A DNA stretch of 64,000 bases from Massilia aurea (GTDB lineage Bacteria > Pseudomonadota > Gammaproteobacteria > Burkholderiales > Burkholderiaceae_D): positions 1,116,001 through 1,180,000 of the forward strand of contig NZ_JACHBX010000001.1 of assembly GCF_014200505.1 (NCBI RefSeq), read 5' to 3'. Positions 1 through 64,000 of the stretch are shown piece by piece. Within the stretch, counting starts at the first letter, position 1, and the number at the start of each line of letters is the position of its first letter. A program made the translations under genes and the position numbers. Below the pieces are notes generated by a model. It was not told the DNA's origin, ran no database searches, and saw only the letters and a list, made by a program, of their open reading frames with translations.

Positions 1-2
1 GG

Positions 3-74
3 GCGCCGCTGCTGATCCTGCTCGCCGTGCTCTGGGTTTACGGCGACGCGTTATTGACGCTTGTCAAAGGGTAA
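3..74 (+). CDS. C-terminal end of a membrane protein (partial)
   Basis: Only the last 23 codons of a gene that begins before the window are present, ending in TAA at 72-74. The visible residues are strongly hydrophobic (leucine-rich, then WVYGDALLTLVKG), which fits a final membrane-spanning helix with a short tail. The family cannot be named from so little sequence. It reads in the same direction as the protease gene that follows after a 181-base gap, but nothing shows that the two are co-transcribed. Confidence 0.4.
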   Translation, partial: APLLILLAVLWVYGDALLTLVKG

Positions 75-255
75 ATACATGTGTGTGAGCAGGCTTACGG
101 CAACCTTAATTGTCAGCATTTGCGGCGCCGCAAGCGGGTCAGGCCGGCGCTAACACGCTGATCTACCTGTAGAATGAACCGAAAAGCGCGGTATGGCAGG
201 TTTGCCTTGCGCCATGCCGCAACCGCAACAGGAATCCCGTTCGGAGAATCGCAGA

Positions 256-2607
256 ATGAAGAAGCACGTGCTCCTCGCCGCCATGGCGTTTGCCATGTCC
301 GCCCATGTGGTGACCGCGCAGCCCGAGAAATCCGCTGCCGTCGCAACGCCACCGGCTCCGGCCAAGCCCGCCGATTCGGCGAAGTCTGCTGCCAAGCCCG
401 CCGGCAAATCCGCCACCCCGGCCATCGCCACCGACATGAAGCCGATCGCCGCCCAGACCCAGGCCGCACTGTGGGCCTCGCGCGTGCTGGGCCGCTATCA
501 CTACAGCCCGGTCCCGCTCGACGACGCGATGTCGGCCAAGATCTTCGATAAATACTTCGAAGGCCTCGACAGCGAAAAGCTGTACTTCGTCCAGGCTGAC
601 CTCGACAGCTTCGGCGCCCTGCGCACGAAGATGGACGACGCCATCAATAACGAAGATCTGAACGCGCCGTTTTCGATCTACAACATGTACCAGAAGCGCT
701 TCGGCGAACGCATGGCGTACGCGCGTAGTCTGCTCAAAGGTAACTTCGACTTCTCGACCGAAGAAACGATGCAGCTCGACCGCGAAAAAGCAGCGTGGGC
801 CAAGAGCGAAGACGAAATCCACGATCTGTGGCGCAAGCGCGTCAAGAACGACTGGCTGCGCCTGAAGCTCGCCGGCAAGGACGATAAATCGATCCGCGAA
901 ACGCTCGACAAGCGCTACGAGAACTACGTCAACCGCATCGGCAAGCTGAACAACGAAGACGTGTTCCAGATGTTCATGAACGCGTATGCCACCGCCATCG
1001 AGCCGCACACCAACTACCTGGGGCCGCGCTCGGCCGACAACTTCGATATCGCGATGCGTCTGTCGCTCGAAGGCATCGGTTGCGTGCTGCAGTCGCGCGA
1101 CGACTACACGATCATCCGCGAAGTCGTGCCCGGTAGCCCGGCGGAAAAGTCCGGAAAGCTCAAGGTGGGCGACCGCATCGTTGGCGTCGCACAGGGCAAT
1201 GCACCGTTCACCGACGTGCTCGGCTGGCGCCTGGACGACGTGGTCGCGCTGGTGCGTGGCGAGAAGGGCACCACGGTCCGCCTGGACGTGATTCCGGGCG
1301 ACGGCGGCGTCGATGCCAAGCACGTGAGTGTCTCGATGGTCCGTAACAAGATCAGCATGGAAGAGCAGGCCGCCAAGAAGTCGATCATCAAGGTCAAGGA
1401 AAACGGCGTCGAGCGCCGCATCGGCGTGATCGCGCTGCCGACCTTCTATCAAGACTTCGAAGGCCGTCGCAAGGGCGAAAAAGACTTCCGCAGCGCCACG
1501 CGCGACGTCGAGCGCATCCTGGTCGAGCTCAAGAAAGACAAGGTCGACAATGTCCTGATCGACTTGCGCAACAACGGCGGCGGTTCGCTGACCGAGGCCG
1601 TCGAACTGACGGGCCTCTTCATCGACAAGGGCCCGGTTGTCATGCAGCGCACGGCGGAAGGCCGCGTCGAAGTCGAAAGCGACGTCAAGGCCGGTCTGGC
1701 GTGGGATGGCCCGATGGGCGTGCTGATCAACCGTGGTTCGGCTTCGGCGTCCGAGATTTTTGCGGCAGCGATCCAGGATTACGGCCGCGGCATCGTCATT
1801 GGCGAGCCGAGCTTCGGCAAGGGCACGGTCCAGACGCTGATCGACCTCGACCGCTTCGCACCAGGTGAGAAAGCCCGCTACGGCGAGCTGAAGATGACGA
1901 TCGCCCAGTTCTTCCGCATCAATGGCGGCACCACGCAGCTGCGCGGTGTGACGCCGGACATCAAGCTGCCGGTCATGACCGACCTCGACAGCTTTGGCGA
2001 ATCGTCGTACGACAATGCGCTGCCATGGGTGGCGATCAAGCCGGCCAACTACATGCCGGCAGGCGACCTGAAGGAACTGGTGGCGCCGCTGCAGCAACGT
2101 CATGAAGCGCGTATCGCCAAGGACAAGGACTTCCAGTTCCTGCAGGAGGACATCGCTGAAGTGCTCAAGCTGCGCAAGGAAAACGTGATTTCGCTGAACG
2201 AGACCATCCGCCGCAAGGAGCGTGATACGCAGGATGCCCGTTCGAAGCTGCGTGAAGCCCGTCTGGGTGGCACGTCGGCGACGCCGGACGAACCTGCCAG
2301 CGGTCCGGGCAGCAAGGAAAAGCGCGCCGAAGCGCCGGATCCGACCAAAGCCAAGAAATCGGTCGTCGCCGTGCGCGGTACGCCGCGTCAGGATGACGGC
2401 CTGCAGGCCGACGAGCGCAATCTGCAGTCCGAGCTGGCAGCAGAGAAGGCAGCCAAGGATGCCAAGGATGTGATGCTGCAAGAGGCGGCCAACATCCTCG
2501 CCGATGAGGTGGGCATGCTCAAGACAGACACACGCATGGCATCGCGCGTGATGCCCTACATGGTCGTCGCACCAGCGGGCAGTGCCGTCAGCGCCAACGT
2601 CAAGTAA
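256..2607 (+). CDS. prc: Tail-specific (carboxy-terminal processing) protease Prc, S41 family
   Basis: Periplasmic serine protease that degrades or trims proteins from their C-terminus; in other proteobacteria it acts on lipoproteins and peptidoglycan hydrolases. The 783-residue product has a signal peptide (MKKHVLLAAMAFAMSAHVVTA), an Ala/Pro/Lys-rich linker, the TSP N-terminal helical domain, a PDZ domain near residues 265-345 and the S41 core. The catalytic Ser-Lys dyad is visible as S497 in GSASASE and K522 in SFGKGTVQ, spaced as in E. coli Prc. A DUF3340-type C-terminal extension follows. I place the start at 256 rather than at an in-frame ATG at 193, because GGAG lies 9 bases upstream and the signal peptide then begins the protein. 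A strong terminator follows. Confidence 0.95.
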   Translation: MKKHVLLAAMAFAMSAHVVTAQPEKSAAVATPPAPAKPADSAKSAAKPAGKSATPAIATDMKPIAAQTQAALWASRVLGRYHYSPVPLDDAMSAKIFDKYFEGLDSEKLYFVQADLDSFGALRTKMDDAINNEDLNAPFSIYNMYQKRFGERMAYARSLLKGNFDFSTEETMQLDREKAAWAKSEDEIHDLWRKRVKNDWLRLKLAGKDDKSIRETLDKRYENYVNRIGKLNNEDVFQMFMNAYATAIEPHTNYLGPRSADNFDIAMRLSLEGIGCVLQSRDDYTIIREVVPGSPAEKSGKLKVGDRIVGVAQGNAPFTDVLGWRLDDVVALVRGEKGTTVRLDVIPGDGGVDAKHVSVSMVRNKISMEEQAAKKSIIKVKENGVERRIGVIALPTFYQDFEGRRKGEKDFRSATRDVERILVELKKDKVDNVLIDLRNNGGGSLTEAVELTGLFIDKGPVVMQRTAEGRVEVESDVKAGLAWDGPMGVLINRGSASASEIFAAAIQDYGRGIVIGEPSFGKGTVQTLIDLDRFAPGEKARYGELKMTIAQFFRINGGTTQLRGVTPDIKLPVMTDLDSFGESSYDNALPWVAIKPANYMPAGDLKELVAPLQQRHEARIAKDKDFQFLQEDIAEVLKLRKENVISLNETIRRKERDTQDARSKLREARLGGTSATPDEPASGPGSKEKRAEAPDPTKAKKSVVAVRGTPRQDDGLQADERNLQSELAAEKAAKDAKDVMLQEAANILADEVGMLKTDTRMASRVMPYMVVAPAGSAVSANVK

Positions 2608-2647
2608 GCGTTGAACTTCTGGCGCGACGCTGTCCGCCATGCAAATA

Positions 2648-2679
2648 AAGGCTGCACCTTTCCGGGTGCAGCCTTTTTT
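2648..2679 (+). terminator. Rho-independent terminator after prc
   Basis: An 11-bp perfect stem (AAGGCTGCACC at 2648-2658 with GGTGCAGCCTT at 2665-2675) is closed by a short loop and runs into six Ts, 41 bases after the prc stop codon. Confidence 0.9.
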
Positions 2680-2965
2680 CTTTCACACCGGCGGCCTGAT
2701 ACCGAGTGGTGACAAAATAATACGAGAATTGTCAAAAAATTATCTAGGTTGCTTTGCGGATGCACGTCATTTGTTTTTTGTTTTTTCACATGAATTCAAG
2801 GTTTCATGCTTAAGTAAAATCTTAATTGGGATGAATCAACCGTTTACGGGCGATAGGTAGTACGCACGATTTGATTGGAACTAAGAGTTCCCTTTCTGAA
2901 ACGCATGCTAGGATGGCTTCGTGCTTGTAAAAAGAATAATCTTTAATTTCCTAGGAGTTACTTTC
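2680..2965. other. AT-rich intergenic region before the PEP-CTERM gene
   Basis: This gene-free stretch is clearly richer in A and T than its surroundings, with T-runs around 2770-2788. I see no convincing open frame. It contains a perfect 6-bp inverted repeat with a 3-base spacer (GGAACT at 2877-2882, AGTTCC at 2886-2891) about 75 bases upstream of the next start codon. That could be an operator or a small hairpin in the 5' leader. I looked for the GG-N10-GC spacing of a sigma-54 promoter near 2905-2920 and did not find it. Confidence 0.4.
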
Positions 2966-3709
2966 ATGTCAATTCGCCACCTCGTTGTTGCATCGCTTCT
3001 GATCTCCGCAGGCGCAGCCCAGGCTGATGTCGTGTCGTCGGCTTCGCAACCTGCATTCCAAACCGGCTGGACCTCGGGTAATGGGTCCAGTGTCATTGGC
3101 TCCGGCGTGTTCGGTAGCGGCGTCAGCCTCGTCGGTGGCATTGCACACAATGCCAACAAGGACCTGACATCCGCTCTGGTCGGCAGTGCCAGCGCCAGCC
3201 TGTCGCAGTCGGAGGCCCAGAAGCTGTTTGTACAGCAAGGCATCGACGCCAGCTACGTGCTGAGCGCCGGTAACGGTTTGTTGGCAGCACGCTTCGGTAA
3301 CTCGGCAGCAGTCATCAACGATGGCGACGGCGTCAAGATCGTGCAAGGGCAAACCGGCCAGAGCGGCAGCGGCGCAACGTCGCCAGCGGCTGGTGGCGCT
3401 ATTGGCGGCGGCGCGGCAGTTGGTGGTGGCAGCGGCGCTGGCACCGGTTCGGCTGGCGGCGGCAGCGCGCCAGTTGCCGGTGGCAGCGGTAGTGTTGACG
3501 TGAGCCTGCCGCCTGTGACGGGCGACACGGGTGGCGGCAATGCGACCCAGCCATCGACGGATGCGGGCGCAGCAGCACCAGTCGCCGCTGACCCGAGCCT
3601 GATCCTGCCAAACGACATCAACGAAGTGCCTGAGCCAGGCACGATTGGTCTGATGCTGGCTGGTCTGGCTGGCGTGGGCATGATGGGTCGCCGTCGCAAG
3701 GCCAAGTAA
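2966..3709 (+). CDS. PEP-CTERM sorting domain protein
   Basis: An exported protein of 247 residues. It starts with a signal peptide (MSIRHLVVASLLISAGAAQA) and ends with a PEP-CTERM signal: VPEPGTIGLMLAGLAGVGMM followed by basic GRRRKAK. Proteins of this type are handled by an exosortase (EpsH/XrtA) and delivered to the cell surface or exopolysaccharide matrix. The first part has a folded-looking segment with SEAQKLFVQQGID. Residues of roughly 140-200 are a low-complexity Gly/Ala/Ser region that is probably a flexible linker. The start at 2966 is chosen over an upstream ATG at 2921 because AGGAG lies just before it and the signal peptide begins there. No exosortase gene is in the window. The function of the body of the protein is unknown. 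Confidence 0.85.
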   Translation: MSIRHLVVASLLISAGAAQADVVSSASQPAFQTGWTSGNGSSVIGSGVFGSGVSLVGGIAHNANKDLTSALVGSASASLSQSEAQKLFVQQGIDASYVLSAGNGLLAARFGNSAAVINDGDGVKIVQGQTGQSGSGATSPAAGGAIGGGAAVGGGSGAGTGSAGGGSAPVAGGSGSVDVSLPPVTGDTGGGNATQPSTDAGAAAPVAADPSLILPNDINEVPEPGTIGLMLAGLAGVGMMGRRRKAK

Positions 3710-3757
3710 GTCTCTTGACATGGGATGCAGGGCAGCCTTACTCGCTGCTCGATCGAT

Positions 3758-3790
3758 ATGGCGCCAGCCTGGTCTGGCGCCATCTGCATT
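3758..3790 (+). terminator. Probable terminator after the PEP-CTERM gene
   Basis: A 10-bp perfect stem (ATGGCGCCAG at 3758-3767, CTGGCGCCAT at 3774-3783) with a 6-base loop lies 50 bases after the stop codon. The following T-tract is weak and interrupted (CTGCATTTT). Confidence 0.6.
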
Positions 3791-3974
3791 TTGGCGCTGG
3801 GGAACGGTGCCGGGTTTGTCAGCCTGGAATGCTGCAAACCCACGTTTTGATAAGATTTTGTCATTGTTTGGCAGCAGGCGTGAGGCCAAAAGCCGACACA
3901 TTTTAATTCCTTGAGTCAATTTTTATTCTTTCTGGCATAGAATCTACGCTGCAAGAATTTGACCAAGGAACGGT

Positions 3975-5678
3975 ATGGCACGGCCAGAGAAAGTGCGTCT
4001 CGGCGAAGTATTGATGCAACAAAAGCTGTTGAGTGAAGAACAACTCCAGCAAGCCCTCGCGGATCAGAAGCGCACTGGCCGCAAGCTCGGGCGTGTTTTC
4101 GTTGAAAGCGGCTTTGTCACCGAGGATCAGATTTCCGGCGCACTGGCGCGCCAGCTCGACATCCCGTACATCAACCTCAAGTTCTACAACATCAATGCCG
4201 ACCTGGTGCGGCTGTTGCCCGAGACGGCTGCACGCCGTTTTCGCGCCCTCGTACTGGAAGACCGCGGCGACGCCATGCTGGTGGGCGTGTCGGATCCGAC
4301 CGACCTGTTTGCTTACGACGAAATCGCACGCCTGATCAAGAAGGGCGTCGAGCTGGCCGTGGTCAACGAGACCGAGGTGCTGGGCGCGATCGACCGTATC
4401 TACCGCCGCACTGGCGAGATCACGGGCCTGGCGCGCGAGGTCGAGGCCGACCTGGGCGACGTGTCCATCGACTTCGGCGCGCTGGCGGCCAACCCGGGGC
4501 TCGAAGAAGCCCCGATCGTCAAGCTGCTGCAATCGGTGTTCGACGATGCCGCCCAGGTGCGCGCATCGGACATTCACATCGAGCCGCAGGACGGGCGCCT
4601 GCAGATTCGTTTTCGCATCGATGGTGTGCTTCACCTGCAGACCGAGGCCGACCTGAAAGTGGCCACGCCGCTGGCGCTGCGCCTCAAGCTGATGGCCGAC
4701 CTGGACATCTCCGAAAAACGCCTGCCGCAGGATGGCCGCTTTGCTGTCAAGGTGCGCAACCAGCGCATCGACGTGCGTATCTCGACGATGCCGACGCAGT
4801 ATGGCGAATCGGTCGTCATGCGTCTGCTGAACCAGGGCGGGACCAATCTGCGTCTGGACGCCATCGGCATGCCGGCGCGCCTGGTGGAGCGCTTCCGCGC
4901 GATTGTCGCGCGCCCGAACGGGCTGGTGCTGGTGACCGGGCCGACCGGCAGCGGCAAAACCACGACGCTGTATAGCGCGCTGGCCGAACTCAATTCAGTC
5001 GAGAAGAAGCTGATCACGGTCGAGGACCCGGTCGAGTACCGGCTGTCGGGCATCAACCAGGTCCAGGTCAACGACAAGATCGAACTGTCCTTTGCGCGCG
5101 TGCTGCGCTCGGCACTGCGGCAAGACCCGGACATCGTGCTGGTGGGCGAGATGCGCGACCAGGAAACGGCGCAGATCGGTCTGCGCGCCGCAATGACGGG
5201 TCACCTGGTGCTCTCGACGCTGCACACGAACGACGCCGCCAGCACGCCGCTGCGCCTGATGGACATGGGCGTGCCGCGCTACATGGTCGGCGGCTCGCTG
5301 CAGGCCGTGCTGGCCCAGCGCCTGGTGCGCGTGATCTGCGAGAGCTGCACGGTCGACTACCAGCCGGCCGCGAACGAGGTCGAGTGGCTGCGCTCCGAAC
5401 TGAAGGAACTCGCTGCGAGCACGCGCTTCTTCCACGGCAAGGGCTGCTCGCACTGCAACGGCACCGGCTACCGGGGCCGCACCGGCGTCTACGAATTGCT
5501 GGAAATGACACGCGCCGTGACCGAGGCCGTCAACCATCCGGACCCGGGCCACTTCCTGAAAGTGGCGCAGGCCGAGATGCGCGGCGACACGCTGCGCCGC
5601 CATGCGGTGAGCCTTGCCGTACAGGGACGCTCGACGATCTCGGAAGCAATGCGGGTCAGTAACCAGTTCGACGACTGA
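3975..5678 (+). CDS. mshE: MSHA pilus extension ATPase MshE (GspE/PilB family)
   Basis: Hexameric cytoplasmic ATPase that powers assembly of the MSHA type IV pilus. The 567-residue product begins with two tandem MshEN motifs (RLGEVLMQQKLLSEEQL... then LGRVFVESGFVTEDQI...). These are the c-di-GMP-binding elements described for Vibrio MshE, so pilus extension here is probably stimulated by c-di-GMP. The Walker A motif GPTGSGKT is at residues 322-329. Asp box, Walker B (DPDIVLVGEMRD) and His box (STLHTNDA) follow. A zinc-binding tetracysteine (CESC...CSHC) sits near the C-terminus, as in PilB/GspE. It opens the pilus operon and is followed after 18 bases by mshG. Confidence 0.93.
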   Translation: MARPEKVRLGEVLMQQKLLSEEQLQQALADQKRTGRKLGRVFVESGFVTEDQISGALARQLDIPYINLKFYNINADLVRLLPETAARRFRALVLEDRGDAMLVGVSDPTDLFAYDEIARLIKKGVELAVVNETEVLGAIDRIYRRTGEITGLAREVEADLGDVSIDFGALAANPGLEEAPIVKLLQSVFDDAAQVRASDIHIEPQDGRLQIRFRIDGVLHLQTEADLKVATPLALRLKLMADLDISEKRLPQDGRFAVKVRNQRIDVRISTMPTQYGESVVMRLLNQGGTNLRLDAIGMPARLVERFRAIVARPNGLVLVTGPTGSGKTTTLYSALAELNSVEKKLITVEDPVEYRLSGINQVQVNDKIELSFARVLRSALRQDPDIVLVGEMRDQETAQIGLRAAMTGHLVLSTLHTNDAASTPLRLMDMGVPRYMVGGSLQAVLAQRLVRVICESCTVDYQPAANEVEWLRSELKELAASTRFFHGKGCSHCNGTGYRGRTGVYELLEMTRAVTEAVNHPDPGHFLKVAQAEMRGDTLRRHAVSLAVQGRSTISEAMRVSNQFDD

Positions 5679-5696
5679 GCCAGGGACCAATAAACG

Positions 5697-6944
5697 ATGC
5701 CATTCTTCGCCTACAAAGGTCGCGACGGACGCGGCGAGCTGCTGCAGGGCGTGCTCGAAGGCGCCGATAGCGGCGCCGTCGCCGACCAGCTGTTCGGCAG
5801 CGGCGTGACGCCCCTCGAGATCAGCGTGACCAAGCGCCGCGCGACCAGCGGCAGCGCTGGCAGCAGCAGCGTGGGCTGGCGCGAGCGCTTGTTCGAGAAA
5901 AAGGTGACGTCGATGGACGTGCAGCTGTTCAGCCGCCAGATCTATACGCTGCTGAAATCAGGCGTGCCGATCATGCGCGGACTGGCCGGGCTGCAGGAAT
6001 CCGCCATCAGCACGTCGTTCGCGCGCATCATCAAGGACCTGCGCGAGTCGCTCGACGCCGGGCGCGAGCTGTCGATCGCAATGGGCCGCTACCCGGCCGT
6101 GTTCACGCCGTTCTACCTGTCGATGGTCAAGGTGGGCGAAATGACGGGGCGCCTGGAAGAAGTGTTCCTGCGCCTGTTCGACCACCTCGAGTTCGATCGC
6201 GACATGCGCGAGCGCGTCAAGACGGCGCTGCGCTATCCGACCTTCGTTGTCATCGCGATGGTGCTGGCGATGGTGGTCGTGAATATTTTTGTGATTCCCA
6301 AGTTTGCCTCGGTGTTCCAGTCGTTTGGCGCCGAATTACCACTGATGACGCGTGTGCTGCTGACGACTTCGCAGTTCACCATCGCCTGGTGGCCGGCACT
6401 GGCTGGCGTGACTGTCGCGTCCATTGTCGGCTTCAAGGCCTGGAACCGCACGGTGAATGGCCGGCTGGTCTGGGACCGCGTCAAGCTGCGCCTGCCAGTT
6501 GCCGGCAAGATCATCCATAAAGGGACGATGGCACGCTTTGCACGGAGCTTCGCGCTGTCGCTGCGCAGTGGCGTGCCGATCGTGCAAGCGCTGACGGTCG
6601 TATCGCAGACAGCGGACAACGCCTATCTCAGTTCGCGCATTGACCAGATGCGCGATGGCGTCGAGCGCGGGGAGAGCATCCTGCGCACGTCGAGCGCTGC
6701 CAACGTGTTCACGCCGATCGTCCTGCAGATGATCGCAGTGGGCGAGGAAACCGGTTCGATCGATGACCTGATGGATGAAATCGCCCTGATGTACGAGCGC
6801 GAAGTCGATTACGAGCTCAAGACACTCTCGAGCCAGATCGAGCCGATCCTGATTACATTTCTGGGCGTGATGGTGCTGATTCTGGCGCTGGGCATTTTCC
6901 TGCCGATCTGGGATCTGGGACAGGCGGCATTGCATCCGAAATAA
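5697..6944 (+). CDS. mshG: MSHA pilus inner-membrane platform protein MshG (GspF/PilC family)
   Basis: The inner-membrane platform on which the extension ATPase acts. The 415-residue protein has the family layout of two repeated T2SSF cytoplasmic four-helix domains. The first has QLFSRQIYTLLKSGVPI, the second FARSFALSLRSGVPIV. Each is followed by a glycine-glutamate motif (KVGEMTGRLEE; AVGEETGSIDD). Three hydrophobic membrane segments lie near residues 180-205, 225-245 and 385-408. The start is 18 bases after mshE, and the pair mshE-mshG is conserved in MSHA loci. Length is normal for the family. Confidence 0.93.
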   Translation: MPFFAYKGRDGRGELLQGVLEGADSGAVADQLFGSGVTPLEISVTKRRATSGSAGSSSVGWRERLFEKKVTSMDVQLFSRQIYTLLKSGVPIMRGLAGLQESAISTSFARIIKDLRESLDAGRELSIAMGRYPAVFTPFYLSMVKVGEMTGRLEEVFLRLFDHLEFDRDMRERVKTALRYPTFVVIAMVLAMVVVNIFVIPKFASVFQSFGAELPLMTRVLLTTSQFTIAWWPALAGVTVASIVGFKAWNRTVNGRLVWDRVKLRLPVAGKIIHKGTMARFARSFALSLRSGVPIVQALTVVSQTADNAYLSSRIDQMRDGVERGESILRTSSAANVFTPIVLQMIAVGEETGSIDDLMDEIALMYEREVDYELKTLSSQIEPILITFLGVMVLILALGIFLPIWDLGQAALHPK

Positions 6945-7215
6945 CGCGGGGTCGCAGCCGAGTGTTGCGTAATGGCACCAAAATAAGGCTTGCCGGACGG
7001 AAAAGTCGCATTAGCTCAAAATACTTTGTGGAAAGTTCTTCCTGGATATCGAAATTTCCTAGGGTCAATGTAGAATTCTTTATGCGCTCTCTGCCGTCAG
7101 GCCTGGATGAGGGCGAAGATATCAGGAGGATTGGTCCACGGCGTGCCTTGGTGCACCGGTCCTCGATCAACCAGTCGGAAGGAATTTCATCCTTTCAATC
7201 ATACGGAGAGTAGCG
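6945..7215 (+). other. Leader region upstream of the pilin gene
   Basis: A 271-base gap separates mshG from the pilin gene in an otherwise tightly packed operon. It is more AT-rich than its flanks. Its size suggests a separate promoter for the highly expressed pilin, but I could not identify a convincing -35/-10 pair. TAGAAT at 7071-7076 is the best -10-like hexamer and it lacks a matching -35. A short open frame inside (6962-7213) has no recognisable product and I do not call it a gene. Confidence 0.35.
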
Positions 7216-7674
7216 ATGAACAAAGGTTTCAACAAAGGCGCGCAAGGCGGTTTCACCCTGATCGAACTGATCGTCGTGATCGTCATCCTGGGCATTCTGG
7301 CAGCAACCGCGCTGCCGAAGTTCGCGAGCCTGAGCGGCGATGCACGCGGGGCCTCGCTGAAAAGCGCGAAGGGCGCGATCTCTGCCGCGTCGGCGATGCT
7401 GCACGGTAAGTGGCTGATCAGTAACGCGACCCCAATCGCCGTTGAAGGGGCAAGCATCGACATGGTCTTTGGCTACCCAAGCCAGGGCACGATTGCATTG
7501 GCAGCCGGCCTGGATCCGAAAGAATATGTGGCGACCCCGAATGGTCAGCAAATGACCTTCAGGCCAATCAACATGCCGGCAGCGCTGAATGCAACGTGCT
7601 TTGTCTCCTATAACGAAGCCACGGCTGCCGTGCCGACGCCAGTCATCGTCGTCAATACCGACAAGTGCGAATAA
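7216..7674 (+). CDS. mshA: MSHA-type major prepilin
   Basis: Type IV prepilin of 152 residues, the likely subunit of the MSHA pilus. A short positively charged leader ends in QGG. Cleavage by the prepilin peptidase between G12 and F13 would expose FTLIELIVVIVILGILAATA, with the conserved glutamate at mature position 5. The hydrophobic helix continues into a variable head. Two cysteines near the C-terminus (C128 and C151) can form the disulfide loop typical of pilins. A good ribosome-binding site (GGAGAG) precedes the ATG, and a strong terminator follows. It could be named mshA or mshB; as the only pilin here and with its own terminator, it is most likely the major subunit. Confidence 0.88.
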   Translation: MNKGFNKGAQGGFTLIELIVVIVILGILAATALPKFASLSGDARGASLKSAKGAISAASAMLHGKWLISNATPIAVEGASIDMVFGYPSQGTIALAAGLDPKEYVATPNGQQMTFRPINMPAALNATCFVSYNEATAAVPTPVIVVNTDKCE

Positions 7675-7695
7675 TTCGCCAGTAGCCGATCGAAC

Positions 7696-7722
7696 AGGCG
7701 CTGCCATGGCAGCGCCTTTTTT
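7696..7722 (+). terminator. Rho-independent terminator after the pilin gene
   Basis: A near-perfect palindrome (AGGCGCTGCC at 7696-7705, GGCAGCGCCT at 7708-7717) is followed by six Ts. It lies 21 bases after the pilin stop and isolates the pilin transcript from mshI. Confidence 0.88.
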
Positions 7723-7803
7723 ATCGCTGGTGGCATGGTTGCCACACGCTGCATAAGAACATCACTGATACTGTGATTTTTTGTGATTTCTCCCAATCAC
7801 TCT

Positions 7804-7820
7804 TGTCTATAATCAAGACA
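7804..7820 (+). promoter_or_regulatory. Candidate promoter -10 with overlapping inverted repeat upstream of mshI
   Basis: A consensus -10 hexamer TATAAT lies at 7808-7813, 49 bases before the mshI start and after the pilin terminator. It is embedded in an inverted repeat (TGTCT at 7804-7808, AGACA at 7816-7820). No good -35 is present at 16-18 bases, so an activator may be needed. Assignment is inference from position and hexamer match. Confidence 0.4.
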
Positions 7821-7861
7821 TTGTCGGTGACGACCCTTACTGCTACCAATCAGCCGCCTGC

Positions 7862-8794
7862 ATGCGTTTGTTGAAGAAATCCAGGAAGAAAAACGGCTGG
7901 CTCGCCTTTGCCATCGCCGGCGAGCACGTGCTTGCTGCCAGTGTCGAGCGCATGCCGGACGCCAAGCCCGTTGTGCGTCTGGTTTCGCCGGTAACTGCCC
8001 CGTCGCTCACCGAGGCCATCGACAAGGCTGGCCGCGACGGCCAGGCCGGCCTGCGCCATTGCAGCACCTTGCTCACCGGCGGCGACTACCAGATCCTCAA
8101 CGTCGAAGCGCCCAGCGTGCCGCGCGAAGAAATGAAAACGGCGATGCGCTGGCGCCTGAAAGACGTTCTCGACTTTCCTGCCGCCGAAGCGACCATCGAC
8201 GTGCTCGATATCGCGCTGGACGCCAACTCGCGCGCCCAGCAATCGGTGTTCGTCGTCGCGGCGAAAAACAGCATCATCGCGCCGCGCCAGAAACTGTTCC
8301 TGGACGCCAAGGTCGAACTGACGGCGATCGATATTCCTGAGATGGCCCAGCGCAATGTGTCGGCCATGCTCGAGCCGGAAGGCCGCGGCATCGCCATGCT
8401 GTCGTTCGGCGATGATGGCAGCCTGCTCACTGTGTCCTACCGCGGCGAGCTGTACCTGTCGCGCCGCTTCGACGTCACGCTGGCGCAATTGCTCGAACCC
8501 GACCACGACCGCAAGCATGCGAGCTTCGACAAGATCACGCTCGAGCTGCAACGCTCGCTCGACCATTTCGAGCGCCAGTATTCGTTCATCAGCGTCGCCA
8601 AGCTCATCCTCGGCCCATCGGCCGTGACGGGACTCGACGAGTACCTGTCCAGCAATCTGTACACGCCGGTTGAAACGCTGAACCTGGCGAGCTTGTTCGA
8701 CCTGTCGCGCACGCCCGAGCTGGCCGACCTGGCCCAGCAGCAGCGCTTTTTCCTGGCCATTGGCGCTGCGCTGCGGGACGGGGAGGGCGCATGA
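7862..8794 (+). CDS. mshI: MSHA biogenesis protein MshI (PilM-like)
   Basis: Cytoplasmic component of the pilus alignment complex, related to PilM/GspL cytoplasmic domains with an actin-like fold. The 310-residue product begins with a basic segment (RLLKKSRKKNGW) and shows the family's FAIAGEHVLAASVER opening and the PREEMKTAMRWRLKDVLDFP motif. No membrane helix is visible. It is first in a run of translationally coupled genes: its TGA overlaps the ATG of the next gene by four bases. Confidence 0.85.
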   Translation: MRLLKKSRKKNGWLAFAIAGEHVLAASVERMPDAKPVVRLVSPVTAPSLTEAIDKAGRDGQAGLRHCSTLLTGGDYQILNVEAPSVPREEMKTAMRWRLKDVLDFPAAEATIDVLDIALDANSRAQQSVFVVAAKNSIIAPRQKLFLDAKVELTAIDIPEMAQRNVSAMLEPEGRGIAMLSFGDDGSLLTVSYRGELYLSRRFDVTLAQLLEPDHDRKHASFDKITLELQRSLDHFERQYSFISVAKLILGPSAVTGLDEYLSSNLYTPVETLNLASLFDLSRTPELADLAQQQRFFLAIGAALRDGEGA

Positions 8795-9450
8795 GCCAGC
8801 AAATCAATCTGTTCAATCCGGCGTTCCAGCCGCAAAAGCACGTGCTGTCGGCAGCGCAGCTGGCGCTGGCCGCCGGCGTGGTCGTCGTCGGCATCGCTGG
8901 CCTGGCACTGCTGGGGAGCATGCGCACGGCCGAACTGCAGCAGAAGGCCGATGCCGGTGCGGTGCAGCTCGACAAGCGGCAAGCACGCCTGGCCTCGGTC
9001 AACACCGAATTTGTGCCGCGCGCGAAAGACGCGACGATGGCGGACCAGCTCCTTGACGCCGACCGCAAGCTGGCCGCCATGCGCCATGTATCGGGCGCGC
9101 TGTCACGGGGCGAACTGGGTGACACGAACGGCTTTGGCGGCTACTTCAAGGCGCTCGCGCGCCAGAGCATGCCGGGGTTGTGGCTGACCGGCGTGACGGT
9201 TGGCGCGGGCGGCGCCCAGATCGGCATCCGCGGCCGCGCGCTGGACCCGGCCATGGTGCCTGGCTACCTGAATCGCCTGACGAGCGAGCCCCTGATGCAG
9301 GGTAAGTCGTTTGCCAGCCTGCAAATCGGCGAAGCGGCGTCGCTGCCGGTGCCGGCAGCCGCGCCTGGCGCGGACGGCCAGCCCGCCACCCGCGCCGCGC
9401 CGTATGTCGAATTCAGCCTGCAGTCGGTCGCCACGGAGCCGCAGCCATGA
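8791..9450 (+). CDS. PilN-like MSHA biogenesis protein
   Basis: Bitopic inner-membrane protein of 219 residues. It has a short cytoplasmic N-terminus (MSQQINLFNPAFQPQK) of the kind PilN uses to dock on PilM. One membrane helix follows near residues 20-42, then a coiled-coil-like stretch and a periplasmic domain with an Ala/Pro-rich tail. By position between mshI and mshJ it is the second MshI/PilN-type component, sometimes labelled mshI2. It overlaps both neighbours by four bases (ATGA), so all three are probably translated from one message. Confidence 0.8.
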   Translation: MSQQINLFNPAFQPQKHVLSAAQLALAAGVVVVGIAGLALLGSMRTAELQQKADAGAVQLDKRQARLASVNTEFVPRAKDATMADQLLDADRKLAAMRHVSGALSRGELGDTNGFGGYFKALARQSMPGLWLTGVTVGAGGAQIGIRGRALDPAMVPGYLNRLTSEPLMQGKSFASLQIGEAASLPVPAAAPGADGQPATRAAPYVEFSLQSVATEPQP

Positions 9451-10151
9451 GCGCGTCCATCAAGCAGCGCGTGCTCGACGTGGCGGCGCGCATGGACGCC
9501 CTGTCGCTGCGCGAGCGCGGCATGGTGTTCGGCGCCACCATCGCCGTGCTGGCGTTCGCCGGGCACACCCTCGTGCTGGCGCCGCAGGACGCAAAACAGG
9601 CAGCCCTGCGCACGCAGATCGAGCAACAGCAGGCCGCGAGCGCCGCCATCGATGGCGAGATCACGGCGCGCGTGGAGGGGTCGCGGATCGACCCGGACGC
9701 CCAGTCCCGCACGCGCCTGAACTCGATGCAGCAAGAGATGGGGCAACTGGGCAGCGAGCTGCTGGCGCTCGAACATGGCCTGGTGCCGCCCGAGCGCATG
9801 GGGCCGCTGGTCGAAGGCATCCTGCGCGCCAACGGCCGCCTCAAGCTCGTTTCGATGCGAACGTTGCCGGCCGAACCGCTGGCCGCACCGGGCGCTACGA
9901 CCGCCCCGGCTGCCGCAGCAGGCGCTGCGCCTGTCGCGGGGGGCGACGTGCCCCTGCTGTACCGGCACGGCGTCGAAGTCACGGTGCGCGGCAATTACCT
10001 CGACATGGTCGACTACATGAGCACACTCGACGCGATGCCGACGCGGATGTTCTGGGGCCGCGCCCAGCTCGACGTCGAAACCTATCCGACCGCGCGCCTG
10101 ACGCTCACGCTGCATACGCTCAGCCTGGACCGACAATGGATGAAGCTGTGA
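9447..10151 (+). CDS. mshJ: MSHA biogenesis protein MshJ (PilO-like)
   Basis: Inner-membrane protein of 234 residues that would pair with the PilN-like protein in the pilus alignment subcomplex. A cytoplasmic segment (SIKQRVLDVAARMDALSLRERG) precedes one membrane helix near residues 25-45. A long helical periplasmic region and a C-terminal ferredoxin-like domain follow, with the RGNYLDMVDYMSTLDAMP motif seen in PilO/MshJ proteins. It is coupled to the preceding gene by an ATGA overlap. Its stop overlaps the start region of mshK. Confidence 0.85.
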   Translation: MSASIKQRVLDVAARMDALSLRERGMVFGATIAVLAFAGHTLVLAPQDAKQAALRTQIEQQQAASAAIDGEITARVEGSRIDPDAQSRTRLNSMQQEMGQLGSELLALEHGLVPPERMGPLVEGILRANGRLKLVSMRTLPAEPLAAPGATTAPAAAAGAAPVAGGDVPLLYRHGVEVTVRGNYLDMVDYMSTLDAMPTRMFWGRAQLDVETYPTARLTLTLHTLSLDRQWMKL

Positions 10152-10498
10152 AACACCTGACCAAAACCGTGCTGGCCTGCGTCGCGCTGTGCGGGCTGCC
10201 TGCCGCCGCGCAGCCGTTGCAGGACCCGACCCGCCCGCCGGCCGGCATGGACCGGATCGCGCTCGATCCGGCCGTGCAGCGCGACGTCCCGCGCCTGCAA
10301 TCGGTGCTCATCGCGCCGCATGCGGGCGGGCGCCACGTGGCCGTCATCGATGGCGAAACGCTGCGCCTGGGCGAGTTTTACAAAGGCGCACGGATCACGA
10401 GTATCAAGCCTGGCGAGGTCATCCTCATGCGCGGCAACGCGCGCCAGGTGCTGCGCATGGATGCACCGCTGTCCGGCATGACGCCGGTTGCCCGCTAA
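10136..10498 (+). CDS. mshK: MSHA biogenesis protein MshK
   Basis: Small periplasmic protein of about 120 residues with a signal peptide (KHLTKTVLACVALCGLPAAAQ). The MshK/PilP-like motif DPTRPP is followed by LQSVLIAP, VAVIDGETLRLGE and a closing VLRMDAP strand. It is thought to link the inner-membrane complex to the secretin. Two starts are possible: ATG at 10136, used here, or GTG at 10148, which would form a GTGA overlap with the mshJ stop and begin the signal peptide more naturally. It lies directly before the secretin gene, as in other MSHA loci. Confidence 0.82.
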   Translation: MDEAVKHLTKTVLACVALCGLPAAAQPLQDPTRPPAGMDRIALDPAVQRDVPRLQSVLIAPHAGGRHVAVIDGETLRLGEFYKGARITSIKPGEVILMRGNARQVLRMDAPLSGMTPVAR

Positions 10499-10501
10499 CC
10501 G

Positions 10502-12355
10502 ATGAAGTACGTACCCACCATGACACCCAAGTTTGTAATGGCGCCGCGCGCGCTGGCCGTGGCGCTTGCCGTCACCGTGCTCCTTGGCGGTTGCCAGAGC
10601 GCGCCGCAGAACGCCACCTATGACGCGATCACGAAAGAGCTGACGAAAGCCAGCACCCAGCAGGGCGCCCGCCCCGCGGTGGTCGACGCGGTGGCCAATG
10701 CGCTGCTGCCGCCGGCGGCAACGCTGGCCAGCCAGTTGCCCAAGGCGCGCCCGGCGCTGGAAGAGCGCTTCAACGTCGCCTTCAACAATGTCCCGGCGCA
10801 GCAGTTCTTTCGCTCGATCGTGGCCGGCACCCGCTACAACATGCTGGTGCACCCGGACGTGACGGGCAATATCAGCGCCAACCTGAAGGATGTGACGCTG
10901 GTCGAAACGCTGGAAGCGGTGCGCGACATGTATGGCTACGACTACAAGATCGACGGTGCCCGGATCGCGATCCGCCCGCTGACGATGCAGACCCGCATGT
11001 TCCATGTGAACTACCTGACAGCGCAGCGCAGCGGCAGTTCCAATCTGCGCGTGTCGTCCACGTCGGTGGCCGATGCAGGCAATGGCAACAACAATAGCGG
11101 CGGCGGCGGCGGCGGCGGCGGCGGTGGCAACAACAACCGCAGCCAGAACAACAATAACCAGAACGGCAATAACAACAATAACAATAACAACAGCAGCAAC
11201 GGCCAGACCCAGACCAACAGCACCGACGTGCGCACGCATTCGGACAACGACTTCTGGGGCGATCTGAAACTGTCGATCGCCGCCATCGTCGGCTCGACCG
11301 AAGGCGGTCGCAGCGTCGTCGTCAGCCCGCAATCGGGCGTGCTCGTGATCCGCGCGATGCCGGACGAATTGCGTAACGTCGACGCTTACCTGAAGGCCAC
11401 CCAGCTGTCGGTCGACCGCCAGGTGATCCTCGAAGCCAAGATCCTCGAGGTGGAACTGAACGACAGCTTCCAGAGCGGCATCAACTGGGCCTCGTTCGCG
11501 TCGTTCCGCGGTTCGCATCCCAACCGCGTTTCGGGCGGCCTGATTTCGCCCGGCGCCAACCTCGCGCCGTTGCCTTACACGGGCGGCCAGCCGCCTGTGA
11601 TCAACAGCGGCCAGGGCCTCGCGGCCAGCACCGGCTTCTCGCTGTCGAATGCTGCCACGGCGGCCGGCTCGCTGTTCGGCTTTGCGTTCCAGACGAATAA
11701 CTTCGCGGCGCTGATCACGTTCCTCGAATCGCAGGGCAGCGTGCACGTGCTGTCGAGTCCACGCATTGCGGCGGTCAACAACCAGAAGGCCGTGCTCAAG
11801 ATCGGCACCGATGAATTCTTCGTCACCGGCGTGACCAACAACATCACGACCGGCGACAACGGCAGCATCGTTAGCCCGAGCGTGACGGTGCAGCCGTTCT
11901 TCTCCGGCGTCGTGCTCGACGTGACGCCGCAGATCGACGCCAGCGGCAACATCCTGCTGCACGTGCACCCGTCGGTCAGCCAGGTCACCACCGTCAACAA
12001 GGATGTCGACCTGGGCTCGGGCGGTACGCTGCGCCTGCCGCTGGCGGCATCGAGCACGTCGGAACTCGACAGCATCGTGCGCGGCCGCAATGGGCAAGTC
12101 GTCGCCATCGGCGGCTTGATGCGCCAGGCGTCCACCGGCGACACCGACCAGTTGCCGGGTGCGGACAAGATCCCGCTGCTGGGCAACCTGTTCCGCAACA
12201 AGAACCGGACCAACCAGAAGCGCGAGCTGGTCGTCCTGATCAAGCCGACCATCGTCGAAGGCGCCAGCGACTGGAGCGAAGACATGATGGACGCGAGCCG
12301 CCGCATCGAGCAGCTCGATCCCCGCCGCCGTGCGCCTGGCTTGGGCGTCGACTGA
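10502..12355 (+). CDS. mshL: MSHA pilus secretin MshL
   Basis: Outer-membrane channel through which the pilus passes; 617 residues. The N-terminus carries a lipoprotein signal ending in the lipobox LLGGC. A secretin short domain with FNVAFNNVPAQQFFRSIV follows. Between about residues 193 and 245 there is a low-complexity insert of long runs of glycine and asparagine. The C-terminal secretin core has the family signature around VGGLMRQ-like IGGLMRQASTGDTDQLPGAD, PLLGNLFR and ELVVLIKPTIV. It lies between mshK and mshM; its TGA overlaps the mshM ATG. An alternative start is ATG at 10520. Confidence 0.92.
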   Translation: MKYVPTMTPKFVMAPRALAVALAVTVLLGGCQSAPQNATYDAITKELTKASTQQGARPAVVDAVANALLPPAATLASQLPKARPALEERFNVAFNNVPAQQFFRSIVAGTRYNMLVHPDVTGNISANLKDVTLVETLEAVRDMYGYDYKIDGARIAIRPLTMQTRMFHVNYLTAQRSGSSNLRVSSTSVADAGNGNNNSGGGGGGGGGGNNNRSQNNNNQNGNNNNNNNNSSNGQTQTNSTDVRTHSDNDFWGDLKLSIAAIVGSTEGGRSVVVSPQSGVLVIRAMPDELRNVDAYLKATQLSVDRQVILEAKILEVELNDSFQSGINWASFASFRGSHPNRVSGGLISPGANLAPLPYTGGQPPVINSGQGLAASTGFSLSNAATAAGSLFGFAFQTNNFAALITFLESQGSVHVLSSPRIAAVNNQKAVLKIGTDEFFVTGVTNNITTGDNGSIVSPSVTVQPFFSGVVLDVTPQIDASGNILLHVHPSVSQVTTVNKDVDLGSGGTLRLPLAASSTSELDSIVRGRNGQVVAIGGLMRQASTGDTDQLPGADKIPLLGNLFRNKNRTNQKRELVVLIKPTIVEGASDWSEDMMDASRRIEQLDPRRRAPGLGVD

Positions 12356-13245
12356 TGTACGCGGCACATTTTGGCCTGCGCGAGCTGCCGTTCGGGATCA
12401 CGCCGGACACCAGCTTCTTCTTCGGCAGCCCGCGCTCGCAGGAAGCCCTCAACACGCTGCTGGTCGCGGCGCGCGGCGGCGAAGGCTTCATCAAGATCAC
12501 GGGCGAAGTCGGCACCGGCAAGACGCTCCTGTGCCGCAAGTTCATGGCGACGCTCGGTGAAGGATTCGTCACGGCCTACATCCCGAACCCGTACCTCGAA
12601 CCGCGCACCTTGATGCTGGCGCTGGCCGACGAACTGGAGATCGTGCTCGAACGCGACGTCGACCAGCATCAGCTGCTCAAGGCGATCAACCTGCGCCTGC
12701 TGCAACTGGCCGCGCAGGATTTGCGCGTCGTGCTGTGCCTGGACGAAGCGCAAGCCATTCCTGTCGACAGCCTGGAAGCCCTGCGGCTGCTGACGAACCT
12801 GGAAACGGAAAAGCGCAAGCTGCTGCAGATCGTCCTGTTCGGCCAGCCAGAACTGAATCGCAAGCTGCAGCTGGACTCGATCCGCCAGCTGGCCCAGCGC
12901 ATCACGTTCCATTACCACCTCGGCCCGTTGAACCGCGACGACATCGATTTTTATGTGGCGCACCGGCTGCGCGTGGCCGGCTTCACCGGCGCGCGGCTGT
13001 TTTCCAGCGCCGCGATCCGCAGCCTGTACAAGGCCAGCGGCGGCGTGCCACGCCTGGTCAACATCATGGCGCACAAGGCGATGATGCTCAGTTACGGCCA
13101 GGGCAAGCAGCAGGTCGCAGGTGGCCATGTCGCCATCGCCGCGCGCGATACGGTGGGCGTGGGGCGCGCGATCCGCCAGTGGCTGACGGGCGGCGCGATC
13201 GTCATGGGCGCCCTTGGCGTGTTTGCCTGGGTGGTGGCGCCATGA
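12355..13245 (+). CDS. mshM: MSHA biogenesis ATPase MshM (ExeA-like AAA)
   Basis: AAA ATPase of 296 residues related to ExeA/GspA, thought to help assemble or position the secretin. It begins with the family opening MYAAHFGLRELPFGITPD. Walker A is GEVGTGKT at residues 50-57, Walker B is VVLCLDEAQAI. The sensor/arginine region includes LAQRITFHYHLGPL and GGVPRLVNIMAHKAML-like sequence. A short hydrophobic segment at the very C-terminus (IVMGALGVFAWVVAP) may anchor it in the membrane. It overlaps both mshL and mshN. Confidence 0.9.
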   Translation: MYAAHFGLRELPFGITPDTSFFFGSPRSQEALNTLLVAARGGEGFIKITGEVGTGKTLLCRKFMATLGEGFVTAYIPNPYLEPRTLMLALADELEIVLERDVDQHQLLKAINLRLLQLAAQDLRVVLCLDEAQAIPVDSLEALRLLTNLETEKRKLLQIVLFGQPELNRKLQLDSIRQLAQRITFHYHLGPLNRDDIDFYVAHRLRVAGFTGARLFSSAAIRSLYKASGGVPRLVNIMAHKAMMLSYGQGKQQVAGGHVAIAARDTVGVGRAIRQWLTGGAIVMGALGVFAWVVAP

Positions 13246-14306
13246 GCCTGATTAACAAGATGCTCAAGGACCTCGACGCGCGCGCAGGGCAGCCTGGCGC
13301 GGCGCCGCTGCCGGCCGACGTGCGGCCCGTGGCTGCACCCGAGCGGCGCGGACCGGTGCTGCGCGCGGCGCTGGTCGGCGGCGCGCTGCTGGCGGTCGGC
13401 GCCGGTGTGGTTGGCTGGAAGACGATGCAGACGGCGCCCGCGCCGACACCGGCTCCTGCCGTGCTGGCGGCTGCGCCAGTCCCGGCGCGCACGGCGGTGG
13501 TGGTGGACATGCCGGCGGCAGCGCCGGTGCAGGTGGTTGATGTGGCGCCAGCCGTGCCGGCGCCCACACCGGAACCAGAGCCGGCACCGGAACCAGCACC
13601 GGCACCGGCACCAGCACCAGCACCAGCAGCCAAGCGTGTCACGCCGGTCGCTTTGGCACCAACCGCCAGGCCTGCACCACGCACGGTTGCCGTGGCGAAG
13701 ACTACAGCAGCTGTACCGGCTACGGGTCGCACCGACACGCCATCGCAACGGGCCGAAAACGCCTATCGGCGCGCGCTCGGCGTGCTCGAAGACGGCCGCG
13801 TGACCGAGGCGATTGCCACGCTGCAGGCGGGTCTGCAGATCGATCCGCGCCATGAAGCCGCGCGCCAGACGCTGGTCGGTCTGCTGATCGAGGCCGGCCG
13901 TCCGGACGATGCGATGCGCCAGTTGCAGGCCGCGCTCGCGATCGACGCGCGCCAGCCGGCGCTGGCGATGCTGCTGGCGCGCCTGCAGCTCGAACGGGGC
14001 GGGCCGGCCATCGACACCCTGATGCGCACGCTGCCCTATGCGGCGGGCAACGGCGAGTACCACGCATTCCTGGCCGGCGTGCTGCAGCGCGAGGGTCGTG
14101 TACATGAAGCGGCTGACCATTACCAGGCTGCGCTCAAGCGCTCGCCCGGCAATGGCGTGTGGTGGATGGGTCTGGGTATCGCGCTGCAGGCCGACAAGCG
14201 CGACGCCGAAAGCCGCGCTGCCTTCATGCAGGCGCAGGCCAGCGGGACGCTGTCGCCCGAACTGCAGGCCTTCGTCGAGCGCCGGCTGGGCCAACTCGGT
14301 CGTTGA
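13242..14306 (+). CDS. mshN: MSHA biogenesis protein MshN (TPR protein)
   Basis: Last gene of the pilus operon; 354 residues, starting with the MshN signature SLINKMLKDLDARAG. One membrane helix lies near residues 38-57. It is followed by an Ala/Pro/Thr/Glu-rich linker with short PAPAPAP repeats to about residue 165, then a C-terminal tetratricopeptide domain (helical pairs such as AENAYRRALGVLEDGRVTEA). It is probably a periplasmic scaffold for pilus proteins. Its ATG overlaps the mshM stop (ATGA). I reject a much longer in-frame reading that begins inside mshM. Confidence 0.88.
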   Translation: MSLINKMLKDLDARAGQPGAAPLPADVRPVAAPERRGPVLRAALVGGALLAVGAGVVGWKTMQTAPAPTPAPAVLAAAPVPARTAVVVDMPAAAPVQVVDVAPAVPAPTPEPEPAPEPAPAPAPAPAPAAKRVTPVALAPTARPAPRTVAVAKTTAAVPATGRTDTPSQRAENAYRRALGVLEDGRVTEAIATLQAGLQIDPRHEAARQTLVGLLIEAGRPDDAMRQLQAALAIDARQPALAMLLARLQLERGGPAIDTLMRTLPYAAGNGEYHAFLAGVLQREGRVHEAADHYQAALKRSPGNGVWWMGLGIALQADKRDAESRAAFMQAQASGTLSPELQAFVERRLGQLGR

Positions 14307-14346
14307 GGCCGCCGCCGGGGAGGGCGGGCATGGTAAAGTGTCATGC

Positions 14347-14368
14347 CTGCGCAGGTACCCCTGCGCAG
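14347..14368 (+). terminator. Hairpin at the end of the pilus operon
   Basis: A perfect 9-bp GC-rich stem (CTGCGCAGG at 14347-14355, CCTGCGCAG at 14360-14368) with a 4-base loop lies 40 bases after mshN. It has no T-tract, so it may be a weak terminator or an mRNA 3'-end stabiliser. Confidence 0.4.
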
Positions 14369-14415
14369 CTCCCCGGTCAACGAGCGTGACCCAATAACAG
14401 TACCCCGGGTGTCCC

Positions 14416-15747
14416 ATGAACTTGTTCGAACATTTGGCCTTGCTGGCCGTGCTGGTGCTTGCGGCGGGCTTCCTGTCGCTCACCGAAATCTCGCTGGCAG
14501 GCGCCCGCAAAATCAAACTCAAATTGCTGGCCGAGGCGGGCGACGACCGTGCCCGCAAGGTCATGGCCCTGCAGGCGCATTCGGCCGACTTCTTCGCCGC
14601 CTCTCAGCTTGGGCTGAACGCCATTGCGATCCTGGGCGGTATTCTGGGCGAAGGGGCCTTGCGCCCGTTCTTCCTCGAGTGGCTGTCCGTCTTCTACGCG
14701 GGGCCAGGCCGCGAAAACATCGCCTTCACGCTGTCGTTCGTGTTCGTCACCACGCTGTTCGTGCTGTTCTCGGACCTGATGCCCAAGCGCCTGGCCTTGA
14801 TCTCGCCCGAGACGACGGCGATGGCGGTGATCCGGCCGGTGCTGTTCGTCATCCGGCTGTTCAAGCCATTCTCGTGGACGCTGAACGTGATCGCCAACGG
14901 CTTGTTCAAGCTGTTTGGCATCAACATGACGCGCGAAGACCGCATCACGTTCGATGAAATCTCGGCCGTGGTCGAAGCCGGCGCGCAGGCCGGCGTGCTG
15001 CAAAAGCAGGAGCAGCACTTCATCGAGAACGTGTTCGAACTCGAGTCGCGCGCCGTGACGTCGACGATGACGACGCGCGAGAACATCGTGTTCTTCGACC
15101 TGACCGAGCCCGAAGAAAGCGTGCGCCAGAAGATTGCTGCGCATTCGCTATCCAAATTTCCGGTCTGCGATGGCGTGATTGACCGCGTGGTCGGCTATGT
15201 CGACACGCGCGACATCCTGGTGCGCCTCTTGAACAACCAGTCGCACTTTCACCTGAGTGAATCGACGGTCCGCACGGTCTTGATCATCCCCGACAGCCTG
15301 ACGCTGTCCGAGCTGCTGGACCGCTTCCGCTCCAGCAAGGAGACCTTCGCGGTGGTCATCAACGAGTATGCGTTTGTCGTCGGTGTGATCACGCTGTCGG
15401 ACATCATGGTGACGGTGATGGGGCGCTGGGGTAGCCCGCTGGAAGCCGACCAGCAAACGATGCAGCGCGAAGACGGCTCGTGGCTGATCGACGGCAGCAC
15501 GCCGGTGGCGGAGATGAAGCGCGTGATCGACCTGCAGTCGCTGCCCGAAGAAGAGCGCTACGAGACGGCGGCTGGCTTCATGATGTTCATGCTGCGCAAG
15601 GTGCCCAAGCAGACCGACAGCGTCGAGTACGAAGGCATGCGCTTCGAGGTGCTCGACGTCGACCATCACCGCATCGACCAGATACTGGTCAAGCGCCTCG
15701 ACCCGGGGCAGAAGGCGCTCGGGGCGGCGACGCCTGCCGCCCACTAG
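14416..15747 (+). CDS. HlyC/CorC (CNNM/DUF21) family transporter
   Basis: Membrane protein of 443 residues with the CNNM architecture. It has an N-terminal DUF21 membrane domain (several helices through about residue 190), a tandem CBS pair near residues 205-330, and a C-terminal CorC_HlyC domain (DGSWLIDGSTPVAEM...). Such proteins are linked to magnesium or cobalt export and heavy-metal tolerance; the family was once misnamed haemolysin. Length is normal for the YfjD/YtfL/YoaE group. It is monocistronic: a hairpin precedes it and an embedded terminator follows. The transported ion cannot be read from sequence. Confidence 0.87.
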   Translation: MNLFEHLALLAVLVLAAGFLSLTEISLAGARKIKLKLLAEAGDDRARKVMALQAHSADFFAASQLGLNAIAILGGILGEGALRPFFLEWLSVFYAGPGRENIAFTLSFVFVTTLFVLFSDLMPKRLALISPETTAMAVIRPVLFVIRLFKPFSWTLNVIANGLFKLFGINMTREDRITFDEISAVVEAGAQAGVLQKQEQHFIENVFELESRAVTSTMTTRENIVFFDLTEPEESVRQKIAAHSLSKFPVCDGVIDRVVGYVDTRDILVRLLNNQSHFHLSESTVRTVLIIPDSLTLSELLDRFRSSKETFAVVINEYAFVVGVITLSDIMVTVMGRWGSPLEADQQTMQREDGSWLIDGSTPVAEMKRVIDLQSLPEEERYETAAGFMMFMLRKVPKQTDSVEYEGMRFEVLDVDHHRIDQILVKRLDPGQKALGAATPAAH

Positions 15748-15754
15748 GTTTCTT

Positions 15755-16912
15755 TTACAACTGTGCGAGACGCTCCAGCGCAAGCTGCAGCGTCTCGTCT
15801 TTTTTCGCGAAGCAGAAACGCACCACGTGCGACTCTTTCAGCTGGCTGTAGAACGCCGAGACGGGAATGGCGGCGACCTTGATCTCGCGCGTCAGCCATT
15901 CGGCGAATTCCGCTTCACTCAAATCCGAGATCGCGTCGTAGCGCACGCACTGGAAGTAGGTGCCGTCCGATGGCAGCAGCGTGAAGCGCGACGCCGCCAA
16001 CCCGGCGCGGAACAGGTCGCGCTTGGCCTGGTAGAACGCCGGCAGGTCGCGCCACGGCGCCGGGTCCTGCAGGTAGCCGGCAATCGCGTGCTGCATCGGC
16101 GCATTGACGCAAAAGACGTTGTACTGGTGGACCTTGCGAAACTCGACCATCAAGGCTGCCGGCGCGGCCACGTAGCCGATCTTCCAGCCGGTCACGTGGA
16201 AGGTCTTGCCAAAGCTCGACACGACGAATGCGCGTTCGGCCAGCGCCGGATGGCGCGCCACCGACGCATGCGGCTCGCCATCGAACACCATGTGTTCATA
16301 CACTTCGTCCGACAGCACCAGGATCTGCGTGTCCTGCACGATCGCCACCAGCGCGTCAAGATCGGCCTGGCGCAGGATCGTGCCGGTCGGGTTGTGCGGC
16401 GTGTTGATGACGACCATGCGCGTGCGCGGCGTGACCGCTGCCCGCACGTCGGCCCACTCCACACGGTAGCCATCGGCGTCCAGCCGCATCGTCACCGGCA
16501 CCACCACACCGCCTGCCAGCGCAATGGCCGGCGCATAGCAATCGTAGGCGGGCTCGATGACGATCACCTCGTCGCCCGGATGCACGACGGCCAGGATCGC
16601 CGACTGGATCGCCTGGCTGGCGCCGGCGGTGACGGTGATGTCGGTATTCGCATCGTAGCGATGGCCGTAGGTGGCCTCGATCTTGGCCGCAATCGCCTGG
16701 CGCAGCGCCGGCAGGCCGGTCATCGGCGGATACTGGTTATGCCCGGCGCGCATCGCGTCGGTCACCAGGTCGACCAGCGCCGGGTCGCACGCGAAATCGG
16801 GGAAACCCTGGCCCAGGTTGACGGCGCCATGGTCGATGGCCAGTTGCGACATGCGGGTGAACACGGTGGTGCCGACGTGCGGCAGGCGGGAGACCAGCGG
16901 TGGAAGGCTCAT
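15755..16912 (-). CDS. PLP-dependent aminotransferase, methionine aminotransferase (YbdL) type
   Basis: Fold-type I aminotransferase of 385 residues. Visible marks are NLGQGFPDF at the start, the substrate loop NQYPPMTGLPALR, the AGASQAIQ cofactor-phosphate motif, NTPHNPTG, SDEVYEH and the PLP lysine K236 in SSFGKTFHVTGWKIG. The TFHVTGWKIG block and overall pattern match methionine/kynurenine aminotransferases of the YbdL/KAT group rather than aspartate aminotransferases. It probably transaminates methionine or aromatic amino acids with 2-oxo acids in the cytoplasm. It converges on the CNNM gene, and its last codons contain that gene's terminator. Confidence 0.87.
   Translation of the reverse strand: MSLPPLVSRLPHVGTTVFTRMSQLAIDHGAVNLGQGFPDFACDPALVDLVTDAMRAGHNQYPPMTGLPALRQAIAAKIEATYGHRYDANTDITVTAGASQAIQSAILAVVHPGDEVIVIEPAYDCYAPAIALAGGVVVPVTMRLDADGYRVEWADVRAAVTPRTRMVVINTPHNPTGTILRQADLDALVAIVQDTQILVLSDEVYEHMVFDGEPHASVARHPALAERAFVVSSFGKTFHVTGWKIGYVAAPAALMVEFRKVHQYNVFCVNAPMQHAIAGYLQDPAPWRDLPAFYQAKRDLFRAGLAASRFTLLPSDGTYFQCVRYDAISDLSEAEFAEWLTREIKVAAIPVSAFYSQLKESHVVRFCFAKKDETLQLALERLAQL
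15766..15805 (+). terminator. Terminator of the CNNM gene, inside the aminotransferase 3' end
   Basis: A perfect 9-bp stem (CGAGACGCT at 15766-15774, AGCGTCTCG at 15789-15797) is followed on the plus strand by TCTTTTTT. It lies just after the CNNM stop but within the last codons of the convergent aminotransferase gene. Confidence 0.7.
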
Positions 16913-16948
16913 GAATGCATCCTGATCGAAAGCAAATGGGGGGAAGCC

Positions 16949-17416
16949 TTATTTTAGCGCGCCTTCGGCCTTGGCCTGGCGCCACGTGGCGACCCACACC
17001 TCGGGCAGCATGATGCGAAACAGCCCCGCCTGCGCCGTCTTGCGTCCCAGCTTGAGCAGTGCCTTGTCCTTGCTGATCAGGATCGACGCGCCGGCATCGC
17101 GCGCGAGCTCCATGAATTTCTGGTCGTCGCGGTCGGTGCACACGGGCAGGCGGATCGCTTTCGAATCGACGTCAACGAGGCGCAGCAGGGCATCGAAGCG
17201 GGCGGCGGCCGCCAGGCGGCTGTCGTCGTCCAGCGGCAGGTGCTGGTAGTGCAGCACGGCCAGGTATTCGGCGCGGCAGTCGGCGCGCGTGATGGCGTCG
17301 ATCTCCTTCGCCTCGATGGCGGCGAGCAGGTCGGCCCAGCGCGGATCGTGGAACACGAACAGGTCGAGCAGCACATTGGTGTCGATGACGATGGTTGGGG
17401 CTGGAGCGGTTATCAT
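16949..17416 (-). CDS. PIN-domain protein, putative toxin-type ribonuclease
   Basis: A 155-residue PIN protein. The first acidic motif is [13 protein letters not shown]. Further acidic residues come in [22 protein letters not shown] and the SKDKALLKL segment, consistent with a metal-dependent ribonuclease core. The sequence resembles the putative toxin-antitoxin PIN family, but no small antitoxin gene is adjacent, so a toxin role is unproven. It is transcribed away from yaaA and towards the aminotransferase, with which it may share a transcript (36-base gap). Confidence 0.75.
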
Positions 17417-17452
17417 GTCGGTTGTTTATTTATGGAAAAGTTTCGTACGGCC

Positions 17453-18232
17453 ATGCTGATTGTCCTGTCTCCCGCCAAGTCCCTCGATCTCGAATCGCCC
17501 CTGACCACGCCGCACCAGTCCACGCCCGACTTCATTGCCCATGCGGGCGAACTGATCGAGGTCTTGCGCGGCCATTCACCCGCATCGATCAGCGAATTGA
17601 TGGACCTGTCCGACGCGCTGTCGATGCTCAACGTCGGGCGCTATGCCCACTGGGAAGCCGATCATGGACAAGCGCGGCCGGCGATCATGTCATTCAATGG
17701 CGACGTGTACACGGGGTTCGACGCGCGCACGCTGAACACGGAGGCGCTGACGTTTGCCCAGCGCCACGTGCGCATCCTGTCAGGCCTGTACGGCGTACTG
17801 CGCCCGCTCGACCAGATGCATCCGTATCGCCTGGAAATGGGCACCCGGCTGGCCACCCCTCGCGGCAAGGACCTGTATGCGTTCTGGGGCGAGACGATCA
17901 CCGCCGCCCTGAATCAGCAACTGGCCGAGAACGGCTCGACGGCGCTGGTGAATCTGGCCTCGACCGAGTACTTCAAGTCGGTCAAGCCGAAGCTGCTGGC
18001 CGCGCCCGTCATCGAGCCTGTATTCCAGGACTGGAAGAACGGCCAGTACAAGATCATTTCGTTCTATGCCAAGCGGGCGCGCGGGATGATGGCGCGTTAT
18101 GCCACCGAGAACGGCATCACGGATCCTGAGGAGCTCAAGGACTTCGATGTCGACGGCTACGCATTCGAACCGGCGGCGTCAAGCGAGCGCGCGTGGGTAT
18201 TCCGGCGTCGCAACGCCGACGCTGTCGGGTAA
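17453..18232 (+). CDS. yaaA: Peroxide stress protein YaaA (DUF328)
   Basis: YaaA of 259 residues (E. coli 258). It limits intracellular iron and oxidative DNA damage and has DNA-binding properties in E. coli. Family blocks visible are [11 protein letters not shown] at the start, [52 protein letters not shown] and [13 protein letters not shown]. The start is placed at 17453 because family members begin MLIVLSPAK; an in-frame ATG at 17432 lacks a ribosome-binding site. A REP-like repeat begins seven bases after its stop. Confidence 0.92.
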
Positions 18233-18238
18233 ACGTCG

Positions 18239-18336
18239 TAGGGTGGGCGGGTACCCCGCCCACGCGTTCAACCCGCCTTCGCATACCACAACGCGAGGTT
18301 GGTGTGAACGCGTGGACGGCACAGCCGTCCACCCTA
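18239..18336. repeat. REP-like double palindrome between yaaA and bamD
   Basis: A 98-bp element has inverted ends (TAGGGTGG at 18239-18246 and CCACCCTA at 18329-18336). Each half contains its own hairpin: GGGCGGG/CCCGCCC in the left half, GGACGGC/GCCGTCC in the right. Each half also contains ACGCGTTCA or its complement. The left half matches a second copy at 49689-49722. The last three bases of the right end form the TAG stop codon of bamD on the minus strand. Confidence 0.8.
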
Positions 18337-19173
18337 TTGGACCGCATCCTTCGGCGCCGCCTTGGCGCCACCCTTGGACCAGAACTTCCACCACGGCGCA
18401 TCGCCGCGGGCGTTCGGGTTCAGGAAGTAGCTGTCCGGATAGTTCAGCGCGAACACACGCTGCGTATCGTCGCGCAGCAGCGGCATGCCGAGCTTGTCGT
18501 ACGAGCGGATCATGATGAACAGCGCTTCTTCGCGTGCCGGCGCATCGGTGTAGTTGGTCACCGCATCCTGGGCACGATTGAGCGCCGCCAGGTACGAGCC
18601 GCGGCGGTAGTAATAATTCGCCACGTGCACTTCGTACTGGGCCATCGCATTGATCAGATAGCTCATGCGCTCGGTTGCGTCGGCCGCGTACTTGCTGTTC
18701 GGGTACTTGTCGACCAGCGCCTTGAACGCCGCAAACGCTTCACGCGTTGCACGCGGATCGCGCTCGGTCGGGTCCTGCGAGTACACGAAGCTGAAGAACC
18801 CGAGCTGATCGTTGAAATTGATCAGGCCACGCAGGTAGTACATGTAGTCGACCTGGGGGTGGTTCGGGTGCAGCTTGATGAAGCGCTCGACCGCCGCCAG
18901 CGCTTGCGCCTGGTCAGCCGACTTGTAGTGGGCATACGCCACTTCCATCTGCGCTTGTGTTGCGTACACGCCGAATGGGAAGTTGGTTTCGAGCCGCTGG
19001 AACAACGGGATTGCGGCTTCGTAGTGCCCACCTGCCATCTCTTCGCGCGCCTCAGCGTATAATTTCTCCGCCGACCAGTTTTTGGACTCGTCCTTGGCCT
19101 TTGGCAGCATACTGCATGCCGACAGACCGACGAGGGCGCAAGTAGCGACCAACACAGACAATTTTTTTTGCAT
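18334..19173 (-). CDS. bamD: Outer-membrane assembly lipoprotein BamD
   Basis: Essential component of the BAM complex that inserts beta-barrel proteins into the outer membrane; 279 residues. The lipoprotein signal ends in LVGLSAC. The mature part is a TPR array with family blocks such as AEKLYAEAREEMAGGHYEAAI, LETNFPFG, AYAHYKSADQAQALAAVERFIKLHPNH, DYMYYLRGL and NYYYRRGSYLAALNRA. The start at 19173 (ATG) is preferred to an in-frame TTG at 19185. Its stop codon TAG is supplied by the neighbouring palindromic repeat. It is divergent from rluD, an arrangement shared with other proteobacteria. Confidence 0.95.
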   Translation of the reverse strand: MQKKLSVLVATCALVGLSACSMLPKAKDESKNWSAEKLYAEAREEMAGGHYEAAIPLFQRLETNFPFGVYATQAQMEVAYAHYKSADQAQALAAVERFIKLHPNHPQVDYMYYLRGLINFNDQLGFFSFVYSQDPTERDPRATREAFAAFKALVDKYPNSKYAADATERMSYLINAMAQYEVHVANYYYRRGSYLAALNRAQDAVTNYTDAPAREEALFIMIRSYDKLGMPLLRDDTQRVFALNYPDSYFLNPNARGDAPWWKFWSKGGAKAAPKDAVQ

Positions 19174-19217
19174 AGCTTTTTGCAAGAAATGTTTTACCTA
19201 GATTCAACGAACGGCTG

Positions 19218-19223
19218 ATTATA
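19218..19223 (-). promoter_or_regulatory. Candidate bamD promoter -10
   Basis: A consensus TATAAT reads on the minus strand 45 bases upstream of the bamD ATG, inside a GGCT...AGCC inverted repeat in the short divergent bamD/rluD region. The -35 at 17 bases (AATATC) is poor. Confidence 0.4.
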
Positions 19224-19238
19224 GCCGATGGGACTCAC

Positions 19239-20336
19239 GTGATATTAACTCCTGCGCCGAATCCGGCGGATTTACCGATTGACCCTGATTTTGACGATGA
19301 ACTGGAGATCGGGTTCGTCCCGTTACCAGGCACCGATCTGTCGCCCATTACCCTGGCGCTGCAAGAGGAACACTGCGGCCAGCGCCTCGACAAGGTAGTG
19401 GCCGGCCTGGTGCCCCAATTCTCGCGCAGCCGCTTGCAGCAATGGTTCGAAAGCGGCCACATCACGGTGGACGGTAAACCGGCCCGGGGCAAGGACACGG
19501 CCTATGGCGATGAAGCCATTGTCGTCGTGCCACAAGCTGCGCCTGAAGACACGGCGTTCGCGCCGGAAGCGATGGATCTCACCATCGTGTACGAAGACGA
19601 CGACATCATGGTCGTCAACAAGCCGGCGGGCCTCGTCGTGCACCCGGGTTCGGGCAACTGGACCGGCACGCTGCTCAATGGCCTGCTGCATCACTGCCCG
19701 CAGCTGGTTGGCGTGCCGCGCGCCGGCATCGTCCACCGTCTCGACAAGGATACCAGCGGCCTGATGGTCGTCGGCAAAACGCTTGCCGCGCAAACCGATC
19801 TCGTACGCCAGCTGCAGGCACGCACCGTCAAGCGCGAATACTTTGCGCTGGTATGGGGCACGCCGCGCCTGTCGGGCACGATCGACAGCCCGATGGGGCG
19901 CGACGCGAAAGACCGCGTCAAGATGGCCGTCTCGAGCAGCCCGTTCGCCAAGCCGGCGATCACCCATTACGAGCGCGTCATTTCGGGCGAGCTCGATCGG
20001 CGTCCGGTCACGCTGGTGCGTTGCCGCCTGGAGACTGGCCGCACACACCAGATCCGCGTGCACATGCAGTCGCTGGGCTTTTCGCTCGTCGGCGATGCCG
20101 TCTATGGCAAGCGTCACCTGACGCCGGTGTTCCCGCGCCAGGCGCTGCAGGCGCGTCGCCTGGGCCTCGTGCATCCGGCCACCGGTGAGCAATGCGAATG
20201 GACCGTGCCGCTGGCCGACGATTTCGCCGAGCTGATCGCGCGTGCAGGCATCGAAGAGCCGGAGCTGGGCGAATTCGGCACGGCGATCGAGGATGCCGCG
20301 GACGACGACAACGGCGTTGTCACTTACCGGGCATGA
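19239..20336 (+). CDS. rluD: 23S rRNA pseudouridine synthase RluD
   Basis: Makes the conserved pseudouridines of helix 69 in 23S rRNA. The 365-residue protein has an N-terminal S4 RNA-binding domain (EEHCGQRLDKVVAGLVPQFS...). The RluA-type catalytic domain carries HRLDKDTSG, with catalytic D169. The closing family motif is ETGRTHQIRVHMQSLGF. The start codon is GTG at 19239; the upstream ATG at 19228 is out of frame and no in-frame ATG occurs before residue 112. It overlaps pgeF by four bases, and the bamD/rluD/pgeF order is the same as in E. coli. Confidence 0.95.
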   Translation: MILTPAPNPADLPIDPDFDDELEIGFVPLPGTDLSPITLALQEEHCGQRLDKVVAGLVPQFSRSRLQQWFESGHITVDGKPARGKDTAYGDEAIVVVPQAAPEDTAFAPEAMDLTIVYEDDDIMVVNKPAGLVVHPGSGNWTGTLLNGLLHHCPQLVGVPRAGIVHRLDKDTSGLMVVGKTLAAQTDLVRQLQARTVKREYFALVWGTPRLSGTIDSPMGRDAKDRVKMAVSSSPFAKPAITHYERVISGELDRRPVTLVRCRLETGRTHQIRVHMQSLGFSLVGDAVYGKRHLTPVFPRQALQARRLGLVHPATGEQCEWTVPLADDFAELIARAGIEEPELGEFGTAIEDAADDDNGVVTYRA

Positions 20337-21118
20337 GTACGCTGGCACGGTCGGCTCTGGTCTGGCCCGATTGGCCTGACTTGCCGGCGACCGTCGGCGC
20401 ACTGGCGACCAGCCGCGATGGCGGCGTCTCCGTCGGTCCCTACGACGACGGCAAGGGTGGCGGGGGCCTGAATCTGGGCCTGCACGTGAACGACGCGCCA
20501 GACGCCGTCGCTGCCAATCGCGCCTTGCTGCAAGGCTGGTTGCCGGGCCGCCCGGCCTGGATCGCCCAGGTGCATGGCGCCGACGTCGTCGACGCCGGCA
20601 CCGTGGGCGCCGACCAGCCCGTGCGCACGGGCGACGCCAGCATCGCCACGATGCCTGGCGTCGTCTGCGCCATCCTGACTGCCGATTGCTTGCCGGTGCT
20701 GTTTGCCGATCTGGATGGCAAGGTGGTCGGCGCGGCGCACGCCGGCTGGCGCGGGTTGGCCGGTGGGGTATTGGGCGCGACCGTGCGCGCCATGCGTGCG
20801 GCCGGCGCGGGCGAGATCACAGCGTGGATGGGGCCGGCAATCGGTCCCGATGCGTTCGAGGTTGGCGACGATGTGGTGGCGGCATTTGCCGCGGCGCTGC
20901 CGGGTGACGCAACACGTGCATGTTTCACGGCTTACCCGGGTCGCCCCGGCAAATACCTCGCCGACATGTTCACGCTTGCACGTTTGATGCTGGCGCATGA
21001 TGGCCTCGAACGCGTGCATGGTGGCGGGCTGTGTACGGCCAGTGCGCCGGAGCGCTTCTATTCCTATCGCCGCGATGGCGTCACCGGCCGCCAAGCCAGC
21101 GTCATCTGGTTTAGATAA
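20333..21118 (+). CDS. pgeF: Peptidoglycan editing factor PgeF (YfiH/LACC1 family)
   Basis: Cytoplasmic protein of 261 residues from the former laccase-domain family. E. coli YfiH hydrolyses UDP-MurNAc-L-Ser to keep wall precursors correct, and family members also act on purine nucleosides. The metal/active-site pattern is visible: QVHGADVV, the cysteine in LTADCLPVLF, the histidine in GAAHAGWRGL, and the GPAIGPDAFEVG and GLCTASAPERFYSYRRDG blocks. The ATG overlaps the rluD stop (ATGA), so the two are translationally coupled. Confidence 0.92.
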   Translation: MSTLARSALVWPDWPDLPATVGALATSRDGGVSVGPYDDGKGGGGLNLGLHVNDAPDAVAANRALLQGWLPGRPAWIAQVHGADVVDAGTVGADQPVRTGDASIATMPGVVCAILTADCLPVLFADLDGKVVGAAHAGWRGLAGGVLGATVRAMRAAGAGEITAWMGPAIGPDAFEVGDDVVAAFAAALPGDATRACFTAYPGRPGKYLADMFTLARLMLAHDGLERVHGGGLCTASAPERFYSYRRDGVTGRQASVIWFR

Positions 21119-21142
21119 AGCCTGTGCGTGATGCGGTACGGC

Positions 21143-21388
21143 TCAGTCGCCGTCACCGCCGCCGTCATCCATGTCGTCTGCCGGCGACTCCCGCCGTGGT
21201 CTGACCTGATGCCGGGACTGCTGTGTTCGCCCGCGCTGTCGGCGCCGTTTCGCGCCAGTGATATAAAAAAGTATGGATAATGGCAGTGCGCAATAAAACG
21301 CGAACGTCATGATGCCGGCCACGACGGTCGGCTCGGTCGCCGCCATGAGCACCACAACGTATATCCAGGCAATGGCAACGATCCACAT
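21143..21388 (-). CDS. Small two-helix membrane protein, unknown function
   Basis: An 81-residue protein with two hydrophobic helices (about residues 2-19 and 23-45), then a basic stretch (KRRRQRGRTQQSR) and an acidic, glycine-rich tail (DDMDDGGGDGD). The start at 21388 has AAGGA eight bases upstream. The gene fills what would otherwise be an empty gap between pgeF and phaC and reads against both. I do not recognise a family. The clear topology, ribosome-binding site and charge pattern support a real gene. Confidence 0.6.
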   Translation of the reverse strand: MWIVAIAWIYVVVLMAATEPTVVAGIMTFAFYCALPLSILFYITGAKRRRQRGRTQQSRHQVRPRRESPADDMDDGGGDGD

Positions 21389-21449
21389 GCAGTAGTTCCT
21401 TGTTGTAGTTCCTGGTTGAAGAGACGCGATTCTAACAACGGATGCCCAC

Positions 21450-23210
21450 ATGAACATGCCTGATCCACAAGCGCTTGCCGCTGCCTGGTTGTCCCAATGG
21501 TCCGATCCTGCCGCCTGGCAGCCCTGGATGACGATGATGTCCACCATGCCTGCCATGCCAGCGATGCCCGCCCCGGGCGGCGCCAGTCCGCTGGCCGGCT
21601 TCCTCAAAGATGCCGGCGCCGGCATCGATACGGCCCGCATGGAAGCGATCCGCGACGATTATCTCAAGAAAGCAACTCAGCTGTGGCAAGACGTCATGCT
21701 GGGCAAGACGCCCGAGTTGAGCGACCGGCGCTTCGCCGCAGCCGAATGGCGTGGCAATCCACTGTCGGCGTTCTCGGCCGCTTCCTACCTGCTGAATGCC
21801 GAATGCATGATGGCGATGGCCGATGCGGTCGAGGTCGGGCCGCGCGAGCGCCAGAAGCTGCGTTTCTCGGTCCAGCAGATGATCGACGCGATGTCGCCCG
21901 CCAACTTCCTGGCCACCAATCCGGAAGCGCAGCAGCAGATGATCGAGACCCAGGGCGAGAGCCTGACCAAGGGCTTGACCAACATGCTGACCGATCTGCA
22001 GAAGGGCCGTATTTCGCAATCGGACGAAACAGCCTTCGAAGTGGGCCGCAATGTCGGCAACACGGCCGGCCAGGTCGTGTTCGAAAACGACTTGTTTCAG
22101 CTGATCCAGTACACGCCGACCACGGCGAACGTGCACACCGTGCCGCTGGTGATGATCCCGCCGTGCATCAACAAGTTTTATATCCTCGACCTGCAGCCCG
22201 AGAATTCACTGGTGCGCTACGTGGTGGAGCAGGGCCATACCGTGTTCATGGTCTCCTGGCGTAACCCGGACCGCAGCCAGTCGCACCTGCGCTGGGACGA
22301 TTACGTCGAAGACGGCGCGATCCGTGCGCTTGACGTCGTGGCCCAGATCACCGGACAAGAGAAAGCGCACGTGTTCGGCTTCTGCGTCGGCGGCACCATT
22401 GCCGCCACCGCGCTGGCCGTGCTGGCGGCGCGTGGGCGCCAGCCGGCGGCCAGCCTGTCGCTGCTGACCACGCTGCTGGACTTTTCGGATGCCGGCGTGC
22501 TCGAAGTATTCATCGACGAAACCCAGGTGGCGCTGCGCGAGCAGAAGCTCGCCGCTGGCGGCCTGATGCCGGGCCGCGACCTGGCGACGACGTTCTCGTC
22601 GCTGCGCCCGAACGATCTGGTCTGGAATTATGTCCAGCAAAACTACCTGAAGGGCAAGGAACCACCGGCCTTCGATCTGCTGTACTGGAATGCCGACAGC
22701 ACCAATCTGCCGGGCCCGATGTTCTGCTGGTACTTGCGCAATATGTACCTGGAGAACAAGCTCAAGCAGCCGGGCGCGCTCACGGTGTGCGGCGTGCCGA
22801 TCAATCTGGGCGCCATCGACGCGCCGGTGTTCGTGTACGGCTCGAAGGAAGACCATATCGTGCCGTGGACGGCGGCGTTTGCCTCGATGCAGTTGCTCAA
22901 TCCTGGCAACCCGAAAGCGAACCGCTTCGTGCTGGGTGCGTCGGGCCATATCGCCGGCGTCATCAACCCTGCCTCGAAAAACAAGCGCAGTTATTGGGCC
23001 AACGACAAGGGCGGCAAGTCGCGGCCCAAGACGGATGCTGCCTGGTTCGAGAGTGCTGCAGAGCACAAAGGCAGTTGGTGGCCTGAGTGGGCAAAATTTC
23101 TGGCGGAGAACGGCGGCGCGCAAGGGCCGGCCCCAGGCGTCGCTGGCAGCAGCGACTATCCGCCAACCGAGCCCGCACCGGGGCGCTATGTGCAGGTCAG
23201 GGCCGACTAG
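21450..23210 (+). CDS. phaC: Class I poly(3-hydroxyalkanoate) synthase
   Basis: Polymerises hydroxyacyl-CoA (mainly 3-hydroxybutyryl-CoA) into PHA storage granules. The 586-residue length fits class I synthases. The lipase-like box is GFCVGG with catalytic C312. The downstream catalytic aspartate is in GSKEDHIVPW, and the histidine is in GASGHIAGVINP. The N-terminal domain carries the family blocks SDRRFAAAEWRGNP and RISQSDETAFEVG-RNVG. A short Met/Pro-rich stretch near residue 30 is a minor oddity. phaR follows downstream; phaA and phaB are not in the window. Confidence 0.96.
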   Translation: MNMPDPQALAAAWLSQWSDPAAWQPWMTMMSTMPAMPAMPAPGGASPLAGFLKDAGAGIDTARMEAIRDDYLKKATQLWQDVMLGKTPELSDRRFAAAEWRGNPLSAFSAASYLLNAECMMAMADAVEVGPRERQKLRFSVQQMIDAMSPANFLATNPEAQQQMIETQGESLTKGLTNMLTDLQKGRISQSDETAFEVGRNVGNTAGQVVFENDLFQLIQYTPTTANVHTVPLVMIPPCINKFYILDLQPENSLVRYVVEQGHTVFMVSWRNPDRSQSHLRWDDYVEDGAIRALDVVAQITGQEKAHVFGFCVGGTIAATALAVLAARGRQPAASLSLLTTLLDFSDAGVLEVFIDETQVALREQKLAAGGLMPGRDLATTFSSLRPNDLVWNYVQQNYLKGKEPPAFDLLYWNADSTNLPGPMFCWYLRNMYLENKLKQPGALTVCGVPINLGAIDAPVFVYGSKEDHIVPWTAAFASMQLLNPGNPKANRFVLGASGHIAGVINPASKNKRSYWANDKGGKSRPKTDAAWFESAAEHKGSWWPEWAKFLAENGGAQGPAPGVAGSSDYPPTEPAPGRYVQVRAD

Positions 23211-23414
23211 CAGTCGATGTCATGTATTGACATAAAAACCATACTTGTGATGCATCTGGTAATTGCTGCAACCGCCACAATTGCATGGTAAGGTGTCTGT
23301 TATCCCCCACGGTCGATCCGGCCGTGGGTCGGGTGGAGACGGGCCGGCCACGCTGGCCAGAATAATCATAAGTGCGCGGCTCACGAAGCGGCGCCGCAAA
23401 CCATGGAACCAGAG

Positions 23415-23981
23415 ATGAGCAGTGTGAAGAAGAGTGCAGAACGCCTGATCAAGAAATACCCGAACCGTCGTCTGTACGACACGCAGACCAGTTCCTACAT
23501 CACGCTGTCGGACGTCAAGCAATTAGTGCTCGACGCTGACGATTTCACCGTGGTCGATGCCAAGAGCAGCGAAGACCTGACCCGCGCGATCCTGCTCCAG
23601 ATCATCCTCGAAGAAGAGGCGAATGGCGTGCCGATGTTCTCGAGCTCAGTACTCTCGCAAATCATCCGCTACTACGGCCACGCAATGCAGGGCATGATGG
23701 GCTCGTATCTGGAAAAGAACGTCCAGGCCTTTACCGACATCCAGCACAAATTCACCAGCAACGCTGCCGGCGCCATCGAGGGCAAGCCTTTCAGCCCCGA
23801 GATGTGGACCCAGTTCATGAACGTCCAGGGTCCGATGATGCAGGGCATGATGAACAACTACATCGACCAGAGCAAGAACCTGTTCATCCAGATGCAGGAA
23901 CAGATGCAGAGCCAGAGCAAGGCGATGTTCGGCGTGTTCCCGTTCCCGGGCATGACGCCCCCGCCGACCGACAAGAAATAA
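23415..23981 (+). CDS. phaR: Polyhydroxyalkanoate synthesis regulator PhaR
   Basis: DNA- and PHB-binding repressor that controls phasin genes. The 188-residue product has the N-terminal PHB_acc_N DNA-binding domain (LIKKYPNRRLYDTQTSSYI, TLSDVKQLVL). The C-terminal PHB accumulation domain is rich in Met and Gln (GPMMQGMMNNYIDQSKNLF). I start it at 23415; an in-frame ATG four codons upstream at 23403 is also possible. It lies 204 bases after phaC and is probably transcribed independently. Confidence 0.93.
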   Translation: MSSVKKSAERLIKKYPNRRLYDTQTSSYITLSDVKQLVLDADDFTVVDAKSSEDLTRAILLQIILEEEANGVPMFSSSVLSQIIRYYGHAMQGMMGSYLEKNVQAFTDIQHKFTSNAAGAIEGKPFSPEMWTQFMNVQGPMMQGMMNNYIDQSKNLFIQMQEQMQSQSKAMFGVFPFPGMTPPPTDKK

Positions 23982-24003
23982 ACCCCTCAGTATTGGGGCA
24001 GCA

Positions 24004-24023
24004 GGGCCTCACCTTCGAGGCCC
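24004..24023 (+). terminator. Hairpin between phaR and rimO
   Basis: A perfect 7-bp stem (GGGCCTC at 24004-24010, GAGGCCC at 24017-24023) lies 23 bases after the phaR stop, with no T-tract. A -10-like TACAAT at 24032-24037 just beyond it may belong to the rimO promoter. Confidence 0.35.
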
Positions 24024-24068
24024 GGTTCAGGTACAATCGCGGATTGCCCAAACACTTTTCCGCTGCCC

Positions 24069-25517
24069 ATGACTGAACTTCGTCGTAGTCCTTCCGCCAA
24101 CTCTAGCAGCCTGGCTGCCGCAGCCAAGGCGCCTGGCGTCATCATTCCGGCACCGATGCCTGGCGTGATTGCGCCGAAGGTCGGCTTTGTCTCGCTTGGC
24201 TGCCCGAAAGCGCTGGTCGATTCCGAGCAGATCCTGACCCAGTTGCGCGCTGAAGGCTATCAAACCGCCAACTCGTACGACGGGGCGGACCTCGTGATCG
24301 TCAACACCTGCGGCTTCATCGACGCCGCCGTGCAGGAGTCGCTCGACGCCATCGGCGAAGCGCTGGCCGAAAACGGCAAGGTGATCGTCACCGGCTGCCT
24401 GGGCGCCAAGAAGGATGCTGCAGGCGACGACATCATCACCAAGGTGCACCCGAAGGTGCTGGCCGTGACCGGCCCCCATGCACTGGCCGAGGTGATGGAC
24501 TCGGTCCACTTGCACCTGCCGAAACCGCACGATCCGTTCATCGACCTGGTCCCTGACCACGGCGTGAAACTCACGCCGAAGCACTACGCCTACCTGAAGA
24601 TTTCCGAAGGCTGCAACCACCGCTGCAGCTTCTGCATCATCCCGTCGATGCGCGGCGACCTGGTCTCGCGCCGCATCGACGAAGTGCTGGTCGAAGCCGA
24701 GAACCTGTTCAAGTCGGGCGTCAAGGAGCTGCTCGTGATTTCGCAGGACACCAGTGCCTATGGCGTGGACGTCAAGTTCCGCACCGGCTTCTGGAATGGC
24801 CGCCCGATCAAGACGCACATGACGCAGCTGGTCGAAGCGCTGGGCCAGCTCGCGCGCCAGTACGACACCTGGGTGCGCCTGCACTATGTCTATCCGTACC
24901 CGCACGTCGATCACGCGATCCCGTTCATGGGCGATGGCCACGTGCTGCCATACCTCGATATTCCGATGCAGCACGCGCACCCGGATATCCTGAAGCGCAT
25001 GAAGCGCCCGGCCAGCGGCGAGCGCAACCTCGAGCGCATCCTGAAATGGCGTTCGATGAACCCGGACCTGACGATCCGTTCGACCTTCATCGCCGGCTTC
25101 CCGGGCGAGACCGAGGCCGAATTCGAGTATCTGCTCGACTTCCTGAAAGAAGCGCAGATCGATCGCCTGGGCTGCTTTGCCTATTCGCCGGTCGAAGGCG
25201 CGACCGCGAACCTGCTCGAGAATCCGGTGCCGGAAGAAGTGCGTGAAGAGCGCCGCGCGCGCGTCATGCTGCTGCAAGAAGAGATCTCGGCCAAGCGCCT
25301 GCAGGCCAAGGTCGGCAAGACGCTGCGCGTGCTGATCGACGAAGTCGGCGCCCGCGAAGCGATCGGCCGTTCGAGCGCCGATGCGCCCGAGATCGACGGC
25401 GTCGTGCACATTAAGCGGCCACTCGTGCCGGGCAAGAGCAAACTGGTCGTCGGCCAGTTCGCCGATGTCGTCATCACGAAGGCCGATGCGCATGACCTGT
25501 GGGCCAATCCCGTCTAA
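24069..25517 (+). CDS. rimO: Ribosomal protein S12 methylthiotransferase RimO
   Basis: Radical-SAM enzyme that methylthiolates the conserved aspartate of ribosomal protein S12. The 482-residue product has three domains. The N-terminal UPF0004 domain holds cluster cysteines C45, C81 and C110. The radical-SAM core has C182-x3-C186-x2-C189 in [12 protein letters not shown]-terminal TRAM domain is last. Blocks such as [11 protein letters not shown] and [11 protein letters not shown] mark RimO rather than MiaB. An N-terminal extension of about 35 residues (Ser/Ala/Pro-rich) precedes the conserved start. Confidence 0.95.
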
Positions 25518-25529
25518 GCCATTGACGCC

Positions 25530-26690
25530 ATGAGCGCCAAGTCGATCCAGACCACGCTGGTGCATAGCGACTATGTCGCACCGGCGGGGTTCGATGCCTT
25601 CCCGCCGGCGACGCACCGCGCGTCGACCGTGCTGTTTGCGAACACGGCGACAATGCGCGCGAGCCAGTGGAAAGACAAGACCGCCTACACCTACGGCTTG
25701 CACGGCACGCCGACCACGTTCACGCTGGAAGGCAAGCTGGCCGAGATCGAGGGCGGCAACCATTGTCTGCTCACGCCGTCGGGCCTTGCCGCGATCGCGA
25801 TGGTCGACTTTGCGCTGCTCAAAAGCGGCGACGATGTGCTGTTGCCCGAGAACGTCTACAACCCGAACCGTGAACTGGGCCGCTGGCTCAGCGCGGATTT
25901 CGGCGTCACTGCACGCTACTACGATCCGATGATCGGCGCCGGCATCGCTGCGCTGATCCAGCCAAACACCAAACTGCTGTGGGCCGAGGCGCCGGGTTCG
26001 GTGTCGATGGAAGTGCCGGATCTGCCGGCGCTGTGCCATGCGGCGCATGAGCGGGGCGTGCTGGTGGCACTCGACAATACGTGGTCGGCGGGCCTGGCGC
26101 TGCGCGGGTTCGATCTTGGCGCCGACATCGTCATGCACGCGCTGACCAAGTACCAGTCGGGTGGCGCCGACCTCTTGATGGGCGCCGTGATCACGCGCGA
26201 CCGCGCGCTGAACGATCGGCTGGCGTTGGCACACATGCGCCTGGGCCTGGGCGTGAGCCCCGACGATGCGTATCTGGTGCAGCGCGGTTTGCCGACGATG
26301 AAGATGCGCTTCGAGCGGCACGACGCCAGCGCGCGCGAGCTGGCCGCCTGGTTCAAGGCACGGCCCGAGATCGCAAAGGTGCTGCATCCGGCATTCGAGG
26401 ACTGCCCGGGCCACGCGTTCTGGCAGCGCGATTTTACCGGGGCAGGTGGCCTGTTTTCGGTGGTGTTCGACGCACGCTTCGACGAGGCGCAGGTCGATTG
26501 CATGGTCGATGCGCTGACGCTGTTCGGCATCGGCTATAGCTGGGGTGGACCCAACAGCCTTGTGATGCCGTACCGGATCAACAGCTTGCGGGATCAGTGG
26601 GAGGGCGGGGTGCTGGTGCGCTTCAATGTCGGCTTGGAAGACCCGGCCGACCTGATCGCCGATCTGGCACGGGCCTTCAATGCGTTGTGA
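25530..26690 (+). CDS. metC: Cystathionine beta-lyase (MetC type)
   Basis: PLP enzyme of the Cys/Met metabolism family that cleaves cystathionine to homocysteine, ammonia and pyruvate in methionine synthesis. The 386-residue protein has YGLHGTPTTFTLE, LTPSGLAAIAM, the aspartate in LDNTWSAGLALRGFDLGADI and the PLP lysine K207 in MHALTKYQSGG. YSWGGPNSLVMP near the C-terminus is typical of MetC rather than MetB. It starts 12 bases after rimO and ends at a strong bidirectional terminator, so a rimO-metC transcript is likely. Confidence 0.92.
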   Translation: MSAKSIQTTLVHSDYVAPAGFDAFPPATHRASTVLFANTATMRASQWKDKTAYTYGLHGTPTTFTLEGKLAEIEGGNHCLLTPSGLAAIAMVDFALLKSGDDVLLPENVYNPNRELGRWLSADFGVTARYYDPMIGAGIAALIQPNTKLLWAEAPGSVSMEVPDLPALCHAAHERGVLVALDNTWSAGLALRGFDLGADIVMHALTKYQSGGADLLMGAVITRDRALNDRLALAHMRLGLGVSPDDAYLVQRGLPTMKMRFERHDASARELAAWFKARPEIAKVLHPAFEDCPGHAFWQRDFTGAGGLFSVVFDARFDEAQVDCMVDALTLFGIGYSWGGPNSLVMPYRINSLRDQWEGGVLVRFNVGLEDPADLIADLARAFNAL

Positions 26691-26693
26691 CAT

Positions 26694-26722
26694 AAAAATG
26701 GGGCCGCTGGCCCCATTTTTTT
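26694..26722. terminator. Bidirectional terminator between metC and the DUF4870-like gene
   Basis: A 12-bp perfect stem (AAAAATGGGGCC at 26694-26705, GGCCCCATTTTT at 26709-26720) with a 3-base loop has A- and T-tracts on either side. It serves both convergent genes; the minus-strand stop codon begins right at its edge. Confidence 0.92.
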
Positions 26723-27083
26723 ACACCGGCATCGCGCGGTTGTTGTTCAAATCGATGAAGCCGCGGATCAGGCGATACGCTTTCCAGATCCATGCCACCG
26801 GCCACACCACCCACGCGGCGGGAATGCCGATGATGGTGGCGAACAGCACCGCGCCAACGGCCATCCACACCACGTACCACCAGAACGAGCGGATCATCCA
26901 CGTGTGGTGGGTGTAGACCATCGTACCGGCCGTGTCCGGGCGTTTGACGTAGTTGACGATCACCGGCACGATCGACAGCATGCCGAGCGAAAAGAAGAAC
27001 GTCAGCGCATGGATCACATACAGGATGCGCGCCCAGTGCTTGTTGTCTTCGACGCCTCGTTCCAGAATCAGTTCTTGCGACAT
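26721..27083 (-). CDS. Small membrane protein, DUF4870-like
   Basis: A 120-residue protein with three hydrophobic segments. It opens with a polar start (SQELILERGVEDNKHWARILYVIHAL). The VIVNYVKRPDTAGT loop and HHTWMIRSFWWYVVW block resemble the DUF4870 (Tic20-like) membrane family. The start at 27083 is preferred to 27122 because GAGGAGA stands five bases before it. No function is known. It is followed on the minus strand only by the shared terminator. Confidence 0.75.
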   Translation of the reverse strand: MSQELILERGVEDNKHWARILYVIHALTFFFSLGMLSIVPVIVNYVKRPDTAGTMVYTHHTWMIRSFWWYVVWMAVGAVLFATIIGIPAAWVVWPVAWIWKAYRLIRGFIDLNNNRAMPV

Positions 27084-27158
27084 ACCGTCTCCTCGTGCGG
27101 GGACAACCCCCTTTGTTGCCATTGTAGCAGCACAATTCGCAATACTGATTCTGCCGCT

Positions 27159-27596
27159 TTATCCGATGTGCTGGCGCACCCAGGCGGAAAGGCGCACCGC
27201 ATCCATCGCGCCGGACTGGCGCGCGATTTCACGGCCGCCCTTGAACAGCGCCAGCGTCGGGATGCTGCGGATCGCAAAGCGCGCCGACAGATCCTGCGCA
27301 CGCTCGGTGTCCACTTTCAGCAGGCGTACGGCGGGCTCGAGTTGCCCGGCGGCTTGCGCATACGCAGGCGCCATCATCTTGCACGGGCCGCACCATTCGG
27401 CCCAGAAGTCCACCAGCACGGGAATATCGTTGCGACCGATGTGGCGCTCGAAGCGCGCGCTGTCGACGTCCAGCGGACGCCCCGTGAACAGGGGCTGCGT
27501 ACATTTGCCGCAAGTGGGCGCGTCCTGCAGGCGCGACTGCGGCATGCGGTTGACGGCGTCGCAGTGCGGGCAAACGATGTGGGTTGGTTCGGTCAT
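27159..27596 (-). CDS. trxC: Thioredoxin TrxC
   Basis: Cytoplasmic thioredoxin 2 of 145 residues. An N-terminal zinc ribbon (C9, C12, C29, C32: CPHC...CGKC) precedes a thioredoxin domain with active site WCGPC (C69, C72). The cis-proline is in IRSIPTLALF. Zn-dependent TrxC proteins are usually induced by oxidative stress. The start at 27596 follows a strong GGAGGAAG site; longer in-frame readings upstream are not supported. Confidence 0.95.
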   Translation of the reverse strand: MTEPTHIVCPHCDAVNRMPQSRLQDAPTCGKCTQPLFTGRPLDVDSARFERHIGRNDIPVLVDFWAEWCGPCKMMAPAYAQAAGQLEPAVRLLKVDTERAQDLSARFAIRSIPTLALFKGGREIARQSGAMDAVRLSAWVRQHIG

Positions 27597-27739
27597 GCTG
27601 GCTTCCTCCGTTCGATACGATGTTCTTATTGTAAGCGGGGCCTGGTCTGCACGTCGCCTGCACGTCGCCAGCGCTTCCATGCGCCGCCCGCCGCCTCCGC
27701 TCGCTAGAATGGTTGCAATAATATAAATGAGACGATCGT

Positions 27740-28546
27740 ATGCCTGAGCAGAATATGCTTGGCCGCCTGCTGGTCGGTTGTGCTGGCTGGAGCCTTGGGA
27801 GCAAGGACTTCGCCGCGTTTCCGGCAGAGGGAAGCCACCTCGAACGCTACGCCGCCGTGTTTCCGGCCGTGGAAATCAACTCATCCTTCTACCGGCCCCA
27901 TAAACCCGAAACCTATGTGCGCTGGGCCGCCAGCGTGCCCGAACATTTCCGTTTCGCGGTCAAGGTGCCGCGCGCGATCACGCATGACGCCCGTCTACGG
28001 GATGTCGATGCATTGCTCGACCGGTTCCAGGGCGAAGCCGGCATGCTGGGCGACAAGCTGGGCTGCCTGCTGGTCCAGCTGCCGCCGCGCTTCGGTTTCG
28101 ATGACGTGCTGGCGCATGCATTCTTTGGGCAGGTGCGTGAACGTTTCGGCTGCAGCATTGCGTTCGAAGCGCGTCACGCCAGCTGGTTTTCTGAGTCTGC
28201 CACGGCGACGCTGCGCGAGTGCGGCATAGTGCGCGTCATCGCGGATCCTGCCGCCGGCCAGCCCGGGGAGCACCAGCCGACGAGCGATACCCACGTCTAC
28301 GTGCGCCTGCATGGCGCGCCGCGCATCTATTATTCGGCGTATCCGGGCGACGAGATCGCCCGCTGGCGCAGCCGCATCGATCGCGAGGTCACAGCGGGCC
28401 GCACGGTATGGTGCATCTTCGACAATACAGCCGAGGGCGCGGCCGTGCCCAATGCGCTCGAACTGATGAGGCATGAAGTTGCTCCATTGGGCGATCTGGG
28501 CGGGGTAGAATCAGCGAGTCCAAACGTCACCGCGCCATCCGAGTGA
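27740..28546 (+). CDS. DUF72 family protein (YecE-like)
   Basis: A 268-residue TIM-barrel-like DUF72 protein. Family marks are VGCAGWS near the start, EINSSFYRPHKPETYVRWA, FAVKVPRAITHDARL, LLVQLPPRF, AFEARHASWF, YVRLHG and CIFDNTAEGAA. The molecular function of DUF72 proteins is not established. It overlaps the next gene by four bases (GTGA), so the two are probably co-translated. It is divergent from trxC. Confidence 0.88.
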   Translation: MPEQNMLGRLLVGCAGWSLGSKDFAAFPAEGSHLERYAAVFPAVEINSSFYRPHKPETYVRWAASVPEHFRFAVKVPRAITHDARLRDVDALLDRFQGEAGMLGDKLGCLLVQLPPRFGFDDVLAHAFFGQVRERFGCSIAFEARHASWFSESATATLRECGIVRVIADPAAGQPGEHQPTSDTHVYVRLHGAPRIYYSAYPGDEIARWRSRIDREVTAGRTVWCIFDNTAEGAAVPNALELMRHEVAPLGDLGGVESASPNVTAPSE

Positions 28547-28992
28547 ACTCATTCACCGCCGTCCCGTCAGAGCCGGACCCGACTGCAGGTCCGCAGCCCG
28601 CCGCCGTGCCCCTGCGCGTCGAGTGCCCGCCGGGCGCCTGCGTCTGCGATCGGGCGCGCGTGCTGGCCGATCCGCAGCTGGACCAGCGCCCATTGACGAT
28701 CACGCGCCAGCAAGAACTCAAGCTGATCGAGCGGATCGAGCGCGTCGACAGTCTCGCCGACCTGCAGCACGTGCAGGGACTGATTCACAAGAACATCGGC
28801 GCAACGCTGCACATCGCGCCGGGGCCAAACGAGGTACGCAGCGTGCGCGGCATCGTGATCGTGCTCGATGACCGGCCCGGTCTGTGCAAGAAGGTGCGGC
28901 AATCGGTGCCGGCAGCGGTGCGACGCTGCTTGACCATGCGGCCCGAGATCGCCTGGGCGATTCTCGACGCGCACGATCTGTTTGGCAGTTGA
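28543..28992 (+). CDS. Conserved hypothetical protein with N-terminal Cys motif
   Basis: A 149-residue soluble protein starting with GTG in a GTGA overlap with the DUF72 gene. The N-terminus contains CPPGACVCDR, a cysteine-rich motif that could bind metal. A helical part follows (QELKLIERIERVDSLADLQHVQGLI), then the conserved-looking HIAPGPNEVRSVRGIVIVLDDRPGLCKKVR. I do not recognise a named family. Coupling to DUF72 and normal codon use argue for a real gene. Confidence 0.65.
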   Translation: MNSFTAVPSEPDPTAGPQPAAVPLRVECPPGACVCDRARVLADPQLDQRPLTITRQQELKLIERIERVDSLADLQHVQGLIHKNIGATLHIAPGPNEVRSVRGIVIVLDDRPGLCKKVRQSVPAAVRRCLTMRPEIAWAILDAHDLFGS

Positions 28993-29030
28993 TGGCCGAG
29001 CGCAGCGACACATTACGAAAGAGAGATGAG

Positions 29031-29606
29031 ATGTTCAACGAATGCACATGGCTTCACACGCCACCCGAATGTCAGATCGACCAGGACACGTTAAAAGTCA
29101 TCACCAGCCAGAACACGGACTTCTGGCGCATTACCCAATACGATTTCATTCATGATAACGGCCACTTCTTTGGCAGGCCCGTCGATCACGCGTTCACTGC
29201 CCAACTGCATGTGCGCGCGGACTTTCAGGCCTTGTATGACCAGGCCGGCTTGATGGTGAGAATCGACGAGACCCGCTGGATCAAGATCGGTGTGGAGTAC
29301 TCGGACGCTCAGCTGATGCTCAGCACCGTGTTGACCGATGAAAAGTCCGACTGGGCCGTGATGCCGGCACCGCCCATCAGCGACGGCTTCTGGATCCGCG
29401 TGACCGTTGGTTCTGGCACTGTCAGGGCGCAGTATTCGGTGGATGGCGTCGTATGGCCAATGCTACGCCTGGCACCGTTTCCCGTCGCGGATCGTTACCT
29501 TGTCGGCCCTATGTGCTGCACGCCACAACGTGGCGGGCTGGAGGTAGTGTTCAGCAAGTTCTCGGTACAACCGGCACTGCAGAAGGATTTGCACGATTTG
29601 TCGTAA
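29031..29606 (+). CDS. DUF1349 domain protein
   Basis: A 191-residue protein of the DUF1349 family, which has a concanavalin-like beta-sandwich fold. Visible blocks are FWRITQYDFIHDNGHFF, DQAGLMVRIDETRWIKIGVEY and FWIRVTVGSGTVRAQYSVDG. Members are thought to bind carbohydrates or act on small glycans, without firm evidence. The start at 29031 has a GAGAG site; an in-frame ATG at 28992 overlapping the previous stop (TGATG) would add 13 residues. Base composition is slightly lower in GC than its upstream neighbours. Confidence 0.8.
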   Translation: MFNECTWLHTPPECQIDQDTLKVITSQNTDFWRITQYDFIHDNGHFFGRPVDHAFTAQLHVRADFQALYDQAGLMVRIDETRWIKIGVEYSDAQLMLSTVLTDEKSDWAVMPAPPISDGFWIRVTVGSGTVRAQYSVDGVVWPMLRLAPFPVADRYLVGPMCCTPQRGGLEVVFSKFSVQPALQKDLHDLS

Positions 29607-29844
29607 GCGCGAGGCCGTGGCAAAGCCGGGGTCAGGCGGCATCTGCCCCTGCTTTTCTTTTCAACCACCGTGACAGTCTGCGAGTTTTCGTCAATAGCTG
29701 GCTGATATAGTGAGTCGAGTGTCAGATTCGGCCATGCATTGGATTTATCTGCTTGAATGCCGATGACCGACAACGTATGAACTGTCCCGGTCCAACAGGC
29801 GCTCCATTGATTTCTCATCAAATAAAACGAAAAATGCCAACTCG

Positions 29845-30162
29845 ATGAACATGTCTACTGCAGTCATTCGCTGTTTGAGGAAGTACGCGGATTTTAGTGG
29901 TACCGCGGTCAGGTCCGAGTTCTGGTGGTTTTACCTGTTCAACGTACTTGTCACGGTTCTACTGTACTTCTCGCCTGACGTCATCAATTTCATCGGGCTC
30001 GCAGCACTGCTTGTTCCATCCCTGTCCAGTGCCTCGCGTCGGCTACATGACACCGGTAGAAGTGGCTGGTGGCAGCTTCTCATTCTCGTTCCCTTCATCG
30101 GCTCGCTTGTGCTGATCGTGTTTCTGGTCCAAAAGAGCAAATTCGCCAGTATCGATGCATAA
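29845..30162 (+). CDS. DUF805 membrane protein
   Basis: A 105-residue membrane protein of the DUF805 family. The family marks are FSGTAVRSEFWWFYLFN at the start, then hydrophobic helices and RRLHDTGRSGWWQLLILVP. Function is unknown. ATG codons at 29845 and 29851 are both possible starts. The 238-base gap before it is comparatively AT-rich; I see only an imperfect GGGG/CCCC hairpin at 29629-29650 that may end the DUF1349 transcript. Confidence 0.85.
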   Translation: MNMSTAVIRCLRKYADFSGTAVRSEFWWFYLFNVLVTVLLYFSPDVINFIGLAALLVPSLSSASRRLHDTGRSGWWQLLILVPFIGSLVLIVFLVQKSKFASIDA

Positions 30163-30187
30163 AAAAAACCGGCATCGGCCGGCTTTT
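30163..30187. terminator. Bidirectional terminator between DUF805 and the lipoprotein gene
   Basis: A short CCGGC/GCCGG stem (30069-type core at 30169-30173 and 30178-30182) is flanked by six As and four Ts. It lies directly after the DUF805 stop and before the convergent gene's stop at 30196. Confidence 0.7.
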
Positions 30188-30195
30188 ATTCTGCA

Positions 30196-30642
30196 TTACC
30201 TGCGGTACGGAAAACGCGACCCGATATGCCCGCCCCAGCCACGACCGCGGTGGCCGCCCCAGCTGCTGCGGCCAAAGTCGAAGCCCAGTCCGATCGAGAT
30301 CGGCGGATACCAGTAGTTCGGCTGCTCGACATACACCGGCTGCGGCACATACACCGGCTGCTGCTGGATGTACACGGGCTGCTGCTGGACATACACCGGC
30401 TGCTGCGGTTGGTAGTACGGCGTCGAATAGGTGGTGGCAGGCACAGGCGTCGAGGTGACGGTGCTGCCGCCCGACGATGCAACACGCGCACCGGTACCGA
30501 TTGGCACGGGCGTCACGGACACGACACGCCACTGGCTCGGATCTGCCGGTTGTGCGTAGCCTTGATTGTTGTAGTAGGGGCCTGGCGCGGCGCAACCGGC
30601 CAGCGCGCCCAGAGACACGATAATGATGGCAAGATTTTTCAT
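30196..30642 (-). CDS. Repeat-containing lipoprotein, unknown function
   Basis: A 148-residue putative lipoprotein with signal MKNLAIIIVSLGALAGC. The middle holds tandem copies of a PVYVQQQ/PVYIQQQ heptad-like repeat, rich in Tyr, Val, Gln and Pro. The C-terminus is Gly/Trp/Arg-rich (GGHRGRGWGGHIGS). An AGGAGG site precedes the start at 30642; the in-frame start at 30660 is less likely. No family is recognised. The tyrosine-glutamine repeats suggest a surface-exposed, extended or adhesive segment, which is inference. Confidence 0.75.
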   Translation of the reverse strand: MKNLAIIIVSLGALAGCAAPGPYYNNQGYAQPADPSQWRVVSVTPVPIGTGARVASSGGSTVTSTPVPATTYSTPYYQPQQPVYVQQQPVYIQQQPVYVPQPVYVEQPNYWYPPISIGLGFDFGRSSWGGHRGRGWGGHIGSRFPYRR

Positions 30643-30749
30643 GGCGCTCCTCCTGATCAAGCCATCATACGAGCTTGCGGCCGAGGCGGCGCACGGTTTT
30701 ACACGCTGTTACAGCGGGCAAACAACCGGTACACATGCGTGGCCGCTCA

Positions 30750-31604
30750 TCAAGCCAGAATCGTCAGCAACCCGTCCAGGCCGGAAAAATTGAGCGCCAC
30801 ATCGGCCTGCGCGCGTACGACCGGCTTGGCGCGAAACGCCACCGACAGCCCGGCAATGCCCATCATGCGCAGGTCGTTGGCGCCGTCGCCCATCACGACC
30901 GCCTGCGACGGCGAGATGCCCAGTTCAGTGCACACGCGCTCGACGGTGCGTTTCTTTTCTTCCGCATCGACAATCCCGCCGACGACGCGGCCGGTCAGCT
31001 TGCCATCCGCGATCTCGAGCACGTTCGCGTGCGTGTAGTCGAGCCCCAGGCGCGCGCCGAGGCGCTCGGTGAAGAACGTGAACCCGCCCGACACCAGCAG
31101 CGTCTTGATGCCAGCCGCCTGCACGGCCTTTAGCATCGCCTCGCCTCCCGGCGAAATGCGCAGGCGCTCGTCATATACCTGTTGCAGCGCGCCCGCGTCC
31201 AGCCCCGCCAGCAAGGCGACGCGGCGCCTGAGGCTTTCCGAGAAATCGAGCTCGCCGCGCATTGCCGCCTCGGTGATCTCGGACACCTGTGGCTTGAGGC
31301 CCTGCATGTCAGCGATTTCGTCGATGCACTCGATCGTGATCAGCGTCGAATCCATGTCCATCGCCACCAGACGCACATCGGCCAGCGAGCGGCCTGCCGC
31401 GATGAAGGTGGCGTCCACGCCAGCCTCGAACGCAGCAGCATCGACACGCTCTTTCAGGTCGGCGTCGAACGTCACGCCTTCACAACGCAGCACATGCGCG
31501 CCCACGTCCGTGGTGCGCTGCGGACTGGCCAGTTGCGCCAGGCGCGCCAGTGTGGCGGGATCGGCCTGCGGGCCTTGCAGCACCAGATTCATCGTCGTGT
31601 TCAT
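30750..31604 (-). CDS. serB: Phosphoserine phosphatase SerB
   Basis: Last step of serine synthesis: hydrolysis of phosphoserine. The 284-residue HAD enzyme has an N-terminal ACT-like region. Its nucleophile motif is MDMDSTLI (D83, with D85), motif II is LLVSGGFTFF, and the closing metal motif is MGDGANDLRM. CIDEIADMQGLK is typical of SerB. It overlaps the mfd stop by four bases (ATGA), so it is read through from mfd and probably translationally coupled. Confidence 0.95.
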   Translation of the reverse strand: MNTTMNLVLQGPQADPATLARLAQLASPQRTTDVGAHVLRCEGVTFDADLKERVDAAAFEAGVDATFIAAGRSLADVRLVAMDMDSTLITIECIDEIADMQGLKPQVSEITEAAMRGELDFSESLRRRVALLAGLDAGALQQVYDERLRISPGGEAMLKAVQAAGIKTLLVSGGFTFFTERLGARLGLDYTHANVLEIADGKLTGRVVGGIVDAEEKKRTVERVCTELGISPSQAVVMGDGANDLRMMGIAGLSVAFRAKPVVRAQADVALNFSGLDGLLTILA

Positions 31605-34600
31605 GCGAGTAGTTGTTTGATGGTCTGTTTGATCTGGTTCACGCGTGCCGACAGGTCGGGCATGCTGGCCGTGATGCGCAGCTTGTCCTGGCCGGCCAGC
31701 TTGACGTGGCGGTTCTTCTGGATCAGCGTGATGATCCTGATTGGATCGATCGGCGGCTTTTCCATGAACTGCAGACTGGCCGCTTCGCCATGGGCGTCGA
31801 TCTTGACGATGCCCACGGCCTTCGCGGCGATGCGCAACCGGTGCGTCTCGACCAGCGCCTTCACGGGCTCGGGCAGATTGCCGAAGCGGTCGATCAGTTC
31901 CTCCTGCATGCTGTCGATACGGTCCGAGCTTTCGCAGTTTGCCAGGCGCTTGTAGATCGACAGGCGCTCATGTACGTCGCCGCAGTAGTCGGCCGGGAGC
32001 AGGGCGGGCACGTGCAGATTGATCTCGGTGGTCGACGACAGCGGCGCGGCCAGGTCGGGTTCCTTGCCGGCCTTGAGCGAGCGTACCGCTTCGTTGAGCA
32101 TGTCCGAGTACAGCTGGAAGCCGATCTCCAGCATCTCGCCGGACTGGTTCTCGCCCAGGACCTCGCCCGCGCCCCGGATTTCCAGGTCGTGCATCGCCAG
32201 GTAGAAGCCGCTGCCCAGTTCTTCCATCTGCTGGATGGCGTCCAGGCGGCGCTGCGACTGCTTGGTCAGGTTCTGCACGTCGCTCACCAGCAGGTACGCA
32301 TATGCCTGGTGGTGCGAGCGGCCCACGCGTCCGCGCAGCTGGTGCAGCTGCGCCAGGCCGAACTTGTCGGCGCGGTGCATGATGATCGTGTTCGCAGTCG
32401 GCACGTCGATGCCGGTCTCGATGATGGTCGTGCACAGCAGGATATTGAAGCGCTGCGCCACGAAGTCGCGCATGACTTTTTCCAGGTCGCGCTCGTGCAT
32501 CTGGCCGTGTGCCACGCCGATGCGGGCTTCCGGCAGCAGCTCCTGCAGCATCGCGCGGCGGTTCTCGATGGTGTCGACTTCGTTGTGCAGGAAGTAGATC
32601 TGGCCGCCGCGCTTGAGTTCACGCAGGCAGGCCTCGCGGATGATCGAGCCGTCTTCGCTGCGTACGAAAGTTTTGATCGCCAGGCGCTTTTGCGGTGCGG
32701 TGGCGATGATCGAAAAGTCGCGCAGGCCTTCCAGCGCCATGCCCAGCGTGCGCGGGATCGGCGTGGCAGTGAGCGTGAGCACATCGACTTCGGCGCGCAG
32801 CGATTTCAACGCTTCCTTCTGGCGCACGCCGAAGCGGTGCTCTTCGTCGATGATGACCAGGCCCAGGCGCGTGAACTTCACGTCGGGCGAGAGCAGCTTG
32901 TGGGTGCCGATCACGATGTCGAGCGTGCCGTCGGCCATGCCTTTGATCGCGTTGTTGATCTCCTTGCCGGTGCGGAAGCGCGACAGCTCGGCGATCTTCA
33001 CGGGCCAGTCGGCGAAGCGGTCGGCGAAGGTCTGCGCATGCTGCTCGGCCAGCAGCGTCGTCGGCGCCAGGATGGCGACCTGTTTGCCACCCATGACGGC
33101 GATGAACGCCGCGCGCAGCGCGACCTCGGTCTTGCCGAAGCCGACGTCGCCGCACACCAGGCGGTCCATCGGGCGGCCCGACGTCATATCCTTGATGACG
33201 TTGTGGATCGCCTCGGCCTGGTCGGGCGTCTCTTCAAAGCCAAAGCTCTGCGAGAAGTTTTCGTAGTCGACATTCGAATATTCGAACGCGTGGCCCTGGC
33301 GCAGGGCGCGCCGCGCGTACAGGTTCAGGAGCTCGGCAGCCGTATCGCGCACCTGCTCGGCGGCCTTGCGCTTGGCTTTTTCCCACTGGCCCGAGCCGAG
33401 CGAGTGCAGCGGCGCGTCTTCGGCCGCCGTGCCCGAGTAGCGCGCGATCACGTGCAGCTGCGAGACCGGCACGTACAGCTTCGTGTCTTTCGCGTATTCC
33501 AGATGCAGGAACTCGGTCTCGCCTTCGCCCAGGTCCATGCTGGTCAGGCCCATGTAGCGCCCGATGCCATGGTTGATGTGCACGACCGGGTCGCCGATCT
33601 TGAGCTCGGACAGGTCGCGCACCATCGACTCGACCTGGCTCGTCGCTTCCTGCTTCTTCTTGCCGGCGCGCCGGCCCGAACCGGCATACAGCTCGGTCTC
33701 GGTGATGAAGACCAGGTGGCCGGCGCCCGCATCGAGCAGCTCGAAGCCGGCCTGCAGCGGCGCCACGCCCAGCGCCAGCCGGGCGTCGCTGGCGCGGAAG
33801 CCCTCGAAGCCTTCGACCGGCGTCAGGTCGAGCCGGTATTCGCTGAAGTATTGCTGCAGCGTTTCGCGCCGGCCGGCCGAATCGGCGCAGATCATCACGC
33901 GCGTGTCGCTGCGCTCGAGGTAGGTGCGCAGGCTGGCCAGCGGATCGTCCAGGCGGCGGTTGACGGCAACATCAGGAATCGGCGCCGACAGTTCAGACGC
34001 AGGTGCGAGCGGGTCGCGCGCGATATTCCAGCGGCCGTGCGGCTTGATGCAGGTGAAGAACTGCTCGGCGCTCAGGAACAGTTCGGTTGGTTCCAGGATC
34101 GGGCGCTCACGGTCGCTTTTCAGGAAGCGGTAGCGCGACTCGGTGTCCATCCAGAAGCGGTTGATGGCGCCCTCGATATCGCCAACGAGCGCCAGCGACG
34201 CGCCGTCGGGCAGGTAATCCAGCAGCGTCGAGGTCGAGTCGAAGAACAGCGGCAGGTAGTATTCGATACCGGCTGCGGCGATGCCGTTGCCGATGTCGCG
34301 GTAAATCGGCGAGCGTGACGGGTCGCCCTCGAAGCGTTCGCGCCAGCGGCCGCGAAAGCCTGTTCTTGCCGCTTCGTCCATCGGGAATTCGCGGCCCGGC
34401 AGCAGGCGCACTTCGCGCACCGGGTACAGCGAGCGCTGGGTGTCGGCATCGAACGTGCGGATTGATTCGATCTCGTCGCCAAACAGGTCAAGGCGGTAGG
34501 GCAGGGCAGAGCCCATCGGGAACAGGTCGATCAGGCCGCCGCGCACCGAGTACTCGCCCGGCGACATCACCTGCGACACGTTCGTGTAGCCGGCCAGTGT

Positions 34601-35047
34601 GAGCTGCGCCTTCAGGCGCACTTCGTCGAGGCGCTCGCCTTGGCGGAAGAAGAACGTGTAGGCCGCCAGGAACGACGGCGGCGCCAGGCGCACCAGCGCC
34701 GTGGTCGCCGGCACCATCAGCACATCGCACTGGCCGTTGCGGATCTCGTGCAGCGTGGCCAGGCGTTCGGACACCAAATCCTGGTGCGGCGAGAACGCAT
34801 CGTATGGCAGCGTTTCCCAATCCGGCAACAGGTGGCAGGCCAGCTTGCCATCGGCGAACCACGGGATTTCATCGAGCAGCCGCTGGCCGTCGCTGGCATT
34901 GGCCACGACGACGGTGAGCATCTGGCCCTGGGCCTTGAGAGCAAGGGCGGCAACCGCCAGCGCATAGGCGTCGGACGAACCGTGGAGGAGCGGCAGGACG
35001 AAACGATGGCCTGCTTTGGGGAGGTGTTTCTCGAGGTCGAAAGGCAT
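31601..35047 (-). CDS. mfd: Transcription-repair coupling factor Mfd
   Basis: DNA translocase that removes stalled RNA polymerase and recruits UvrA; 1148 residues, as expected. The N-terminal UvrB-homology modules include FSPHQDLVSERL and YSVRGGLIDLFP. The RNA-polymerase-interacting domain contains GDPVVHINHGIGRYMGL. The RecG-like translocase motor has Walker A GDVGFGKTEVA, IIDEEHRFGVRQKE and GRVGRSHHQAYAYLL. A C-terminal TRCF domain ends the protein. The start MPFDLEKHLPK at 35047 is chosen over 35161, because the extra residues are unlike the family. Confidence 0.96.
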   Translation of the reverse strand: MPFDLEKHLPKAGHRFVLPLLHGSSDAYALAVAALALKAQGQMLTVVVANASDGQRLLDEIPWFADGKLACHLLPDWETLPYDAFSPHQDLVSERLATLHEIRNGQCDVLMVPATTALVRLAPPSFLAAYTFFFRQGERLDEVRLKAQLTLAGYTNVSQVMSPGEYSVRGGLIDLFPMGSALPYRLDLFGDEIESIRTFDADTQRSLYPVREVRLLPGREFPMDEAARTGFRGRWRERFEGDPSRSPIYRDIGNGIAAAGIEYYLPLFFDSTSTLLDYLPDGASLALVGDIEGAINRFWMDTESRYRFLKSDRERPILEPTELFLSAEQFFTCIKPHGRWNIARDPLAPASELSAPIPDVAVNRRLDDPLASLRTYLERSDTRVMICADSAGRRETLQQYFSEYRLDLTPVEGFEGFRASDARLALGVAPLQAGFELLDAGAGHLVFITETELYAGSGRRAGKKKQEATSQVESMVRDLSELKIGDPVVHINHGIGRYMGLTSMDLGEGETEFLHLEYAKDTKLYVPVSQLHVIARYSGTAAEDAPLHSLGSGQWEKAKRKAAEQVRDTAAELLNLYARRALRQGHAFEYSNVDYENFSQSFGFEETPDQAEAIHNVIKDMTSGRPMDRLVCGDVGFGKTEVALRAAFIAVMGGKQVAILAPTTLLAEQHAQTFADRFADWPVKIAELSRFRTGKEINNAIKGMADGTLDIVIGTHKLLSPDVKFTRLGLVIIDEEHRFGVRQKEALKSLRAEVDVLTLTATPIPRTLGMALEGLRDFSIIATAPQKRLAIKTFVRSEDGSIIREACLRELKRGGQIYFLHNEVDTIENRRAMLQELLPEARIGVAHGQMHERDLEKVMRDFVAQRFNILLCTTIIETGIDVPTANTIIMHRADKFGLAQLHQLRGRVGRSHHQAYAYLLVSDVQNLTKQSQRRLDAIQQMEELGSGFYLAMHDLEIRGAGEVLGENQSGEMLEIGFQLYSDMLNEAVRSLKAGKEPDLAAPLSSTTEINLHVPALLPADYCGDVHERLSIYKRLANCESSDRIDSMQEELIDRFGNLPEPVKALVETHRLRIAAKAVGIVKIDAHGEAASLQFMEKPPIDPIRIITLIQKNRHVKLAGQDKLRITASMPDLSARVNQIKQTIKQLLA

Positions 35048-35204
35048 GCCGCGTGCTTGAAATATCCGTGAAAAAGGCGCTGGAAAGTGGTGGCCAATTA
35101 TAGTCGAACGCGTGCCTGCTCGCCGCGCAGCGTGGAGAGCGGCAGCTTGTCGAGACGCCAAATCACGGGCATGATTGCGCTAACATAAACACCACGGAGA
35201 TACG

Positions 35205-36524
35205 ATGCGCCCTGCTTACACGGCCTTGCCACTGCTTGTTTCATGCCTGCTGAGCGCAGCAGCCAGCGCGGCGCCGCCAGCGCCGGTGGTCCTGCTGGGC
35301 GATGCGCCGCGACCCGGTGTCGCCATCCTGGCGCTGGCGCCCGATACGACGCACCAGCTGGACGGCGAGAAGGTCAACGCTGACGCCGCGCTGCGCACGA
35401 CGTTCCCGGATAGCGCCATCGAACTCGCGCGTAGCAAGCGGCCCGACGGCGCCACGGCGCTCACGCTGCAATGGCGCCAGATCTGGAAAAGCGGCGTGGC
35501 GCTGGAGACGGCCCCGCAGGACCTGCGGCCATTCCTCGCGCGCGGCACGCTGGCGTTCGACCTGAAGGTCGATGCGCTCGACGCTGGTGGCCTCATGGTC
35601 AAGGTCGGGTGCGGTCCATCCTGCGAACGCCAGGTGCCGTTCGTGCTGCCGGGGCGCGCCGCGCAGGGCAAGGGCTGGCAGCGCGTCGTGCTGGCGCTGT
35701 CGTGCTTCGCCCGCGATGGCGACGATTTCTCGCAGGTGGCACGGCCGTTTGCGCTGGAAGGCACGGGCAGTGGCCAGGTCAGCATCGCTAACGTGGCCAT
35801 CGCACCGGACGGCACGCCCAATACGGCGTGCGCGGACTGGCGTACGGTGGCCGTCACGCCGGCCAAGCTCGACGAAGCCTGGTCGATCGACTGGTGGCTG
35901 CCCCGTCATCGCCAGAAACTGGACGAGGCGCAGCAGATGGTGCGCGACGCGCGCAGCCCGCAACTGGTGTTCATCGGCGACTCGATCACGCAGGGCTGGG
36001 AAAAGGAAGGGGCGCCCGTCTGGCAGACGCACTATGCGAAATTCAATGCGCTGGACCTCGGCTTTGGGGGCGACCGCACCGAAAACGTGTTGTGGCGACT
36101 CCAGAATGGCGCCGTCGATGCACTCGATCCGAAGGTGGCGGTGCTGATGATCGGCACCAACAACACGGGCTTGCGAGGCGATTTCGCGGCCAGTACTGTG
36201 GCGGGCATTCGCCGCACTCTCGACGAGATCAAGCAACGGCTGCCCCGCACGCGCATCCTGCTGGTGGCGATTTTCCCGCGCGATGCGACGCCCGAGAGCC
36301 CGCTCCGGCACATCAACGAAGCGATCAATGCGCAATTGCCGGCGCTGGCCGATGGCAACCGGGTCGTGTTCCTGGACGTGAACCGAGCGTTCCTTGCGCC
36401 GGACGGCACGTTGAGCAAAACGATCATGCCCGATCTGCTGCATCCGAACGAAGCGGGCTACGCGATCTGGGCGAAGGCGATGCAGCCGGAACTGGATCGC
36501 CTGATGGCGCTGCCGCGGCTCTAG
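35205..36524 (+). CDS. Exported SGNH hydrolase with N-terminal ExoP-type beta-sandwich domain
   Basis: A 439-residue exported enzyme with a signal peptide ending SAAASAAPP. Residues of about 25-205 resemble the ExoP-like galactose-binding beta-sandwich known as the C-terminal module of family-3 glucan glucohydrolases (GTLAFDLKVDALDAGGLMVKVGCGPSC; GWQRVVLALSCFARDGDDFS). Residues of about 235-435 are an SGNH/GDSL hydrolase of the PAF-acetylhydrolase-like type: S260 in FIGDSITQGW, GGDRTENVLWRLQNG, GTNN near 319, and D410/H413 in DLLHPNEAGY. It probably removes acyl or acetyl groups from a periplasmic or extracellular polysaccharide. Its TAG stop overlaps the convergent gene's stop (CTAG). Confidence 0.82.
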   Translation: MRPAYTALPLLVSCLLSAAASAAPPAPVVLLGDAPRPGVAILALAPDTTHQLDGEKVNADAALRTTFPDSAIELARSKRPDGATALTLQWRQIWKSGVALETAPQDLRPFLARGTLAFDLKVDALDAGGLMVKVGCGPSCERQVPFVLPGRAAQGKGWQRVVLALSCFARDGDDFSQVARPFALEGTGSGQVSIANVAIAPDGTPNTACADWRTVAVTPAKLDEAWSIDWWLPRHRQKLDEAQQMVRDARSPQLVFIGDSITQGWEKEGAPVWQTHYAKFNALDLGFGGDRTENVLWRLQNGAVDALDPKVAVLMIGTNNTGLRGDFAASTVAGIRRTLDEIKQRLPRTRILLVAIFPRDATPESPLRHINEAINAQLPALADGNRVVFLDVNRAFLAPDGTLSKTIMPDLLHPNEAGYAIWAKAMQPELDRLMALPRL

Positions 36525-37480
36525 GGAATTGTGTCCGTGCGTTCGACGATGCGCCGGTTGGCGACGCCGAACGGCACGTGCACCATCGGGATCGTGCCGC
36601 CCGGGCCGGATTTGAGATGCGTGAGCTGGTCATCGAAAAAGATGTGCGGCTTGAACACCGAGAGCACGCGCGCCTTGTCCATCCCGCCCAAAAAGAACGT
36701 CTCGTCGGCCGAGACGCCCCAGCTGCCCAGCGTGGTCACGACGCGTTCGTGCGCCGGCGCACTGCGCGCCGTGATGATGGCAATGCGCACGATGCGGCGG
36801 TAGTCCGGGTCGGCCTGCTGGGCCTCGTGTTCCAGCTGCTGCAGCATGGCCAGCTTGCGAAACATTCCGGCCAGCGGGCCAGGCTGGTGCGGGCGCGCCA
36901 TGTGCAGGGTTTCGTGGGCGTGGAACTCGCCCAGGTCGTTGTTGCGCTTGTAGACCGTTTCGGATTCGTCGTCGGCGATGACGCCATCGAAGTCGAATGC
37001 CACCCGCAGCTCGATGTCGTCTTCTTCGTCGGCGATCGCGGACGGCAGCACGAGACCGGCCGGGTAATCGACCGCGATGGCGCTCTTGACGTCCTCTTCG
37101 TTCGCGGACAGGAACAGGGCGGTGTTGAATGCCGGCAGATACGGGTAGGGCGATTTGCCGCTCATGAACACGGCGCGCGAGATGTCCAGGCCGTAGTGGG
37201 CGATCGAACGCATCACACGCAGGCCCGTCTCGGGCGAATTGCGCGAGAACAGCACCACTTCAACGGGCGCCTGCTGCGGGAAGCACCGGTTGAGGCTCAG
37301 GAAACGCCGGATGAACGGAAACGCGACGCCGCGCGCCAGGATGACGTCGCGCTGGCGCGCCTGGTGGCTGCGGTAGGCTTCCGGACCCTCATCCAGATAC
37401 ACCTGGTGCGAGTCGGACAGGTCGAACAGCGCGCTGGAGGCGACGCCGATCACGAGTTTTTCTTCGATGGGAAAGGGCAT
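36521..37480 (-). CDS. Cytosolic 5'-nucleotidase family protein (PF06189 type)
   Basis: A 319-residue protein of the bacterial 5'-nucleotidase family related to eukaryotic cytosolic nucleotidases. It probably dephosphorylates nucleoside monophosphates in the cytoplasm. Family blocks seen are EEKLVIGVASSALFDL, VEVVLFSRNSPETGLRV, FMSGKSPYPYLPAFNTALFLS, AFDFDGVIADDESE and HIFFDDQ. It starts directly after the HDOD gene stop, with the ribosome-binding site inside that gene's last codons, so the two are co-transcribed. Confidence 0.85.
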   Translation of the reverse strand: MPFPIEEKLVIGVASSALFDLSDSHQVYLDEGPEAYRSHQARQRDVILARGVAFPFIRRFLSLNRCFPQQAPVEVVLFSRNSPETGLRVMRSIAHYGLDISRAVFMSGKSPYPYLPAFNTALFLSANEEDVKSAIAVDYPAGLVLPSAIADEEDDIELRVAFDFDGVIADDESETVYKRNNDLGEFHAHETLHMARPHQPGPLAGMFRKLAMLQQLEHEAQQADPDYRRIVRIAIITARSAPAHERVVTTLGSWGVSADETFFLGGMDKARVLSVFKPHIFFDDQLTHLKSGPGGTIPMVHVPFGVANRRIVERTDTIP

Positions 37481-38488
37481 TCAGGCGTCCTGCCGGTTGG
37501 TGTTGTCGGTGTCGTTGAAGGTATCGTAGACCTGGCGCAGGCCTGCGGGCAAGGCGGCCACGGCGCCCACGAATGCCGGCTGGCCGCCCCCGGCCAGCAT
37601 GTGCAGCTTGGCCAGCCGGTCGGCCTCGCCCAGCGCAGCGGGCAGACTGGTGGATACGGTTGCGGCGTCGCCCAGATGGGCAATGGCGTGGCCGATGGCC
37701 GGTGGCAGTTCCCACTCGCCGGCAATCCCGGCCGAGATCAGGCGCGCGGCGTGCACCAGGCGCAGGCCGAAGGCATCGCTGTCGGGCAGGCCGCCGGTGG
37801 GCAACAGGCCATCGATCACGCGCAGGGCCACAACCAGCCCGACATTGTGCATCAGCCCCGCCAGATAAGCTTCGAACGGATCGGCGCCGTGGCTTGCGGC
37901 CAGCAGGCTGGCCGCCTGCGCGCATTTCTCGGACTGGTTCCACAACTGCGGCGCGACGAGGCGCGCCAGGCGGCTGGTCTGCAGGCTGATAATCCGGCGA
38001 AACGCCACGCGCGCCAGCAGCATGCGCAGACCGTTCTGGCCAAGCAGCAGCAGCGCGCCTTCCAGGTTGCGCACGGGCGAACTTGGCTGGTAGTACGGGC
38101 TGTTGACTTCGCGGAGGACTTCCGCGACCAGTACGGCGTCCTGCGCCACCTGGCGCGCAAGATCAACCGATGAAGCGGCGTCGCTGCGCAGGCTGCGCAG
38201 CACTTGCGGGATCACGGCCGGCACGCGCGGCACGAGGGTGCTTGCGGTGTGCGGATCGCGCATGAGGCGCGCCAGTTCGTCGAGTACCAGGGTTTCGTCG
38301 CCCGCAGCGCCCGTCACGTGTGGACCGGCCAGCCAGTGAAAAAATGCGAGATCCAGGTCAAGCGCGGGCTGCTCTTGGGCGAACGGCATGATCGCCGCTA
38401 CAGACGGCGGCAAGGTAGACGGGGAGGGATCATGGTCGACAGGCCCTGTGGGCGCGGCGCCAAACAGGCGTGCAAGCCAGCGCTTCAT
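37481..38488 (-). CDS. HDOD domain protein
   Basis: A 335-residue protein with an HDOD domain near residues 95-300, a signalling relative of HD phosphohydrolases. Blocks seen are LARQVAQDAVLVAEVLREVNSPYY, LEGALLLLGQNGLRMLLARVAF and LAGLMHNVGLVVAL. No partner domain is attached. The start at 38488 gives MKRWLARLFGAAP; no clear ribosome-binding site is seen there. HDOD proteins often influence biofilm or second-messenger pathways, but the substrate or partner is not evident. It forms an operon with the downstream 5'-nucleotidase gene. Confidence 0.82.
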   Translation of the reverse strand: MKRWLARLFGAAPTGPVDHDPSPSTLPPSVAAIMPFAQEQPALDLDLAFFHWLAGPHVTGAAGDETLVLDELARLMRDPHTASTLVPRVPAVIPQVLRSLRSDAASSVDLARQVAQDAVLVAEVLREVNSPYYQPSSPVRNLEGALLLLGQNGLRMLLARVAFRRIISLQTSRLARLVAPQLWNQSEKCAQAASLLAASHGADPFEAYLAGLMHNVGLVVALRVIDGLLPTGGLPDSDAFGLRLVHAARLISAGIAGEWELPPAIGHAIAHLGDAATVSTSLPAALGEADRLAKLHMLAGGGQPAFVGAVAALPAGLRQVYDTFNDTDNTNRQDA

Positions 38489-38578
38489 GGGGAGGGCACT
38501 ACGAGAGGTATGGGCATGGAGCGATTCTACCGCGCCAGCCCGACGCACGACCGGAGACCCGGCCATGCGTGAATCGCA

Positions 38579-38848
38579 TTACTGCTTCGTGTCCGAGCTG
38601 GTCGTCGTGTGACCAGTGTTGGTTGGCGTGCTGGCGGTGCCAGTAGCCATCGGCGCACCGGTATTGGCGCCATTGGTCGGGGTAATGCCCATCTGCGCAT
38701 CGACCGTCGCGTTGCCGGTCGAGCCAGCAGCCGTGGTGCCCATCGAGGACGAACCGCTGCTGCTGGTGCCCATGGTGTCGGTGGTGTTGCAACCGGCCAG
38801 TGCGAAGGCCATGATGCCGCCAATGAGTGCAGTGTGAAGAGTTTTCAT
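38579..38848 (-). CDS. Small Ser/Thr/Gly-rich lipoprotein (copy 1)
   Basis: An 89-residue putative lipoprotein with signal MKTLHTALIGGIMAFALAGC and a low-complexity mature part rich in Thr, Ser, Gly and Ala. AAGGAG lies nine bases before the start at 38848. It resembles the next gene upstream (38968-39228) in signal peptide and composition, so the two look like a tandem duplication. No function is known. Confidence 0.7.
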   Translation of the reverse strand: MKTLHTALIGGIMAFALAGCNTTDTMGTSSSGSSSMGTTAAGSTGNATVDAQMGITPTNGANTGAPMATGTASTPTNTGHTTTSSDTKQ

Positions 38849-38967
38849 AGCATTGCTCCTTGAGAGTGGAATGACATGGTCAGGTGCGGCCACCCGGAGG
38901 TGACCGACTGACTACCCACGCTCACGGTGTGCAGCTGTGGGTTCGTGCTTCTGCTTCTGCTTCCGGA

Positions 38968-39228
38968 TCAGCGGCCGGTGGCCGAGTTGGTGACTGGCTC
39001 GTTGTTGCTGGTGGTGCCCGAGGCGCTGTTCACGCCGGTGGCACCGGTGGCGCCCGAATTCCAGCTACCCTGGCCTGCGGTGGTGCTTGGGGTCTGCACC
39101 GAGCCGGTGGTCGACATCGTGCTGCTCGAGCCCGACATGCTGTCGGTCGTCTTGCTTGGCGTATCGCATGCTGCCAGCCCAAAAGCCATCATGCCTGCGA
39201 TCAGTGCGGTTCCGAGGGTGCGTGTCAT
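38968..39228 (-). CDS. Small Ser/Thr/Gly-rich lipoprotein (copy 2)
   Basis: An 86-residue putative lipoprotein with signal MTRTLGTALIAGMMAFGLAAC. The mature part is low in complexity and rich in Ser, Thr, Gly and Asn. GGAGAC precedes the start. TALI-G-MAF-LA-C is shared with copy 1, 119 bases downstream. Function is unknown. The 140 bases upstream contain two short CAGGCGTCA direct repeats (near 39346 and 39362) and nothing else I can identify. Confidence 0.7.
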   Translation of the reverse strand: MTRTLGTALIAGMMAFGLAACDTPSKTTDSMSGSSSTMSTTGSVQTPSTTAGQGSWNSGATGATGVNSASGTTSNNEPVTNSATGR

Positions 39229-39368
39229 GGTTGTCTCCGTGATGATTAAGTTGTCTTATCATCAAGCAGCCGCGGGTTTACACGAATAGGAACGGAGAGT
39301 TCATTCTTGTAGGACGACACGCCCAGCGCACGTCAGCGCAGGCGTCAGTACAAGGCTCAGTCCAGGCG

Positions 39369-41147
39369 TCAATGAACTTCTGCGTCGTGGGTAGCCAGCC
39401 AGTCCAGCAGCTCGGGGGCTGGTAACGGCCTGCTGTAGAAGTAGCCCTGCACTTTGTCGCACAGGTGGTTGCGCACCACATCCAGCTGCGACTGCGTTTC
39501 GATGCCCTCGGCCACCGTGGTCATCCCCAAGCTGCGGGCAACCTTGACGGTGGCTTCGATCAGCACGCGATGATGGGCGCTGGTATCGGCCTGGCAGACA
39601 AACGAGCGATCGATCTTGACCGTGTCCACGGGCAGCAGGTGCAGGCTCGACAGCGATGAATAACCGGTACCGAAGTCGTCCAGCGCCAGCTGGATGCCCA
39701 GCGTCTTCAGGTCGTGCAGGCGCTGCTGGATATCCTGGTCCTGGGCGGCGAGGCTTTCGGTCACTTCCAGCTGCAGGCAGCCCGGCGGCATGCCGGTGTC
39801 GCGCAGGATCCGCCGTACGCCGTCGATCCAGCCCGGTTGGGCGAGCTGCGCACGCGACAGGTTCACGGCCATCAGGCCGGGTGCGCGCTCGCCCAGGCGC
39901 GCGCGCCAGTCAAGAAAATCACGGCAGGCGCGTTCGAGGACGAAGTCGCCCAGCATGCCGATCAGACCGCATTCCTCGGCCACCTCGATGAAGTCGATCG
40001 GTGGCACGATGCCGCGCACCGGATGGCGCCAGCGCACCAGCGCCTCGACACCGGCGGCGTAATCGACGCCGCCACACTGCAGCAGGCGCACGACCGGCTG
40101 GTACACGACGAACAATTGTTCTTCGACCAGGGCCTGGCGCAGTTCGGCTTCGATGCCGGCGCGGCGCGCTGCGCGTTCGCGCATGCTCGGCGCGAATACC
40201 ATGTGGCGGTTGCCGCCGGCCCGCTTGGCCTCGACCATCGCGATGCCGGCGTCGCGCAGCACGTCGTCCGGCTCGCGCAGTGCGATCTCCGGGTCGTCCA
40301 GGCTCCAGGCCAGGCCGACACTGGCGCCGCAGACGATGTCATGGCCATCCACCAGATACGGGTGGGCCAGCGCATCGAGCAGGCGCAGCGCGATGCGCTC
40401 GGCATCGGCGCGCCCGCGCAGGCCGTCGAGCAGGACGACGAATTCGTCGCCGCCCGTGCGGGCTGCCAGCTGGCCGGCCTGCGTGCCTGGTTCGATGCGG
40501 CCCAGTGCCGGGCGCAGCGCGCCGCGCAGGCGATCGGCCATGTGCATCAGCAGATGGTCGCCCACGGCCTGGCCCAGGCTGTCATTGAGCTGGCGGAAGC
40601 GATCGCAATTGAGTGTCAGCACCGCGAAGCCGACGTCGGACACCGGCAGCGCCAGCAGGTGCTGCAGCGCGTCGCGCACTGCCTCGCGGTTGGGCATGCG
40701 GGTCAGGGTGTCGGTGCGGGCAGCACTGCGCAGGCGGCGCGACAGTACCTCTTGTTCGCGCTGCACTTCGAACGTGGCGTCGGCCACGGTCGCCATCAGG
40801 CGCTCGGGGTCGAGCTTCATCAGGTTGAGTGCCAATACCTGCAGGCTGCCGCTGGCCGCGTGCGGCACGCCCACTGGCAGGCGCAAGCCTTCGCAGATCA
40901 TGCCGGACGGTTCGAGAAATGCCTCGACCATGGTTGCCAGGTGCGGCGCCACGGGCGCCAGCACGTCGAACAGGTTGTCCAGGCCCTGCGCGGTGGCCAG
41001 CGGCATCAGGAGCCGCGACGCCATCGGGTTGAGCATGTCGACTGTGCCGTCGAGCGAGGTCTGGGCCAGGCCGATCGGCGCCCGGTACAGGAACTGCACC
41101 AGCGCTTCGTAGGCATCGACCGCCTCGTGCTGCACTTTAGGCTCCAT
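39369..41147 (-). CDS. PAS-GGDEF-EAL protein, probable c-di-GMP phosphodiesterase
   Basis: A 592-residue cytoplasmic protein with an N-terminal PAS-like domain (residues 10-130), GGDEF (165-325) and EAL (345-585). The EAL part keeps the catalytic set: EAL at 368-370, NLS, LEVTES, DDFGTGYSS, KIDRSF, AEGIET and QGYFYSRPL, so c-di-GMP hydrolysis is likely. The GGDEF part keeps GGDEF (232-236). However, the first metal-binding Asp of the DxDRF motif is Asn180 (LNCDRF) and there is no RxxD inhibitory site, so it is probably not a cyclase. The PAS domain is paralogous to that of the upstream cyclase. The ATG at 41147 overlaps the cyclase stop by 11 bases. The gene is third in a PYP-led operon. Confidence 0.88.
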   Translation of the reverse strand: MEPKVQHEAVDAYEALVQFLYRAPIGLAQTSLDGTVDMLNPMASRLLMPLATAQGLDNLFDVLAPVAPHLATMVEAFLEPSGMICEGLRLPVGVPHAASGSLQVLALNLMKLDPERLMATVADATFEVQREQEVLSRRLRSAARTDTLTRMPNREAVRDALQHLLALPVSDVGFAVLTLNCDRFRQLNDSLGQAVGDHLLMHMADRLRGALRPALGRIEPGTQAGQLAARTGGDEFVVLLDGLRGRADAERIALRLLDALAHPYLVDGHDIVCGASVGLAWSLDDPEIALREPDDVLRDAGIAMVEAKRAGGNRHMVFAPSMRERAARRAGIEAELRQALVEEQLFVVYQPVVRLLQCGGVDYAAGVEALVRWRHPVRGIVPPIDFIEVAEECGLIGMLGDFVLERACRDFLDWRARLGERAPGLMAVNLSRAQLAQPGWIDGVRRILRDTGMPPGCLQLEVTESLAAQDQDIQQRLHDLKTLGIQLALDDFGTGYSSLSSLHLLPVDTVKIDRSFVCQADTSAHHRVLIEATVKVARSLGMTTVAEGIETQSQLDVVRNHLCDKVQGYFYSRPLPAPELLDWLATHDAEVH

Positions 41148-42498
41148 CGAGCGCCTCCTGGGGGGCAGCGACGGTGTCGGGTTGCCAGGCCAGCGCGCGG
41201 TTGCGGCCGGCGCGCTTGGCCGTGTACAGGGCCTGGTCGGCCTGCTTGATGAGCAGGTCGACGCCGCCATGGCCGTCGAGGGCGACTGCCACGCCGGCGC
41301 TGATCGTGCACACGATCGCCTGGCCGTCGAAGCTCTTGGCATCCAGCGCGACGCGCGCGCACAGGCGTTCGGCCAGATCCAGCGCGTGCGCCAGGTCGGT
41401 CGAGGGCAGCAGCACGGCGAATTCCTCGCCGCCGATGCGCGCCACGACATCGACTTCGCGGAAGAAGTCGAGCAGGATCGCCGCCAGGTGCTGCAGCACG
41501 GCGTCGCCGCCCGGGTGCCCGTAGCGGTCGTTGATGGCCTTGAAGTGGTCGGCGTCGAGGATGATCACCGCCGTCGGCCGCGGCGCGGCGCGGCTGCGCT
41601 CGAACTCCTGGCTGGCGGCGTCGAACAGCGCGCGGCGGTTGGCCAGACCAGTGAGGTGGTCGCTGAACGCCTCGCGCCGGCGCCGCTCGGCGATGTCGCG
41701 CTTGTCGCTCACATCGCGCAGGATCAGGCAGTAGGCCGGGCCCTCTTCGCAGGGCAGGCTCGGGGCGCCATCGGCGGCTTCGCGGTCGGCTTCCGGCAAT
41801 GGCGCGATCATCACGCTGCCCCAGAATGCGCTGCCGTCGGCGCGCAGCAGGCGGCTTTCGTCCAGCGCCCAGCCGTCGGCATCGGCTTCGCGCAGGCGGT
41901 CCAGCGCGCGCTCGGGCGTGATCGCATCGTTGGGATAGAACATCGTGTAGCTCTGGCCCTCGGCGGCGGGGCCGAAGCCGGTCACGCGGCCGATGCTCGG
42001 GTTCCATTCGCACAGGCGGCCCTGGGAGTCCAGGCTGGCCAGTGCGTAATCGGTGATGCCGGTCAGGACCGCATTGAGCCAGGCGTCGTTCTGCCGCTGG
42101 CGGCATTCGCGCCGCACCTGCTCGGTGATGTCGTCGATAACGGCCATGATGCGGCTGGCGTCGAGCCGCAGCAGCGTGATCGACAGGATCTGCGGCATGC
42201 GCTTGCTGCAGCCGCTGCCGGCATGCAGGTGCACGTGCATGCCGTCGCAGATCTTGCCGCTCTGGACCGTGCTTTGCTGGCACAGGTTGCGCAGGTCGGG
42301 CGCGATGTCCTCGAGCGCGACGAACAGGTTATCGAGCCCGCCATTGCGTGAGTGCGGCATCAGGAGCTGGGCCGCAATCGGGTTGATCATGGCGATTTCG
42401 CCATCGGCGTCGAGCTGCACCAGCCCAACCGGGGCGAGATACAGGAACTGGATCAGCGCCTCATATTCCGCGCTGAGCTGGGCGAGGTCGTCAGTCAC
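41137..42498 (-). CDS. PAS-PAS-GGDEF diguanylate cyclase
   Basis: A 453-residue cytoplasmic diguanylate cyclase that makes c-di-GMP from two GTP. The first PAS-like domain (about 10-125; YEALIQFLYLAPVGLVQ...) closely resembles that of the following EAL protein. A second PAS domain with PAC (about 138-270) has LCEWNPSIGRVTGFG. GGDEF spans about 278-440 with metal site D315/D317 in DADHFK, active loop GGEEF (356-360) and a complete RxxD product-inhibition site (R347-D350) five residues before it. It starts with GTG in a GTGA overlap with the PYP stop, so it is translationally coupled to the photoreceptor. Confidence 0.9.
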   Translation of the reverse strand: MTDDLAQLSAEYEALIQFLYLAPVGLVQLDADGEIAMINPIAAQLLMPHSRNGGLDNLFVALEDIAPDLRNLCQQSTVQSGKICDGMHVHLHAGSGCSKRMPQILSITLLRLDASRIMAVIDDITEQVRRECRQRQNDAWLNAVLTGITDYALASLDSQGRLCEWNPSIGRVTGFGPAAEGQSYTMFYPNDAITPERALDRLREADADGWALDESRLLRADGSAFWGSVMIAPLPEADREAADGAPSLPCEEGPAYCLILRDVSDKRDIAERRRREAFSDHLTGLANRRALFDAASQEFERSRAAPRPTAVIILDADHFKAINDRYGHPGGDAVLQHLAAILLDFFREVDVVARIGGEEFAVLLPSTDLAHALDLAERLCARVALDAKSFDGQAIVCTISAGVAVALDGHGGVDLLIKQADQALYTAKRAGRNRALAWQPDTVAAPQEALDGA

Positions 42499-42878
42499 TT
42501 TGGCTGCCGCTTGACAAGAACGTAACGCGTGGCGCTGCCCGGGGTGGACAGCAGGCGCAGGGCGACTTTGACCGGACGCATGCGCAGCGTCAGGACGTAG
42601 TCGATGGTTTCGTCGAGCGCGACGTTTTGTTCCAGCGCGTCATCGAAACGCTGCGCCACCATGAAGTTGTTCATGCATGGTGCGACGTTGGTAAACAGCG
42701 GCTGGCCCAGGACGCGCTGCGGCGACAGGCCGGCGGCTTGCGACTCGAACGCGTTGTACTGGTTGACCTCGGTGTTCGCGTCGAAACCGATGACGCCAAA
42801 ATCGAGCTGGTCCAGTTCTTCAGGAGAACACGCGTCGAGTCGGCTGGCCATCTCGGGAAAGTCAAAGGCAAAAGTCAT
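42495..42878 (-). CDS. pyp: Photoactive yellow protein (PYP) photoreceptor
   Basis: A 127-residue PAS photoreceptor that should bind p-coumaric acid through a thioester and sense blue light. Against Halorhodospira PYP as I remember it, the alignment is gapless from the N-terminal cap (FAF...L...ELDQLDFGVI against VAF...L...QLDGLAFGAI) through the chromophore region, with one inserted residue near 86. The chromophore Cys is C68 (NVAPC; Cys69 in PYP). Tyr42 is Y41 and Glu46 is E45 in QYNAFE; Met100 is M100; the closing block is YVLVKR. Two pocket residues differ: Thr50 is Ala and Arg52 is Leu. The start at 42878 matches PYP length but has no obvious ribosome-binding site; in-frame starts at 42917, 42929 and 42971 (GTG) exist. 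It is divergent from the ligase and overlaps the cyclase. Confidence 0.88.
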   Translation of the reverse strand: MTFAFDFPEMASRLDACSPEELDQLDFGVIGFDANTEVNQYNAFESQAAGLSPQRVLGQPLFTNVAPCMNNFMVAQRFDDALEQNVALDETIDYVLTLRMRPVKVALRLLSTPGSATRYVLVKRQPK

Positions 42879-43071
42879 GAATTGGGTGCCGACGCGCGGC
42901 CATTGGATATTGGTCATCGATGTTGCCATGTGCAATAAACGCGTGTCAATTGCCCATTTGCAACAATTCACTATTTAATTGCGAGAATGCGTCTTTCACC
43001 ACAGTCCGCGGCAAATTGACAGCCTCGTGTTTCAACGTCACCATGCCTTCCTCTTCATGTTCTCACATTTC
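42879..43071. promoter_or_regulatory. Divergent promoter region between pyp and its ligase
   Basis: A 193-base divergent region, noticeably more AT-rich in the middle. On the plus strand TTGCCC (42950-42955) and TATTTA (42972-42977) with a 16-base spacer form a candidate sigma-70 promoter for the ligase. On the minus strand TTGACA (42949-42944) is a perfect -35, but no good -10 is spaced from it. Starts of both genes are uncertain, so part of this region may be coding. Confidence 0.4.
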
Positions 43072-44301
43072 ATGACATATACACCGGATGATGCGGCCCG
43101 TTGGTGGCGCGACGGGACGGGCTTGCAGCGCGTGGTTGCCGACCTGCTGGGCGCTGAATTGGCGGCGCTGCGGCCTGGCAGGCAGACGCTGGCGCAACCC
43201 TGGCCGGCGTCGCTCGATCTGCGCGTGGACCTGGGCGCCGATTCCCTCGAGCTGATGGGACTGGCGTCGGCGCTCGAAACCCAGTTGCACCTGCAGGGGA
43301 CGGCCGACGCGCCGCTGCTGAAGCACACGCGTCTGGGTGACTGGCTGGATGCGGCGCGCGCCGGCCTGGATGCCCACGGCAGCGCGCTGACGTTTCGTAC
43401 CTCTGGCAGCAGCGGCGCGCCCAAGCCATGCACGCATCGGCTGGCCTTGTTGTGGCAAGAAGTCGACGCGCTCGCCGAATTGCTGCCCGGCCGCCGGCGC
43501 ATCGTCAGCCTAGTGCCGGCGCACCATATCTATGGCTTCCTGTTTACCGTCCTGCTGCCGCGCCGTCTGGGTATCGACGCCGTGTGCGACCTGCGCGGCC
43601 ATGCGCCGACGGCGCTGGCTGTCCAGCTGACGGCGGGTGATCTCGTCATCGGGCATCCCGATCTGTGGCGTGCGTTCGGCCAGGCCGCCGGGCCGCTGGC
43701 GCCGGACATCGTCGGCGTGACCTCGACGGCGCCGTGTCCGCTAGATGTGGCCCGTGCTGCGCTCGGCACGGGATTGGCGCGGCTGGTGCAGGTGTATGGC
43801 AGCTCCGAGACCGCTGGCGTCGGCTGGCGCGACGAACCCGAGGGCGGCTATACGATGTTCCCGTATTGGTCACGCGATGTCCAAGGCGATGGGCTGGTGC
43901 GCCAGTGTCCTGACGGGACGCGTCAGCCAGCCATGCTGCAGGACCGGCTGGCGTGGCGTGACGACGGGCGTTTCCAGCCGGATGGGCGCATCGACCAGGC
44001 GGTGCAGGTCGGCGGCGTCAATGTGTTTCCGGGTTATGTGGCCGATGTGCTGCGGCTGCATCCGGCCGTGCTGGAGGCCAGCGTGCGCCGTATGCGGCCT
44101 GATGAAGGCGAGCGGCTCAAGGCCTTCGTGGTGGTGCGTGACGGCATGACGTTTGATGCCGGTCTGCAGACCAGTTTGCACACCTGGCTGAGCGAGCGCC
44201 TGACGGCGCCCGAATGCCCGGCAGCGTATTCGTTCGGGCCGCGCCTGCCGCGTGGAACGAGCGGCAAGCTGGCCGACTGGATCATCGACAGCGAAGTCTA
44301 G
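43072..44301 (+). CDS. p-Hydroxycinnamate (4-coumarate) ligase of the PYP-activation family
   Basis: AMP-forming ligase of about 409 residues that should activate p-coumaric acid for attachment to PYP. Adenylation motifs are TSGSSG (110-115), the YGSSE block (242-246), GRIDQAVQVGGVNVFP (306-320) and the closing catalytic lysine K399 in PRGTSGK. The protein is much shorter than ordinary 4-coumarate-CoA ligases (about 540 residues), as in the PYP-associated family. Residues 15-100 look like an acyl-carrier domain: LGADSLELMGLASALE contains a DSL serine (S58), the usual phosphopantetheine site. In-frame starts at 43057 and 43027 are possible and no start has a clear ribosome-binding site. Divergence from pyp supports the assignment. 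Confidence 0.82.
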   Translation: MTYTPDDAARWWRDGTGLQRVVADLLGAELAALRPGRQTLAQPWPASLDLRVDLGADSLELMGLASALETQLHLQGTADAPLLKHTRLGDWLDAARAGLDAHGSALTFRTSGSSGAPKPCTHRLALLWQEVDALAELLPGRRRIVSLVPAHHIYGFLFTVLLPRRLGIDAVCDLRGHAPTALAVQLTAGDLVIGHPDLWRAFGQAAGPLAPDIVGVTSTAPCPLDVARAALGTGLARLVQVYGSSETAGVGWRDEPEGGYTMFPYWSRDVQGDGLVRQCPDGTRQPAMLQDRLAWRDDGRFQPDGRIDQAVQVGGVNVFPGYVADVLRLHPAVLEASVRRMRPDEGERLKAFVVVRDGMTFDAGLQTSLHTWLSERLTAPECPAAYSFGPRLPRGTSGKLADWIIDSEV

Positions 44302-44323
44302 GGAACTCGCGGCGTGCGCGCGT

Positions 44324-44683
44324 CTACAGCGCGACGAAGGTCTCGAAGCCGCCAAAGAACATGCGCTTGACGTCGAACGGCACGCCGCCCGGTTGCATCA
44401 TGGCGGCCAGGCGTGGATCGCTCATGACTTTTTCATTGACCGCATCGCGGTGGGCCCGCGATTCATAGACGGCCCAGGCGAGGATCACCGTTTCGCCCTC
44501 TTTGAGTTGTACGCTCTGCGGGAACGACGTGTGTTCGCCGGACGAGACGTCGTCAGCAATCCATTCACGGTATTCAAGCGCGCCATGCTCGCGCCAGACG
44601 GCGCCGGCCAGTTGGGCCTGGGCGCGGTAAGTTTCGATGCTGGAAGTGGGAAGCGGAAGGACAAAACCATCGACATATGCCAT
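44324..44683 (-). CDS. DUF1428 (YbaA-like) protein
   Basis: A 119-residue protein of the DUF1428 family, with MAYVDGFVLPLP, WREHGALEYREWIADDV and the closing DVKRMFFGGFETFV. It has a dimeric ferredoxin-like (ABM) fold in related structures; its function is unknown. GGGAGAT precedes the start at 44683. It converges on the ligase gene with a 22-base gap and no visible terminator between them. Confidence 0.9.
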   Translation of the reverse strand: MAYVDGFVLPLPTSSIETYRAQAQLAGAVWREHGALEYREWIADDVSSGEHTSFPQSVQLKEGETVILAWAVYESRAHRDAVNEKVMSDPRLAAMMQPGGVPFDVKRMFFGGFETFVAL

Positions 44684-44747
44684 GTGGATCTCCCTGGACG
44701 GTTGGATGCGCGGCGCGCGTCTGTGACCCACCAGTACACGGCCCACA

Positions 44748-44775
44748 AGGTTCCCGACGGTGGTGTCGGGAACCT
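44748..44775 (-). terminator. Hairpin after mrcA
   Basis: An 11-bp perfect stem (AGGTTCCCGAC at 44748-44758, GTCGGGAACCT at 44765-44775) with a 6-base loop lies immediately downstream of the minus-strand mrcA stop. No T-tract follows on the minus strand, so it may be a weak terminator. Confidence 0.5.
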
Positions 44776-44779
44776 CAGG

Positions 44780-47275
44780 CTACCACAGGCTGTTGTCGGG
44801 TGCCGGTGCTTGCGGGGGCTGTTGCGGCGGCAGCGCTGGCGGCTGCGGTGCTTGCGGTGCTTGCGGTGCCGGCTGCGGCGGCTGCGCCGGCGGCGTTGGG
44901 GGCGCGACATTGGGCAGGGCCTCGAGCGGCGACGGTCCCTCGAGCGGTGCGTCGTCGAGCGGCTGCTGGAACTCGTCGACCGGCGCCGCCGGCGGCGCGA
45001 CTGCGATGTCGATGGTGCGGGTCTCGACCGCATCGGCATATTCGGGATAGATCCAGTCGCGGCCATCGTTGACCAGGTCGTCCGGTGGCGTGCGCTCCTG
45101 CGGCGGGACCTTGGCCAGCGCCACGCGCATGTAGTCGATCCAGATCGGCATCGCCAGCGTCGAGCCGAATTCGCGGCCGCCCAGCGAGCGCGGTTCATCG
45201 TAGCCCATCCACGATACCGCCACCACCTTGCCCGCGTAGCCGGCAAACCAGCCATCGATCGCATCATTCGTGGTGCCGGTCTTGCCGGCCAGGTCGGTGC
45301 GCCCAAGCTGCTTGGCCGAGCCGGCCGCAGTGCCAAAACGGGCCACGTCGCGCAGCATGCTGTCGACGACGAAGGCATTTCTTGCCGTGATGACGCGGGT
45401 GGCTTCCTGCGGGCCCTGGGATGGCGGCACTTCAGCAATCACGCTGCCATTGCCGTCGACAATGCGCTGGATCAGGTAGGGCTTGACGCGGTAGCCGCCG
45501 TTGGCAAACACCGAGTAAGCGCCGGCCAGCTGCAGCGGCGTGACGGCGCCCGTGCCCAGCGCCATCGTGTAGTTGCGCGGATGGCGCGCCAGGTCGAAGC
45601 CGAAGTGCTCAAGGTACTGGTGCGCGAAATCGACCGACACCGCACGCAGCACGCGCACGGTCGGGACGTTCTTGGACTTGACGAGCGCCTGGCGCAGCGT
45701 GACTTCGCCATCGAACACGCCGTCGTCGTTTTGCGGGCGCCATGGATTGTCCTCGCTGGCGCCGGGCAGTTCGATCGGCGCATCGAGAATGCGGGTCGTG
45801 GGCGAATAGCCTTTTTCAAGGGCGGCCGAATACACGAACGGCTTGATACTCGATCCCGGCTGGCGCCACGCCTGCGTCACGTGGTTGAACTTTTGCAGGT
45901 TGTAGTCGAAACCGCCGACCAGCGCGTGGTAGGCGCCAGTCTCAGCGTCGATCGCCACGAACGCCGCCTCGACCTGGGGCACCTGCACGATGGCCCAGTC
46001 ACCGGCCTTGTCCTTGCTGACGCGGATGACCGCGCCCGGTGTGATCCGCAGCGACTCGCGCGCCGTAGGCTGCAAGCCGGGGCTGGCGAATTTCAGGCCG
46101 GCGCCCTTGATGACGATGTCTTCGCCGGACAGCAGCGTCACCCGCACCTGGCTCGTGCTGGCCGCCAGCACGACGCCGGCCAGCAAGCCGTCGCTGGAGC
46201 GGCGCGCCTGCAGTGCATCGGCAATCGCCTCGTCGCGCTGTTCAGGGTCAGATGGCAGCTCGACGCGCGCCTCGGGGCCGCGGTAGCCATGGCGGCCATC
46301 GTAGGCCAGCACGTTGCGGCGCACCGATTCATACGCGGCCTTTTGCTCGGCCGCGCGGATCGTCGTCGTGACCACGATGCCGCGCGTGTAGGCTTCTTCG
46401 CCGAACTGTTCGTAGACCGCCTGGCGCGCCAGCTCCGCGACATACTGGGCCGGCGTATCGAATTTCTGGCCAGCGTCGCGTTTGACGCGCAGCGGTTCGG
46501 CCAGCGCCGCGGTGTACTGCGCCTGGGTGATCGTGCCCAGTTCGAGCAGGCGCTTGAGGATGGCGTGCTGGCGCGCTGCAGCGCGTTTCGGGTTCGATAC
46601 CGGATTGGTGCGCGCCGGATTCTGCGGCAGGCCGGCCAGCATCGCCGTTTCGGCCAGCGACAGCTGATCGAGCGTCTTGCCGAAGTAGCTGCGCGCTGCG
46701 CTTGAAAAACCGTATGAGCGCTGGCCCAGGTAGATCTGGTTCATGTACAGCTCGAGGATCTGGTCCTTGGTCAGCGAGCCTTCGATCTTGTAGGCGAGGG
46801 CGACTTCGGTCAGCTTGCGCGACAGGGTCTTCTCGTTGGTGAGGAAGAAGTTGCGGGCGACCTGCATCGTGATGGTGGATGCGCCCTGGCGGAACCCGCC
46901 GCGCAGGTTGGCGCGGGCTGCGCCCATCGCGCGGATGAAGTCGATGCCGCCGTGTTCATAGAAGCGCGTGTCCTCGATGGCCAGCACCGCGCTTTTCATC
47001 ATCGCCGGGATTTTCGCGATCGGGACAAAGTCGCGGTGCTCGACGCCGAACTGGCCGATCAGCACATTGTCCTGCGTGTAGATGCGCAGCGGGATCTTGG
47101 GGCGGTAGTCGGTGACGGCGTCGATCGCCGGCACCTTGGGGCTGATCGCGCTCCACACGCCGATGGCCAGGCCGGCCGCAATCAGCACCAGCGCAGCGAA
47201 AAAGATCAGCACGTACGCGTACGCGCGCTTCATGCCCAGCAGGGTTTTTCCGGACTGTTGGTTGGTCGCTTTCAC
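44780..47275 (-). CDS. mrcA: Penicillin-binding protein 1A (class A, bifunctional)
   Basis: Inner-membrane peptidoglycan synthase with glycosyltransferase and transpeptidase activities; about 831 residues. A short cytoplasmic tail and one membrane helix (about residues 16-40) come first. The GT51 domain has EDTRFYEHGGID, QGASTITMQVARNFF and KILELYMNQIYLGQ-like sequence. An OB-like PBP1A insertion domain with SGEDIVIKGAG follows. The transpeptidase carries GSSIKP, SKNVPT and KTGTTND. The C-terminal tail of about 70 residues is Pro/Gln/Ala-rich. I use GTG at 47275, which has GAGAG seven bases upstream; ATG at 47233 (MKRAYAYV) is the alternative. It is divergent from the OPT transporter gene. 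Confidence 0.93.
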   Translation of the reverse strand: MKATNQQSGKTLLGMKRAYAYVLIFFAALVLIAAGLAIGVWSAISPKVPAIDAVTDYRPKIPLRIYTQDNVLIGQFGVEHRDFVPIAKIPAMMKSAVLAIEDTRFYEHGGIDFIRAMGAARANLRGGFRQGASTITMQVARNFFLTNEKTLSRKLTEVALAYKIEGSLTKDQILELYMNQIYLGQRSYGFSSAARSYFGKTLDQLSLAETAMLAGLPQNPARTNPVSNPKRAAARQHAILKRLLELGTITQAQYTAALAEPLRVKRDAGQKFDTPAQYVAELARQAVYEQFGEEAYTRGIVVTTTIRAAEQKAAYESVRRNVLAYDGRHGYRGPEARVELPSDPEQRDEAIADALQARRSSDGLLAGVVLAASTSQVRVTLLSGEDIVIKGAGLKFASPGLQPTARESLRITPGAVIRVSKDKAGDWAIVQVPQVEAAFVAIDAETGAYHALVGGFDYNLQKFNHVTQAWRQPGSSIKPFVYSAALEKGYSPTTRILDAPIELPGASEDNPWRPQNDDGVFDGEVTLRQALVKSKNVPTVRVLRAVSVDFAHQYLEHFGFDLARHPRNYTMALGTGAVTPLQLAGAYSVFANGGYRVKPYLIQRIVDGNGSVIAEVPPSQGPQEATRVITARNAFVVDSMLRDVARFGTAAGSAKQLGRTDLAGKTGTTNDAIDGWFAGYAGKVVAVSWMGYDEPRSLGGREFGSTLAMPIWIDYMRVALAKVPPQERTPPDDLVNDGRDWIYPEYADAVETRTIDIAVAPPAAPVDEFQQPLDDAPLEGPSPLEALPNVAPPTPPAQPPQPAPQAPQAPQPPALPPQQPPQAPAPDNSLW

Positions 47276-47438
47276 TGCCGAACTCTCACTGTAAAAGTTG
47301 CTGCAGGCCACGTGGTGGGCCAGGATCGGGCGATTATAGTCCGCTTTCGGCGCGCGCTTTCTTTCCGTACGTGCATGTGCGATATTCCTGCTTTCGGTTC
47401 GTCCGCAGTGGCGAGCTACGCCCGCCAACAAGGACACC

Positions 47439-49691
47439 ATGCCGCCCGATTCAAGCTTCAAACCGTATATTCCCGCCCATGCCCAACTGGCAGAAATGAC
47501 GCCACGCGCCCTGATCATGGGCGTCATTCTCGGCATGATCTTCGGCGCGTCGTCGCTGTACCTGGTGCTCAAGGTTGGCCTGACCGTCAGCGCCTCGATC
47601 CCGGTAGCGGTCATCGCCATCACGCTGTTCGGCGTGGCCAAGCAACTGGGCGCACGCGAATCGACGATCCTCGAAAACAGCATCGCGCAGACAGCCGGTT
47701 CGGCCGGCGAATCGCTGGCCTTCGGCCTGGGCGTAACCATGCCGGCGATCCTGATCCTGGGCTTCGACCTGGAAATCTCGCGCGTGCTGCTGGTGGGCGT
47801 GCTCGGTGGCCTGCTCGGCATCCTGATGATGATCCCGCTGCGCCGCACGCTGATCGTCGACCAGCACCGCGAACTGAAATACCCGGAAGGCACGGCCTGC
47901 GCCGAAGTGCTCAAGGCCGCGGCGACCGACGTCTCGCGCGACGCTGCGGGCGAAGTGCGCATCGCCGGCAGCGACGCGGTGCGCATCGCCAAGCGCCGCG
48001 CGCTGCTGATTTTTGGCGGCTTTGGCATCGGCATCCTGTACAAGACGCTCAGCGTGTCGTTCAAGGGCTGGCGCGATACGGTCAACTTCGAGTTCGGCGC
48101 GCCGCTCAAGACGGGCAGCATCGGCGCCGAGATCTCGCCCGAGCTGGTGGGCGTGGGCTACATCATCGGCCCGCGCATCGCGTTCACGATGGCGGCCGGT
48201 GGCGTGCTGGCGTCGCTGATGCTGGTCCCGATGATCAAATTCTTCGGCGAGCTGGCCAGCACGCCGCTCTCGCCCGGCACTATCCCGATCCGCGACATGA
48301 CGGGCGACGATATCCGCAGCGCCTACATCCTCTACATCGGTGCCGGCGCAGTCGCCACGGGCGGCCTGATCTCGCTGGCGCGCTCGCTGCCGACAATCTG
48401 GAATGGCTTGCGCGGCGGCCTGGCCGGCATGAAGAACAGTCGCGACGCCGTAGTTGATACCTCCTTGCGCACCGACCGCGACATCCCGATGAAGTGGGTC
48501 GTCATCGGGTGCCTCGCGATCGTCGCCGTCATTTCGCTGGCCGCGCCGCTGCACATGAACGTGCTCGGCGCGGTGCTGATCTTGGTCTTCGGCTTTCTGT
48601 TCGCGACCGTGTCGTCGCGGCTGGTGGGCGAGATCGGGTCGTCGTCCAATCCGATCTCCGGGATGGCCGTGGCCACGCTGCTGTTTACCTGCCTGATCTT
48701 CCTGCTGATGGGCTGGACGGGCGGCCAGTATTACGTGACGGCGCTGTCGGTCGGCGCGATCGTCTGCATCGCCGCCAGCAATGCCGGCACCACGTCGCAG
48801 GATCTGAAGACCGGCTACCTGGTCGGCTCCACACCGCGCATGCAGCAATACGCGATCCTGTGCGGCGCGTTTGCATCGGCGCTGATCCTGGGACCGGTGC
48901 TGCTCAAGCTGAACGACGCGGGTACCGTCTACGTGCCGGCAGCGCAGGTGGCGCCAGGCCTGACGGTCGATGCGTCCCGGTTGACCGACACCGGCACGCT
49001 GCATGGCCCGCAGGCCGACACGGACAAGAACACCTATAAAGTCTGGCACAAGACCGACACGGTTGGCGGCCCGGCCGGCAAGTACTTCGTCGACAACGCA
49101 GGCAAGGCCGTGTACCTGGTCGACCCGGGCATCAACGGCCACCACAAGACGCGGCCCGATGGCACCGAAGTGAAAAAATACGATGCGCCGAAAGCCGTGC
49201 TGATGTCGTACATCATCAAGGGCATCCTGGACCGCGAGCTGCCATGGACGCTGGTGCTGTTCGGGGTGATGATCGCGATCGTGCTGGAGATGGCGGGGAT
49301 CGCGTCGCTGGCGTTTTCGGTGGGCGTCTACCTGCCGCTGGTGGCAACGCTGCCGATCGCCATTGGCGGCACGGTGCGCTGGCTGGCAGACCGCCGCAAC
49401 AACAAGCTGCCGCAGAACCTGGGCCTGAACGAAGAAGAGCGCCAGGCCGCAAATGACCGCAGCTCGGGCGTGCTGCTGGCATCGGGCTATATCGCCGGCG
49501 GCGCACTGGCCGGGATCATCATCGCAATCACGGCGGGCGTGCTGACGGACTTCGACGCTGCGGCTGCGCGCTGGGCCGAAGCGTACAACCCGTTCTTCGC
49601 CGGTGACAGCGCGAACGTCCTGAGCATGCTGCCGTATGCGGTGATCGTTGGGCTGCTGTTCTGGGTCGCGCGTGAGAAGGCGGTACGGTAG
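47439..49691 (+). CDS. OPT family oligopeptide transporter
   Basis: Polytopic membrane protein of 750 residues with the OPT/YSL pattern. The N-terminal PRALIMGVILGMIFGASSLYL block and the KVGLTVSASIPVAVIAI and ENSIAQTAGSAGESLAFG motifs match the bacterial TIGR00733-type group. A large soluble loop of about 120 residues (roughly 505-590) lies between the two membrane halves. It probably takes up small peptides by proton symport; a metal-chelate substrate cannot be excluded. The TAG stop is the first three bases of a palindromic repeat. The gene faces a second peptide transporter (POT) across a shared terminator. Confidence 0.9.
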   Translation: MPPDSSFKPYIPAHAQLAEMTPRALIMGVILGMIFGASSLYLVLKVGLTVSASIPVAVIAITLFGVAKQLGARESTILENSIAQTAGSAGESLAFGLGVTMPAILILGFDLEISRVLLVGVLGGLLGILMMIPLRRTLIVDQHRELKYPEGTACAEVLKAAATDVSRDAAGEVRIAGSDAVRIAKRRALLIFGGFGIGILYKTLSVSFKGWRDTVNFEFGAPLKTGSIGAEISPELVGVGYIIGPRIAFTMAAGGVLASLMLVPMIKFFGELASTPLSPGTIPIRDMTGDDIRSAYILYIGAGAVATGGLISLARSLPTIWNGLRGGLAGMKNSRDAVVDTSLRTDRDIPMKWVVIGCLAIVAVISLAAPLHMNVLGAVLILVFGFLFATVSSRLVGEIGSSSNPISGMAVATLLFTCLIFLLMGWTGGQYYVTALSVGAIVCIAASNAGTTSQDLKTGYLVGSTPRMQQYAILCGAFASALILGPVLLKLNDAGTVYVPAAQVAPGLTVDASRLTDTGTLHGPQADTDKNTYKVWHKTDTVGGPAGKYFVDNAGKAVYLVDPGINGHHKTRPDGTEVKKYDAPKAVLMSYIIKGILDRELPWTLVLFGVMIAIVLEMAGIASLAFSVGVYLPLVATLPIAIGGTVRWLADRRNNKLPQNLGLNEEERQAANDRSSGVLLASGYIAGGALAGIIIAITAGVLTDFDAAAARWAEAYNPFFAGDSANVLSMLPYAVIVGLLFWVAREKAVR

Positions 49692-49722
49692 GGTGGACGG
49701 GTCCCCCGTCCACGCGTTCAAG
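49689..49722. repeat. REP-like palindrome overlapping the OPT stop codon
   Basis: TAGGGTGGACGGG...CCCGTCCACGCGTTCAA matches the left half of the 18239-18336 element, with a compensatory change in the stem (GGCGGG/CCCGCC there, GACGGG/CCCGTC here). The first three bases are the OPT transporter's TAG stop codon. Only a single unit is present. Confidence 0.75.
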
Positions 49723-49757
49723 ATTCCAACATCGCATCACATCAAGGTGGTTGAAAC

Positions 49758-49790
49758 AAAAAACGGCGGCCCGCAGGCCGCCGTTTTTTT
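49758..49790. terminator. Bidirectional terminator between the OPT and POT transporter genes
   Basis: CGGCGGCC at 49764-49771 pairs with GGCCGCCG at 49776-49783. The stem is flanked by six As on the left and seven Ts on the right, between two convergent genes. Confidence 0.93.
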
Positions 49791-49807
49791 ATTGGTGCGA
49801 ATGACGC

Positions 49808-51313
49808 TTACTTCACGCCGTGCATCAGCTTCTGGATCACCGGTGCCAGCAGCACCAGCAGGATGCCGCCGCCCAGCAGCGACAGCAGACCAAAGTTGTA
49901 GCCGTCGAGCGCCGATGCCACCGTCATGCCGGTTTCACCCGAGACGTGCGAGGCGAAGATGCCCGACAGGTTGTTGCCGATACCGGTCGACAGGAACCAG
50001 CCGCCCATGCCCAGGCCGACGAGGCGGGTAGGGGCCAGCTTGGTGACCATCGACAGGCCGATTGGCGACAGGCACAGCTCACCGACCGACTGGATCACGT
50101 ACACGGCGAACAGCGTCCAGAACGGGATCTTGCCGTTACCGTCGATCAGCTGCGACAGGGCGTAGACCAGCAGGCCGAACGCGATGCCGTTGAAGATCAG
50201 GCCCAGGCCGAACTTGCGTGGAATCGATGGGTTGGCGTTGCGCTTGCCCAGCCAGACCCAGACGGCGGCGATGATCGGTGCGAAGACGATGATGGCCACC
50301 GAGTTCACCGACTGGAACCAGGCGACAGGGAAGGTCCAGCCGTTCAGGTTGCGGTCGACGATGTTATCGGCCAGGAAGGTGAACGAGCTGCCGGCCTGCT
50401 CGAAGAAGCACCAGAACAGGACGTTGAAGAAGAAGATGATCATCATCGCCCAGGTCTTGTCGCGGGCCACTTTGCCTTCGCGGATACCTTCGATGATCAG
50501 CATCGCAGCCAGGCCGATGAACAATACGGTCAGCAGGATCTGCAGGTTGGCAGCGCCGGCTTGCAGCAGCATGTAGACGATCGGGATCACGATCAGCGAA
50601 CCGACGATGACGACGGCCAGGCGCTTTGGGCTGGCCAGTTCGCCGACCGGTGCGCCGATGCCCTGGAGCGTCTTGCGGCCGATGAAGAACCAGACCAGCG
50701 AGATCAGCATGCCGATGCCCGAGGCCAGGAACACGATCTTGTACGCTGGCATGGCGGCGGTGCCGAACACTTTTTCAGCCAGCAGCTGGGTCAGGATCGG
50801 TGCGAAGAATGCGCCGACGTTGATGCCCATGTAGAAGATGGTGAAGCCGGAATCGCGACGGGTGTCGTTCAGCGCGTACAGCTGGCCAACCATGGCCGAG
50901 ATGTTTGGCTTGAACATGCCGTTACCGACGATGATGGTCGCCAGACCCAGCTTGAACACGTCCTGGTTCGGAATCGAAATCATGAACAGGCCGGCCGCCA
51001 TGAAGATGGCGCCGACCAGAATCGAGCGTTGATAACCGATGACGCGGTCGGCCACGTAGCCGCCGAAGACGGCGCCGGCATACACCAGCGCGAGGTAGGA
51101 ACCGTAGGTGAGGTTGGCACTGGCCTGGCCTGCCGCGTCGCCGGCATAGAACTGGCCGACGATGTAGAGGACGAGTGCCCAACGAATGCCATAGAAAGCG
51201 AAGCGCTCCCAGAATTCCGTCATGAACAGCATCCACAGCGGTGCTGGATGGCCCATGATCTGCTTGAACTCTGGAAGAGGTCCCCGAGCTGGGGTAGTAG
51301 CTGCACCGCTCAT
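49808..51313 (-). CDS. POT/PTR family di-/tripeptide proton symporter
   Basis: Membrane protein of 501 residues with about twelve to fourteen helices. The ExxERF proton-coupling motif is present as EFWERFAFYG. The PTR2 signatures GGYVADRVIGYQRSILVGAIFM and FTIFYMGINVGAFFAP are present too, as is the C-terminal ELCLSPIGLSMVTKLAP block. It imports di- and tripeptides. A GGAGGAA site lies directly upstream of the ATG. It is divergent from ppnN. Confidence 0.92.
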   Translation of the reverse strand: MSGAATTPARGPLPEFKQIMGHPAPLWMLFMTEFWERFAFYGIRWALVLYIVGQFYAGDAAGQASANLTYGSYLALVYAGAVFGGYVADRVIGYQRSILVGAIFMAAGLFMISIPNQDVFKLGLATIIVGNGMFKPNISAMVGQLYALNDTRRDSGFTIFYMGINVGAFFAPILTQLLAEKVFGTAAMPAYKIVFLASGIGMLISLVWFFIGRKTLQGIGAPVGELASPKRLAVVIVGSLIVIPIVYMLLQAGAANLQILLTVLFIGLAAMLIIEGIREGKVARDKTWAMMIIFFFNVLFWCFFEQAGSSFTFLADNIVDRNLNGWTFPVAWFQSVNSVAIIVFAPIIAAVWVWLGKRNANPSIPRKFGLGLIFNGIAFGLLVYALSQLIDGNGKIPFWTLFAVYVIQSVGELCLSPIGLSMVTKLAPTRLVGLGMGGWFLSTGIGNNLSGIFASHVSGETGMTVASALDGYNFGLLSLLGGGILLVLLAPVIQKLMHGVK

Positions 51314-51456
51314 GCGGTTCCTCCCGAAAATGTAATGACAAGGTAATTGTTATATGGCGCTATTCGACGGGCGAACGTTCCAATAGGCACGCATTCTAGT
51401 GCATATCCTGCATCATACGAAGCTTTTTTGCCGGTGCGCCAACGGGTCCCGAACAT

Positions 51457-51469
51457 GGTGCACTGCACC
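51457..51469. promoter_or_regulatory. Palindromic site in the POT transporter/ppnN divergent region
   Basis: A perfect GGTGCA-C-TGCACC palindrome lies in the 260-base divergent region, followed by CCTGTTTTGGGG. It resembles half-sites of nitrogen-control (NtrC) boxes, which would suit a peptide transporter, but the spacing does not match the full consensus. A GCGCATGCGC palindrome lies 12 bases beyond its end. Confidence 0.35.
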
Positions 51470-51573
51470 CTGTTTTGGGGCGCGCATGCGCCATCGGATT
51501 GGCGTATATTGCTGTACAGGACGGTCAGATTATTGGCAGTCCGCATCACAGAATCGAACGAGGACATCAGACC

Positions 51574-52995
51574 ATGACGCAAGCAGCAAGTGAATTACCC
51601 GTAGTAGATACCGAGCTGTCCCCTGAAAGCCGGCAAGTCGTCGACACGCTGATTTCGCCGGAAGGCCAGCTCGAAGTGCTGTCCAAATCCGAAGTCAGCA
51701 AGCTGCTCGACACCGGCCGCACCGGCCTGTACGACGTGTTTCGCAAATGTGCGCTTGCAGTACTCAACAGCGGCAGCGACATCGACGACGGCAAGGAACT
51801 GCTCGAGCGGTACGCGAGCTTCGACATCAGCATCCTTCAGCGCGAGCGCGGCATCAAGCTCGATATCCGCGGCGCGCCGGCCAGCGCGTTCGTCGATGGC
51901 AAGATGATTCGCGGGATTCACGAGCACCTGTTCGCCGTACTGCGCGACATCGTGTTTGTCAATTTCGACGTCACCGACAACCCGAAGTTCGACCTGACCC
52001 GCACTGACGGCATCACCGACGCGGTATTTCATATCCTGCGCAACGCCAATGTGCTGCAGGCGCAGCGCAATCCGAACCTGGTCGTGTGCTGGGGCGGTCA
52101 CTCGATCTCGCGCATCGAGTACAACTACACGAAGAAGGTCGGCTACGCGCTGGGCCTGCGCGAACTCGATATCTGCACCGGCTGCGGCCCGGGCGCGATG
52201 AAGGGGCCGATGAAGGGCGCCACGATTGGCCACTCGAAGCAGCGCCTGTCGGGCGGGCGGTATCTCGGCATCTCGGAGCCGGGCATCATCGCGGCCGAGT
52301 CGCCGAACCCGATCGTCAACGACCTGGTGATCATGCCGGACATCGAAAAGCGTCTCGAGGCCTTCGTGCGCACCGGGCACGGTATCGTCGTGTTCCCGGG
52401 CGGCGCGGGCACGGCCGAGGAAATCCTGTACATCCTCGGTATCCTGCTGCATCCCGATAATGCCGAGATCCCGTTCCCGTTGATCTTCACCGGCCCGGCA
52501 TCATCGCGCGATTACTTCACGCAGATCGACGCCTTCCTGGCGCTGACACTGGGCGAGGCGGCGCAGAAGCGCTACCAGATCATCATCGACGATCCGGATG
52601 CGGTGGCAGTGGCAATGGTCAAGGGCATCAGCGAAGTGCGGGCCTTCCGCAAGGCGCACAGCGATGCCTACTATTACAACTGGCGCCTGAAGATCGACCA
52701 CGAATTCCAGAAGCCGTTCCGCCCGACGCACGAGAACATGCGCAACCTCGACCTGCACCGGGGCATCCCGACGCACCTGCTGGCAGCAAACTTGCGCCGG
52801 GCGTTTTCGGGCGTCGTGGCCGGGAACGTGAAGGAAGAGGGCATTCGCGCGATCGAGCAATTCGGCAAGTATGAGATCCACGGCGAGGCCGCGATCATGG
52901 GGCCGATGGATGCGCTGCTGGCGTCGTTCGTCGAACAAAGCCGCATGAAGTTGCCGGGCAAGGCGTACACGCCTTGCTACACGATCGTGCAATAG
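51574..52995 (+). CDS. ppnN: Nucleotide 5'-monophosphate nucleosidase PpnN (YgdH, LOG family)
   Basis: Cleaves purine and pyrimidine nucleoside monophosphates to base and ribose 5-phosphate; in E. coli it is activated by (p)ppGpp. The 473-residue protein has the three-part YgdH layout. The N-terminal domain has SPEGQLEVLSKSEV. The central Rossmann LOG domain carries GGHSISRIEYNYTKKVGY and PGGAGTAEEIL, and a C-terminal domain is last. Length is normal. GAGGAC precedes the start at 51574. Confidence 0.92.
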   Translation: MTQAASELPVVDTELSPESRQVVDTLISPEGQLEVLSKSEVSKLLDTGRTGLYDVFRKCALAVLNSGSDIDDGKELLERYASFDISILQRERGIKLDIRGAPASAFVDGKMIRGIHEHLFAVLRDIVFVNFDVTDNPKFDLTRTDGITDAVFHILRNANVLQAQRNPNLVVCWGGHSISRIEYNYTKKVGYALGLRELDICTGCGPGAMKGPMKGATIGHSKQRLSGGRYLGISEPGIIAAESPNPIVNDLVIMPDIEKRLEAFVRTGHGIVVFPGGAGTAEEILYILGILLHPDNAEIPFPLIFTGPASSRDYFTQIDAFLALTLGEAAQKRYQIIIDDPDAVAVAMVKGISEVRAFRKAHSDAYYYNWRLKIDHEFQKPFRPTHENMRNLDLHRGIPTHLLAANLRRAFSGVVAGNVKEEGIRAIEQFGKYEIHGEAAIMGPMDALLASFVEQSRMKLPGKAYTPCYTIVQ

Positions 52996-53019
52996 ACCTG
53001 ATCCCACCGGCCCGCGCAA

Positions 53020-53140
53020 CCTTGCACGTCGTTCCCGCGAAGGCGGGAACCCAAGTGCGTCGCGCCGCCACCATGCTCACTGTTAGCGGCCAAACAGGCA
53101 TCCTTGGATTCCCGCCTTCGCGGGAATGACGTGTGCAAGG
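53020..53140. repeat. Composite inverted repeat with two REP hairpins
   Basis: A 121-bp element is bounded by CCTTGCAC (53020-53027) and GTGCAAGG (53133-53140). The two arms, about 36 bp each, are imperfect inverted copies. Each contains the hairpin TTCCCGCGAAGGCGGGAA or its near complement, a REP motif common in proteobacterial intergenic DNA. The 45 bp between the arms show nothing recognisable. The layout fits a paired REP (BIME) or a small non-autonomous element. Confidence 0.75.
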
Positions 53141-53174
53141 CGCCAGGTAGTGTTCGCTGGTCACGGCGGACAAT

Positions 53175-53203
53175 AAAAAAGGCCGCCCGAAGGCGGCCTT
53201 TTT
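53175..53203. terminator. Bidirectional terminator between ppnN and lysS
   Basis: AAAAAAGGCCGCC (53175-53187) pairs with GGCGGCCTTTTT (53192-53203) across a CGAA loop, with A- and T-tracts on both sides. Confidence 0.93.
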
Positions 53204-53228
53204 CATGCGGGCGTCAACGCCCCGACAC

Positions 53229-54764
53229 TCAGTCTTCCTTGCGCAGGTGCGGGAACAGCAGCACGTCGCGGATGTTCGGCGAATCGGTGATCAGCATCAT
53301 CAGGCGGTCTATGCCGATGCCGCAACCACCTGCCGGCGGCATGCCGTATTCGAGCGCGCGGATGTAGTCGGCGTCGTAGAACATCGCCTCTTCATCGCCC
53401 GCATCCTTGGCTTCGACCTGCGCCAGGAAGCGCGCTGCCTGGTCTTCCGGATCGTTCAGCTCCGAGAAGCCGTTGGCGATCTCGCGGCCGACCATGAACA
53501 ATTCAAAACGCTCGGTCACGCCGGCACGGGTGTCCGATGCGCGCGCCAGTGGCGAGACTTCGGCCGGGTAGTCGACGATGAAGGTCGGCTCCCACAGCTG
53601 CGCTTCGGCGGTTTCTTCGAACAGGGCCAGTTGCAGCGCGCCCAGGCCGGCGGTGGCAAATGGCTTGACGCCAAACTTCTTCAGTTCGGTCTTGATGAAC
53701 TCGGCGTCGTTCAGTTGCTCGGGCGTGTAGCCCGGCGCGTACTTGTCGATCGCTTCGATGATCGTCAGGCGCTGGAATGGCTTGGACAGGTCCAGCTCAC
53801 GGCCACCGTACGACAGCACGGCGCTGCCATGTGCGTCGACCGCAGCCTGGCGAATCACCTGTTCGGTGAAGTTCATGATCCATTTGTAGTCGGTGTACGC
53901 CGCATAGAATTCCATCATTGTGAATTCAGGGTTGTGACGGACCGAGACGCCTTCGTTGCGGAAGTTGCGGTTCACTTCGAACACGCGATCGAACCCGCCG
54001 ACCACCAGGCGCTTGAGGTACAGCTCCGGTGCGATACGCAGGTACATTTCCATGTCCAGCGCATTGTGGTGCGTGACGAACGGCTTGGCCGCGGCGCCGC
54101 CCGGGATCGGGTGCAGCATCGGCGTTTCGACTTCCATGAAGCCGTTGTCTTCCATGAAGCGGCGCATCGACGACATCGCGGCGGTGCGCGCCTTGAACGT
54201 GCGGCGCGTGTCTTCGTTCATGATCAGGTCGACGTAACGCTGGCGGTACTTGGTTTCCTGGTCGGCCAGGCCGTGGAACTTGTCCGGCAGCGGGCGGATC
54301 GCCTTGGTGATCAGGCGCAGCTGGCTGACCTTGACCGTGAGTTCGTCGACCTTGGTCTTGAACAGCGTGCCTTCGACGCCCAGGATGTCGCCCAGGTCGT
54401 AGCTGCGCAACTCGTCCATCGCGGCTTCGCCGGCGCTGTCGAGCGTGATGTAGATCTGGATACGGCCGCTGGCCGACGGGCCCGAGCTGTCCTGCAGTGT
54501 CGCGAACGCCGCTTTCTTGCCCGCTTCGCGGCGCAGCATCATGCGACCGGCCAGCACCACCGGAATCGGCTCGGCTTCGAGTTCTTCGCGCGTTTTTTCG
54601 CCGTACGCCTGGACCAGGTCGGCCGCCTTGTGCTGCGGGACGAAGTCGTTCGGGAATGCGACGCCTTTTTCGCGGATCGCCGCCAGCTTGACGCGGCGCT
54701 CGGCCATGATCTTGTTTTCGTCGGCGCCTTGCAACGGTGCCTGTTCTTGGTTCTCGGTGGTCAT
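53229..54764 (-). CDS. lysS: Lysyl-tRNA synthetase (class II)
   Basis: Charges tRNA-Lys; 511 residues. The N-terminal OB-fold anticodon-binding domain contains [15 protein letters not shown]. The class II core has motif 1 ([17 protein letters not shown]), motif 2 ([20 protein letters not shown]) and motif 3 ([15 protein letters not shown]). The start MTTENQEQ at 54764 is used; the longer reading upstream lacks family similarity. It is upstream of, and convergent with, ppnN. Confidence 0.97.
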
Positions 54765-54816
54765 AGTGGTGGTTGTTGATATTGGTTGAGCATGCCGCCG
54801 GTACGGCGCGCAGTAA

Positions 54817-55488
54817 TTAAGACAGCGACAGCAGCGCTTCAACGTCCAGCTGCATGAAGTCGTTGACGATCGCGATGACGTTGTCGAATTCGGCAAACGC
54901 TTCGGCCGGCAGCGTGGTGGTCAGCACCACGGCGCGCATGCCGGCGCGGCGCGCCGCTTCCACGCCCAGCGGCGCATCTTCGAACACGATGCAGTGCGCC
55001 GGCAGTACGCTGCAGCGGTCGGCAGCCTTGAGGAACACGTCCGGATGCGGTTTGCCGCGCGGGACGTCCACGGTACCGACGACGACGGCATCGAACTTGC
55101 GCTGCAGGTCCATCTCGTCGAGGATGAAACGGGCGCTGCCTGGCGAGGCCGACGTGGCCACCGCCAGGGCCCAGCCCTGTTCGCGCGCGCGGTCGATGAA
55201 GGCATCGAAGCCGTCGATCGTGCGCCGGTGCGGGCCATACAGCTCGCGGTACAGCACTTCCTTTTCGTGGTTCAGCGTGGCCAGTGTGTCGTCGTCCAGC
55301 TCTGCGCCCAGATAGTGGCGCAGGATTTCCTTGCCCTGACGACCGGCCGTGTCGCGAAAGAACGCATCGGGCTCGATGGTTTGGCCCCGCCGCGCAAAGA
55401 ACGTGATCCACGCACGGGTGTGGAAGTCCATATTGTCGACGATGGTGCCATCCATGTCGAAGATCAGTGCGCGGGCGGGTGTCGTCAT
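54817..55488 (-). CDS. HAD-superfamily phosphatase (beta-phosphoglucomutase-like)
   Basis: A 223-residue HAD subfamily IA hydrolase. Motif I is [16 protein letters not shown], motif II is [13 protein letters not shown], then the lysine of [10 protein letters not shown] and motif [16 protein letters not shown]. The family covers phosphatases of sugar phosphates, phosphoglycolate and nucleotides as well as beta-phosphoglucomutases; the substrate cannot be told. It lies between prfB and lysS, in the same direction as both, with short gaps that suggest one transcript. Confidence 0.87.
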
Positions 55489-55500
55489 GCGGGGTAAGCC

Positions 55501-56605
55501 TTATACGTTTTGCTTCAGGGACGCCGAGATAAAATCATCGAGGTCGCCATCCAGGACGTTCTTCGTGTTGCCGGTTTCAAAGCCGGTACGCAAATCCTTG
55601 ATGCGCGACTGGTCCAGAACGTACGAGCGGATCTGGTGGCCCCAGCCGACGTCGGTCTTGGAGTCTTCGAGCTTCTGCTGCTCGCTCATGCGGTTACGCA
55701 GTTCGAGTTCGTACAGCTTGGCGCGCAGCATGTCCCAGGCTTCGGCCTTGTTGCGGTGCTGCGAGCGGTCGTTCTGGCACTGGACCACGATGCCCGACGG
55801 GCCGTGCGTCAGGCGCACTGCGGAGTCGGTCTTGTTGATGTGCTGACCACCGGCGCCGGATGCGCGGTAGGTATCGATGCGCACGTCGGCCGGATTGATT
55901 TCGATCTCGATCGAATCGTCGACTTCGGGATACACGAACAGCGACGTGAACGACGTGTGGCGGCCGTTGGCCGAGTCGAACGGCGACTTGCGCACGAGGC
56001 GGTGCACGCCCGTTTCGGTGCGCAGGTGGCCGTACGCGTATTCGCCGTCGACCTTGATGGTGGCGGTCTTGATGCCCGCGACTTCACCGTCGGACTGCTC
56101 GAGGATCTCGGCCTTGAAGCCCTTGCGTTCGCAGTAGCGCAGGTATTGACGCAGCAGCATCGAGGCCCAGTCCTGCGCCTCGGTGCCGCCGGCGCCGGCC
56201 TGGATGTCGATGAAGCAGCTGGCGTGGTCCATCGGATTGGAAAACATCCGGCGGAATTCCATCGCTTCGATGATCTTCTGGATCGCATCGACGTCGCCCG
56301 CGACGGCTTCCATCGTGTCTTCGTCGCCTTCCTCGCGCGCCATCTGGAACAGGTCCAGGGCGTCGGCGAGATCGGCCTTGGCTTTCTCGAGCGTCAGCAC
56401 GACGCCCTCGAGCGCCTTCTTCTCTTTGCCCATTTCCTGGGCGCGCTTCTGGTCGTTCCAGATGGCCGGGTCTTCCAGCTCCTGGTTGACCTGTTCTAGT
56501 TTCTCTGACTTCTTATCGAAGTCAAAGATACCTCCGAAGTTCGGCCTCACGACCCGTCAGGTCGTTCAGCAGGGCGGAAATGGCGTTGATGCGTTCGGCT
56601 TCCAT
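55501..56605 (-). CDS. prfB: Peptide chain release factor 2, with programmed +1 frameshift
   Basis: RF2 recognises UGA and UAA stop codons. The gene is in two frames. The first 27 codons ([13 protein letters not shown]...LRRYL) end at an in-frame TGA at 56522-56524. Translation continues in the +1 frame as [13 protein letters not shown] to 55501. The recognition tripeptide SPF is in [12 protein letters not shown], and GGQ in [16 protein letters not shown]. The total of about 367 residues is normal. This is the classic autoregulatory frameshift: low RF2 slows termination at TGA and allows the shift. It is not a broken gene. Confidence 0.95.
56521..56536 (-). promoter_or_regulatory. prfB programmed frameshift site
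   Basis: On the minus strand CGGAGGTATCTTTGAC holds all the known elements: an internal Shine-Dalgarno (GGAGG) three bases before the slippery CTT, then TGA followed by C. The ribosome slips from CTT to TTT and reads GAC next. Confidence 0.93.
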
Positions 56606-56737
56606 GATATCGGCAGTCTCAATGTGGGTTGAATCGAACCGGGGATTATACCCGAGGAGTATGCTGCTGCGGCGGTATGGCTTGCCCAGTCGCAGGGCAA
56701 GGGGTACCATCGCGCGGTCTTGTTACCCGGATTCCCC

Positions 56738-58759
56738 ATGAACCGCTCCCTGCGTCACCAGATCAGCACCGCGCTCGTCGCCACCTTCACTCCGTTGCTC
56801 CTCAATGCTCCCGCCTATGCGGCCAAAGCGCCCGCCGGCGCGACAGCCGTCCTGGCCGTGCTGGAAACCTCCGACCTGCACGCCAACGTCGTCGGCTATG
56901 ACTATTACAAGCTGGCCGCCGAGCCGTCGATCGGCGTCGACCGCACCGCCACGCTGATCAAGGCCGCGCGCAAGGAATTCGCCAACACGCTGTTGCTCGA
57001 CAATGGCGACACGATCCAGGGCACGGCGTTTGCCGACTACCAGGCGCTGGTCAAGCCGCCTGCCTGCAACGAGGTGCTGGGCATCTACAAGATCATGAAT
57101 GCGCTGGGCTACGAAGGCGGCACGGTCGGTAACCACGAATTCAACTACGGCCTGCCGTTCCTGAACCGGATCACGGGCAGTCAGTTCCAGGTCAAGGGCG
57201 TCGACAAGGGCGCGCGCTGCGCCGGTCCGGCGTTCCCGATCGTGCTGGCCAACGTGAACAGCCTGCAAACGAAGGCGCCGCTGTTTGCGCCATACCAGAT
57301 CATCGACAAGAAGATCATGGCCCGCGGCCCTGACGGCAAGCCGGTCGAGACGCTGGTGAAGGTCGGCATCATCGGCTTCACGCCGCCGGACATCATGGCG
57401 TGGGACAAGCGCTGGCTGGAAGGCCGAGTGGCCACCGCCGGCGTGCGCGAGACGGCCGAAAAATACATCCCAGAGATGCGCAAGAAGGGCGCGCAGCTGA
57501 TCGTGGCCCTGTCGCACGGCGGCCTGGATGACGCCCCGTACTCACCGGCCATGGAAAGCGCCAACTGGCACCTGGCGAAGGTGCCGGGCATCGACGTCAT
57601 GCTGATGGGGCACGCGCACCAGCTGTTCCCGAATGCAGAGAGCACGGTCCCGCAATTCAATCTGCCGGGCGTGGACAAAGCGCGCGGACTGGTGCACGGC
57701 GTGCCGACCGTGATGCCGAGCCAGTGGGGCAAGCACCTGGGCGTGGTCCAGTTGCACCTTGCCTACGACGGCAAGACCTGGTCGGTCGACAAGGACAAGA
57801 CCGTCGTGCAGGCGCGCGCCACGCAAACGGGGCCCAAGACGTTCGTCGAACCGGACGCCGAGGTAGCCGCGCTGGTGCGCGCCGAGCATGAAGCGACGAT
57901 CGCCTATGTGAAAACGCCCGTGGGCCGCTCGGCGTTTCGCATGACGAGTTATTTCGCGGACGTGGGCGATCCGTCGGCGCTCGAAGTCGTCAACCGCGCG
58001 CAGGCCGAGTACGTGGGCAACTACGTCAAGACCAACCTGCCGCAGTACGCCAGTTTGCCGGTGCTGTCGGTGTCGGCGCCGTTCAAGGCGGGCTTTCCGA
58101 GCGTGACGGATTATACCGACGTGCCCGCTGGCGACCTGGCACTGAACAACGCGGCCGACCTGTACCTGTTCCCAAACTCGCTGTATGCGGTCAAGGTCGA
58201 TGGCGCAGGGCTGAAGGCGTGGCTGGAGACGGCGGCGCAGCGCTTTAACACGATCGACCCGGCGGTGAGCGCGCCGCAGGAACTGGTCAACACGCGCTTT
58301 CCGAGCTTTAACTTCGACACAATCACGTCGAAGGATGTCAGCTACGAGATCGACGTGACCAAAAAGCCGGGCGAGCGCATCGTGAACCTGACGTATCTGG
58401 GCAAGCCGGTCGCGCCGACGCAAGCATTCCTGGTGGCGACGAACAACTACCGCGCCAGTGGCGGTGGCGGCTTCCCGGGGCTCGATGGTAGCAATGTCGT
58501 CATCGCGTCGCCGGACAACAACCGCGACATCCTGATCGCGCACATCCGCGGAGCGAAAGAACTGACGCGCGCATCGCATGGCGCGGCGCGCAGCTGGCGG
58601 TTTGCACGGGTCGAGACGAAGGGACAGGTGGTATTCCATTCGGCGCCAGGCCTGGAAGGGCTGGCACGCGAAGCGGGGCTGGGCAATGTCAGCCAGGTGA
58701 AGGCCGATGATGGCAGCGGCAAGGGGACGGCGCTGTACGCGGTCGATCTGTCGAAGTAA
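56738..58759 (+). CDS. cpdB: 2',3'-cyclic-nucleotide 2'-phosphodiesterase/3'-nucleotidase
   Basis: Periplasmic bifunctional nucleotidase of 673 residues. A signal peptide (ending APAYA) is followed by a metallophosphoesterase domain with ETSDLHANVVGYDYY, LDNGDTIQGTAFADY, GGTVGNHEFNYG, ALSHGGLDD and MLMGHAHQLFPN. The C-terminal 5'-nucleotidase domain contains LYLFPNSLYAVKVDGAGLKAWLE and ATNNYRASGGGGFPG. YDYYKL and the length favour CpdB over UshA. The start at 56738 is chosen because the signal peptide begins there. It would salvage extracellular nucleotides for phosphate and nucleosides. It is divergent from prfB. Confidence 0.93.
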   Translation: MNRSLRHQISTALVATFTPLLLNAPAYAAKAPAGATAVLAVLETSDLHANVVGYDYYKLAAEPSIGVDRTATLIKAARKEFANTLLLDNGDTIQGTAFADYQALVKPPACNEVLGIYKIMNALGYEGGTVGNHEFNYGLPFLNRITGSQFQVKGVDKGARCAGPAFPIVLANVNSLQTKAPLFAPYQIIDKKIMARGPDGKPVETLVKVGIIGFTPPDIMAWDKRWLEGRVATAGVRETAEKYIPEMRKKGAQLIVALSHGGLDDAPYSPAMESANWHLAKVPGIDVMLMGHAHQLFPNAESTVPQFNLPGVDKARGLVHGVPTVMPSQWGKHLGVVQLHLAYDGKTWSVDKDKTVVQARATQTGPKTFVEPDAEVAALVRAEHEATIAYVKTPVGRSAFRMTSYFADVGDPSALEVVNRAQAEYVGNYVKTNLPQYASLPVLSVSAPFKAGFPSVTDYTDVPAGDLALNNAADLYLFPNSLYAVKVDGAGLKAWLETAAQRFNTIDPAVSAPQELVNTRFPSFNFDTITSKDVSYEIDVTKKPGERIVNLTYLGKPVAPTQAFLVATNNYRASGGGGFPGLDGSNVVIASPDNNRDILIAHIRGAKELTRASHGAARSWRFARVETKGQVVFHSAPGLEGLAREAGLGNVSQVKADDGSGKGTALYAVDLSK

Positions 58760-58776
58760 GCGATTTGATTGCGATG

Positions 58777-58805
58777 AATGCCGGCCCTGGGGCCGGCATT
58801 TTTTT
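58777..58805 (+). terminator. cpdB terminator, interrupted by an insertion sequence
   Basis: An 11-bp perfect stem (AATGCCGGCCC at 58777-58787, GGGCCGGCATT at 58790-58800) runs into seven Ts (58799-58805). The insertion sequence begins at the next base; nine more Ts follow its right end at 59875-59883. Confidence 0.88.
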
Positions 58806-59874
58806 GGCGCAGTCAACGTTAAATAGAGACTAGCTTTGAACTGACGAGCAGTCCAGTGGTCCAACTCCTGTCCCCAGCGTCAGGAATCGATCATGAAAGC
58901 GCCACGTTTCAAGGGCTGGTTCGCAAAACTGCCTTCGTTGAACCAGCCGCAGCGTCGGCAAGTGCTCGATGCACTGCATCCTGCAGCCGGGCTCGATCAG
59001 GTGGTTGCGCTCCTTACTGAGGTCAGAGCGCCAGACCGCTGCTGCCCCAGATGCGGCAATGAGCACTGCTACCGGCATGGTTTCGCCAACGATTTGCAGC
59101 GCTACCGTTGCTGTTCCTGCGGCCGCACCTTTAACGACCTCACCGGCACGCCGCTGGCGCGGCTCAGGCACAAAGCCAAATGGCTGGCGTATTCGCAGGT
59201 GCTGCTCGATTCACTGCCCGTGCGCAAGGCCGCAGATCGGGTCGGCGTGCACCGCAACACCGCCTTTCGCTGGCGCCACCGCTTCCTGCATTGGGTCAAG
59301 CTCGACCGACCCGCGCTCCTGAATGGCATCGTCGAGGCTGACGAAACATTTCTTCTCGAATCACAAAAAGGTTCGCGCACGCTCAATCGTCCGCCGCGCC
59401 ACCGCGGCGGGCGCGCTGCCAAACGGGGCATTTCCGGTGAACTGGACTGCATCCTGGTCGCGCGCGACCGCGAAGGGCGCACCATCGACGCCGTCACTGG
59501 CCGCGGTGCGCTCAAGACAGCGCAACTCGAGCGTGACTTACTACCCAGGCTCGACAGGCAGGCCTTGCTGGTCAGTGACGGCCATCCCGCTTACCGCGCC
59601 TTTGCACGCAAGCACAGGATTGCGCACAAGGCGGTCAATGTGCGCGCCGGTGTGCGAGCCAGGCGGCTGGGCAACCTTGCCATCCATGTGCAGAACGTGA
59701 ATGCCTACCATCAGCGTTTCAAGGCCTGGCTACAGGGCTTTCGTGGCGTGGCGTCGCGCTACCTGCCCAATTACCTGGGCTGGCGCTGGGCACTGGATGG
59801 CCAGCGGATCATTTCGCCAGAACAATTGCTCCGCATTGCTATCAGCGTCATCAACAGATAATGCTGACTGAGCC
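58806..59874 (+). mobile_element. IS1595-family insertion sequence
   Basis: An element of about 1069 bp with one transposase gene. The left end reads GGCGCAGTCAACGTTAAAT. The right end, on the complementary strand, reads GGCTCAGTCAGCATTATCT, giving imperfect terminal inverted repeats with 14 of 19 matches. IS1595 elements duplicate 8 bp of target. Here the flanks are ATTTTTTT on the left and TTTTTTTT on the right, so the target was the T-tract of the cpdB terminator. Exact boundaries are ambiguous by a base because of the T-run. Confidence 0.8.
58893..59861 (+). CDS. IS1595-family transposase
   Basis: A 322-residue transposase, apparently intact. The N-terminal zinc ribbon (CCPRCGNEHC...CCSCGRTF) is followed by the family helix-turn-helix region (SLPVRKAADRVGVHRNTAFRWRHRFL). 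The ISXO2-like catalytic domain has acidic motifs GIVEADETF and VSDGHPAYR and the late motif HVQNVNAYHQRFKAWLQGF. GVASRYLPNYLGWRW near the end is typical of the group. It has its own ATG within the element and lies in the same direction as cpdB. Confidence 0.88.
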   Translation: MKAPRFKGWFAKLPSLNQPQRRQVLDALHPAAGLDQVVALLTEVRAPDRCCPRCGNEHCYRHGFANDLQRYRCCSCGRTFNDLTGTPLARLRHKAKWLAYSQVLLDSLPVRKAADRVGVHRNTAFRWRHRFLHWVKLDRPALLNGIVEADETFLLESQKGSRTLNRPPRHRGGRAAKRGISGELDCILVARDREGRTIDAVTGRGALKTAQLERDLLPRLDRQALLVSDGHPAYRAFARKHRIAHKAVNVRAGVRARRLGNLAIHVQNVNAYHQRFKAWLQGFRGVASRYLPNYLGWRWALDGQRIISPEQLLRIAISVINR

Positions 59875-59881
59875 TTTTTTT

Positions 59882-60208
59882 TTAGTGCACCGGCTTTTTC
59901 TCGTCCTGCACCAGCACGAACGGGCTCACGACCGACGCCCACAGCATCGCATCCGTCGCCAGCCAGGCTTGTGCCTGCTCATCGCTGACCTTCGCCACCT
60001 GGCCGTCGCCCATCCAGCGCGTGATGCTGTCACGGTCGTCGTGCGCAATGCGCAGCGCCACATCGATCAGGTCGAGCGTGCTGGAGACCCACACCACGCT
60101 GCCGCTGGCGAAGTGGCGTTGCAGCTCGCTCCATGCGACGCGGCCGGTCTCGCGGTTGATCTTGTCGTGCAGTTCGGTGTCGTTCTCGGGTTTGGTCTTC
60201 ATGTGCAT
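59882..60208 (-). CDS. DUF2288 family protein
   Basis: A 108-residue soluble protein with the DUF2288 pattern: KINRETGRVAWSELQRHFASGSVVWVSSTLDLIDVALRIAHDD and a short C-terminal part including AQAWLATDAMLWASVVSPFVLVQ. Its function is unknown. Its stop codon TAA abuts the right-hand T-tract next to the insertion sequence, so the insertion came within eight bases of the gene. A second in-frame start at 60202 is possible. Confidence 0.85.
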   Translation of the reverse strand: MHMKTKPENDTELHDKINRETGRVAWSELQRHFASGSVVWVSSTLDLIDVALRIAHDDRDSITRWMGDGQVAKVSDEQAQAWLATDAMLWASVVSPFVLVQDEKKPVH

Positions 60209-60218
60209 GGTGATCTGG

Positions 60219-60908
60219 TCAAAGAATCTCGACCGCAGGTTGCGGCGAACCCGCCCATGTTAACCGATAGGTGTGCGCCTTGCGCACGTTGCCCACCAGC
60301 GCCGGGCGGAAGCACGCCAGGCACGTGCCGCCGGGCTGGCGCACGCTCGGGAAGATCACGCCGAGCGATCCAGCGCCCAGCAAGTCGTTCGCCAGCGCCT
60401 GCGACGCGATATAGCTGGCCGGGTCGAGGCAGGCCTCGAAGGCGGCGATGCCACGCAGGTCGTGGAAGGTCGCGCTGAAGTCGGCCAGCAGGCACTGGTA
60501 GCTGACGCTGTCATCGAAACGGTTGATCTCGGCGTATTCGACGGTCTTGTGAAAGATGACTTCGGCCAGCGACGTGGCGGCGTCGAACCCGCAGTACCAG
60601 GCGCCACGCTCGCCGTCGTTGAAGCGGCTGCCTTCCGGGCGCGCATACGTGAACGCGGCGTTGATGATGCGAAAGTTCGGCACGCCGAACACCAGTTCGT
60701 CCATGCCGATGCCCGGGGCCTGGCCGGATTCGGCGCGCAGGCGTTCGTTGGTGGCGTTATCGAGGTCGAACAGGTCGCGCAGCGCGTCGTCGCTGTCGGC
60801 CAGGGGCGCGAGCACCGAGTCTTCGACATCGGCGAAACGCGACGGGATCAGGCGGCAGGTATCGAGCTGGCGCAGCAGCGTCAGCCTTGGCGTTACGTGC
60901 GAGCTCAC
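60219..60908 (-). CDS. RES-domain toxin
   Basis: A 229-residue RES family toxin; such enzymes resemble ADP-ribosyltransferases and deplete NAD+ in cells lacking the antitoxin. The RES signature is visible around residues 95-125: the arginine in SRFNDGERGAWYCGFD and glutamate in ATSLAEVIFHKTVEYAE. The later serine/asparagine-containing segment is ASQALANDLLGAGSLGVIFPSVR. It starts with GTG in a GTGA overlap with the antitoxin stop. The order antitoxin then toxin and the coupling are standard for RES/Xre pairs. Confidence 0.88.
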   Translation of the reverse strand: MSSHVTPRLTLLRQLDTCRLIPSRFADVEDSVLAPLADSDDALRDLFDLDNATNERLRAESGQAPGIGMDELVFGVPNFRIINAAFTYARPEGSRFNDGERGAWYCGFDAATSLAEVIFHKTVEYAEINRFDDSVSYQCLLADFSATFHDLRGIAAFEACLDPASYIASQALANDLLGAGSLGVIFPSVRQPGGTCLACFRPALVGNVRKAHTYRLTWAGSPQPAVEIL

Positions 60909-61342
60909 AGGCCGCCGCGCCTGGCGTCGAGCAGCTTGCGCACGGTCTGCATCGCCAGCAGGCCGCCGGCCTGCATGAAGGCGAGCGGCGTGCGGCCGGC
61001 AAAAATCGGGTTGGTGTTGGGCAGGCGCACCCATTCGTCGGCGAGCTTGTCGCCATACAGGATGTGCAGGCTTTTGTAGATGCCGAGCAGGTACGAGATG
61101 CGTGTGATGCGGTCGACTTCGAGCACCCGGTCGGGGTTTTTCTTCCAGTCGTAGAATGACGACGACGACAGGCCGCCGAGCAGCTCGCGCGCATCGTCGT
61201 CGCGCAGGCCCCAGGCGGCAGTAAGCCGGAAAAAGCCGGTCAGGGCCGAGCGCGACAAACGCTCGCGCTCGGCCTTGGATGTCAGGTCGACCAGCGTCGC
61301 CGGCTCGAAACGGCTCTTGGGGTAGGCATAGGCAAGGCTCAT
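60905..61342 (-). CDS. Xre/MbcA/ParS-type antitoxin
   Basis: A 145-residue antitoxin of the RES/Xre system. The N-terminal Xre-like DNA-binding part has LTGFFRLTAAWGLRDDDARELLGGLSSS. The C-terminal toxin-binding domain has RISYLLGIYKSLHILYGD, WVRLPNTNPIFAGRTPLAFM and GGLLAMQTVRKLLDARRGG. GGAGGAA lies just before the start at 61342. It is expected to repress its own promoter; a palindrome overlaps that promoter. Confidence 0.9.
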   Translation of the reverse strand: MSLAYAYPKSRFEPATLVDLTSKAERERLSRSALTGFFRLTAAWGLRDDDARELLGGLSSSSFYDWKKNPDRVLEVDRITRISYLLGIYKSLHILYGDKLADEWVRLPNTNPIFAGRTPLAFMQAGGLLAMQTVRKLLDARRGGL

Positions 61343-61355
61343 GATTCCTCCGGTT

Positions 61356-61375
61356 TTGGAGTATTTATACTCCAA
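61356..61375. promoter_or_regulatory. Operator palindrome of the toxin-antitoxin operon
   Basis: Two 9-bp perfect arms, TTGGAGTAT and ATACTCCAA, are separated by TT, 13 bases upstream of the antitoxin ATG. The site overlaps the -10 element, so bound antitoxin would block the promoter. Confidence 0.75.
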
Positions 61376-61392
61376 TTCTGGATCAATCGCAA
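61364..61392 (-). promoter_or_regulatory. Toxin-antitoxin promoter
   Basis: On the minus strand TTGCGA (61392-61387) and TATAAA (61369-61364) are separated by exactly 17 bases. The -10 lies inside the operator palindrome. Confidence 0.65.
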
Positions 61393-61419
61393 GCCCTGTA
61401 TGGCTGGCGCACGATCGAC

Positions 61420-62247
61420 TCAGTCGGCGCCTACCGCAGTGACGATCGCGCCAGCGCCGGCGCTGAGCATCCAGCCAGTCATCAAGAGATAGAACATCAG
61501 CAGCGTAAACAGCACCGAGACGCGGCGCGCATCCAGGCCGGCAAACAGCGGCTTCTTGTCGTAGGCGACGCCAACGAAGTACGCGCCGAACACGGTGGCC
61601 AGGTAGTGCACGGCGCCGAACGTCTCGCCCAGTTCGCCCTTGCGCGGATGGTCGATCAGCAGGTGCGACAGGATCACCAGCAGCAGGTACGGGATCGAGG
61701 CGGCCAGCGGCGGCAGGTACAGGCCGAAGCGTTCGACGAAGGTGCGCACGGCAGGGCGCTTGCGCGCCAGCAGCGGCAGGAACAGATTGTGGATCAGGCC
61801 CGTAATCAGGATGAGCTTGAGCAGCACAGCCTTGTGCAGGCTTTCCTTGCCAAAGCCCAGGTTGTGCAGATTGGTTTCGGCCTGGCGGTTATTCTGCAGG
61901 AAGAACTCGGGCGACTGGATCTGCAGGATGCGCTGGAACCAGCTGATTTCTTCCAGCGCAGCCACGGCCACCAGGCCGGTCAGGCCGAGCAGCACAAGCA
62001 CTCCGAGCCGCATGCCGCCGTTCTTCCAGCGATCCACTGCCACATAGCCGAGCAGACCTGAGGTGAGCGAGAACGCCAGGAACTGCATCCATTCGACGAT
62101 GCCATCTTCGACCAGCAGGCGCGAGAGCTCATGCGGATTGCCCGACCATGCCAGTGCCAGCAGCAGAATGAAAGCGTTGATGATGGTCGCCGAGATGATG
62201 ACCGGATGTTTGTACCAGGGATGATTGACTGCTAACTTATTGACCAC
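61420..62247 (-). CDS. Polytopic membrane protein, unknown function
   Basis: A 275-residue membrane protein with about seven hydrophobic segments. Conserved-looking polar motifs sit at membrane edges: VEDGIVEWMQ, ALEEISWFQRIL and NNRQAETNLHNLGFG. Glu-Glu plus Asn/His patterns of this kind occur in a group of uncharacterised bacterial membrane proteins, but I cannot name an activity. I use GTG at 62247, seven bases after AAGGAG. The start overlaps the end of the preceding gene, so the two are coupled. Confidence 0.7.
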   Translation of the reverse strand: MVNKLAVNHPWYKHPVIISATIINAFILLLALAWSGNPHELSRLLVEDGIVEWMQFLAFSLTSGLLGYVAVDRWKNGGMRLGVLVLLGLTGLVAVAALEEISWFQRILQIQSPEFFLQNNRQAETNLHNLGFGKESLHKAVLLKLILITGLIHNLFLPLLARKRPAVRTFVERFGLYLPPLAASIPYLLLVILSHLLIDHPRKGELGETFGAVHYLATVFGAYFVGVAYDKKPLFAGLDARRVSVLFTLLMFYLLMTGWMLSAGAGAIVTAVGAD

Positions 62248-62965
62248 CAACTTGCTCCTTCAGAGACGTAAAATGTTCAGCCGCGATTGGCTGCAGCGCA
62301 GGGCCCGATGCGGAATCGGGATCGCTATGACTTGATGGGCTGCGGTCAGTGACGCGGCGCCTCCTACGGCGCAGCGCGCCGACCAGCAGCGCCGCAATGG
62401 CCCAGCCAAACAGCAGCGGGTCGAGCAGGGCGTCCCACAGGTTGCCGCTTGGCAGACGCAGCACCGAGAACAGGACGACCGCGCCCAGCACCGCTGCCGC
62501 AGTCCCGCGCCCATGATTGCGTACGATCGCCAGGGCACAGGCGCAGGCGATGATGACCGCGACGACCGGCGCCAGGACGCCGCCGAAACCGGCGTAATAG
62601 TAACCGCTCGTGAGAAAGCCGACTGCGTCGAGGTACAGCAGCGTCCCGGCCACGGCCAGCACGCCCGCCAGCGATGGCGGCATGGCCGCGCTGCGGCGGG
62701 CACCGTTCCAGCGCTCCGTCAGGCGCACCAGGCAGCAGCCCACCAGCAGGCCGCTGGGATACTGGAACGCCAGACCCAGGTACCAGGCGGGCGACAGGTT
62801 ACCGGGCAGCGCCATCAGGGCCAGTGCGCCGCCCAGGATGGCAGCCACCGCGGCGCGCGACAGCGGCGCCGCACCGCGCCACAACGCGCAGACCACGGTG
62901 GCCGCGACAATCGCCCAGCCAATGCGGCCGTACACGATCTGGCTTGCGAGATCCGGCAGTGTCAT
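62237..62965 (-). CDS. Membrane protein, unknown function
   Basis: A 242-residue protein with about seven or eight hydrophobic helices and Gly/Ala-rich loops. It ends in a basic stretch (RRRRRRVTDRSPSSH) and a polar cytoplasmic tail. No family is recognised. Its start directly follows the stop of the BNR-repeat gene, and its end overlaps the next membrane gene, so the three form one operon. Confidence 0.68.
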   Translation of the reverse strand: MTLPDLASQIVYGRIGWAIVAATVVCALWRGAAPLSRAAVAAILGGALALMALPGNLSPAWYLGLAFQYPSGLLVGCCLVRLTERWNGARRSAAMPPSLAGVLAVAGTLLYLDAVGFLTSGYYYAGFGGVLAPVVAVIIACACALAIVRNHGRGTAAAVLGAVVLFSVLRLPSGNLWDALLDPLLFGWAIAALLVGALRRRRRRVTDRSPSSHSDPDSASGPALQPIAAEHFTSLKEQVGGQ

Positions 62966-64000
62966 CTAGGTGGAACCTTCCGGTTGAATACGGTAGCGAT
63001 GGTGCGCAATCGCCTGGCGCTGCCAGGTGTAGGTAATATGCAGTTCGTTGCCGACCTGCTCCATCGACGGGTACGAGAATTCGTCGCCGGCCGGCCCCTT
63101 GGCGATGTCGGCGATCGTGCGCCAGCTGCGCATGTCGTCCGAGATCGACAGGCGCAGGATGCTGCGCGCCGATGCGCCGCCTTCGACGTGATTATGCAGC
63201 ATCAGGAACTGGCCGCTGGAAAGGCGTATCGCGGCGACCGACGTGCTGTAGTTGGGCAGGTCGAGCGCCGGCAGGTCGCGCCAGGTAGCGCCACCGTCGA
63301 GAGTCGCTGCATGCTGGACCAGTTGCTGCTCGCTGTCGTCGCGCATCAAGGCGCGCACTTCGTGCTTCGAGATGGCGACGAGGGCCGGCTGCAGCGTCGT
63401 GGTGCTGTTGCCGATGCGCGCCAGCGTGGTCGGGTTGCCATCGGCGTCGAACGCCATCAGCATCGGGTACTTGTTGCCGATCTCGAAATACACGGGAAGC
63501 CACCAGCCGCCATCGCTCAGCATCAGCGGCGCAGTGCGCACCAGCGCGCTCGTATTGAACAGGGGCGAGGTCGGCAGGATGCGGCGCACGTGGAAGGTGG
63601 CGCCCTGGTCGTTCGACACCAGGTGCGCGATGCGCGCCGCAGCCCAGCCGCCCAGGCCCGTAGCCACCACGTACAGGTGGATTTTGCCGGTGCGGTCGGT
63701 CCAAGCGACGGGGTTGCCGATGCGGCGCACGCCGAAACCCAGTTCGGCGCCCAGCGTATCGCGGCTGGCGACCATCCTTGGCGCGCTCCACGCACCATGG
63801 GCCCAGGTCGAGGCAAAGACTTTGACATCCGGGCCGCTCTCGCGGCTGCCGGCCCACCAGAACGCCAGCATGCGATTGCCTGGCAGGGCGGCCAGCGTGC
63901 TGGCGTGGGCCGATGGCATGCCGCGCGGCGCGGGGATGTGCGCGTGCGAGAGTTCGGTGAGCGTCACGCGATCAGGGCTGGTCGTGGCCATGGCGGGGAC
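62966..64000 (-). CDS. BNR-repeat (sialidase-like) protein, possibly 5'-truncated
   Basis: At least 341 residues of a six-bladed beta-propeller of the sialidase/BNR type. Asp-box-like motifs recur: SNDQGATFH, LDGGATWR and SDDMRSW. Other blocks are FWWAGSRESGPDVKVFAS, GVRRIGNPVAW, APLMLSDGGWWLPVYFE and EFSYPSMEQVGNELHITYTWQR. It resembles uncharacterised exo-sialidase-like proteins rather than a proven neuraminidase. An ATG occurs at 63991, but the frame stays open to the window edge, so an N-terminal part, perhaps with a membrane or signal segment, may be missing. It heads an operon with two membrane proteins. Confidence 0.75.
   Translation of the reverse strand, partial: VPAMATTSPDRVTLTELSHAHIPAPRGMPSAHASTLAALPGNRMLAFWWAGSRESGPDVKVFASTWAHGAWSAPRMVASRDTLGAELGFGVRRIGNPVAWTDRTGKIHLYVVATGLGGWAAARIAHLVSNDQGATFHVRRILPTSPLFNTSALVRTAPLMLSDGGWWLPVYFEIGNKYPMLMAFDADGNPTTLARIGNSTTTLQPALVAISKHEVRALMRDDSEQQLVQHAATLDGGATWRDLPALDLPNYSTSVAAIRLSSGQFLMLHNHVEGGASARSILRLSISDDMRSWRTIADIAKGPAGDEFSYPSMEQVGNELHITYTWQRQAIAHHRYRIQPEGST

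Follow-up and report, generated by a model that had tools for sequence, protein, structure and literature searches.

A pyp operon with a diverging ligase gene

Four genes between positions 39,369 and 44,301 of the window (the whole 64,000-nucleotide stretch of Massilia aurea DNA analyzed here) encode a photoactive yellow protein (PYP), the textbook photoreceptor, a diguanylate cyclase, a c-di-GMP phosphodiesterase and, on the opposite strand, a PYP-type 4-coumarate ligase. The two c-di-GMP enzymes open with the same N-terminal domain (N-dom), and the ligase with an acyl-carrier-like domain:

39369-41147, minus strand: c-di-GMP phosphodiesterase, N-dom-GGDEF-EAL, 592 aa
39426-40148, minus strand: EAL domain of the phosphodiesterase (Pfam)
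40206-40718, minus strand: GGDEF domain of the phosphodiesterase (Pfam), GGDEF motif present
40743-41147, minus strand: N-dom of the phosphodiesterase, by similarity to the cyclase N-dom
41137-42498, minus strand: diguanylate cyclase, 453 aa, N-dom-PAS-GGDEF with a GGEEF motif and an RxxD I-site
41197-41670, minus strand: GGDEF domain of the cyclase (Pfam)
41779-42033, minus strand: Pfam PAS_9 match in the cyclase, its second PAS domain
42093-42498, minus strand: N-dom of the cyclase, PAS fold predicted, candidate PYP receiver
42495-42878, minus strand: pyp, 127 aa, clade C type PYP
42675-42677, minus strand: codon of the chromophore cysteine (Cys68), motif VAPCMNN, by sequence reading
42879-43071, no strand: divergent pyp/ligase intergenic region, 193 bp
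43072-44301, plus strand: PYP-type 4-coumarate ligase, 409 aa, a short AMP-forming ligase with a carrier-like N-terminal fusion
43114-43377, plus strand: acyl-carrier-like part of the ligase, modeled as a helical bundle
43243-43245, plus strand: Ser58 codon (motif GADSLE), where phosphopantetheine is predicted to attach (motif and alignment)

The pyp stop codon and the GTG start of the cyclase gene overlap as GTGA, the cyclase gene overlaps the GGDEF-EAL gene by 11 bases, and a gap of 193 bp separates pyp from the diverging ligase gene. All four genes and these junctions were recovered where the first-pass annotation had placed them, and motifs and profiles agree with its reading of an operon in which a PYP-family protein is joined by an intact-looking cyclase and phosphodiesterase and accompanied by a PYP-type ligase. 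In-frame ATGs lie 5' of the chosen PYP start, so that its exact position is provisional. A simple promoter scan of the pyp-ligase intergenic region (42879-43071) found no sigma-70-like site, and the open reading frames at the locus place no regulator gene in the gap between any of the four.

The cyclase GGDEF domain (Pfam E 3.7e-45) reads GGEEF, preceded by an RxxD inhibition site. The EAL domain of the phosphodiesterase (Pfam E 7.2e-70) carries EALVRW and DDFGTGYSSL. In the loci of relatives, GG[DE]EF is kept in 62 of 64 cyclases, 60 of which 64 have the I-site, and the EAL motif is retained in all 72 EAL domains.

The photoreceptor and its ligase

Tyr41, Glu45 and Cys68 of the window PYP align with Tyr42, Glu46 and Cys69 of H. 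halophila PYP, bearing out the earlier remark that the 127-residue homologue keeps all three. TIGR02373 matches residues 9-124 with E 2.1e-20 and 73.1 bits, below its curated cut-off of 143.05; because only 20% of the PYP homologues that BLAST retrieves fall within this model (Xing 2022, PMC9664959), we treat its cut-off as a narrow threshold and no defining trait. Among solved structures, the closest sequences belong to Ppr-PYP and PYP chains. The profile match, these solved relatives and the conserved residues rule out a PYP assigned by chance or misannotation. A Ppd-type fusion is ruled out as well, the window PYP being a separate 127-aa protein, in which TIGR and Pfam profile searches found no output domain.

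Among the 116 distinct sequences of its class, Cys69 is invariant (116/116) and Glu46 (115), Tyr42 (114) and Met100 (114) are nearly so, while the class departs from the H. halophila type by T50A, R52L, F92I, F96L and W119Y. With Ile92, Leu96, Tyr119 and Met100, the window PYP shows the traits given for clade C, namely Phe92, Phe96 and Trp119 not conserved and Met100 conserved (Xing 2022, PMC9664959), an assignment by residues and not by tree placement. The same source, in the part compared, states that no clade C PYP had been characterized at the time; given the pocket differences (T50A, R52L, F96L), the photochemistry of the clade is not to be taken for granted.

The ligase matches TIGR02372 over model positions 8-386 of 386 (E 5.1e-93, 311.8 bits, just below the cut-off of 334.7). 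The profile check proposed in the first pass thus gave significant matches to both models, each with a score below the curated cut-off. Pfam AMP-binding and AMP-binding_C score above their cut-offs, and TSGSSGAPKP and a C-terminal lysine motif are read in the sequence. The carrier-like N-terminus is near threshold: Pfam PP-binding reaches 21.2 bits against a gathering score of 20.8 when the N-terminal 109 aa are searched alone, and 17.7, below it, in the whole ligase. The DSL motif with the attachment serine is invariant in 35 of 35 aligned sequences, and in the predicted model the helix 58-72 begins at this serine. The model of the carrier-like domain has 269 PDB matches, with TM-scores by target of up to 0.79 and a best E of 0.028, none reaching 0.001; the titles of the 50 listed name carrier proteins or larger complexes, and the latter presumably contain carrier proteins. 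An invariant attachment serine in a carrier-like domain suggests that p-coumarate may be loaded via the carrier and not via free CoA.

Within the family sample, 28 of 29 ligase-positive genomes are PYP-positive, and a close ligase relative is absent at E 1e-30 in 19 of the 47 genomes with PYP. A TIGR02372 search across the phylum for reference ligases matched two of 398 genomes at E 1e-50, the genome studied here and another of its genus; named ligases were recovered from plasmid records. In addition to the lyase of the hut cluster, the genome studied here encodes a second one for aromatic amino acids. A PYP that kept its fold but lost light sensing, binding another ligand or none in an operon that answers a non-light signal, would fit the PYP genomes that lack a close ligase relative, the score below the TIGR02373 cut-off, the five substitutions of the class and the lack of a characterized clade C member reported by Xing 2022; against it stand the four near-invariant residues, the near-restriction of the ligase to PYP genomes and the second lyase, and we regard such a loss as quite improbable.

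A shared N-terminal domain beside clade C PYPs

N-dom, about 130 residues long, is 45% identical between the cyclase and the phosphodiesterase over 123 aa. This first PAS domain of both enzymes scores below the Pfam thresholds, and its identity as a PAS domain rests on structure prediction of the cyclase copy, which has helices at both ends. The structures matched by the model are general PAS domains; PYP entries occur among them, none in first place, and neither N-dom alone nor an N-dom profile has a match among PDB sequences at E up to 1. On these results we reject a duplicate of PYP built into the enzymes. Neither N-dom, as a domain shared by the two enzymes, nor the carrier-like domain of the ligase appears in the first-pass annotation.

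In a sample of 245 genomes of the family, searched at E 1e-3 for PYP and E 1e-8 for N-dom, PYP was found in 47 and N-dom in 48: N-dom is present in all 47 PYP-positive genomes and in one of 198 PYP-negative ones, where it sits on a cyclase. Of 399 genomes sampled across the order, 11 have N-dom, each together with a clade C PYP, and 12 have PYP, the twelfth with distant PYPs only. N-dom occurs on 11 plasmid records, all 11 of which also carry PYP; conversely, a Comamonadaceae plasmid has a clade C PYP and no N-dom on the plasmid record searched. These co-occurrence counts are not independent, because adjoining genes are lost together. Around clade A-like PYPs, N-dom is found at none of 11 loci, and a ligase adjoins at all 11.

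Loci were fetched with a PYP profile and the best 80 of 184 analyzed. In every one of these 80 an N-dom protein directly follows PYP, less than 200 bp from its end; 56 hold both enzymes with two N-doms, 27 the exact four-gene layout of the window, nine an N-GGDEF-EAL protein alone and four an N-PAS-GGDEF protein alone. N-dom is kept in loci that lack the cyclase and in loci where the partners lack the second PAS domain. The output itself can change: N-dom is found on HisKA-HATPase kinases directly after PYP at three loci (L183, L178 and L169) and, by motif, on a further kinase-like protein at L166/L180 and L182. In the kinase-linked PYP of L178, the Tyr42 and Glu46 equivalents are lost.

Occurring almost only beside PYP in the genomes searched, N-dom is a candidate contact point for a free-standing PYP, and we infer that it serves as the PYP receiver, the output domain varying while N-dom stays. 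In the reading that we favor, with a probability of a little under 60%, the products of the locus would form a switch of separate proteins. The ligase would activate p-coumarate, which would become linked as a thioester to the clade C PYP through its cysteine; blue light would drive the PYP photocycle; and PYP would then contact, or release, the N-dom with which each partner enzyme begins. One photoreceptor could then bias c-di-GMP synthesis against breakdown, because N-dom is common to the cyclase and the phosphodiesterase of overlapping genes. A broader version, in which N-dom is a dedicated, portable PYP receiver that would place any output, including two opposing enzymes, under light control in trans, and in which the chromophore is loaded via the ligase carrier domain, is advanced more tentatively, at somewhat short of even odds.

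Gene neighborhood by itself cannot establish contact, and the four genes could merely be co-regulated, PYP affecting the enzymes indirectly through transcription or cell physiology. PYP, however, has no output domain that we could find, no regulator gene lies among the four, and N-dom remains beside PYP when the output domain is swapped, all of which leaves little probability for an indirect effect.

PAS domains often dimerize, and N-dom could instead be a (hetero)dimerization domain that pairs the cyclase with the phosphodiesterase, or each with itself, while PYP acts on another part or on the complex once assembled. The helices at both ends of the N-dom model and its presence on both enzymes are compatible with such pairing, and so is a mirror-tree test (distance-based, 53 of the 80 loci), in which the partial correlation with PYP is 0.11 for the cyclase N-dom and 0.01 for the phosphodiesterase N-dom, as against 0.21 for the second PAS domain, 0.21 for the phosphodiesterase GGDEF, 0.20 for EAL and -0.08 for the cyclase GGDEF. 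As the N-dom values exceed that of the cyclase GGDEF only, the test gives no support for contact through N-dom. Pairing of the two enzymes is harder to reconcile with the 9 + 4 of 80 loci that hold a single one, although these genomes may encode another N-dom protein at a different place, and with N-dom on histidine kinases; for a domain that does no more than dimerize, near-restriction to genomes with PYP would also be unexpected. We consider dimerization rather unlikely, and prefer N-dom as the site on which PYP acts.

Relation to known PYP systems

The first-pass annotation knew of no described system with this four-gene layout. That claim does not survive: two surveys report such neighbors (Xing 2022, PMC9664959; Dohmen 2025, PMC12826048), homologues of all four genes stand in a row on a Caballeronia plasmid, and the layout recurs among relatives as counted above, so that the layout is ruled out as a novelty. 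In the text compared, Xing 2022 (PMC9664959) describes clade C PYPs adjoining GGDEF and EAL proteins in Burkholderiales and a model in which PYP modulates these neighbors; the window resembles those loci in PYP clade (by the residues given), in kind of neighbor and in general model. That text contains neither the shared N-terminal domain, its near-confinement to PYP genomes, the kinase swap nor the carrier domain of the ligase. Dohmen 2025 (PMC12826048) counts GGDEF in 29, EAL in 22 and the ligase (pCL) in 42 of 113 pyp operons analyzed and proposes biofilm control via c-di-GMP; its text as compared offers no mechanism for these associations and names no receiver domain, for which N-dom is here a candidate. 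What is added to the texts compared is thus the shared N-dom and the carrier-like domain of the ligase. Neither feature was found described in the literature text searched. No paper on PYP in Massilia was found; PYP literature mentioning phosphopantetheine has, by title or opening of the abstract, nothing on the PYP ligase; and for PYP with coumarate ligase and acyl carrier, the carrier mention examined concerns flexirubin.

Other PYPs differ in how they are wired. In Idiomarina loihiensis, a single-domain PYP lies beside a GGDEF protein and has a biofilm effect (van der Horst et al. 2009, as cited in the surveys), but this PYP belongs to clade A according to Xing 2022 (PMC9664959), whereas that of the window is of clade C. 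The Ppd and Ppr proteins, as described in the parts of both surveys compared (PMC9664959, PMC12826048), fuse PYP and phytochrome to GGDEF/EAL domains or a kinase; they resemble the window in coupling PYP to c-di-GMP enzymes or, as at relatives' loci, to a kinase, and differ in that the window PYP is separate and no phytochrome is among the four genes. Rhodobacter capsulatus Rc-PYP has, to judge by a title, a PYP-binding protein (Kim et al. 2021), a separate partner for a single-domain PYP.

Signaling by free-standing PYPs is called an important gap in one abstract (Dohmen 2025, PMC12826048), and the partner of H. halophila PYP is still without identification according to another (2026, PMC13250908). 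Attached to outputs of three kinds next to clade C PYPs, N-dom turns this gap into a simple binding question and may provide a building block for controlling c-di-GMP with light; a second testable question, the route by which the chromophore is delivered to PYP, is posed by the carrier-like domain of the ligase.

PYP, an N-dom cyclase, the ligase and an EAL protein also lie close together, as in the window, on plasmids of Caballeronia sp. M1242, Methylobacterium FF17, Sphingomonas insulae and Rhizobium tumorigenes. In the EAL protein of Methylobacterium FF17 N-dom was not detected, unlike in the EAL enzyme of the window, and gene order and strand on all four plasmids differ from those seen here.

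A PYP operon with two cyclic-di-GMP enzymes

All four genes of the operon, encoding PYP, a two-PAS cyclase, a GGDEF-EAL phosphodiesterase and a divergent PYP-type 4-coumarate ligase (pCL), were verified in the window, as were the overlaps of 4 bases between the PYP and cyclase genes and 11 bases between the cyclase and GGDEF-EAL genes. The locus is an authentic PYP to c-di-GMP operon; the first-pass annotation took the four-gene layout to be undescribed, a view now abandoned, as a PYP to c-di-GMP operon is already of a published kind. In the host genome (5.39 Mb, 16 contigs), one PYP copy was found, 97% identical to the Massilia aurea PYP of locus L095, and both copies of the N-terminal PAS domain common to the cyclase and phosphodiesterase (hereafter the N-domain) lie within this operon. 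Three other genes are found nearby:

37481-38566, on the strand of the phosphodiesterase gene and some 0.8 kb past that gene: HDOD-domain protein
38579-38893: small lipoprotein-like protein
38968-39228: small lipoprotein-like protein

The signal regions of the two lipoprotein-like genes, neither with a Pfam match, resemble each other (67% over 21 aa).

The earlier assignment of the small protein to the PYP family held: TIGR02373 matches nearly its full length, but the score falls under the curated cut-off. This agrees with Xing 2022 (PMC9664959), according to which the model takes in one fifth of BLAST-found PYPs. Among 116 distinct sequences assigned to the same class (H. halophila numbering), Cys69 is invariant, and Glu46 (115/116), Tyr42 and Met100 (114/116 each) nearly so; Ala occupies position 50 in 108, Leu position 52 in 115 and position 96 in 112, and Tyr position 119 in 105. 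The class lacks Phe92, Phe96 and Trp119 and keeps Met100, matching clade C, which is described in the same paper by loss of the three aromatic residues and retention of Met100, with no characterised members as of that paper (Xing 2022, PMC9664959). One sequence lacks both Tyr42 and Glu46; judged by its residues, it seems to be the PYP linked to a kinase at L178 (L178:6413-6730), which keeps Cys69 and has His and Ala at these positions. At L195:5849-6223 and in several plasmid records, PYPs carry the label "hypothetical protein" or "phosphonate transporter", misannotations of a kind that Xing 2022 (PMC9664959) also points out.

The N-domain as a candidate PYP receiver

The first 130 residues of the cyclase and phosphodiesterase are 45% identical (BLASTP). 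A Pfam scan of 82 N-domains gave PAS matches in a few (best E 0.044); the cyclase N-domain is predicted to adopt a PAS fold (pLDDT 86), and the top PDB structural matches of this model come from PAS domains or from sensor proteins that contain one.

In 80 of 80 loci (the best 80 of 184 in a PYP-profile search), an N-domain is found no further than 200 bp from the end of PYP. A cyclase and a phosphodiesterase, each with an N-domain, are present in 56, 27 of which have the divergent ligase as in the window; others encode a single enzyme or carry both N-domains in one chain (L129, L140). Both enzymes look catalytically active from their motifs: GG[DE]EF is intact in 62/64 cyclases and the I-site in 60/64, while EAL is found in 72/72 EAL domains and DDFG in 70/72. 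The GGDEF domain of the phosphodiesterases may be regulatory, as loss of its motif from 25/77 counted segments would be expected in that case.

The output can also change. In L183, L178 and L169 (the last labelled an Archangium MAG, with a binning error possible), PYP is immediately followed by an N-domain joined to HisKA and HATPase domains, and in L166/L180 and L182 PYP and a phosphodiesterase precede an N-domain kinase recognised by motifs. Mainly because it is the sole part common to all PYP partners compared, the N-domain is proposed as a candidate PAS receiver for PYP, one that opposing enzymes have in common and that has also been moved onto kinases. A mirror-tree test did not single out the N-domain, and no shared PAS receiver is mentioned in the available portions of the published text on PYP operons (Xing 2022; Dohmen 2025).

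Co-occurrence of the N-domain and PYP

In 245 sampled genomes of the host's family, PYP was detected in 47 (E 1e-3) and the N-domain in 48 (E 1e-8) that include all 47 (Fisher p about 7e-50, shared descent ignored); for neighbouring genes, such co-occurrence is weaker evidence than the p value implies. The lone exception, G072 (L175), has an orphan N-dom-PAS-GGDEF cyclase, with a TetR regulator gene upstream, where pyp would stand, and PYP not detectable in the genome. Four genomes of a single genus (G015, G055, G078, G097) have a phosphodiesterase-type N-domain protein on a different contig from pyp, perhaps a single event.

In a fresh sample of 399 genomes from the order, which shares some genomes with the first sample, 11 have the N-domain and 12 have PYP; the remaining PYP genome, G366, has four distant PYPs only. 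In this genome a 3.5-kb stretch, L179 (G366:C1:133878-137370), holds a distant AMP-ligase relative with four clade A-like PYP genes around it. Across 72,556 plasmids (both at E 1e-5), all 11 N-domain records are among the 13 with PYP; the other two are a Niveispirillum record with a clade A-like PYP and the Comamonadaceae plasmid CP099603.1 (L201), with a clade C PYP and, within that record, no N-domain. The L201 PYP adjoins a large PAS sensor protein and a BLUF protein. In Indioceanicola, the "hypothetical" gene preceding an N-domain cyclase encodes a clade C PYP. Loci centred on clade A-like PYPs had no N-domain (0/11) and an adjacent ligase in every case (11/11).

The ligase and a possible p-coumarate source

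With at most seven candidates scored per genome, a close ligase relative (E 1e-30) was found in 29/245 family genomes, 28 of them PYP-positive; 19/47 PYP genomes showed none. Pfam PP-binding matches the first 109 ligase residues in 27/35 members (E up to 1), and the window ligase exceeds the gathering score as an N-terminal piece alone and falls under it in the whole protein. Among the best 60 of 95 matches, an N-terminal profile retrieved a PigH domain (4.8e-5) and then acyl carrier proteins, some of them the counterparts from complex I; the region is modelled as a helical bundle, for which the PDB matches listed are carrier proteins (E 0.028 or more). The DSL serine motif is present in 28/28 family rows, including the window's own, 38/38 rows from named loci and 7/7 with Alphaproteobacteria, three sets that overlap. 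The phosphopantetheinyl transferase family has two matches in the host genome. We infer that p-coumarate may be borne on the carrier-like domain. According to Dohmen 2025 (PMC12826048), pCL joins p-coumarate to coenzyme A; the portions available of that paper and of Xing 2022, as published text on PYP operons, do not mention a carrier-like domain of the ligase.

A second aromatic amino acid lyase (L094:1354-2958), encoded in the host genome beyond the window and outside the hut cluster, scores under every NCBIfam cut-off listed and could be a p-coumarate source; its His-Leu motif may hint at a preference for Tyr. By reading, its gene adjoins thioesterase-like and short-chain dehydrogenase-like genes.
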